Shown in pieces: positions 1 to 37,476 of a stretch of DNA of 37,476 nucleotides. This DNA comes from Sulfurimonas sp. (GTDB lineage: Bacteria; Campylobacterota; Campylobacteria; Campylobacterales; Sulfurimonadaceae), in assembly GCA_002899765.1 (NCBI GenBank), contig PPDH01000040.1, forward strand, positions 1 through 37,476, in the 5' to 3' direction. The notes under the pieces are model-generated. The model did no database searches. It saw only the letters and a list, made by a program, of their open reading frames with translations, and was not told where the DNA came from. The translations under genes were made by a program, and so were the position numbers. The number at the start of each line of letters is the position of its first letter. Positions within the stretch are counted from its first letter, which is position 1.

Positions 1-335
1 ATGAAAAAGCCGCAAATGAGTACTTAGAAAATATCTTCATAAAAAATAAAAAATACTCCCTATTTGTAAAGGGAACAAATCTTCAGATAAATGTCTGGAA
101 AGCTCTTTTAAATCTGCCAAACGGGATAGTCGCAACCTACCAAGATATAGCAAACTTCCTAGATAAACCAAAAGCAACCAGAGCAGTAGCAAGTGCCATC
201 GGAAGAAACCACATAGGATACTTAATTCCATGTCACAGAGTTATAGCTAAAAGCGGAGCCATGAGCGGTTATAGATGGGGGATTGAGCGTAAAAAAATAC
301 TGATTGCTTATGAGTCTTTAAACAAAGAAAAATAG
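1..335 (+). CDS. Methylated-DNA--[protein]-cysteine S-methyltransferase, 3' part
   Basis: The frame is open at the window edge and ends at TAG 333-335; the start lies outside the window. The visible ~110 residues are the C-terminal alkyl-acceptor domain of the Ada/Ogt/MGMT family. They include the helix-turn-helix/arginine-finger stretch (VATYQDIANFLDKPKATRAV), the active-site motif IPCHRV, whose Cys takes the alkyl group from O6-alkylguanine in DNA, and the following SGYRWGIERK segment typical of the family. The protein repairs alkylated bases by suicidal transfer. Whether an N-terminal Ada regulatory domain precedes it cannot be seen. Confidence 0.93.
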   Translation, partial: EKAANEYLENIFIKNKKYSLFVKGTNLQINVWKALLNLPNGIVATYQDIANFLDKPKATRAVASAIGRNHIGYLIPCHRVIAKSGAMSGYRWGIERKKILIAYESLNKEK

Positions 336-373
336 AGCAATTTAGCGTACTTTAAAAGGAGAAACAGAGTAAC

Positions 374-469
374 ATGTTAGAATTTTTATAGCTAAGAAAC
401 ATTGACGCAGAAGAGTGCTTGAAACTGTTTGAAGCGTGGAATGCAAAGGAAGATAAGATTTTCTACTGA
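374..469 (+). pseudogene. Short ORF with in-frame TAG, possible gene remnant
   Basis: An ATG behind a good ribosome binding site (AAAGGAGAAA, about 10 nt upstream) opens a 31-codon frame. It is interrupted at codon 6 by TAG (389-391) and then continues as LRNIDAEECLKLFEAWNAKEDK to TGA 467-469. The amphipathic, charged peptide looks coding-like, but I do not recognise it. It could be a remnant of a larger gene, a real small protein with a nonsense mutation, or chance. The rest of 336-600 holds the repeat array listed separately. Confidence 0.25.
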
Positions 470-512
470 CATGGTTGTGTTTATATTTATAAACATCAGC
501 TTTATTATAATT

Positions 513-556
513 CGTAATACTCCCGTAACCTCTCGGTAACTGGTCTGTAACAAATT
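513..556 (+). promoter_or_regulatory. Four 11-bp-phased GTAAC/GTAAT direct repeats, Pho-box-like operator
   Basis: GTAAT at 514 and GTAAC at 525, 536 and 547 recur with an exact 11-bp period, one helical turn. This is the geometry of tandem half-sites bound by OmpR/PhoB-family response regulators. The last unit reads CTGTAACAAAT, close to the PhoB half-site CTGTCACAAAT. The array ends about 14 bp before a possible -10 (TACTAT, 570-575) and lies upstream of the 59-aa gene and olsF. Regulation by phosphate is an inference, since ornithine lipids commonly replace phospholipids in phosphate starvation. Confidence 0.55.
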
Positions 557-569
557 TGATGCAAAATTC

Positions 570-575
570 TACTAT
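570..575 (+). promoter_or_regulatory. Candidate -10 element for the 59-aa gene/olsF operon
   Basis: TACTAT (overlapping ACTATTAAAT) lies just downstream of the GTAAC array and about 25 bp before the start codon at 601. No good -35 is visible, which fits activator-dependent promoters where the operator takes its place. This is weak evidence on its own. Confidence 0.35.
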
Positions 576-600
576 TAAATTTGTTATTTAGGAGAGCTAA

Positions 601-780
601 ATGTTAGCTTTTACAACAGCCATAATTAATCGTCTTGTTAAATATTACAATATAAACCCAGATGAAGCCAGAGAGATGGTTCATGATGAGTGGAATTATC
701 TTGAAGAAGAGTATGTCAACGGAGATTATAGTGCCATAGAGATGGCTAAATACCTAGTCTCAATCTACATGGTGGCGTAA
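601..780 (+). CDS. Small conserved-looking hypothetical protein (59 aa)
   Basis: ATG 601 follows a strong AGGAG ribosome binding site (590-594). The 59-residue product is mostly helical and acidic, with the sequence DEAREMVHDEWNYLEEEY in the middle and no membrane segment or Cys. It stops at TAA 778-780, one base before the ATG of the olsF-like gene, so the two are almost certainly co-transcribed and may be translationally coupled. I do not recognise a family. Context suggests a role tied to ornithine-lipid synthesis or its control, but nothing in the sequence proves it. Confidence 0.72.
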   Translation: MLAFTTAIINRLVKYYNINPDEAREMVHDEWNYLEEEYVNGDYSAIEMAKYLVSIYMVA

Positions 781-781
781 G

Positions 782-2497
782 ATGTCAGTCAGTGTTGAGA
801 ACTATTTTAACCATAACTACCCCTCTTTTGCCAAATGGCCCACTCTTGTGCGAAACGGAGTGCTCTCATTTTTTAAAAGAGCTTTTCATGAAGATGAGAT
901 AAATGATGTTTTGATAAAAAACAGACACCTTGATGCGTTTGATTTTATTGAGTTTGTGCTTGATTATTTCAGCATTGACATTAACATAAATAAAAATCAG
1001 CTCTCAAGAATTCCCTCTTACGGCAGGGTTGTCATAATTGCAAATCATCCGTTGGGAGCACTTGATTCTTTGGCACTGTTAAATGTTATCAAAGATGTAA
1101 GAAAAGATATAAAGATTGTCGCATCAAATTTTTTAGAAGAGTTTAAAAATCTAGATGATGTACTTATACCGATAGAAAACATAAAAGGCAAGATGCAAAG
1201 AGGTTCCGTAGAAGCAATTTACAAAGCGCTTAAAAAAGAGCAGGTAGTCGTCATCTTTCCTTCAGGCGAAGTGAGCCGCGCACGTCCAAACGGCATAAAA
1301 GACACTAAATGGAAAAAAGGGTTTTTAAAGATAGCTCAAAATACCATGTCACCGATTCTGCCTATATATATCGATGCAAAAAATTCAAGAACTTTTTATC
1401 TGCTCTCCATGATAAACAAATCTCTTGCAACGGCAACAATTCCTCATGAGATGTTTAAACACTACAACAAAAACATCTCTTTTACCATAGGAAAGAGCAT
1501 CCCTTTTGAGAGTTATTATGCACCAAATATTGAAATCTCAAACAGAGTAAAGCTGTTGCGTAAACACTTCTACCAAATTTCAAAAAAGCAAACAGGTATT
1601 TTTAAAACTCACAACGGTATAGCTTTGGCAGAAAATAGACAAGAGCTTAAAAAAGAGCTTCAAAATGCAAAAGAGATAGGTGAGACAACGGATGGCAAGA
1701 AGATTTATCTCTACGCCAATGCGGAGGAAAACGTACTTATAAAAGAGATAGGAAGACTTCGCGAGATTAGTTTCAGACAGGTAAAAGAGGGAAGCGGAAA
1801 GCAAAGAGACATAGATGATTTTGACTACTGTTATGAGCATATTATTCTTTTGGATGACAAAGACTTGGAGATTGCAGGTTCGTATAGAATAGTAAAAGCA
1901 AGTGAAATGGTGGATGCTTACGGAGTTGACGGACTCTACACTTCAACACTTTTTGAGTTTAAAGATGAGTTTGATATATATTTGCAAAGTTCGATAGAAC
2001 TTGGACGCAGTTTTGTACAACCAAAATACTGGAACTCAAGAGCGCTTGATTACTTATGGCAGGGGATAGGCGCATACTTAAGAACAAATCCCGATATCCG
2101 TTACATGTTCGGCTGTGTAAGTATCTCAAACTCTTACAACGACGAAGCAACAGCTTTACTTGTATATTTTTATATGAACTATTTCGGTTCAAAGATTAAG
2201 AGCGTAGAGCATCATGAGAGTTATGTCATGGATGAATCAAAGAAAAAAAGATTTAACGAACTTTTCTTCGGCGATGATTATGAAAAGGATATTGTTATTT
2301 TAAAACATGAACTTCAAATAATGGGTTACGCTATCCCGACACTTTATAAACAGTATAGTGAGCTTTGCGATACGGGCGGCGTTGAGTTTATAGATTTCGG
2401 AAAAGACAAAGAGTTTGAGAACTGTGTTGACGGCTTTATAGTTGTGGATACAAACAAATTAAAGGAACAAAAAAGAAAACGCTACCTCACTAGGTAG
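782..2497 (+). CDS. olsF: OlsF-like bifunctional acyltransferase (ornithine lipid synthesis)
   Basis: This is a 571-aa two-domain protein. Residues ~60-260 are a PlsC/OlsA-type O-acyltransferase with the acyltransferase motif NHPLGALD (catalytic His ~89) and FPSGEVSR (~159-166). Residues ~280-520 match an OlsB/GNAT-type N-acyltransferase, with the stretch PDIRYMFGCVSISNSY typical of the hemolysin-like acyltransferase fold. This domain order and length are those of OlsF, which acylates ornithine on the alpha-amino group and then adds the second acyl chain, making a phosphorus-free membrane lipid. It acts at the inner face of the cytoplasmic membrane. It is second in an operon behind a PhoB-like repeat array. 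The alternative is a related lysophospholipid acyltransferase/GNAT fusion of other substrate range. Confidence 0.7.
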   Translation: MSVSVENYFNHNYPSFAKWPTLVRNGVLSFFKRAFHEDEINDVLIKNRHLDAFDFIEFVLDYFSIDININKNQLSRIPSYGRVVIIANHPLGALDSLALLNVIKDVRKDIKIVASNFLEEFKNLDDVLIPIENIKGKMQRGSVEAIYKALKKEQVVVIFPSGEVSRARPNGIKDTKWKKGFLKIAQNTMSPILPIYIDAKNSRTFYLLSMINKSLATATIPHEMFKHYNKNISFTIGKSIPFESYYAPNIEISNRVKLLRKHFYQISKKQTGIFKTHNGIALAENRQELKKELQNAKEIGETTDGKKIYLYANAEENVLIKEIGRLREISFRQVKEGSGKQRDIDDFDYCYEHIILLDDKDLEIAGSYRIVKASEMVDAYGVDGLYTSTLFEFKDEFDIYLQSSIELGRSFVQPKYWNSRALDYLWQGIGAYLRTNPDIRYMFGCVSISNSYNDEATALLVYFYMNYFGSKIKSVEHHESYVMDESKKKRFNELFFGDDYEKDIVILKHELQIMGYAIPTLYKQYSELCDTGGVEFIDFGKDKEFENCVDGFIVVDTNKLKEQKRKRYLTR

Positions 2498-2520
2498 TGT
2501 TACAAATATAAACTTTGTAA
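2482..2520 (+). terminator. Two weak hairpins at the end of olsF, possible terminator
   Basis: A 6-bp stem (CTACCT/AGGTAG, 2482-2497) overlaps the stop codon. A second 7-bp stem, TTACAAA (2500-2506) with TTTGTAA (2514-2520), is followed by TAATTTTCTC. The second is AT-only in its core and has a poor U tract, so it would terminate weakly. The same bases also belong to the longer inverted repeat with 2588-2597, so they could instead be a protein-binding site. Confidence 0.35.
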
Positions 2521-2597
2521 TAATTTTCTCTCATTCATGTTTCAAATATACACATTATAAATAAAAGCCCAAAAAATAGTGTAGTATTTTGTAACAC
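2497..2597. repeat. 10-bp inverted repeat GTGTTACAAA / TTTGTAACAC upstream of nuoA
   Basis: GTGTTACAAA at 2497-2506 is matched exactly by its reverse complement TTTGTAACAC at 2588-2597, 81 bp apart and 49 bp upstream of the nuo -10. The arms are too far apart for a useful terminator, and two copies of an operator are more plausible. The 254-bp gap between olsF and nuoA holds nothing else recognisable except the promoter. Confidence 0.35.
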
Positions 2598-2642
2598 GAC
2601 TTACTTCAAATAGCATCATAATGTTTTATTTAATACTCTTTT

Positions 2643-2651
2643 TGCTACAAT
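2643..2651 (+). promoter_or_regulatory. Extended -10 promoter of the nuo operon
   Basis: TGCTACAAT is a TGn-TACAAT extended -10 element. Campylobacterota sigma-70 promoters typically rely on the -10 and upstream AT-rich periodicity rather than a -35, which agrees with the AT-rich region before it. Predicted transcription starts near 2658, giving a leader of about 94 nt before nuoA. Confidence 0.5.
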
Positions 2652-2751
2652 CCACCTAACTGTTTTTTCTAAAAATATGTGAAAATATTTAAGTCAAACG
2701 GCTTATGTTTTTATGCGTTTTAAAACAATAACAATAACAAAGGTAGGTTAT

Positions 2752-3141
2752 ATGGAGCATGTAGTGACTTCAAATCCGTATTTTGGGGTATTTGTACTTT
2801 TTCTTCTGACATTCGGTGCATTTATAGTTACAACGATAATAGCGCGTTTGGCAAGCCGTGCATTGGCGGCTAAAAATACTGAAAAAATTAAATTATCAGT
2901 TTATGAGTGTGGACCTGAGATTACAAAACAGCCTAACAGAATCTCTCCGCAGTTTTATCTCTTTGCTCTGCTTTTTTTACTCTTTGATGTAGAGATAGTC
3001 TTCATGTTCCCTTGGGCTGTTGATTTTAAATTACTTGGATGGTTCGGTTTTGCCGAGATGTTAATGTTTATACTGCTTTTAACAATCGGTTTTATTTATG
3101 CATGGAAAAAAGGAGCGCTTGAATGGCACAACATAAAATAA
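2752..3141 (+). CDS. nuoA: NADH-quinone oxidoreductase subunit A
   Basis: NuoA is a small membrane subunit of complex I. The start chosen is ATG 2752 ([12 protein letters not shown]), behind AGGTAGG. An in-frame ATG at 2713 would add 13 residues unlike the family and has no ribosome binding site. The 129-aa product has three membrane segments and the hallmark loop [25 protein letters not shown] with [12 protein letters not shown], the conserved loop next to the quinone channel. It is the first gene of the operon and overlaps nuoB by 19 bp. Confidence 0.95.
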
Positions 3142-3632
3142 ATTATACGCAAAACGGCGGATTGCCGGTTGCACTTACAAGTATAGACAAGATTGTAAAC
3201 TGGGGACGTTCAAACTCTCTTTGGGCGCTTACCTACGGACTTGCTTGCTGCGGTATCGAGATTATGGCTTCGGGTGCTTCAAGATATGACTTTGATAGAT
3301 TCGGAACAATCTTTAGAGCGTCTCCGCGTCAGGCAGATGTTATGATAGTTGCAGGAACGCTTACAAAAAAACATGCAGAGTTTATAAAAAGACTTTATGA
3401 CCAGATGACAGAGCCAAAATGGGTTATTTCGATGGGCTCATGTGCAAATACGGGCGGTATGTTTAACACTTACGCTACAGTTCAGGGAGTTGATAGAATC
3501 ATTCCTGTTGATTTGTATCTTCCTGGTTGTGCTCCTCGTCCCGAGACACTTCAGTACGGTGTAATGCTTTTGCAAAAGAAGATTCGTGCAAATCAAGCTT
3601 CAAGAGCACAAAAAGCTAAAAGGTTGATGTAA
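3123..3632 (+). CDS. nuoB: NADH-quinone oxidoreductase subunit B
   Basis: This 169-aa hydrophilic subunit carries the terminal [4Fe-4S] cluster N2, which passes electrons to quinone. The cluster ligands are visible as the tandem Cys pair in [10 protein letters not shown] plus the Cys in GSCANTGG and in LPGCAPRPE. The gene overlaps the end of nuoA by 19 bp and shares the TAATG junction with nuoC, so translation is tightly coupled. It has the usual length for the family. Confidence 0.97.
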
Positions 3633-4438
3633 TGAGAGCTTATAAACCTAAAGACGATGTACAGAAAAAAGCGTACTATACGGACAGATTTTATGTTTCT
3701 CCTCAAGTTCCAAAAAGCGCTGTAGAGAGTGATGAAATTTTTGCAGCAGATTTAGAAGCTATCAAAGCAAAAGTAGAAGTCCTTGACGCATATATACAAG
3801 TGGGACAAATGGTCGTTTTCATTAAGCCTGAAGATAACTACAGAGTTTTAGAACTCTTAAGAGACACATGTGAATATACGCAGCTAAGTGAAATGAGCGC
3901 GATTGACTGGCTTGCAAAAAGAGGCGGTTTTGAGGTTTTTTACCAGATGCTTAGTATGAACAAACGTAAACGTCTGCGTATAAAAATGTTTATCAACAAA
4001 GGCGAGGCCGTAAATTCCGTTGAAAAACTTTTCCGCTCGGCAGACTGGTCTGAGCGTGAAATGTTTGACATGTTCGGCATTGAAGCAAACGGACATCCGT
4101 TTATGAAACGTATCCTTATGCCTTACGATTGGCAGGGACACCCGCTTTTAAAAACATATCCATTGCAAGGCGATGAGTTTGCCGCGTGGTATGAAGTTGA
4201 TAAAATCTACGGCAAAGAAGCACGTGATATCATCGGGCCTGAACTTAGAGATACTGCAAAAGTCGACCGTTATGACTCTGAAAGATTTGCACGTTTGGGT
4301 TATGAAGTGCCTAAGGGAACAAAAATTACCGGCAATGAGCCTAAAAATGAAGAGAACTACCAAGAAGAGGGTGGTGTTTTCATGATTAAAAAATTCGATA
4401 AAAAAGATTCGGTCGTTATAAACGACCCTCAAAGATAG
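3632..4438 (+). CDS. nuoC: NADH-quinone oxidoreductase subunit C
   Basis: NuoC is a peripheral-arm subunit without cofactor, 268 aa. The family core is clear ([15 protein letters not shown]-like segment, then [40 protein letters not shown]). An N-terminal extension of ~35 residues and a C-terminal tail of ~50 charged residues lie outside the core. It is separate from NuoD, unlike the NuoCD fusion of enterobacteria. ATG overlaps the nuoB stop by one base, and TAG 4436-4438 is followed closely by the nuoD ribosome binding site. Confidence 0.95.
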
Positions 4439-4446
4439 GGAGTACC

Positions 4447-5685
4447 ATGCAAGTAAAAAACAGATTAACCCCGTTTTTTGAAAATATCACTTTTGATAGA
4501 GAAGACAATGAGATGATTTTAAACTTCGGTCCTCAGCATCCTTCAGCTCACGGACAGTTACGTTTAATGCTTCACCTTCAGCAAGAGATGATAGTAAAAG
4601 CACATCCCGACATCGGTTATCTTCACCGCGGTATGGAGAAGATGGCTGAAAATATGATTTATAATGAGTTCATGCCGACAACCGACCGTATGGATTATAT
4701 TGCATCATCTGCAAATAACTACGGTTTTGCTCTGGCGGTTGAGAGACTGATAGGTCTTGAAGTACCTCGCCGTGCAAAAGTTATCCGTATGATGCTTTTA
4801 GAGATAAACCGTCTAATGTCTCACCTGTTTTGGTTGGCAACAACTGCTCTTGATATCGGTGCTATGACTGTTTTTCTTTTTGCTTTCCGAGAGAGAGAGT
4901 ATCTGATGGACATCATCGAGGGATACTGCGGAGCGAGACTTACCCACGCGGCTATCCGTATCGGCGGGGTTCCTTTGGATATTCAAGATAGTTTTATTGC
5001 TCAGTTAAGAACATTTTTAGACAAGCTTCCTCAAAATATCAAAGATTACGAAGACCTTCTTGATACTAACCGTATCTGGCTTATGAGAATGGAAGAGGTT
5101 GGAACTATCTCAAAAGAGATGGCACTTTCATGGGGTTGCTCAGGTCCTATGCTTAGAGCGTCAGGCGTTGCTTGGGATATCCGTAAAGAGGAGCCGTATG
5201 AGCTTTACGATGAAGTAGAATTCAGAGTTCCTTACTCGGACAAAGGCGACAACTTTGCAAGATATAGAATGTACATGGAAGAGATGAGAGAGTCTGCAAA
5301 GATTCTTTATCAGACAATCGACATGTATGAGAAATGCGTAAAAGAGGGACAAACTGAACTTATGGCACATGCGCCGAAATACGTATCAGCTCCAAAACTT
5401 GATATCATGACTCAGAACTACTCTTTGATGCAGCATTTCGTTCTTGTGACACAAGGTATGAGACCTCCTGTGGGCGAAGTTTATGTCGCAACGGAATCTC
5501 CAAAAGGTGAGCTTGGCTTCTTTATCAACTCTCAAGGCGGACCGTATCCTTATAGACTTAAACTTAGTGCACCGTCATTCTGGCACACGGGGATTTTAAC
5601 CGACCTTCTGCCGGGTCACTATATTCCGGATGTAGTTTCGATTATAGGAACGACAAATATCGTATTTGGAGAGGTTGACCGCTAA
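4447..5685 (+). CDS. nuoD: NADH-quinone oxidoreductase subunit D
   Basis: This 412-aa subunit (49-kDa type) forms the quinone-binding pocket together with NuoB. The diagnostic motif [15 protein letters not shown] contains the quinone-site His, followed by [12 protein letters not shown] and PTTDRMDY. The start ATG 4447 lies behind AGGGAG. Its stop overlaps the ATG of the next gene by one base. The length is typical for a non-fused NuoD. Confidence 0.97.
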
Positions 5686-5906
5686 TGAAAATATATGATT
5701 TAAGACATTTAAAAGATGGTTTTGAGCCTCGCATGAAAGAGATTTTAGCATCTCACAAAGCGGGAGAAGTTGCAATTTTTTTATTTGAGATAGGTGATTT
5801 TTCGCCTATTCAAAAATCAGCTGATTTGGTAAAAGAGTGCGGATATGAGTTGTTAAACTCTTTAAAGTTCAACGAAGTCGACTGTACTATCGTAACAAAA
5901 AAATAG
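5685..5906 (+). CDS. Small protein in the NuoE position (Cj1575c/HP1264-like)
   Basis: This 73-aa soluble protein lies between nuoD and the NuoF/GltD fusion. It is far shorter than NuoE (~160 aa), has only one Cys, and so cannot bind the NuoE [2Fe-2S] cluster. Campylobacter and Helicobacter carry a small non-NuoE protein at the same locus (Cj1575c, HP1264), where complex I does not use NADH through NuoEF. I assign homology from position and size. It is probably a structural adaptor between NuoD/NuoG and the alternative electron-input protein. Confidence 0.75.
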   Translation: MKIYDLRHLKDGFEPRMKEILASHKAGEVAIFLFEIGDFSPIQKSADLVKECGYELLNSLKFNEVDCTIVTKK

Positions 5907-5920
5907 ACAGGATTTAAACT

Positions 5921-7954
5921 TTGAGCAAAGTATATTTTTCTACTTGGAATGGCGAGTTTGTCAATAATATAGGCGCGCCCGCAGAGGAGTGGAAAGAATC
6001 GGCATATAATTTACCGGCACAATATGACTCTCATCGTGAATCAAAAGCTTTCATCGGCTGGGACGGTGTCGCACTTTTTGATGAAGATGTAGATGTTATT
6101 CGTCTTGCTATGGAGTATGCTGCACAGTATCAAGAGTATTCTGAGGCATGCGGGAGATGCGCGCCCGGGCGCTGGGGCGGCAGAATTCTATATGATCAGC
6201 TAGACAAAATTGCCAGAGGTGAAGGAAGCGTGGCTGATTTAGACCATCTAAAAGAGATTGGTAAAAGTATGCAGATTACTTCAAAATGTGAGATTGGCAA
6301 AACTGTTCCAAATCCGATTATTGATTTGATGAAGCACTTTGAAGATGTTTTTATGGAGTGCATAAACTAGCAGAAGCCTTCTAAACATTATCATGAGAAA
6401 ATAGGCTACATTGCAAAAATTACTGCACCGTGTACGGATGCCTGTCCTTCTCATGTGGATATCCCCGCGTACATTGAGGGTGTAAGAGATTTACGAATGG
6501 ATGATTCACTTATGGCTACCCGCCAGACTATGCCGCTGGCACATGTCTGCGGCCGTGTCTGTCCGCATCCATGTGAGGATGCATGCCGTCGTACAAACCT
6601 TGATGAGCCTATATCGATTATGTCGCTTAAGCGTTTAGGTGCCGATTGGGAGACTGACCATGGATCTGACTTTTTTCATCCGATGGAGAAAAAAGCCGGC
6701 ATAGGCAAAAGAGTTTCTGTTATCGGTGCAGGCCCTGCAGGACTTACAACTGCCTACTATCTTGCAGCCGAGGGTATTGATGTCGATGTTTACGAAGAAC
6801 TTCCGGTGCTTGGCGGTGAAGTTGCCGTAGGAGTACCTGAATACAGAATGCCTATAGGCAAGTACAATCAAGATATCGAGTGTGTGAGAGATATGGGAGT
6901 TAATTTTATAACGAACTCTAAAATCAATGCCGATGATATGAGAAGATTTGAGAAAGAGTATGATGCCGTAATGGTAGCAACGGGAACAAGAATCTCTAAA
7001 AAAGTCTATTGTGACAATGAGAGACCTGAAATCAAAGGTTATTGGGGTGCAATCGACTTTCTTGACAAAGTAAATCTTTATGAAAAGTATGGTTATACAA
7101 TCTCAAAAGAGGAACAAGAAGAGAATATTTTAACAACTCCTTATGTGGATTTAACAGGTAAAACAGTTGTCTGCGTCGGCGGAGGTTTTACCTCTATGGA
7201 CGTTGTGCGTTGTGCAATCCGTGCCAATGCGAAAAAAGTATATATGATTTATAGAAGAGATGAGAAAACTATTATTAAAAATACGACCTATGAAGAATAC
7301 CATGAAGCCGTAGAAGAGGGAGTAGAGTTCCTTTTCCACTCTGCAGTCGCGCAGATGAGGGATGAGGATGATATTTTAAAATCACTTCTAATTGATAAGT
7401 TTGAGCTGGTTCCAGATCCAAACGGAGGACGTCCCGAACTTGTAAAAATCGAGGGTGCTTCTTATGAGATAGAGGCGGATTATCTTATCCCTGCAGTTTC
7501 GCAGTCGGCTGATTTGAAGCTTCTTCCCGAAGAGTGGGAGATTGAGAAAACTTCATGGGCTACCATCAAAACAAACGGCAAAGATTACATGACGTCACGC
7601 AAAGGTATTTTTGCTTCAGGGGATTGTGAGTACGGACCTATGACGATTGTTAATGCAGTAGGGCAGGCAAAACGTGCAGCTTCCGTTATGGCGCGCTATG
7701 TTCAGAGTGGCGAGGTCACTTTAACAGACGATGAGATTATGGAAGACCACTTAAGAAAACTCCGCGTTTACGATAAAAAAGAAAAAGTTACAGGATGGCT
7801 GCCGGGTGTACCTCGTCAGCACTCCACGGTACTTGATGTTGAAGATAGAAAATACAACAACAAAGAGGTAAACCTAGGTTTTACCCAAGAAGAAGCTATG
7901 AGCGAAGCAGAACGCTGTATGCGTTGTTACTATATCGCCATGGTACAGGCGTAG
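5921..7954 (+). pseudogene. NuoF-type Fe-S domain fused to GltD-type NAD(P)H flavoprotein, interrupted by TAG
   Basis: One frame of 677 residues starts at TTG 5921 and is broken by TAG at 6368-6370 (residue 150). Residues ~60-125 resemble only the C-terminal Fe-S part of NuoF: CGRC (77, 80) and a late Cys (123), but the expected third ligand is Gly (CGRCAPG). The NADH/FMN part of NuoF is absent. After the stop comes a GltD/DPD-type module: an N-terminal Cys-rich Fe-S segment (CTDACPSHVDIP, CGRVCPHPCEDAC), FAD fold (GAGPAG ~269), NAD(P)H fold (GGGFTSMD ~420) and GIFASGDC. The likely role is to feed NAD(P)H electrons to NuoG. After the TAG there is no ATG or ribosome binding site before the essential CTDAC cysteines, so two separate proteins are unlikely. 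Confidence 0.8.
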
Positions 7955-7966
7955 AGGATGGGAGAT

Positions 7967-10210
7967 ATGAATAAATTGATTAATTTTAAAATTAACGGTA
8001 TCTCGGTAGCTGCGCAAAAGGGTGAGACAATTTTAACGGTTGCCCGCAAAAACGGAATATATATTCCTACTATGTGTTACATCTCTAAAACTTCTCCGTG
8101 TGCATCATGCCGTATGTGTGTTGTTGAAGCAAGCGGCGTTGAAGGGTTTGTACTTAGCTGTAATACACCTCCGACCGAAGGCATAGAGATAATCACAAAC
8201 AACGATGCTCTGCAAAACGAGAGAGTAAATATCATGAAGCTTTATGATGTAAATCATCCTCTTTAGTGCGGTGTTTGTGACAAATCAGGCGAATGTGACC
8301 TTCAAAATAAAACGTTGGAATTTAGTGTAGAACGCCAAAATTTTTCGGCTCGTGATCAGCATAGAGAGATTAAGCATTGGGGGCTTATAGATTATGAGCC
8401 TTCTCTTTGTATAATGTGTGAAAAGTGTGTGCATGTATGTAATGAGGTTATTGGCGATGATGCCATAGAGGTAAAATTCGGCGGATACAGCTCAACTATT
8501 ATCCCAAAAAACAGCGAAATGCTTGATTGTACTTTCTGCGGAGAGTGTATAGCCGTTTGTCCTGTGGGCGCACTGACAAGCAGCGGTTTTCGCTATAGAG
8601 CAAATGCATGGGAGTTGAGCCGTATTCCTTCTACATGTGCTCACTGCTCGGCTGGCTGCCCGCTTGAGTATGAGACAAGACACAGTTCTATTAACGGTGC
8701 AGATGAGATATTTAGAGTTAAAAATAACTTTGAATTCAGTTCACTTTGCGGTGCGGGTAGATTTGGTTTTGACTTTAACAACAGAACAAAAAGTAATGAG
8801 AGCGCATTTAACAAAGCAGTAGAAGCTTTGAAAAATGCAAAAGCAATCCGTTTCTCTTCTATGATTACAAATGAAGAGGCGCATATTTTACAAATTCTAA
8901 AAGAGAAGCTCGGAGTCAAGTTATTTAATGAAGATGCAAGACTCTTTGGCGAGTTTATGAAATCATATAGCTCTGTGAGCGGGAAGCTGCACCATAGCGG
9001 CTCACTTGATGCCATCAAACAATCAGATGCGGTAATTGTTATAGGAAGCAGAATCGCAACGGATAATCCGGGCGTGAGATATGCGTTAACAACTGCCTCA
9101 AAACATAACGGTGCGAAAATCGTTTATGCGCATCCTATGGAAGATGCTTTAATGCAGAATGTCATGACACAGATGATGAAGTATGAAGTGGGAACGGAAG
9201 AGGGTGTTATGGCTCTTTTGGCGCACGAAATATTAAAAGACGTTGATTTGGATGAGAGTGAGAGAGCATTTTTTGATGAGCTTGATTTTGGTTATTTGTG
9301 TGCCGAGACAAATATCGGAGAAGAAGAACTCTCTTTTATGAGTAAATCTTTCACAAGAGCTAAAAAACGAACACTTATCATCGGCAACGACCTTATTGCC
9401 CATGAAAGAGCACTTAACATCGCAAAACTTGCGGCTCTTATAGAGAAGTACAGCGATTTCTCTTTTGTGGTAGTTCCCAGAGATGTAAATACGCTTGGAG
9501 TATCGCTTATCAATACTCTCAACCCTGATGAAAAAATAGAAAATATCGTAGGCTATAATGCACAAGGCGATTTTGTCATTTCATCGTTAGAAGGTGCCGA
9601 CTTGTCTGTACCTGCTCTTAATCAGCAAGAGGGAACATTTGTAAACATTGATAACAGAGTTCTGCCGGCAAACGTTGCGTTAGATTACGAGGGTTACACT
9701 CTAAATGATATTGCACAGGCATTAGGCATCCATAAAAAAGAGACTTTTGAGTATACGCAGGAACTAAATAAAAAAGCAGGATTTAAAGCCGTAGCTTTTG
9801 ATAATTTGGAGAACTTTTTATCGCCTATGGGCGAAGACGACCGCGGCTATCTTCTTGATGAAGTTGCATGTGAAGCAAACGGTGTGCTTGAAGAGATTGA
9901 TGACCTTCCTGAGTTCAACGGCACGATTATCTATCAATGCGATCCCGTACTTCAGTTTAACAACTATACGTCAAAAGCCAAGCAGCTTCCAAGCGAGAAT
10001 TTTTTACGAGGTTCTGCGCAGTTTAGCGTAGCTGCGAGAATTTCGGACGGAGATATGGTTGAAATCAGCTTTGGTGCAACAAAAATACAAAGAAAATTTA
10101 AACTAGATGACGAACTCAAAGGAACTGTAGCGCTAAATCCTACTTTTGACATAAGTGTGGATGCAAGCAGATACAGATTTGAAAAATCCAAAATAGTGAG
10201 AGTAATGTAA
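7967..10210 (+). pseudogene. nuoG: NuoG paralogue 1, interrupted by in-frame TAG
   Basis: This 747-residue frame is cut by TAG 8264-8266 (residue 100). The start ATG 7967 has AGAGG at a good distance; ATG 7958 is too close to it. Before the stop is the [2Fe-2S] domain (CYISKTSPCASCRMC, later SCNTP). The stop replaces Gln in the HPLQCGVC cluster motif, as the paralogue at 10210 shows. After it follow CGVCDKSGEC, the two [4Fe-4S] motifs CIMCEKC and CTFCGEC, an N7-like set (CAHCSAGC, SLCGAG) and a cofactor-free molybdopterin-oxidoreductase-like domain. If translation stops at the TAG, only 99 residues are made. The downstream frame is undamaged to its end. Confidence 0.85.
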
Positions 10211-12696
10211 TGAGTAAAATTACTATAAATATTGATGGAAAAGAGATTCAGACGCAAGAGGGTGAGTATATACTCAATGCCGCTCGCGCAAACGATATCT
10301 TTATACCGGCAATCTGCTATCTGACAAGATGCAGTCCGACACTTGCATGCAGATTATGCCTTGTAGAAGCTGACGGCAAGCAGGTGTATGCTTGTAACGC
10401 AAAATCAAAAGAGGGCATGAGTGTTGTAACGTCGAGTGAAAACATTGCAAAAGAGCGCCGTGCAATCATGGAGGTTTATGACGTAAATCATCCTCTTCAG
10501 TGCGGTGTTTGTGACCAGTCCGGCGAGTGTGAACTTCAAAACTACACTTTAGAGATGGGTGTGGATGCACAGCATTATGCGGTTAAGGATGTAGATAGAA
10601 GCGATGTTGACTGGTGGCATATTCACTATAATCCGGGGTTATGTATCGTTTGTGAGAGATGTGTCACTACATGTAAAGATATGATAGGCGATAATTCGCT
10701 CAAAACAGTGCCGCGCGGTGCAGATGCACTTGAAGCAGAGTATAAAGAGAGCATGCCGAAAGATGCGTATGCTATGTGGAACAAACTTAACAAATCTCTT
10801 ATCGGCTTAACGAGTGGTGAAGAGATGCTTGATTGTACGAGCTGCGGCGAGTGTGCTGCTGTTTGTCCGGTCGGAGCGCTTGTTGATACGCACTTTATCT
10901 ATACTTCAAATGCATGGGAACTTAAACAAATTCCTGCTACATGCGGACACTGTTCTGCTGGATGTCAAATAAGCTACGATGTAAAACATACAAGTATTGA
11001 TAACACTGATGAAAAAATTTACCGCGTTATGAATGAGTGGAACTATGTTTCACTTTGTGGTGCGGGAAGATACGGATTTGATTATAAAAATGAAGTAAAG
11101 AGTAAAGATGAGGCGGCATTTGCAAAGGCTATAGAGGCGTTTAAAAAAGCAGATACTATCAAATTTACATCTACTATAACAAATGAAGAGGCGCTTCTTT
11201 TACAAAAACTAAAAGAGAAGTTCGGTTACAAGCTTGTAAACAGTGAAGCAAAAGCGTTTCAAACATTTTTAAACGATTACAGCGAAATCAGCGGTACAAA
11301 ACTGTACGGTTACGACCTTGAAGCTACTCACAACGCTAACTTTGTTATCTCTGTAGGGGCTGCATTAAAAAGCGATAACCCAAATGCAAGATATGCACTA
11401 AATAACTCCATGACCGTAAATAAAGGTGCAGGTTTATATTTTCATCATCTAAGGGATCCTGTAATTGAAGGTCTGGGAAAAAGCATCATGACTATGTATC
11501 ATGCACCGCTACAAGAAGAAGCTGTTCTTTATCTGATTCTTGATCTGTTTGCAGATAAAGAGAAACTTCCCTCAGATATAGTCTCTTATCTGGCATCATT
11601 TCACTCTACAAAAACTATAACGGTTGAAGAGATAATCAAAGAAGAGATTACCGAAATCGTAAAAGTTATGAAGAAAAATGAAGAGAGCGGCGAAGAGGAA
11701 GAGGTAGAAGAAGAGAAGAAAAAGATGGTTCCTAAAAAGGTTTCAAAAGAGGTAGAAGTTGATGAGAACCGTCTTTTAGAGATTTTAGGTGCAGATGAGA
11801 AGTTTATGGAAAACTTAGAGAAAAACTTGGCTAAAAAAGATACGTTTGCTTTAATTGCGGGAGCTGACTTATATACTCATCCAAATTCAAAAAATCTTGC
11901 CCGCCTTTTAGCACTTATAGAAAAATACAGTGCGTTTGAGTTGACAATGATACCGAATCTGACAAACACTCTTGGTGTCGCACTTATCTGCGAGCTTGAT
12001 GATGAGGCAGGTTCTTATACCGTAGGTTACAACACTCAGGGAGATTTTACGCTCTCGGCTTTAGGTAACGGCGATTTGGATATGCCTGCTATTAATCAGC
12101 AGGAGGGAACGCTTACAAGCATCAACAAAAGAGTAAATCCGACAAATGCGGCAATCGGATACAACGGTTATGAGCTTAACGATATAGCAAATGCGCTTGG
12201 TTTAAGTGCTGAACTTGTTGTCGACTATACGCCGATGCTTCCTGTAGAAAAAGGATTTAAGGCTGAGATGTTTGATAATCTTCCGAATCATTATGACAAT
12301 GACGGCACCGAACACCGCGGTTATCTGCTTGATAATGCAGCAGTTGCAACAAGCGGCGATGAGTCGGTTGCTGCGATAAGCGACGAAAAACTAGAGGGAA
12401 CACTTATCTACATGGCAAATCCTGTAAGACAATTTACGGATTTTACCAATAAAGCTACCAATCTTGATGAGATAAGCGGTGTCTACATGAGTGAAGAGTT
12501 CTTGAGTAAATCTGATTTCAATGAGGGGGAGAGTGTGAGAGTGAAAAGCCAAAAAGGTGAGCTTGTAGCCAATATTGTAAGTGACAACAAAATCAGCGGA
12601 GATATTATCGTTCTGCCGACTTTTGATTCTAAAATAAATTCAGAGGCTCTGTTTAGCTCATACCGCTTTGCAACAGCTTCGATTGAAAGGGCGTAA
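10210..12696 (+). CDS. nuoG: NADH-quinone oxidoreductase subunit G, paralogue 2 (intact)
   Basis: This 828-aa Fe-S subunit carries electrons through the peripheral arm. Ligands in order: [2Fe-2S] CYLTRCSPTLACRLC plus ACNAKS; His/Cys cluster HPLQCGVCDQSGEC; CIVCERC; CTSCGECAAVC; and an N7-like set CGHCSAGC with SLCGAG. The C-terminal part is the MGD-less molybdopterin oxidoreductase-like domain. A highly charged insert (Glu/Lys-rich, residues ~467-516) is absent from paralogue 1. ATG overlaps the end of paralogue 1 (TAATG). With paralogue 1 broken, this copy is the only complete NuoG here. Confidence 0.93.
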   Translation: MSKITINIDGKEIQTQEGEYILNAARANDIFIPAICYLTRCSPTLACRLCLVEADGKQVYACNAKSKEGMSVVTSSENIAKERRAIMEVYDVNHPLQCGVCDQSGECELQNYTLEMGVDAQHYAVKDVDRSDVDWWHIHYNPGLCIVCERCVTTCKDMIGDNSLKTVPRGADALEAEYKESMPKDAYAMWNKLNKSLIGLTSGEEMLDCTSCGECAAVCPVGALVDTHFIYTSNAWELKQIPATCGHCSAGCQISYDVKHTSIDNTDEKIYRVMNEWNYVSLCGAGRYGFDYKNEVKSKDEAAFAKAIEAFKKADTIKFTSTITNEEALLLQKLKEKFGYKLVNSEAKAFQTFLNDYSEISGTKLYGYDLEATHNANFVISVGAALKSDNPNARYALNNSMTVNKGAGLYFHHLRDPVIEGLGKSIMTMYHAPLQEEAVLYLILDLFADKEKLPSDIVSYLASFHSTKTITVEEIIKEEITEIVKVMKKNEESGEEEEVEEEKKKMVPKKVSKEVEVDENRLLEILGADEKFMENLEKNLAKKDTFALIAGADLYTHPNSKNLARLLALIEKYSAFELTMIPNLTNTLGVALICELDDEAGSYTVGYNTQGDFTLSALGNGDLDMPAINQQEGTLTSINKRVNPTNAAIGYNGYELNDIANALGLSAELVVDYTPMLPVEKGFKAEMFDNLPNHYDNDGTEHRGYLLDNAAVATSGDESVAAISDEKLEGTLIYMANPVRQFTDFTNKATNLDEISGVYMSEEFLSKSDFNEGESVRVKSQKGELVANIVSDNKISGDIIVLPTFDSKINSEALFSSYRFATASIERA

Positions 12697-12699
12697 TAT

Positions 12700-13686
12700 A
12701 TGGAAACAGCATATTTTGTTGAGACGATTATTAAAATCGTCGTCATTTTACTTATATTTTCTGCATTAGCGGGAATTGGAACCTATTTTGAGAGAAAAGT
12801 TCTTGCATTTATGCAACGCCGTTTAGGGCCTGTAAATGTTGGTCCGTTTGGACTCTTGCAAGTTGCGGCGGACGGTATTAAACTTTTTACAAAAGAGGAT
12901 ATCGTTCCTACGAATGTAGTCGGCCGTATCTTTAAAATTGCACCGGTTATTACGGCGGCAACTGCGTTTATGGCGGCAGCTGCAATCCCGTTTTTACCCT
13001 CTTTTACGATTTTTGGATATGAAGTTCATCCGATAGTAGCAGATATCAATATCGGTATCTTATATATTCTTGGAATCATGGGTGTAGGACTTTACGGTCC
13101 TCTTCTTGGAGGTATGGCATCAGCAAATAAATTCTCGCTTCTCTCGGCTGCGAGGGGAGCTGCTATCTTTATCTCTTATGAGGTTATTACGGGCTTATCT
13201 ATTTTAGCGCCTGTTATGATGGTCGGTTCTTTATCGCTTATTGACTTTAACGAGTATCAAGCAGGCGGAATTACGGACTGGATACTCTGGTCTCAGCCTG
13301 TTGCATTTGTACTTTTTTGGATAGCGGCTTTTGCCGAAACAGGCCGTACACCGTTTCACTTAATAGCAAACGACCATGAGATTATTGATGGATTTGGAAC
13401 GGAGTACTCAGGTATGAGATGGGGTCTTTTCTTCATCGGCGAGTATGCAAATATGTTCTTTATCTCTTTTGTTATGGCTCTTATCTTCTTAGGCGGATAT
13501 GGAGACGGAAGCTTTTTAGGCGCACTCGGGCTTCTTGGTAAAGTTGCATTTTTCTTCTTCTTTTTCTTATGGACAAGAGCGGCTTGGCCTGACGTTAGAC
13601 CGGATCAGCTGATGTGGTTGTGTTGGAAAGTTTTAATGCCTATAGCTATGATAAATATAGTTATCACTGCAATAGTAATGATGTAA
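12700..13686 (+). CDS. nuoH: NADH-quinone oxidoreductase subunit H
   Basis: NuoH is the 328-aa membrane subunit that forms the quinone channel between the two arms. Family signatures are visible: YFERKVLAFMQRRLGPVNVGPFGLLQ at the N-terminus, AETGRTPFHLIANDHEIIDGFGTEYSGM in the conserved loop, and WTRAAWPDVRPDQLMWLCWK near the end. It has about eight hydrophobic segments. The start ATG 12700 follows AAAGGG, 3 bp after the nuoG2 stop. Confidence 0.97.
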   Translation: METAYFVETIIKIVVILLIFSALAGIGTYFERKVLAFMQRRLGPVNVGPFGLLQVAADGIKLFTKEDIVPTNVVGRIFKIAPVITAATAFMAAAAIPFLPSFTIFGYEVHPIVADINIGILYILGIMGVGLYGPLLGGMASANKFSLLSAARGAAIFISYEVITGLSILAPVMMVGSLSLIDFNEYQAGGITDWILWSQPVAFVLFWIAAFAETGRTPFHLIANDHEIIDGFGTEYSGMRWGLFFIGEYANMFFISFVMALIFLGGYGDGSFLGALGLLGKVAFFFFFFLWTRAAWPDVRPDQLMWLCWKVLMPIAMINIVITAIVMM

Positions 13687-13695
13687 GGGGTGAGC

Positions 13696-14331
13696 ATGCA
13701 TAATGAACATGTACAAGAACATTTTAACAATAGAAATGTTACGGAAATAGACAGCAACTACTACATGGTAGATATTGCTCCTTATCCAACTGATGGATGG
13801 GGCAAGTTTAAAAGAGTTCTAAAAAGAGCTTTAAGAGGCGAACTTTTTGTAGGTCTTTGGGTTGTTCTTCGCGAGATGATTAGATTTGATATCCATACAG
13901 TAAAGTATCCTGAGGAGAAGATGCCTATAGGACCACGTTATAGAGCCGTTCATGAGATGAAACGACTTTGGGAATCTGATACAGAGAGATGTATAGGGTG
14001 CGGTCTTTGTGAGAAGATTTGTATCTCTAATTGTATCAGAATCGATACGAAACTTGACGAAAATTCTCGTAAAGAGGTTAGCGAATACAGTATAAATTTA
14101 GGTCGTTGTATCTTCTGCGGTTACTGTGCGGAGGTTTGTCCAGAACTTGCTATCACGCATGGCGGCGAGTATGAAAATGCGAGTGATCAAAGAGAGCATT
14201 TCTTGACTTTTGGGGATATGTTGACACCGCTTGATCAGATGAAGGCCGGAACTCAGGTTGAGTTTGAAGGTTTTGGCGCGATTACACCACATGAAGATGA
14301 GCGTGTTAAAAAAACACCTCTAGCATATTAA
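13696..14331 (+). CDS. nuoI: NADH-quinone oxidoreductase subunit I
   Basis: NuoI is the ferredoxin-like subunit carrying clusters N6a and N6b. Two classical motifs are present: CIGCGLCEKICISNC and CIFCGYCAEVCPE. I prefer ATG 13696, which sits 5 bp after AGGGG, to the in-frame GTG two codons upstream. This gives 211 residues. The N-terminal ~45 residues and the C-terminal ~35 are extensions beyond the cluster domain, and the amphipathic part near WVVLREMIRFDIHTVKYPEE anchors it to the membrane arm. Confidence 0.95.
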   Translation: MHNEHVQEHFNNRNVTEIDSNYYMVDIAPYPTDGWGKFKRVLKRALRGELFVGLWVVLREMIRFDIHTVKYPEEKMPIGPRYRAVHEMKRLWESDTERCIGCGLCEKICISNCIRIDTKLDENSRKEVSEYSINLGRCIFCGYCAEVCPELAITHGGEYENASDQREHFLTFGDMLTPLDQMKAGTQVEFEGFGAITPHEDERVKKTPLAY

Positions 14332-14342
14332 GGAGTTTGATT

Positions 14343-14921
14343 ATGTTTGAAGCAATTGCATTTTATCTGTTTGCTTTTTTGACTATTTCGATGTTCTATA
14401 TAGCGGTAACGACCTCACAGGCGTTATATGCTCTTAGTTCATTGGCAGCAGGAATGATTTTTATATCGGCGTTTTTCTTTATTTTAGGTGCTGATTTTTT
14501 AGGTGCGGTTCAAATCGTTGTTTACTCCGGTGCCGTTATGGCGCTTTATGCTTTTGGTATGATGTTTTTTGATACGACAAGAGATGTAAAAGAGAAGCAG
14601 GGCAATAAGGCGATAATCTTAGGATTAAGCGTTATAAGTGCTGCGCTGATTGTTGTTATAGTTTCTGCGCCGATTATCGGAAGCAATATTGAAGCGCTTT
14701 ATCCTATGACTGAGGGTGCTGGTAATGTTAAAGAGGTCGGTATGGTTCTTTTTACAAAGTATCTTGTTCCTTTTGAAGTGGCTGCGGTAATGCTTTTGGT
14801 TGCTATGATTGCAGGGATTGTGCTTGCAGGAAAGAAAATGGATCTCTCTCTTACTCTTATGAACGAGCAAGAGATACTAAAGATGAGAGAAGAAGATAAA
14901 AACAAGAAGGTGCTCTCATGA
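14343..14921 (+). CDS. nuoJ: NADH-quinone oxidoreductase subunit J
   Basis: NuoJ is a 192-aa membrane subunit with five hydrophobic segments. The family hallmark is ADFLGAVQIVVYSGAVMALYAFGMMFF. ATG 14343 lies 7 bp after AAGGAG, better than the TTG two codons upstream. The gene ends in ATGA overlapping the nuoK start. The C-terminus is a short charged cytoplasmic tail. Confidence 0.95.
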   Translation: MFEAIAFYLFAFLTISMFYIAVTTSQALYALSSLAAGMIFISAFFFILGADFLGAVQIVVYSGAVMALYAFGMMFFDTTRDVKEKQGNKAIILGLSVISAALIVVIVSAPIIGSNIEALYPMTEGAGNVKEVGMVLFTKYLVPFEVAAVMLLVAMIAGIVLAGKKMDLSLTLMNEQEILKMREEDKNKKVLS

Positions 14922-15226
14922 TGGAAATAGGACTAAATCACTATCTTGTACTCTCGACAATCCTTTTTGCTATTGGTTTGGTCGGGGTTATGAGAAGAAA
15001 GAATCTGCTTATGCTGTTTTTTGCTACAGAGATACTTTTAAACTCTGTAAATATCTCTTTTGCCGCGATTTCACACTATTACGGTGATTTGACGGGGCAG
15101 ATGTTAGCATTTTTTGTTATAGCGATTGCTGCATCTGAAGTAGCCGTAGGACTCGGTCTTTTGATTGTTTGGCATAAAAAACATAACAATATAGATCTTG
15201 ACAGCATGTCAACGATGAGAGGATAA
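14918..15226 (+). CDS. nuoK: NADH-quinone oxidoreductase subunit K
   Basis: NuoK is a 102-aa, three-helix membrane subunit. The family pattern is clear: LFAIGLVGVMRRKNLLMLFFATEILLNSVNISF, with the conserved membrane Glu in the second helix, then AIAASEVAVGLGLL with the second conserved Glu. Both carboxylates belong to the proton path. Start codons ATG 14918 and 14921 are adjacent, and the first overlaps the nuoJ stop. Confidence 0.96.
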   Translation: MMEIGLNHYLVLSTILFAIGLVGVMRRKNLLMLFFATEILLNSVNISFAAISHYYGDLTGQMLAFFVIAIAASEVAVGLGLLIVWHKKHNNIDLDSMSTMRG

Positions 15227-15229
15227 GAT

Positions 15230-17152
<1,923 letters not shown>

Positions 17153-17155
17153 TAG

Positions 17156-18703
17156 ATGTTGGATCATATCTTATCGATTTTAATTTTCTTCCCGGCACTC
17201 GCGGCGATGCTTGGATTTGTAGTAAACAAAGAGAGCATGCGCTCTTATGGTGTTGCTGTTGCTACAATTGAGTTTTTTCTTGCACTGTGGTTGTGGTTCG
17301 CATTTGATGCAAATGCATCAGGAATGCAGTTTATGGAGCATATCGCACTTGTTCCGACATTCGGCATCAACTATATAGTAGGAGTTGATGGAATTTCACT
17401 CTTTATTATTATACTTGCGGCATTTTTTACCATGATAGGTATCGCTTCGCTTGGCGAGACAAAAGATGTAAAAAACATGATAATCACGCTTCTGTTTCTG
17501 CAGATGACAATGGTAGGTGTTTTTGCTGCTCTTGATGCTATAGTCTTTTATGTATTTTGGGAACTCTCACTCGTACCGATGCTTTATATCATCGGTGCAT
17601 GGGGCGGGCCTCTTCGCATTTACGCATCTGTAAAATTCTTTCTCTATACGTTTACAGGTTCACTAGTCATGCTTGTAGGTATGCTCTTTATGGCGTACTT
17701 CTACTATCAGGCAACTGGTCAGTGGAGTTTTGCGATTCTTGATTGGTATCGCCTGATTCTGCCTGAATCTTTTCAACCTTGGTTGTTTGTTGCATTCTTT
17801 ATCGGTTTTGCAATCAAAGTTCCGATGTTCCCGTTCCATACTTGGTTACCTTATGCACACGGTCAAGCACCGACTATCGGTTCCGTAATCCTTGCTGCAA
17901 TACTCTTAAAGATGGGTACTTATGCGTTTATCCGTTTTTCGCTTCCGTTATTTCCGGATGCGTCGGTTTACTTTATGTACCCGATAGCTGTTTTGGCAAT
18001 CATCATGATTATTTATACGGCGATGGTAGCATACGCGCAAAAAGATATTAAACAAGTTGTTGCTTACTCTTCGGTATCGCACATGGGTGTTATTATCCTA
18101 GGTACATTTGCACTCAATGTCGAGGGTATTTCAGGTTCAATCTTTTTGATGATAGCACACGGTGTCGTCTCAGGTGCGCTCTTCTTACTTGTAGGGGTGA
18201 TTTACGACAGAAGACACACAAAGCTTATGAGTGAATTTGGAGGCTTGGCTTCGGTTATGCCGCGTTATGCAACTATCTTTGGTTTGATGTTAATGGCTTC
18301 CGTGGGTCTTCCTCTGACTATCAACTTTGTAGGTGAGTTTTTAAGCTTGTTAGGTTTTTATAAACAGTCACATATCTTAACGCTTCTTGCGGGTACGGCT
18401 ATCATAGTAGTTGCTATTTATATGTTAGCAGCATATAAAAAGATGTTCTTTGGAGTTGTTACAAAAGAGGAGAACAGAAATCTTCCAGATGTAAACAAAA
18501 GAGAGCTTATTGCTCTTATCCCTCTTGCAGTCATAACTGTTTGGCTGGGGATATATCCTAAACCTGTTTTGGGACCTATCAACACAAGTGTTGAGTCCGT
18601 GGTTCAATTAATGCATGAAAAAGCGATTTCACAAGAAGCAAAGACAAGAATTCCTAATTTGGATATTCTCATTAATAAAACTTCAGCTAAGGAGGCACAC
18701 TAA
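17156..18703 (+). CDS. nuoM: NADH-quinone oxidoreductase subunit M
   Basis: NuoM is a 515-aa proton-translocating membrane subunit of the Mrp-antiporter type. Diagnostic segments are [18 protein letters not shown] (conserved Glu) and [36 protein letters not shown] (conserved Lys and half-helix). Its stop shares one base with the nuoN ATG. Confidence 0.97.
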
Positions 18704-20211
18704 TGTTATCACCGGTAAATGTTTCGATTGAGTCGTTAAATTTAATGACTCTTGTGCCAATGTTGATACCAATCGTAGGCGCTCTGCTAATCATAGTTAT
18801 TGATCTTTTTAAGAGTGAGCAGCATAAGTCTCTTTACGTAATGTTAAGCCTCCTTGTTTTAGGAGTGGATTTTGTCGCACTAATGGATTCTGCGGGCGTA
18901 TTTCAGAAAAACGGTACGGTCATGGGTGTTTTTGATGTGATGCTTATAGATGGATTGGCGATTTTATCGCAGTTCATAATCGTCGGTGCATCTATGCTCT
19001 TTATCCCGCTTGCACTTACTCATAAGAGATTTCATGAGTTCTCTTATCCTGAGTTCTTCGCGCTATTTTTATTTATGATTGCAGGCTTCCAGTTTATGGT
19101 TGCAACGGACAATCTTATCCTTGTATTTGTAGGACTTGAGACTGCTTCTTTGGCACTTTATACGCTTATAGCTATGCATAACCGTGACAAGTCGTTTGAA
19201 GCAGCTGTTAAGTACTTTACGATGGGTGCACTTGCAGCAGGATTTTTCAGCTTCGGTTCTATGATATTTTATGCTCTTACGGGTTCTGTTGAGATTAACC
19301 AGATTGCAGCAGTTTTGAGTGCTAACAACTATGAAGATATAGCATTTGTGCTTATCGGTGTTGTATTCTTGCTTGCATCATTTGGATTTAAACTCTCTAT
19401 GGTTCCGTTTCATACATGGACACCTGACGTTTATGAGGGTTCATCTGCGGCACTTGCAGGTTACATGTCAATCGTTCCAAAAATAGCGGCTTTTATTGTT
19501 GCTATGAGAATATTTGAGTTTTTAATCCACAGCGGCGTAGTTTGGTTAGAGGTGATTCTCTATATGGGTGTTGTTTTAACCATGACTATGGCTAATGTCT
19601 GGGCACTGGTTCAAACGGATGTAAAAAGAATGCTTGCGTACAGTTCTATTTCACATGCAGGTTTTGTTATGGCGGCTATTTTAATCGGTACGACACAGTC
19701 TAACAGCGCACTTTTTCTTTACTGTATACTATTTAGCTTTACAAATCTAGGTTCATTCTCTATGCTTTGGATAAGCAGACAGAAAAATCTTCCTGCTCAT
19801 CAGCAGTCAGATCACAGTTACAACAAGTTTGCAGGGATGATTAAAACGGCGCCTGTTGCTGCAACCATTATGGCTCTGTTTATGTTAAGTTTAGCAGGTC
19901 TTCCTCCATTTGCTCTGTTTTGGGGTAAAATGTACATGATAAGCTCGGCAGTTACAGGCGGATATACTGTTTTAGCACTTATTATGGCACTTAACTCTGC
20001 GATAGCCGGTTATTACTACTTAAAACTTATTGTTTATATGTTTATGAAAGATCCGATTGTTGAAGACGGCGGTCATGTGTATAGCGCAAATGCTACGCTT
20101 CCACTCAAAACTATCATCGGTATAGCAGCAATAGGAACCATTTTTGCTTTTGCAGCTGTAAATATGCTTTTAGAATTTATTACGGTGTTTGTATATAATA
20201 GCGGCTATTAA
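18703..20211 (+). CDS. nuoN: NADH-quinone oxidoreductase subunit N
   Basis: NuoN is a 502-aa antiporter-like membrane subunit and the last nuo gene. Visible signatures are [20 protein letters not shown] (conserved Glu), [21 protein letters not shown] and [19 protein letters not shown]. It is followed after 23 bp by the pflA-like gene with its own ribosome binding site. Confidence 0.96.
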
Positions 20212-20234
20212 AATGTAAATAAGGGGTATCTGAT

Positions 20235-22595
20235 TTGTTAAAAACACTGCTTCTTATTTTCATATCACTCAATGCTTTTGCCCTGGAGATATCTCTTCAA
20301 GGTGCAAAAGAGAATCATCAGCCATACTCTACATTTCATATAAAAGATGAGGATAAATTCCTCTGTCAAGAGTTTAAAGATGATTTTGACGCAGTCTCTA
20401 AAATAGTTTGTGCATTTCCCAAAGCTCCTTCACAAAAAATAAAAAAACTTCAAAACAATTTTTTTGAGATAGATACAGAGATAAAAAATAAGACTTTTTT
20501 CCTTGTTATTAAGCCATATCAGAAAATGAAACTCTTTTCTATAGTTTTTGACTTAAGCAAAGAGGATACAACATTTAGTGCAGATATAAAGCTCTCAAAC
20601 CATTGGATGATTGTAGGTTATATGGACGAGATGCCGTATCTTGAGAAACATGAGTATTCGGATGCCGCCATAAATTTCCCATTTACATATGCTAAAGACA
20701 TGCTTCCTTATGTCGGCTCTTTAGATATAAAAGGCAATCCGGTTTATATTAAAAAAGTCGGTGATGTAACTGAATATATAAAAATTAAAAAGTATTATGA
20801 AGAGAAAAACTATGAGTTTACGTTAGAGTTAATCAATGATATTATGAAAGAGTATCCAAACTCTTTATTTAAAGCCGAACTGCTTTTTTATAAGATTAGA
20901 GCTTACTCAAAACTAGACGAAAATGATAAACTTATCGAAGCTGCAAAGGAGTACTTAAGAGAGTACTCATCAGATGAGAACGTTGCAGAGGTTTTATCTC
21001 TAATAGCAAAATCTTACACGAAGCTTGGTATGAACAGTGATGGCGATTACTTTTTCGATAGACTCTTTAGTGAACATCCTGAGTCTATATATGCCGATTG
21101 GTGCTACATATATATGGCTGAGTCTTTAGAAGTAGAGGGCAGTGCCTCAAGAGCTAGAACGCTCTATGAAAAAGTGCTCTCACATAGCAACGATATAGAT
21201 ATTGCCGCAGAAGCCGCATTTAAATTGGCACGAAATCATATGGCAAACTCAAATGCCAAAGATGCAGCCGTTCAAATAGAAAAAATAGTAAAAGCAAAAC
21301 CTGAATACTTCTCTAGTATTGATATATATAAATCTATGGACATGATGTATGACTTAGCAGACAACACGCAGTTAATTCAAGCTTCCGCTATAGCAAAAGC
21401 TTTAGTTGAGAAAATGCAGCCGGTAGAAGATGAATATGAAGAACTTGTTAGAAATGTGGGAATCTGGTTAAGTAAGACACAGATGAAAAAAGAGGCTCTG
21501 CTTGCTCTAAACAAATACCTTGAACTCTTTAAAGACGGGATGTATGCACAAGAAGTTCAAATCGCAAAAGATGCACTCTTTTTTGATGTAAGCGATGAAA
21601 ATGCTTCTGTAAAACTTAATACGTACGACAAGCTAATGCAAGAGTATCAAAATGACAGTATAGGAAATAAAGCTATATATGAAAAAGCAAAACTTCTTCT
21701 TCAAAATGAGAGATTTGCCGAAGCACTTGCTATGGAGCAGGAACTTCTGAAACTGAATCCGCAGGAGTATCAAGATACGCAGGAGATAATCACTCAAGCT
21801 GCCATAGGAACCATGAAGCAAGCTCTTAATGTAAAAGAGTGCAACAGCGTGCTTCTTATCTCATCACAGTATAAGATTGAGCTATCGGATGAGTGGGATG
21901 ACGGGGTTTATGAATGTGCCATGAAGGGTGCAGACTTTGCACTTGCTAAAAAAATGGCGGACAAAAATCTCAAATCAAAAGATATACAGCATAGGAAAAA
22001 GTGGCTCTATAGATACATAAAAGTCGATTTTGCAACAGGGAACTATTCCAATGTTATCGAAGCTTCCAAAGAGCTTGTAGCACTCATAAAAGATGATGAA
22101 AACTCTGAATATAAAGATGTCTACAGAACTGTTTTTGATACCTATCACAGGCTTGAAAATCAACAGATGATGATTGAGTCCATAACCGAGCTGATAAAAG
22201 CATACAAAGACGACTATAGAGATATAGAGAGATATGTAGCAGTTATGGCGGTAGGAAGCGAGATAAAAGATAACAACATGGTTATAGAGTATGGTGAGAA
22301 GATAATGGGCATACAAGAGAGTTCAGACTCACATGCACAAAGCCCTTTTGTTGAGTTCGCACTTTATCAAGCCTACAGCGACAAAGAGAACTATAACAGA
22401 GCGCTAGAGATTATACAATCTTTGGATGCTGTAGAGTTAAGCAAAAACAACAGAGCAATACAGAAGTATCTTTTAGGAACAGTCCTTGAAAAACTCTGGA
22501 GAGACGACGCCGCACAAAAAGCATACCAAGCGGCCATAGATGCCGAACCTGGCTCCGCATGGGCAGAACTGGCAAAGAGCGCAAAAGCGCTGTAG
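20235..22595 (+). CDS. pflA: PflA-like TPR protein, periplasmic flagellar motor scaffold
   Basis: This is a 786-aa exported protein. TTG 20235 follows AAGGGG, and the N-terminus MLKTLLLIFISLNAFA is a signal peptide. Residues ~180-780 are helical TPR-like repeats (for example AEVLSLIAKSYTKLGMN and ARTLYEKVLSHS). In Campylobacter jejuni the gene after nuoN is pflA (about 788 aa, TPR), whose product builds the disk structure that holds the flagellar stators in the periplasm. The same place, length and architecture support orthology. Co-transcription with nuo is likely, since no terminator was seen between nuoN and this gene. Confidence 0.8.
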   Translation: MLKTLLLIFISLNAFALEISLQGAKENHQPYSTFHIKDEDKFLCQEFKDDFDAVSKIVCAFPKAPSQKIKKLQNNFFEIDTEIKNKTFFLVIKPYQKMKLFSIVFDLSKEDTTFSADIKLSNHWMIVGYMDEMPYLEKHEYSDAAINFPFTYAKDMLPYVGSLDIKGNPVYIKKVGDVTEYIKIKKYYEEKNYEFTLELINDIMKEYPNSLFKAELLFYKIRAYSKLDENDKLIEAAKEYLREYSSDENVAEVLSLIAKSYTKLGMNSDGDYFFDRLFSEHPESIYADWCYIYMAESLEVEGSASRARTLYEKVLSHSNDIDIAAEAAFKLARNHMANSNAKDAAVQIEKIVKAKPEYFSSIDIYKSMDMMYDLADNTQLIQASAIAKALVEKMQPVEDEYEELVRNVGIWLSKTQMKKEALLALNKYLELFKDGMYAQEVQIAKDALFFDVSDENASVKLNTYDKLMQEYQNDSIGNKAIYEKAKLLLQNERFAEALAMEQELLKLNPQEYQDTQEIITQAAIGTMKQALNVKECNSVLLISSQYKIELSDEWDDGVYECAMKGADFALAKKMADKNLKSKDIQHRKKWLYRYIKVDFATGNYSNVIEASKELVALIKDDENSEYKDVYRTVFDTYHRLENQQMMIESITELIKAYKDDYRDIERYVAVMAVGSEIKDNNMVIEYGEKIMGIQESSDSHAQSPFVEFALYQAYSDKENYNRALEIIQSLDAVELSKNNRAIQKYLLGTVLEKLWRDDAAQKAYQAAIDAEPGSAWAELAKSAKAL

Positions 22596-22611
22596 AAGAA
22601 CCTTCATAACA

Positions 22612-22636
22612 AAAGTATTGCAAATCGCAATGCTTT
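22612..22636 (+). terminator. Terminator-like hairpin after pflA
   Basis: AAAGTATTGC (22612-22621) pairs with GCAATGCTTT (22627-22636) through a 5-nt AAATC loop. This is a 10-bp stem with one G-T wobble, 16 bp after the pflA stop. The downstream T run is short (TTTCTT). It marks the boundary between the nuo-pflA transcript and the accessory region. Confidence 0.5.
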
Positions 22637-22726
22637 CTTGCAAAAATCATTTTCTATGTTATAAATTAAAAAACACAATTGTTTTAGGTAAAATATAACC
22701 ATATAGGTTTGAAGTAGGAATTGCGC

Positions 22727-23100
22727 ATGAATGAACAAGAGAAAAATGAACCGGTCGTAAATTGTGACCGATTCCAAAAACTTAAACACTCTTTATCTTT
22801 ACCATTTGCTTTTGCTTTTACGAAACAATGAAAAATATATGCAATAAACAGATGTGCTCATATACAACCTATTCCATTTTGGAACAATTAAAACTCTACA
22901 TAGAAAAATACAACGCCCAGTACAAAAACCTAGAGGCAAAAGAGTTTAACAGCTCTCATGACAGGTTTTTGATACTCGATGAAAAAGAGATTTACCACAT
23001 AGGAGCAAGCCTAAAAGACCTTGGTAAAAAGTGGTTTGTGTTTTCACTTTTGGAAGTGGAGAGTTTTGGGTTGATGGAGAGAGTTTGTAGGGTAGTTTAG
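22727..23100 (+). pseudogene. Decayed ORF6N-domain gene, internally deleted
   Basis: Two fragments in different frames correspond to two parts of one ORF6N/KilA-N-type protein. 22727-22831 encodes MNEQEKNEPVVNCDRFQKLK and LPFAFAFTKQ, the end of the ORF6N domain, which in intact members reads like NCDRFxKLKHS...PYAFTEQG. GCTTTT is duplicated and the Gly codon has become TGA. 22828-23100 (90 codons) encodes the C-terminal part with HDRFLILDEKEIYHIGASLKDLGKKW. The middle is missing. ORF6N proteins are DNA-binding, phage-antirepressor-like proteins often found with mobile genes. No function is expected from the remnant. Confidence 0.7.
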
Positions 23101-23106
23101 TATAAT
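23101..23106 (+). promoter_or_regulatory. -10 element of the SIR2-HerA operon
   Basis: A perfect TATAAT directly follows the stop codon of the ORF6N remnant and lies 33 bp before the SIR2 start. There is no convincing -35, as is usual for Campylobacterota. It suggests the defence genes have their own promoter. Confidence 0.5.
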
Positions 23107-23139
23107 GTGCTAATACAGTTACTAAAACAAAGGGAAAAC

Positions 23140-24345
23140 ATGAAAGATAAAATATTTTTAAGTACAAAAAATAAAGTAATAGAGATTAAAGAAGATGAGT
23201 TGAGAATTAACAATGTTCTATTAAAAGATAAACAAGGTGAACAAACTATTGAATATAAATTATCTGATGATATGAATGAAGAAAACTTGACAAATAAAGC
23301 CTTAGAACTAGCCCAAAACTCCTATATAAAATTCCTTGAGAAATTGGTATCTGCTGAAAAACTACTTGTTTTAACTGGTGCTGGTAGTTCAAAAGATGAT
23401 GAATTATTTGGTGGAAAATTAATGTGGGAGTTATGGGATGCTGTTTCTTCGTTAAATTATCAAGGTTTTTCTTTTGAAATGATGTTAAACATACTAAAAA
23501 TTAGTCCCGAAACTAAAGACAAAAAAGATTTAGAAACAATATTATCAAAAGCTAAATTGTATTTAGAATTTAATGATGATGCTGTTGGAATGGAAGGTTT
23601 AGTTGAATCAATCGAAAAAAATATTTTAACTTTATGTAACTTTTCATTAAAAGACAAATCCATACATTTAGAATTTATAAAAAAACTCACAAGTCGAAAA
23701 ACAAAACAATCAAGATTAAAAATATTTACAACCAACTATGATAGGGCATTTGAAGAAGCTGGAGCAGAAGGTGGATATGTAATAATTGATGGGTTTTCAT
23801 TTACTCAGCCAAGAAAATTTAGTGGTAAATATTTTGATTATGATATTGTTATTAGAGAAAATAGTCGTACTTCCTCTACTGAAAACTTTGCTAATAATGT
23901 ATTTCACTTGTATAAACTACACGGTTCAGTAAATTGGGAAAAACAAAGAAATGATATTATTCAAGTAGATAAACCATCAAAAGCTATGATGATATATCCA
24001 AACAGCAACAAATATGAATCATCTTATGAACAGCCTTATTTTGAAATGATGAGCAGATTTCAAAGTGAACTAAGAAAAGGTGGAACTACTACTTTGATAG
24101 TTGTAGGATTTAGTTTTGCTGATAAACATATTTTTACAATGACTATTGAAGCTTTAAATCAAAATCCAAGTTTAAATATTGTGATGATAGAACCGTTTAT
24201 TAATCCTGATGTGAATGAAAACTTCAAAAAGCTGTTTGAGTTATCCAAAAGAAGTAGTCAAGTGTTAATCATAGGTGAATTTTTTAAAGATTTTATAACT
24301 AACTTGCCATCTAGTCAATATTTAGACTTTAATGGAGATAAATAA
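23140..24345 (+). CDS. SIR2-family NADase-type protein, SIR2 component of SIR2-HerA
   Basis: The product is 401 aa, starting at ATG 23140 behind AAAGGGAAA; an ATG 11 codons upstream has no ribosome binding site. The SIR2 fold is shown by LTGAGSS (residues ~78-84), TTNYD (197-201, the Asn/Asp of the NAD site), LHGS with catalytic-type His 261, and GFSFADKHI near the end. There is no zinc-binding Cys set, unlike protein deacylases, which fits the defence-type SIR2_2 group that degrades NAD+ on phage infection. An N-terminal ~60-residue domain precedes it. Its stop touches the HerA start (TAATG), so the two are co-translated. Together with HerA it matches SIR2-HerA antiphage systems. Confidence 0.8.
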   Translation: MKDKIFLSTKNKVIEIKEDELRINNVLLKDKQGEQTIEYKLSDDMNEENLTNKALELAQNSYIKFLEKLVSAEKLLVLTGAGSSKDDELFGGKLMWELWDAVSSLNYQGFSFEMMLNILKISPETKDKKDLETILSKAKLYLEFNDDAVGMEGLVESIEKNILTLCNFSLKDKSIHLEFIKKLTSRKTKQSRLKIFTTNYDRAFEEAGAEGGYVIIDGFSFTQPRKFSGKYFDYDIVIRENSRTSSTENFANNVFHLYKLHGSVNWEKQRNDIIQVDKPSKAMMIYPNSNKYESSYEQPYFEMMSRFQSELRKGGTTTLIVVGFSFADKHIFTMTIEALNQNPSLNIVMIEPFINPDVNENFKKLFELSKRSSQVLIIGEFFKDFITNLPSSQYLDFNGDK

Positions 24346-26027
24346 TGAAAAAACACATCTTTGTCAATGATAAATTTGTAGGTTATATATCAAAAGTTAC
24401 GCCAAATTATTCAAACATTCATTTTCCAACGCCTACGCTCTTGAAAAAGTTTTGGCATTATGAAGATGAATTATCTGGTGGTATTGTTGGCAATTATGTT
24501 ATAATTGAAGGTGAAAATTTTGGTTTTTTAGGAAAACTACAAGAAGTGTCTTTACCTGAAAAAGAACAAAATTTTTTAGGTGAACATGCTTTTTATGATT
24601 CTAGTTTTCATCCGCAAGGTAAAATAGAATTATTATTATCATTTAATTATTATTCTACAAAAATAGATAAAGGACTTGATAAATATCCTGCCGTTGGTTC
24701 TAAAGTATATTTATGTTCAGCAGATTTAATAAAAACATTATTTGTAAGTGACAACTCTAGTGGTAGTGTATCTTTTGATATAGCCAAACTTACTAATGGT
24801 CTGGAAACTGACCTTCCATTAAATCCTAATCAACTTTTTGGGCGACATTGTGCGATTGTTGGCACTACTGGAGGAGGCAAAAGCTATACCATATCAAGGA
24901 TACTTGAAGAGTTTTTGCATCTAAATAAATCAAAAGCGATTTTAATAGATGCAACTGGTGAGTATTAAAACTTTTATGATTTAGAGAATGTAAAAACTGT
25001 AAAGTTCGGTGCAAATGATGAAGATACATTTTTTCACTATTCAAGACTTCGAACTATGGACTTGGTAGCTTTGTTTAAACCAAGTGAAGGTGTTCAAAAA
25101 CCAAAGCTAATAGATGCAATTAAAAGTTTAAAACTTGTTAAACAGTTACAAATACATGAAAATTATGGACAAAATATTTTTCCTAAAGAAAATCAACCGA
25201 AAAGTAGTTACTTTACTAAAATAGGAACATATAGAGATATTATTGAATCTGATAAAAGTGATTTTAATTTATCTAATTTAACACAACAGATTAATGAGGA
25301 ATGTATAAAACATGGTGATTCTAATAATTTTGGCACATCCGATGGCACTGCTATTGCAAATATTCGCTCATTGATTAGTAGAATTGAACATTTAAGATTA
25401 CAACCAGAATTTAAAAATATCTTTGGGTTTAATAAACAATTAGGTGACAACAATGAATTTAATCAAGAATTAGAAAACTTTTTAGATGCAGCACAAACAG
25501 AACAAACATTATTTATTATCTCTTTAAAAGACGCTTCTTTTGAAAAGGGTTTGAGAGAAATTTTAACGAATGCAATTGGCAACTATTTACTTGAAGAAGC
25601 AAGACAATATAAATTTAAAGAAAATCCAATAGTTTTATTTGTTGATGAGGCACACCAATTTCTAAAAAAAACAATTTCTGACGATTCTTTTCAAGATTTG
25701 GAACTTGATGCTTTTGATAAGATTGCCAAAGAATGTAGAAAACATGGACTATTTTTATGTATATCAACTCAAACACCAAGAGATATTCCTGTAGGAACTT
25801 TAAGCCAAATTGGTACTTTCATAGTTCATAGACTTATAAATGAAACAGATAGAAGTGTAATAGAAAAAGCTTGTTCAGAAGGCAATAAAAGCTCATTATC
25901 ATATTTACCTACTTTACAATCAGGAGAAGCACTTTTAATAAGTATTGAAATGCCAATGCCAATTATTATTAAGATTAAAGAGCCTAATATTAAACCTACA
26001 TCACTTACATCAAAATTATTTGTTTAA
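24345..26027 (+). pseudogene. herA: HerA-type ATPase, interrupted by in-frame TAA
   Basis: This frame of 560 residues carries a single TAA at 24966-24968 (residue 208), just after the conserved IDATGEY that follows Walker A. Walker A GTTGGGKS is at ~173-180. Walker B VDEAH at ~433-437 lies beyond the stop, so the truncated product cannot be an active ATPase. STQTPRDIPVGTLSQ and the RLINETDRSVIEKA region are typical of HerA hexamers. HerA forms a ring that assembles with SIR2. The next ATG (25056) lies 90 bp on and inside conserved sequence, so a separate second protein would lack a proper start. The base composition is very AT-rich. Confidence 0.8.
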
Positions 26028-26040
26028 GGAGTTAATAGTA

Positions 26041-26883
26041 ATGGATTTTGCGATATGTACAATAGATAACAAAAAATATAAAGCTCATGAGTTTCAAAAA
26101 TTAGACGCGTCAGAACTGGCAAATAAAAGAAGATTTTTACAATGTCAATGTGGAGGTTCAGCTTTTTTTAGAAAAGCATCAGCAAGCGGTCAGGCAGCAT
26201 GCTTTGGCGCAAGACCTCATAAAGAAGGATGTGATTTTGCTGCTCAAGAAAGTGAAACTGTTAATGGTACTCTATCTGAAGATGAAAAAGAATATTTTAA
26301 TTCGGGAAAAGAATTAATTTTAGATTTAAACTTTGGAACTCAAAATACAAAACATGTAAGTGATACGGATGAGAATGATATAGATGATAAAAGTAAAGCA
26401 GGGCACCATTCTTCAAAGAATGGGAAAGCTACTGCAAAATCACATAGACGATTAAGCACAATATTAAGAACTTTAATGATAGATGAAAATTATTTTAATA
26501 ATTCAAATTTAAAAATTGAGTTAGAAGGATATTCGTATTTGTCTAAAAATTTATTTAAAAACTTCAATAAATTAACAAATGAATATGTTGATGATATTTT
26601 AAATAATAGACCTAACACAAGAAGAGCAATTTGGGGCATGGTCTCAGATGCTCAGTATGATAAAAAAAATATAGAAAGTATATGGATAAATACAGGTGGT
26701 AATAACACAGTAAGTATATTAATTGATGAAAAGGTATCAAATTCTTTTATGGAAAGATTTAAAATAAGAGAGTTAGAAGATTTGTCTGGCAGATATGTAT
26801 TGGCAATTGGTAAATTGAAAAAATCTAAGAATAATAAAATTTTTTCAGTAGTTGAAAATATATCTTATGTGTCAATTGTTTAG
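26041..26883 (+). CDS. Unknown Cys-rich protein, third gene of the SIR2-HerA locus
   Basis: This 280-aa protein starts at ATG 26041 behind AAGGAG, 13 bp after herA, in the same AT-rich composition and so probably the same operon. The N-terminal region has a likely metal-binding set: C35 and C37 (CQCGG), C54, H60 and C64 (ARPHKEGC). The segment FFRKASASGQAACFGARPH is strikingly dense in conserved-looking residues. A polar linker follows. The C-terminal ~70 residues (WINTGGNNTVSILIDEK to GRYVLAIGKLKKSKNNK) could form a small beta-barrel such as an OB fold; this is only a guess from the strand pattern. I do not recognise the family. A substrate sensor, nuclease-like or DNA-binding partner of SIR2-HerA is possible. 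Confidence 0.75.
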   Translation: MDFAICTIDNKKYKAHEFQKLDASELANKRRFLQCQCGGSAFFRKASASGQAACFGARPHKEGCDFAAQESETVNGTLSEDEKEYFNSGKELILDLNFGTQNTKHVSDTDENDIDDKSKAGHHSSKNGKATAKSHRRLSTILRTLMIDENYFNNSNLKIELEGYSYLSKNLFKNFNKLTNEYVDDILNNRPNTRRAIWGMVSDAQYDKKNIESIWINTGGNNTVSILIDEKVSNSFMERFKIRELEDLSGRYVLAIGKLKKSKNNKIFSVVENISYVSIV

Positions 26884-27024
26884 TATGACTTCCTTAAATC
26901 ACTTTATAATTTTTAGATAAAAAAAAATTTTCAAGTCTTGGATATTTACATGTAAGTTAAATTCTAGATAGTATAGAACAAAAAATTAAAATAAAATACT
27001 CTCTCTAAAAAAGGCAAAAAGAAG

Positions 27025-28017
27025 ATGAACTCACAATCAAACATCCTCATCTACAAAACCGAAGATGGGCAAACAAAAATACAAACACGGCTCGAAGGTG
27101 AGACGGTTTGGCTTACTATTGAACAAATGGCAGAGCTTTTTCAAAAAAGCCGTTCAACAATCAATGAACATATTTTAAACATTTATAAAGAAGCTGAGCT
27201 TGAAAAAGATGAGAGCATGAGAAAAATCGGAAATTCCGATTTTTCTACAAAGCCTACAAACTTCTACAACCTCGATGTTATCATCTCCGTAGGCTATAGA
27301 GTCAAATCGCTTCAAGGTACAAAATTTAGACAATGGGCAACGGCACGGCTCAAAGAGTACATCGTCAAAGGTTTTACTATGAATGATGAACTCTTAAAAC
27401 AAGCAGGCGGCGGAAACTATTTTGAAGAACTTTTAGAACGTATTCGAGATATACGAAGCAGTGAAAAAGTATTTTGGAGAAAGGTGCTAGACATCTATGC
27501 CACGAGTATAGACTACGACCCAAAGGCGGAGAGTTCTATGCTCTTTTTTCAAACAGTGCAGAACAAAATGCACTGGGCAGTTCATGGTAACACGGCAGCG
27601 GAGATAGTTTATAAAAGAGCAGACGGCACAAAACCAAATATGGGACTTACCAACTTTAAAGGCAGCAAACCAACAAAACAAGAAGCCGAGATAGCCAAAA
27701 ACTATCTGAATGTTGATGAACTAACTCTTTTAAATCGTATGGTAACGGCATATATCGAGATAGCAGAGATTCAAGCGATGAGTAAAACACCGATGTACAT
27801 GAAAGACTGGATAGCAAGACTGGATGATTTTTTGAAAATGACAGGAAAAGATATACTCGCTCACGCAGGCACAATCAGTCATGAAAAGGCGATAGAAAAG
27901 GTAAATAAAGAGTACATGTCATACAAAGAAAAAACAAAAAATGAACTCTCACATGTAGAAGAAGATTTTATCGAGTATTTAGACTCTGCGGCGAAAGCGT
28001 TAAAAATTAAGGATTGA
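27025..28017 (+). CDS. RhuM-family (virulence RhuM-like) protein
   Basis: The 330-aa protein begins at ATG 27025 behind AAAAGGC. The N-terminal winged-helix-like region reads EGETVWLTIEQMAELFQKSRSTINEHILNI, followed by FYNLDVIISVGYRVKS and FRQWATARLKEYIVKGF, the standard RhuM/BRO-like signature. The C-terminal ~170 residues are the helical part of the same family. RhuM proteins are widespread near pathogenicity and defence islands, and their molecular role is uncertain. The gene appears complete. The 141-bp gap before it holds only a possible -10 (TAAAAT, 26992). It is 13 bp from the sirtuin gene and may be co-transcribed with it. Confidence 0.85.
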   Translation: MNSQSNILIYKTEDGQTKIQTRLEGETVWLTIEQMAELFQKSRSTINEHILNIYKEAELEKDESMRKIGNSDFSTKPTNFYNLDVIISVGYRVKSLQGTKFRQWATARLKEYIVKGFTMNDELLKQAGGGNYFEELLERIRDIRSSEKVFWRKVLDIYATSIDYDPKAESSMLFFQTVQNKMHWAVHGNTAAEIVYKRADGTKPNMGLTNFKGSKPTKQEAEIAKNYLNVDELTLLNRMVTAYIEIAEIQAMSKTPMYMKDWIARLDDFLKMTGKDILAHAGTISHEKAIEKVNKEYMSYKEKTKNELSHVEEDFIEYLDSAAKALKIKD

Positions 28018-28030
28018 CGGAGAAAAGCAG

Positions 28031-28747
28031 ATGGCAAAAGTTTTGATTTTAAGCGGTGCGGGCATAAGTGCGGAGTCTGGCATAAGTACATTTAGAGACA
28101 GTGGCGGTCTTTGGGATGAGTACGATGTAAGCGTTATCTGCAACTACGACAGCATGCAAAAGCACGAAGAGCTAACCATAGAGTTTTACGACAAAAGACG
28201 CTCGGAGTTGGAGACAAAAGAGCCAAATTATGCTCACAAAAGAGTAGCCGAACTAAAGAACATGTACAAAAAAGAGATAGCGGTTATTACTCAAAATGTG
28301 GACAATCTTTTTGAAAAAGCGGGACTTGATAGCAGTGAGGTTATTCATCTGCACGGTTTTTTAACCCAGCTTAGATGTCAAGACTCATATTGCGGGAAAG
28401 TTTTTGACGTAGGTTATAAAAGCCAAAAAGAGTTTAACGGCGGAAGATGTCTTACATGTAACTCAAAACTTAGACCTAACATCGTCTTTTTCGGCGAGCA
28501 GGCACCCATGTATGAGGAGCTAAACAGACATATTCAGGATTGTGAACTCTTCGTCGTCATCGGCACAAGCGGCAATGTCATAGGGGTAAATACAATGGCG
28601 CAGTTTGCTACAAGGTCGATTTTGAACAACTATGAGTCTAGCAGTGCCATAGATGATGCCTACTTCTCAAAAGTGTTCTACAAAAAAGCGACCGAAGCCG
28701 TTGATGAGATATCGCAGGAGATAGAGAGTTTTTTAAAATTGCACTGA
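28031..28747 (+). CDS. cobB: NAD-dependent protein deacylase (sirtuin, CobB-like)
   Basis: This 238-aa sirtuin removes acyl groups from lysine using NAD+, giving nicotinamide and O-acyl-ADP-ribose. It shows GAGISAESGISTFR (~8-21), TQNVDNL, the catalytic His in HLHGFL and a zinc ribbon with four Cys (LRCQDSYC and RCLTC). It also has the YxxR pair in FYDKRRSEL, which in class III sirtuins such as E. coli CobB and SIRT5 allows desuccinylation. The C-terminus ends with a helix typical of the class. The start ATG 28031 has GGAGAA upstream. It is probably a housekeeping gene, distinct from the defence-type SIR2 at 23140. Confidence 0.9.
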   Translation: MAKVLILSGAGISAESGISTFRDSGGLWDEYDVSVICNYDSMQKHEELTIEFYDKRRSELETKEPNYAHKRVAELKNMYKKEIAVITQNVDNLFEKAGLDSSEVIHLHGFLTQLRCQDSYCGKVFDVGYKSQKEFNGGRCLTCNSKLRPNIVFFGEQAPMYEELNRHIQDCELFVVIGTSGNVIGVNTMAQFATRSILNNYESSSAIDDAYFSKVFYKKATEAVDEISQEIESFLKLH

Positions 28748-28775
28748 GAGTGAATCTCTGTTGCATATATTTAGA

Positions 28776-28804
28776 TTGACAATAGTTAACTTCTATATTA
28801 ATAT
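28776..28804 (+). promoter_or_regulatory. Promoter of the MalY/PatB gene
   Basis: A consensus TTGACA (28776-28781) is followed by a 17-bp spacer and TAATAT (28799-28804). The predicted start near 28811 leaves an 18-nt leader that still includes AAAGG before ATG 28829. This supports use of that ATG. Confidence 0.55.
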
Positions 28805-28828
28805 TGATCTATCAAAAGGCAGAAAAAA

Positions 28829-30034
28829 ATGAAACCGCAATCAAATATTTTAATCTATACTAATTATGATTTTTCAACTTCCTCACCGAGAGAAGATACA
28901 AATGCCGAGAAGTATGTTTTACGGCAAAAACTCTTTGGCACTGAGAACGTGGAGCCTTTGTGGGTGGCGGATATGGATATCGACACGCCTGATTTTGTTC
29001 TTAGTGCGGTTAAAAAACGTCTGGAGCATCCAATCATAGGTTATGAAGAAGTGCCCCGCAGCGCATTTGAAGCTCAGGCGGCTTGGATAAAAAAAGAGCA
29101 TGGAGTCAAATTTGAGGTTGAAGATTTGCTCTACTCGCACTCGGTTGTCGCCAGCATGAACGTTGCTATTGAGGCATTTACGGATAAAGGCGATAAAATA
29201 ATCGTTCAAACACCCGTTTATGCACCTTTTTTTTACAGCGTGGCAGAGCATGAGAGAGAGGTTCTGAAAAATCCTCTGAAGTTAAGAGATGATGGAAGTT
29301 ACACTTTTGATATAGATGATTTGAAGTCAAAGATAGATGAGAGGACAAAACTTCTGCTTTTGTCTTCGCCCCACAATCCCGTTGGACGTGTGTGGAGGAG
29401 AGATGAACTTGAAGAGATTTTGGCGTTATGTATTGAGCATAACATAGTTGTTTTTAGCGATGAGATTCATTGTGATTTGGTATATAAACCAAATGTACAT
29501 GTACCGTTTGTCTCTTTAAGTAAAGAGGCGAGAGATATTACCGTTACGGCTATGGGCGTTGGAAAAACGTTTAACATGGCAGGTTTTGCTATAAGCAGCG
29601 TAGCAATTCCAAACAAAGAGTTAAGAGATAAGTTTTTAAAAGTATACAACCGCATTCACTTTGCGCATGGAAGTTCACTCTCACATGTCGCGTTTGAGGC
29701 AGCTTACAAAGAGGGCAAACTCTGGCTTGAAGAGTTAAAAATTCATCTTGCAAAAAACTACTCCATGCTAGAAGAGCTGTGTGAGAGATATCCGATAAAA
29801 ATCACTCCCATTGAGGCTACATATCTGGCTTGGCTCGATTGCAGAGGTTTGGGTTTGCGCGACAAAGAGCTGAGAAATTTTTTTGTAAAAGAAGCAGGGC
29901 TTGGACTGAGTAACGGAATATCATTTGGCAGAGAAGGAAGAGGTTTTATGAGATTGAATTTTGCTCTCTCATATGCTAAAATGTCAAAGATAATTACAAA
30001 TTTAGAAAAAGCGTTGCAAAAGAATAGGAAGTAA
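28829..30034 (+). CDS. patB: MalY/PatB-type PLP aminotransferase, C-S beta-lyase
   Basis: This 401-aa fold-type I PLP enzyme probably cleaves cystathionine or cysteine S-conjugates, releasing pyruvate, ammonia and a thiol. Family signatures are LWVADMDIDTPDFV (~42-55), SSPHNPVGRVW, FSDEIHCDLVY (the Asp that holds the PLP ring) and GVGKTFNMAGF with PLP Lys ~246. The first ten residues (MKPQSNILIY) are not expected for the family, whose members usually start just before the YDF motif. They match the start of the RhuM protein encoded at 27025 (MNSQSNILIY), see findings. The gene has its own promoter and is followed closely by a small gene. Confidence 0.85.
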   Translation: MKPQSNILIYTNYDFSTSSPREDTNAEKYVLRQKLFGTENVEPLWVADMDIDTPDFVLSAVKKRLEHPIIGYEEVPRSAFEAQAAWIKKEHGVKFEVEDLLYSHSVVASMNVAIEAFTDKGDKIIVQTPVYAPFFYSVAEHEREVLKNPLKLRDDGSYTFDIDDLKSKIDERTKLLLLSSPHNPVGRVWRRDELEEILALCIEHNIVVFSDEIHCDLVYKPNVHVPFVSLSKEARDITVTAMGVGKTFNMAGFAISSVAIPNKELRDKFLKVYNRIHFAHGSSLSHVAFEAAYKEGKLWLEELKIHLAKNYSMLEELCERYPIKITPIEATYLAWLDCRGLGLRDKELRNFFVKEAGLGLSNGISFGREGRGFMRLNFALSYAKMSKIITNLEKALQKNRK

Positions 30035-30036
30035 AA

Positions 30037-30276
30037 TTGATTGATATAAATTGGGATGAGTTTAAGTTTTTTAAACAATACAGCAATAAAAAAGATGATA
30101 ATTTTGAAGTACTGCTGGATTTTTTAAAAAGCTACTACAACATGACAAATATAAAAGAGATGTACGAGACAATGGCAAATGACGATATTGCGCAACTTAT
30201 GCTTAATAAGCGGGAACTTAGCAGCGTAGAGGCTTTGGAAAAGTATCTCTTTAGAGACTTTAATGTCGCAAAGTGA
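30037..30276 (+). CDS. Small hypothetical acidic protein (79 aa)
   Basis: The frame starts with TTG 30037, 8 bp after AGGA (30026-30029), and encodes a soluble 79-residue helical protein (NWDEFKFFKQYSNKKDD at the start, SSVEALEKYLFRDFNV at the end). There are no Cys or membrane segments. It begins 2 bp after the lyase stop and overlaps the next gene by 14 bp, so it is probably part of that transcript. I do not recognise it. Confidence 0.6.
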   Translation: MIDINWDEFKFFKQYSNKKDDNFEVLLDFLKSYYNMTNIKEMYETMANDDIAQLMLNKRELSSVEALEKYLFRDFNVAK

Positions 30277-30691
30277 TTTAAAAAAGATAGCACTGTTTTT
30301 AGCTAAACATCATGTTTTAAGTCTTGCTACATCGGATACTTTAGAACTCAGTGCATGTAATCTTTTTTACGCTTTTGATGAAACAAAACTTTCATTTGTT
30401 GTCGCAAGCAGCGATGATACGACGCATATAAAAAACATCTTTAAAAATCAAAAAGTTGCCGGAACCGTTGTTTTAGAGACAAAGATTATAGGTAAGATAG
30501 AGGGTGTTCAGTTTAAGGGCGAGTTTTTAGAACTTCATGACGAGGATTTAAAGAGACTCTACTTTAAAACTTTTCCCTACGCTCTTGCTATGAATCCAAA
30601 ACTTTGGCAGATAAAAGTAGACTACTTTAAGCTGACTGACAATACTTTGGGATTTGGCAAAAAGATTATTTGGCAGGCTTCTTTTCTTTAA
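30263..30691 (+). CDS. UPF0306 / YhbP-like pyridoxamine-5'-phosphate-oxidase-fold protein
   Basis: The 142-aa protein matches the E. coli YhbP (UPF0306) family along its length: LAKHHVLSLAT at the start, CNLFYAFDETKLSFV, VAGTVVLETKIIGKIEGVQFKGEF, and the C-terminal hallmark FKLTDNTLGFGKKIIW. These are small split-barrel, flavin-binding-like proteins of unproven role. Its 3' end overlaps the convergent 57-aa gene on the other strand by 26 bp. Confidence 0.82.
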   Translation: MSQSDLKKIALFLAKHHVLSLATSDTLELSACNLFYAFDETKLSFVVASSDDTTHIKNIFKNQKVAGTVVLETKIIGKIEGVQFKGEFLELHDEDLKRLYFKTFPYALAMNPKLWQIKVDYFKLTDNTLGFGKKIIWQASFL

Positions 30692-30839
30692 ACATCGTAC
30701 AATCGCTTCCGCTGCTTTGAAATACAAGCAGTGAGGGTATTTGCTGTGATTTAAATCCATACGCTTTACATCCATGAGGTCTTGAGGCTTCCCATGTAAC
30801 AAAATAATATTCACATTTTCTACAGTTAATTCTTTTCAT
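30666..30839 (-). CDS. Small Cys-containing protein (57 aa), convergent with the YhbP-like gene
   Basis: On the minus strand, ATG at 30839-30837 opens a 57-codon frame ending at TAA 30668-30666. The peptide begins MKRINCRKCEYYFVTW and continues with GCKAYGFKS and SGSDCTMF. Its four Cys (6, 9, 24, 46) are spaced like a small zinc or Fe-S site. The conserved-looking Cys pattern, the Shine-Dalgarno-like AAGAG and a -10 (TAAAAT, 30869-30864 on the minus strand) support a real gene. It overlaps the end of the YhbP-like gene by 26 bp and diverges from dut. The family is unknown to me. Confidence 0.6.
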   Translation of the reverse strand: MKRINCRKCEYYFVTWEASRPHGCKAYGFKSQQIPSLLVFQSSGSDCTMFKEKKPAK

Positions 30840-30863
30840 ACTAGCTCTTGATTTAAGTGCGCT

Positions 30864-30885
30864 ATTTTAGCATATTTGGTACAAT
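30864..30885. promoter_or_regulatory. Divergent promoter region for dut (+) and the 57-aa gene (-)
   Basis: GGTACAAT puts a TACAAT -10 at 30880-30885 for dut, 27 bp before its ATG. On the other strand GCTAAAATAG puts TAAAAT at 30869-30864 for the 57-aa gene, 25 bp before its start. The short spacing suggests the two promoters may interfere. Confidence 0.4.
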
Positions 30886-30912
30886 AGGCGAATTAAATAC
30901 TAAAGAGAAAAT

Positions 30913-31605
30913 ATGGACAAGATATTATTGATGTTACAGCTCCAAGCCGATTTGAACGAGGCGACAAATGGTGATAAGTGGACTAGTGGTATTACAAAAA
31001 ATGGCAAGGTGATTAACTGGAGACGCTGCATCTACATGGAGTGCGCCGAGATGATAGACTCTTTTACATGGAAGCATTGGAAAAATATAGACCAAGAAGC
31101 AGATTGGGACAATCTTCAAGTTGAGGTTGTGGATGTTTGGCACTTTGTTATGAGTTTGGCGATAGAGAACTACTCTCAAACTCTAAGAGGGCAGGTTGAA
31201 GATTTGGCGATAAACATTTCACAATCAGATAGTTTTAAAAAGATAGATACCAAAGAAGAACTTTTTGCAAAGCAGGATGAGACCATCCAAAAGATAGAGT
31301 CGATTATGATAGATACGCTCTCAAGAGGTACTCTTGACCTTGAAAAACTTATATCCGACTTCTTTGATCTTGTAGTTATGAGCGGACTTAACTTAGAGAG
31401 CCTCTACCGACTGTATGTAGGAAAAAATATCTTAAATCAATTCAGACAAGACAACGGTTATAAATATGGCTCTTACATTAAAGAGTGGGACGGAGAAGAG
31501 GATAACGTTATTATGAAGAGAATTTTAGAGCAAAATAGTGATATAAAACCCGATGATCTCTATAAAGAGCTTACCAAACTCTATTTGGCGTTAAATAAGA
31601 GCTAG
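30913..31605 (+). CDS. dut: dUTPase, dimeric all-alpha (MazG-like) type
   Basis: This 230-aa enzyme hydrolyses dUTP to dUMP and PPi, keeping uracil out of DNA and supplying dUMP for thymidylate synthesis. Motifs are QADLNEATNGDKW, RRCIYMECAEMIDSFTWKHWK (ExxE metal site) and LQVEVVDVWHFVMSL (ExxD metal site), as in the dimeric dUTPase of Campylobacter. The second half is the long helical insertion and C-terminal region of this class (GLNLESLYRLYVGKNILNQFRQDNGY). It is not related to the trimeric beta-type Dut. ATG 30913 follows AAAGAG. Confidence 0.9.
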   Translation: MDKILLMLQLQADLNEATNGDKWTSGITKNGKVINWRRCIYMECAEMIDSFTWKHWKNIDQEADWDNLQVEVVDVWHFVMSLAIENYSQTLRGQVEDLAINISQSDSFKKIDTKEELFAKQDETIQKIESIMIDTLSRGTLDLEKLISDFFDLVVMSGLNLESLYRLYVGKNILNQFRQDNGYKYGSYIKEWDGEEDNVIMKRILEQNSDIKPDDLYKELTKLYLALNKS

Positions 31606-31608
31606 TGT

Positions 31609-32178
31609 TTGAGCGCAATACTAGAAGTTGAAAATCTATCGTTTGGATATAAAAAAGAGCTGCTGCTTTTTGAGAATCTAACATTTTCTCTAAAAAAAGG
31701 GGAGATAAAAGCGATAGTAGGAGCCAGCGGAGCGGGGAAGAGCACTGTCTTTGAGCTAATTCTGGGCAACTTAAAGCCTCTTGGCGGAAGCATCAAAAGT
31801 TCGTTTTGCTCTGAAGTTTTTCAAGATCCCTACAGCTCTTTTCATCCGAGCTATACTCTGCTAAACCAGATAAAAGATGTTGCAAAACTTGATGAGATTG
31901 AATCATACTTAAAAAATATAAACCTTGATTACGAGCTGCTTTTAAAACTGCCTCATGAACTCTCAGGCGGGCAGCTTCAGCGTGCCTCTATACTCCGAGC
32001 TATGCTAATGAAACCTGAACTGCTTCTTCTTGACGAGCCGACTTCCGCACTTGACAATGTTATCCAGTTAGAGGTTATGAACATGCTTGTAAAACACCTT
32101 GATAGAATGGGAATGTTGCTTATCACGCACGATTTGGATTTGGCAAAATGGTGCGCGGATGAGATTATTATGATTTGA
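31609..32178 (+). CDS. Short ABC-type ATPase, Opp/Nik-like
   Basis: The 189-aa ATP-binding protein has all motors of the fold: Walker A GASGAGKST (~38-46), Q-loop FQDPYSSFHPSYTL, signature LSGGQLQR, Walker B LLLLDEPTSALD and ITHDLDLA. The Q-loop region resembles peptide/nickel transporters (OppF, NikE). TTG 31609 is the only sensible start, and no ribosome binding site is clear. It is shorter than usual (~230-260 aa), ending at CADEIIMI just before the segment that would give the GKIVE motif, in the convergent overlap with crcB. No permease gene is adjacent, so its partner must be elsewhere or it is a remnant that is still in frame. Confidence 0.75.
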   Translation: MSAILEVENLSFGYKKELLLFENLTFSLKKGEIKAIVGASGAGKSTVFELILGNLKPLGGSIKSSFCSEVFQDPYSSFHPSYTLLNQIKDVAKLDEIESYLKNINLDYELLLKLPHELSGGQLQRASILRAMLMKPELLLLDEPTSALDNVIQLEVMNMLVKHLDRMGMLLITHDLDLAKWCADEIIMI

Positions 32179-32563
32179 GAAAATACTTTGCCAGATAAAA
32201 ACCGCCACCTGCCATAAAAATAGAACCAAAGGCATTTAGAGATATATTTGCGACAGCTAAAAGTATATGACCGCTGTTTATCAGTAAAAAGCTCTCAATC
32301 GCAAATGTGGAGTAGGTTGTTAGTGCTCCCAATATTCCGGTAGATAAAAAAGACTTTACATGTAGAGAAAAAATAGTGCTATACATAAAGTAGGCTATCA
32401 ATATTCCCATAATAAAACTGCCTATCAGATTAACTCCTAGGGTTCCGTAAGGCAGGTCATGGGGAACTTTGTGAGAAATAAGACCGTTTAGATAAGCTCT
32501 TAAAACTGCACCGATAAAACCGCCGCTACCTATGGCTAGGATTGTTTGCCAGCTCATCGTCAT
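32168..32563 (-). CDS. crcB: Fluoride exporter CrcB
   Basis: The 131-aa protein has four membrane helices of the CrcB/Fluc family, which forms dual-topology dimers that let F- leave the cell. Motifs are GSGGFIGAVLRAYLNG, YGTLGVNLIGSF (channel Asn) and GILGALTTYSTFAIE. There are two near starts: 32563 has AAGG only 3 bp away, while the ATG two codons later (32557) has a better spacing. The gene overlaps plsC by 38 bp and the convergent ABC gene by 11 bp. No fluoride riboswitch is near. It is the last gene of the minus-strand operon. Confidence 0.92.
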   Translation of the reverse strand: MTMSWQTILAIGSGGFIGAVLRAYLNGLISHKVPHDLPYGTLGVNLIGSFIMGILIAYFMYSTIFSLHVKSFLSTGILGALTTYSTFAIESFLLINSGHILLAVANISLNAFGSIFMAGGGFYLAKYFLKS

Positions 32564-33224
32564 ACACCTTCTGCATTTTTACTCTTAAATCACTCAGCCA
32601 GTTCTCATCATTTTTCTCTGCAACAAAAGAGTCTAAAAAGATAGCCTTTATTTTTCCGGGTTTATAGTAGAACTCTTTTGTGTTGTAATATTTTCCAGTT
32701 TGCATCAAAACTACGGGCTGAACGCGAAGATTGTTTGCATCTGCGATAATCTTCGCCCCTGATTTAAAAGGCAGCATAGTGTCTTTTGTGGAGCGCGTAC
32801 CCTCCGGAAACATAGTAATTACTCTATTTGTTTTAAGAACACGTTTTGCATCTCTAAGAAGTTTTATAAGAGATGTTTTGCTCTCCCTCTCAACGGCAAT
32901 ATCTTGAGGCATTTTAAGTGCCAGACCAAAAAAAGGCATGTCAAAAAGCTCTTTTTTTGCAACCCATGTAATATCTCTTGAGGTAATAGTCTCCATTACT
33001 ACGATATCAATGTCGCTTTGATGATTTACTAAAAACATTTGAGTTTTAGGATCCTCTTTGCCCTCTATTTCAACACTGAAAAAAGTACCTAACCTGATTA
33101 GCCATGCAGATATTTTTCTGCTGTAAGGTCTTGGAAGAAGATGAAAAGTGATAATCATGAAAGTGAGTGAAGTTGCAATTATAAGAGTTGCAAAAAGCCA
33201 ACTAACGTGAGCAAATATCTTCAT
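32526..33224 (-). CDS. plsC: 1-acyl-sn-glycerol-3-phosphate acyltransferase
   Basis: This 232-aa membrane-associated enzyme makes phosphatidic acid from lysophosphatidic acid. It shows the HX4D motif NHQSDID, the substrate-binding EGTR in FPEGTRS and one N-terminal hydrophobic helix ([20 protein letters not shown]). Gene order (periplasmic SH3 protein, plsC, crcB) is that of Campylobacter Cj0515-Cj0517. It overlaps both neighbours, by 23 and 38 bp, so it is in an operon. Confidence 0.92.
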   Translation of the reverse strand: MKIFAHVSWLFATLIIATSLTFMIITFHLLPRPYSRKISAWLIRLGTFFSVEIEGKEDPKTQMFLVNHQSDIDIVVMETITSRDITWVAKKELFDMPFFGLALKMPQDIAVERESKTSLIKLLRDAKRVLKTNRVITMFPEGTRSTKDTMLPFKSGAKIIADANNLRVQPVVLMQTGKYYNTKEFYYKPGKIKAIFLDSFVAEKNDENWLSDLRVKMQKVYDDELANNPSHR

Positions 33225-34341
33225 TTTTAACCCAACCTATCTTTTCATTTTTAAGCTGTACTTTAACCCAGCCCTTTACTTCATCCTCTTTTTGCAGGTA
33301 ATATTTGCTTGGAGTTATCTCAAACGCCGTTCCGTTTGCCAAAGGAAGAAGATGTATCCCAGAACCCTCTTTTATACATACTTCTTTTGAGGGAACACCG
33401 ACGTAGATAATGTATGCTAGAGGCAGCACGACAAAAACAAGATAGATATATTTTTTTCTCAGAAAAACGCCAAATAAAGCAACCGCAGCAATTGCAGCTG
33501 CAATTGCCATCTTTAATATCTCATGGGATTGGTCTTTTGGCTTTAAATCACTCTGCGTTGTTACGCTGTCATCATCTACCACAATTGGTATATAGATAGG
33601 GATAAATCTGTTTTTTTCTAAATTGAAATATGAAAATGATAAATTTTCCATTTTCTTATCAATTATTGCATAGTATGTGATTTTTGAGTCAAAGTATGAT
33701 TCTGTAATAGACTCAATCCCTTGCTTGTAGGCACCGTTTAAATTAAGAGCAGAGATGTCACAGTTTTTAGCGGTTGCAACAAATACAACTATGTTGTGCA
33801 TGCTATCATAGCTTGTGGTTTTATACTCAAGTATCTCAAACGAACTGGCTACTATATTTGAGAAATCTTTTTTTGGGTTAAGTGAAATAACATTTAATGC
33901 TTGACCAAGCAGGGTCGTAGTTCTGTAGACTTCATTTGTAAGACCAAGAAGAGTAGCTGTAAAATCCGGAAGTCTTATGGTGTTTGAAGTTGCCAAAAAG
34001 TGAAAAGTTTCATAGTAGTATTTGGAGTCCGTCTCTCGCGAGGGAAAGTCACTCAGGAGTTTTAAGCCTTCTGAATTGGAGATTGTATAGACAATGTCCA
34101 TAAATTCTTTAACAGTAGAGAGAGTTTTTATGGTAACCGTAAATATCTCACCCTTTAGAACTCTTGAGGGGATTTTTTCATAACTTAAATAGAGGACTTT
34201 TGGAAGATTTTGTATCTCCTCTTCGTTGATAAAAGTGGATTGGGTACTATTTTGAGTATCAGCAAAGCTGCTTAAATTCACGTCTTCTATTGCATTTGCA
34301 AACAGAGCCGTAAAAAGAAAAAACCATGCTAATACTCTCAC
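33202..34341 (-). CDS. Exported membrane protein with C-terminal SH3-like domain (Cj0515-like)
   Basis: The 379-aa protein starts with GTG overlapping the purQ stop and has a signal peptide ([17 protein letters not shown]). Residues ~45-265 form a periplasmic region, possibly beta-rich (BatD-like pattern unproven). Two hydrophobic segments follow (~275-318), then ~60 residues resembling a bacterial SH3 domain ([32 protein letters not shown]), often a peptidoglycan-binding module. Its place after purQ matches Cj0515 of Campylobacter. A role in the cell envelope is likely; the molecular function is unknown. Confidence 0.75.
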
Positions 34342-35012
34342 GCTTTTAAAAATCCTTGTAACATTTTTACCCCGTCATCACTGCCAAGAAGAGACTCCAT
34401 CGCTCTTTCGGGATGCGGCATAAGTCCAAAAACATTTTTCTCTTTATTGCAGATGCCGGCAATAGAATCTATACTGCCGTTTGGATTTTTATCATCTCCG
34501 TTTGCATCACAGTATTTTAGAAGAACCTGATTATTAGCGTAAAGTTCTTTTAACCCATTCTCATCTATATAATAATTTCCGTCATGATGCGCGATTGGAA
34601 TATTTACGACATCGTTGTTATCAAGTTTTTCTAAAAATATATTATCATTGTTGATAACCTTTAGATGATGGTGCTTTGAAATAAAGTGCAGGCTCTCGTT
34701 TCTTTTAAGAGCACCAGGAAGAAGACCTGACTCCGTAAGAACTTGAAAACCGTTACAGATTCCCAAAACCTTTCCGCCGCTCTTAGCGTATACAGCTACT
34801 GCCTTCATAACTGGAGAGAATTTTGCAATAGCACCGCTTCTTAAATAGTCACCGTAACTAAAACCGCCTGCAACTACCAAAAGGTCTGTGTCAGATGGAA
34901 CGCTTTGTGACTTATGCCACAAAATCTCTGTTTTGGCTCCTAGTTTCTCAAAGGCATATTTCGCGTCATATTCGCAATTTGTGCCTGGGAACTGTAATAT
35001 TGTTACTTTCAT
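34338..35012 (-). CDS. purQ: Phosphoribosylformylglycinamidine synthase, glutaminase subunit
   Basis: PurQ (224 aa) releases ammonia from glutamine for the fourth step of purine synthesis (FGAR to FGAM) together with PurS and PurL. The class I glutaminase triad is visible: Cys in GICNGFQVL, His and Glu in MPHPERAME. The N-terminus [14 protein letters not shown] is typical. It overlaps purS by 4 bp (ATGA). PurL is not in the window. Confidence 0.96.
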
Positions 35013-35251
35013 TTTACCAGCTCAATATTGTAATCTTCAATTACCGTGTTTGCAAGAAGTTCTTCACACATTTTTGTAACATCTGCCATCGCCTTTGATT
35101 CATTGCTCTCATCAAGATTTAGTACTATCTGTTTTCCGATACGAACATCGCTAACATTGTCAAAGTGCAAAGACTCTAACGCGTGATGTACAGCTTTTCC
35201 CTGAGAATCCAAAACACCCGCTTTTAAAAATACGTTTACTATAACTTTCAT
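35009..35251 (-). CDS. purS: Phosphoribosylformylglycinamidine synthase, PurS subunit
   Basis: The 80-aa protein has the PurS pattern MKVIVNVFLKAGVLDSQGKAVHHALESL and DVRIGKQIVLNL. It is the small scaffold subunit that links PurQ and PurL. It lies 5 bp after purC and is coupled to purQ by overlap, as in many Campylobacterota. Confidence 0.95.
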   Translation of the reverse strand: MKVIVNVFLKAGVLDSQGKAVHHALESLHFDNVSDVRIGKQIVLNLDESNESKAMADVTKMCEELLANTVIEDYNIELVK

Positions 35252-35256
35252 AATCT

Positions 35257-35970
35257 CTACTTCCCTAAAATTCTATTTAAAACTTGCTCATAGGCAACAG
35301 TTAGTCCGCCTAAACCTTGGCGAAATCTGTCTTTATCCATCTTTTCACCGCTTGTTATATCCCAAAAACGGCAATTATCAGGACTAATCTCATCTATAAG
35401 AATGATATTGCCGCTGCTATCTTTTCCAAACTCAAGTTTAAAGTCGACTAAATTAAGACCTTTGCCTGCAAAGTAAGGCTTAAGAATGCCATTCACCTGT
35501 CTTGCCATGCGGCGAAGTTTATCAAGCTCATCTTGAAAATCAACTAAACCGAGGATTAGCGCATGCTGGTCATTGAGTTTAGGGTCTCCTAAAGCATCGT
35601 TTTTATAATCAAACTCAACAAGCGTAAATGGAAGAACGGTTCCGTCTTTGATACCGAGATTGCGACTTAGACTCCCAGTCGCTATGTTGCGGACGATAAC
35701 TTCTATGAGAATGACTTTTGTCTTTTTATGCAACATGTTATTGTCGTCTAACATCTTTACGAAGTGAGTTTGTATACCCTCTGCCTCTAAAAGCTTAAAA
35801 AGTTCGGTTGAAATCTTGTTGTTAAGTGCACCTTTGCCTGCTTCACTTGATTTTTTTTCTCCGTTAAAGGCTGTTAAATCATCTTTAAACTCTGAGATAA
35901 GAAGATTTTCATCATCAGTAGTAAACAGTTTTTTTGCTTTTCCCTCGTAAAGCAGTTCTCTTTTTTGCAT
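35257..35970 (-). CDS. purC: SAICAR synthetase
   Basis: PurC (237 aa) joins CAIR and aspartate with ATP to give SAICAR in purine synthesis. Visible signatures are [80 protein letters not shown] and the C-terminal FRQGLGGL. The gene follows ctpA by 4 bp in the minus-strand operon. Confidence 0.97.
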
Positions 35971-35974
35971 CTTT

Positions 35975-37291
35975 TTATAGTCCTTTTGTAATTATTAATG
36001 CTTTTACAATATCAACACCAACTTTTAGTTGCATGTCTTTGTTTATCATCTCATCTGTTATGATATATTTTGAGTCTTTTTGCGCCTCTTCCTCTTCTTT
36101 TTTACCGTCAACTTTTTGTAATTCTTCTTCTAAATGTTTCTTTAAGTCAGCCTCTTTTATTGCAAATTCATTTTTATGCGTTGTAACTTCACCGGGAAAT
36201 ACTTCTATGTCCGGTTTTACTCCAAGTGCTTGGATGGTTCTTCCGCTTGGAAGATAGTACCTCGCTATTGTAAGCTTGATAGCTTCTTCTTCCGTTATAG
36301 GAAGAACAACTTGAACACTCCCTTTTCCAAATGTGTTTTGACCTACAATAATAGCTCGTTTATGGTCTTGAAGCGACCCGCTTACAATTTCACTCGCACT
36401 TGCACTTCCGCCGTTAACTAGCACCACTAAAGGAACATTTGTAATGGTATTTTCAGTTTTTGCAGAGTATATCTCATCGTCAGCTTTGTTTCTTCCTTTT
36501 TGAGAGACTATATCTCCTTTATCTACAAATAGGTCTACAAGTCCGACGGCTTGGTCAAGAAGTCCTCCAGGATTGTTTCTTAAATCAAGAACAATTCCTT
36601 TTGTAGAAGACTTTCTTTTTTTGATGATTTTTGTAACTTCATCTACAACTTTTTTATCAAAACTAGTTACGCGGATATATTGAATATCATTGCCGATAGA
36701 TTTTGCATATACAGACTCTATAGTAATTATTCCTCTTACTATATTTATAACCAGAGGCTTGTTCTCTCCCTCTCTGACAACCATCAATTCTATAGGAGTA
36801 CCGACTTTTCCTCTCATGATTGATACAGCTTCATCAATCGTCATATTGAGTGTGGACTCTTTGTCTATTTTTAAAATGATATCACCGGCTTTAATACCTG
36901 CTTTGTCCGCAGGAGTGCCTTCTAAGGGTGCAATGACAGTAAGTGCGCCGTCTCTGACACCTACCGTGATGCCAAGACCGCCAAACTCACCGTTTGTTTG
37001 GACTTTTAAATTTTTATAATCTTTTTGTGATAGATAGTTTGAGTGAGCGTCTAAGTTGCTCATCATCCCCTCAAGCGCTTTATCCATTAACTCTTCAATA
37101 GTTACATTATCTACATTGTACTGTTCAACAATACTTATAACTTTTGTAAACTTTGCTAAAGACTCAAGTCTGGATGCCTCTTTGCTCTCTTTTTTCTCCG
37201 CAGTAGAAGCAAGAAGATTTGTAGAAAACACTAAGGCCAACGCAACCGTTACCGAGGCAAAACCAAGAGTAAGCAATTTTTTGTTTTTCAT
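35975..37291 (-). CDS. ctpA: C-terminal processing peptidase (S41 family)
   Basis: The start chosen is ATG 37291 ([11 protein letters not shown]), with AGGAA and a TATAAT promoter directly upstream; a start at 37366 would lie before the promoter. The 438-aa protein has a signal/anchor helix (~1-28), a PDZ domain (~70-160: [30 protein letters not shown]) and the S41 domain with catalytic Ser in [13 protein letters not shown] and Lys in FGKGSVQ. It acts in the periplasm, cutting proteins near the C-terminus. It heads the operon with purC-purS-purQ, an order shared with Campylobacter (Cj0511-Cj0514). Confidence 0.93.
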
Positions 37292-37319
37292 TATTTTTCC
37301 TGTATTAATTAAAAAGGAC

Positions 37320-37325
37320 ATTATA
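37320..37325 (-). promoter_or_regulatory. -10 element of the ctpA-pur operon
   Basis: On the minus strand TTTACTATAATGT contains a perfect TATAAT about 28 bp before ATG 37291. It fixes the ctpA start. Beyond it, 37330-37476 shows no recognisable gene on either strand. Confidence 0.55.
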
Positions 37326-37476
37326 GTAAAAAGCTGTTTAAATAACAACTTTGAGAAAATTGACATGCAGTAATTTTTATTCTGAGCTTTCGCACCTAAT
37401 TTTAATCGATATGCTTTCTAAAACAACTGTAAGTAGGGCATAGTAATAAAATACTCCATGGTACTTGACACTAGTT

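What the first reader, a model, noticed from the sequence alone, without database searches (positions are those of the whole stretch)
23140..26883. SIR2-HerA defence locus with a third, undescribed partner gene
The SIR2-HerA pair is a known antiphage type. Here a 280-aa Cys/His-rich protein follows herA by 13 bp with a strong ribosome binding site and the same very AT-rich composition (sampled lines ~15-25% GC against ~40% in nuo). This points to a three-gene system. The third protein could sense a phage signal or bind nucleic acid.
Basis: partly seen in the sequence, partly recalled or inferred. Interest (0 to 1): 0.7.

Follow-up and report, generated by a model that had tools for sequence, protein, structure and literature searches.

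The report
SIR2-HerA defence genes, optional third gene
This is a known type of bacterial anti-virus gene pair (SIR2-HerA), carrying a passenger or helper gene from an undescribed family that mostly lives elsewhere on plasmids and prophages; in this genome the herA gene is interrupted by a stop codon, so this copy is probably dead or misread.

Summary
The three genes exist at the stated coordinates on one strand: SIR2 23140-24345, herA 24345-26027, third gene 26041-26883. Their GC content is about 28%, against 40% in nuo. The nonsense is recent or an assembly error.

SIR2-HerA is a divergent member of the Nezha/SIR2-HerA NADase system. The third gene belongs to an undescribed family with no Pfam, NCBIfam, PHROG or PADLOC match. 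It has a conserved C/C/H/C zinc-type motif and a predicted C-terminal OB-fold.

It does travel with SIR2-HerA here. The same operon with the same tight junction occurs in two other genomes (83% and 53% identity), and the closer pair shows purifying selection (dN/dS 0.11).

But most homologues lie elsewhere. Of 21 loci examined, 18 had no SIR2 or herA in the stretch held. They sit beside other defence genes, in a type I RM operon, on conjugative plasmids and in prophage contigs. Conversely, four close SIR2-HerA relatives and all plasmid ones lack the gene.

An optional, co-inherited accessory in one Campylobacterota subclade remains possible.

The parts
23140..24345 (+). SIR2-type NADase-like protein of the SIR2-HerA system, 401 aa; motifs TGAGSS (79), TNYD (198), LHGS (260)
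   Evidence: PF13289 E 3.5e-14; PADLOC SIR2 E 9e-90; aligned to solved SIR2-HerA chains 8j4u, 8yhx, 8w9l
24345..26027 (+). herA-type ATPase, 560-codon frame with Walker A GTTGGGKS (173) and Walker B LFVDEAH (431), interrupted by an in-frame TAA at 24966-24968
   Evidence: intact in L005, L039, L033, L034
26041..26883 (+). third gene, 280 aa: N-terminal C35/C37...H60...C64 zinc-type motif, C-terminal OB-fold (predicted)
   Evidence: (no family hit)
26022..26040 (+). herA-third junction: Shine-Dalgarno TAAGGAG overlapping the herA stop, 13-bp gap
   Evidence: sequence and comparison with L005 and L039
26884..26906 (+). end of the segment shared with L039; resembles the first bases of the DUF2779-domain gene that follows the third gene in L039 (remnant, inferred)
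   Evidence: (DNA match ends 26906)
22828..23100 (+). remnant of the C-terminal end of a RhuM-type protein, also found (degraded) just before SIR2 in L039
   Evidence: (PDC-S05 E 4e-25)

Best explanation
This is a horizontally moving SIR2-HerA (Nezha-type) defence pair of a Campylobacterota subclade. A gene from an independent, mobile family of zinc-motif/OB-fold proteins joined it downstream of herA and has since been inherited with it as one operon. The core would work as in known SIR2-HerA systems: HerA hexamers assemble with SIR2, and infection triggers NAD+ destruction (inferred from homology). The third protein is most likely an optional nucleic-acid-binding accessory that works on its own or in several defence settings, not an obligate subunit (inferred from its distribution and predicted fold). 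The window copy of the core is probably inactive, because herA has a stop between Walker A and Walker B, unless that stop is an assembly error.
For: Same three genes and junction in L005 (SIR2 83%, HerA 95%, third 83% aa; DNA 86% over 23123-26900) and L039 (82/93/53%). Third gene under purifying selection (window/L005 dN/dS 0.11, dS 0.80, equal to SIR2's dS 0.79). Core without the third gene: L033, L034, L064, L065, seven plasmid loci L042-L048 and L035-L038. Third family away from SIR2-HerA: L006, L007, L052, plasmids L008-L014, viral contigs L080-L095. Structure model pLDDT 72.6, pTM 0.72; residues ~137-280 match OB-folds of LysRS, RPA, Stn1, Teb1, MCM10 (VIA Z up to 7.7, rmsd 3.4, 102 aligned; Foldseek E from 3.7e-5). 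HerA is required for immunity in V. cholerae Nezha (PMC11559045).
Against: The operon is tight and conserved in three loci, which also fits a functional partner. The OB-fold match (Z under 8) shows only a fold class and no function. The HerA tree supports one acquisition only moderately (75/81) and the SIR2 tree does not resolve it. The family survey is limited to the collections held, and some viral loci are short.
Confidence: 0.6

Rival explanations
1. A true three-component variant: in this subclade the zinc/OB protein is a dedicated sensor or regulator, for example recruiting phage ssDNA to HerA or restraining SIR2 until infection.
For: Conserved 13-16 bp junction and likely translational coupling in three loci in at least two sequence contexts; matched dS and purifying selection; predicted OB-fold; the trigger of SIR2-HerA is listed as unclear in a 2025 review (PMC12198126).
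Against: Near relatives (HerA 85-89% identical) have the pair alone (L033, L034), so the core does not need it; most of the family is not next to SIR2-HerA.
Confidence: 0.23
2. Unrelated hitchhiker: the third gene is an independent cargo gene (its own defence, or a plasmid/prophage maintenance function) that merely sits in the same mobile segment.
For: Lone occurrence on conjugative plasmids, at prophage ends beside integrases, and beside other defence genes; faster divergence in L039 (53% identity, dN/dS 0.33) than its SIR2 and HerA.
Against: Retained without intervening genes and with the same junction in three loci; purifying selection.
Confidence: 0.17

Closest known systems
SIR2-HerA / Nezha anti-phage system
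   Same: SIR2 gene followed by overlapping herA; PADLOC SIR2 and HerA models; sequence match to solved SIR2-HerA chains (8j4u/8su9, 8yhx/8yho, 8w9l/8wld) and conserved TNYD and LHGS motifs.
   Different: Far below NCBIfam equivalog cut-offs (SIR2_antiphage 112.5 of 500 bits; HerA_antiphage 112.7 of 800 for the longer fragment); an extra downstream gene in three loci; herA interrupted in this copy.
OB-fold nucleic-acid-binding domains (LysRS anticodon-binding OB, RPA, Stn1, Teb1, MCM10)
   Same: Predicted fold of third protein residues ~137-280.
   Different: No sequence relationship (best profile hit to PDB E 0.1); the N-terminal zinc-type motif and linker have no assigned fold; binding is not shown.
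HerA-DUF4297 and other HerA two-component systems
   Same: HerA-type ATPase paired with an effector gene.
   Different: The effector here is a SIR2-like protein, not DUF4297.

Membership tests
SIR2-HerA (Nezha) | SIR2-type gene directly upstream of herA, same strand | tested here: met
   23140-24345 and 24345-26027, overlapping ends
SIR2-HerA (Nezha) | Conserved NADase motifs (Asn of TNYD, His of LHGS) | tested here: met
   TNYD at 198, LHGS at 260, aligned with solved SIR2 chains
SIR2-HerA (Nezha) | HerA with Walker A and Walker B in one intact reading frame | tested here: not met
   Motifs present, but TAA at codon 208 splits the frame; intact in L005, L039, L033, L034
SIR2-HerA (Nezha) | Curated equivalog score (NCBIfam NF042942, NF042943) | tested here: not met
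   112.5 of 500 bits (SIR2) and 112.7 of 800 bits (longer HerA fragment, so lowered by the split); it is a divergent sub-branch
SIR2-HerA (Nezha) | Phage defence by NAD+ depletion | not testable with these tools
   needs phage and NAD assays
Third gene as an obligate SIR2-HerA component | Homologues lie next to SIR2-HerA | tested here: not met
   3 of 21 loci examined
Third gene as an obligate SIR2-HerA component | Close SIR2-HerA pairs carry it | tested here: not met
   Present in window, L005, L039; absent in L033, L034, L064, L065; L040 contig ends too early
OB-fold nucleic-acid-binding proteins | OB-fold in a confident model | tested here: inconclusive
   pLDDT about 77-92 over the C-terminal half; best Z 7.7, below 8

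The most novel reading that the evidence does not exclude
A SIR2-HerA variant in which a dedicated zinc-motif/OB-fold protein senses phage ssDNA or RNA and gates HerA/SIR2. The same adaptor family would serve other defence systems (type I RM, ThiF-DUF6791, PHP-SMC loci) as a general infection sensor.
Probability: 0.12. Interest if true: 0.75.

Novelty: new variant of a known kind. Interest (0 to 1): 0.36.

Why it matters
What activates SIR2-HerA is listed as unclear in a 2025 review (PMC12198126), so a naturally paired, optional nucleic-acid-binding candidate gives a testable handle. The third family itself has no entry in Pfam, NCBIfam, PHROGs or PADLOC, yet it recurs in defence islands, conjugative plasmids and prophages across phyla. 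It is therefore a reasonable candidate for a new accessory defence family.

Tried and rejected
Family libraries for the third protein: nothing significant. PDB sequence profile: nothing. No match among 50,697 deposited phage records or E. coli genomes (DNA query only). I considered an sbcCD-SIR2-HerA functional operon because sbcC precedes SIR2 in L005, L064 and L039. sbcCD occurs in other genomes of the genus without SIR2-HerA and in varying contexts, so I treat it as a shared insertion site. I tested whether the herA stop reflects a generally error-prone assembly: 3 of 97 ABC/response-regulator domain hits in G000 carry an in-frame TAA. The comparison genomes' list was cut before the weak hits, so this is inconclusive. 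herA substitutions before and after the stop show no clear relaxed constraint, so the stop is recent or an error.

Full report
Observation. The window holds SIR2 (23140-24345, 401 aa), herA (24345-26027) and a 280-aa ORF (26041-26883) in one direction with tight junctions. The ribosome-binding sequence of the third gene overlaps the herA stop. Lineage-specific herA changes remain mostly synonymous on both sides of the stop, so the nonsense is recent or an assembly error. The same assembly shows in-frame TAA codons in 3 of 97 conserved-domain hits and a frameshifted sbcD; a comparison with other genomes was inconclusive.

What the core is. SIR2 matches PF13289 and PADLOC SIR2 (E 9e-90), and HerA matches PADLOC HerA PDLC04103. 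By sequence they match solved SIR2-HerA structures. The active-site motifs TNYD and LHGS are kept. Scores are far below the NCBIfam equivalog cut-offs, so this is a divergent branch. In V. cholerae the equivalent pair (Nezha) depletes NAD+, and deleting herA removes immunity (PMC11559045). By that standard the window copy would be inactive if the stop is real.

The third gene. No Pfam, NCBIfam, PHROG or PADLOC family matches it, nor does any PDB sequence. Homologues were found by tblastn in plasmids, by whole-genome search, by a herA scan and by a DNA pattern for the ACFGARPH signature in viral contigs. Across 13 diverse members, C35, C37, H60, C64, W215, N217 and G250 are invariant. The model built from ten natural sequences has a well-predicted C-terminal half. 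It matches OB-folds of tRNA synthetases, RPA, Stn1, Teb1 and MCM10. The Z-scores (7.7 at best) support a fold class only; nucleic-acid binding is inference.

Does it belong to SIR2-HerA? Evidence for: L005 (another genus of the family) and L039 (a Campylobacterota MAG contig) carry the same three genes with 13-16 bp between herA and the third gene. DNA similarity runs across all three genes (window 23123-26900 against L005, 22954-26906 against L039). dN/dS of the third gene is 0.11 for window/L005, with dS equal to SIR2's, so it is a maintained, co-inherited gene. The three third genes form one group (support 89/89); the HerA tree agrees weakly (75/81) and the SIR2 tree is unresolved.

Evidence against an obligate role: the close relatives L033, L034, L065 and L064 have SIR2-HerA without it (L064's herA is truncated). 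In L034 the next gene is rpsL. All seven plasmid SIR2-HerA loci examined lack it. Of 21 third-gene loci with neighbourhoods examined, only three have SIR2-HerA. The other 18 are: an insert inside a type I RM operon next to a Schlafen/AlbA gene (L052); next to DUF2130 and a PHP-SMC-like ATPase (L006) and next to ThiF-DUF6791 and DUF6527 (L007); plasmid records, several of them conjugative, some near replication or umuDC genes; and viral contigs, several beside an integrase and one next to an FRG-domain gene. In the genomes of its own order the family is rare (4 of 399).

Interpretation. The best-supported reading is a two-gene defence core plus an optional, co-inherited accessory from a mobile zinc-motif/OB-fold family that also associates with other defence loci. 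A dedicated sensor role in this subclade is possible but untested. In L039 the third gene is followed by a DUF2779 gene and a helicase, and the window and L005 keep only what looks like the first bases of that gene, so the segment was probably once longer (inference). It lies downstream of a conserved TPR-type gene whose downstream neighbours vary between relatives.

Limits. Viral loci are short and partly cut; the genome collections were sampled; no complex prediction or experiment was possible; the source genome's reads are not available.

Noticed in passing
Recent pseudogene or assembly error.
   Followed up: partly
window 22828-23100 and 27025-28017: Remnant of a RhuM-type C-terminus just before SIR2 (also degraded in L039 at 4567-4735) and a full RhuM gene (PADLOC PDC-S05) just after the third gene: the SIR2-HerA segment is bracketed by RhuM sequences.
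   Followed up: partly
window 28031-28747: A second, ordinary CobB-like sirtuin deacylase gene right after rhuM, unrelated to the defence SIR2.
   Followed up: no
L005 12393-15867, L064 4268-7742, L039 1071-4545: sbcD-sbcC (Mre11-Rad50 type) lies directly upstream of SIR2-HerA in three genomes, about 20 bp from sbcC to SIR2 in two of them; a shared insertion site or a functional link.
   Followed up: partly
L075 10054-11171 (G000:C2): sbcD of the window's own genome is split by a frameshift.
   Followed up: no
L039 8535-11766; window 26884-26906: In L039 a DUF2779 gene and a DEAD-box helicase follow the third gene; the window and L005 keep only what looks like the first bases of the DUF2779 gene.
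   Followed up: partly
L033 (G383) whole locus: SIR2-HerA lies in an integron-like array with repeated attC-like elements; a 307-aa gene there (1684-2607) has a similar Cys/His plus beta-rich layout but no family match.
   Followed up: no
L064 8965-9774: HerA truncated to 269 aa and followed by Mu-like prophage genes: a second damaged SIR2-HerA in the genus.
   Followed up: no
G000 C4:183049-183492, C6:35398-35727, C28:35245-35574: In-frame TAA codons inside conserved domains of the window's genome assembly; possible elevated error or decay rate.
   Followed up: partly
L039 (CAMCYD010000047.1): The record is titled as a Helicobacter pylori PMSS1 MAG but carries sbcCD and SIR2-HerA close to those of the window's family; the title is probably misassigned.
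   Followed up: no
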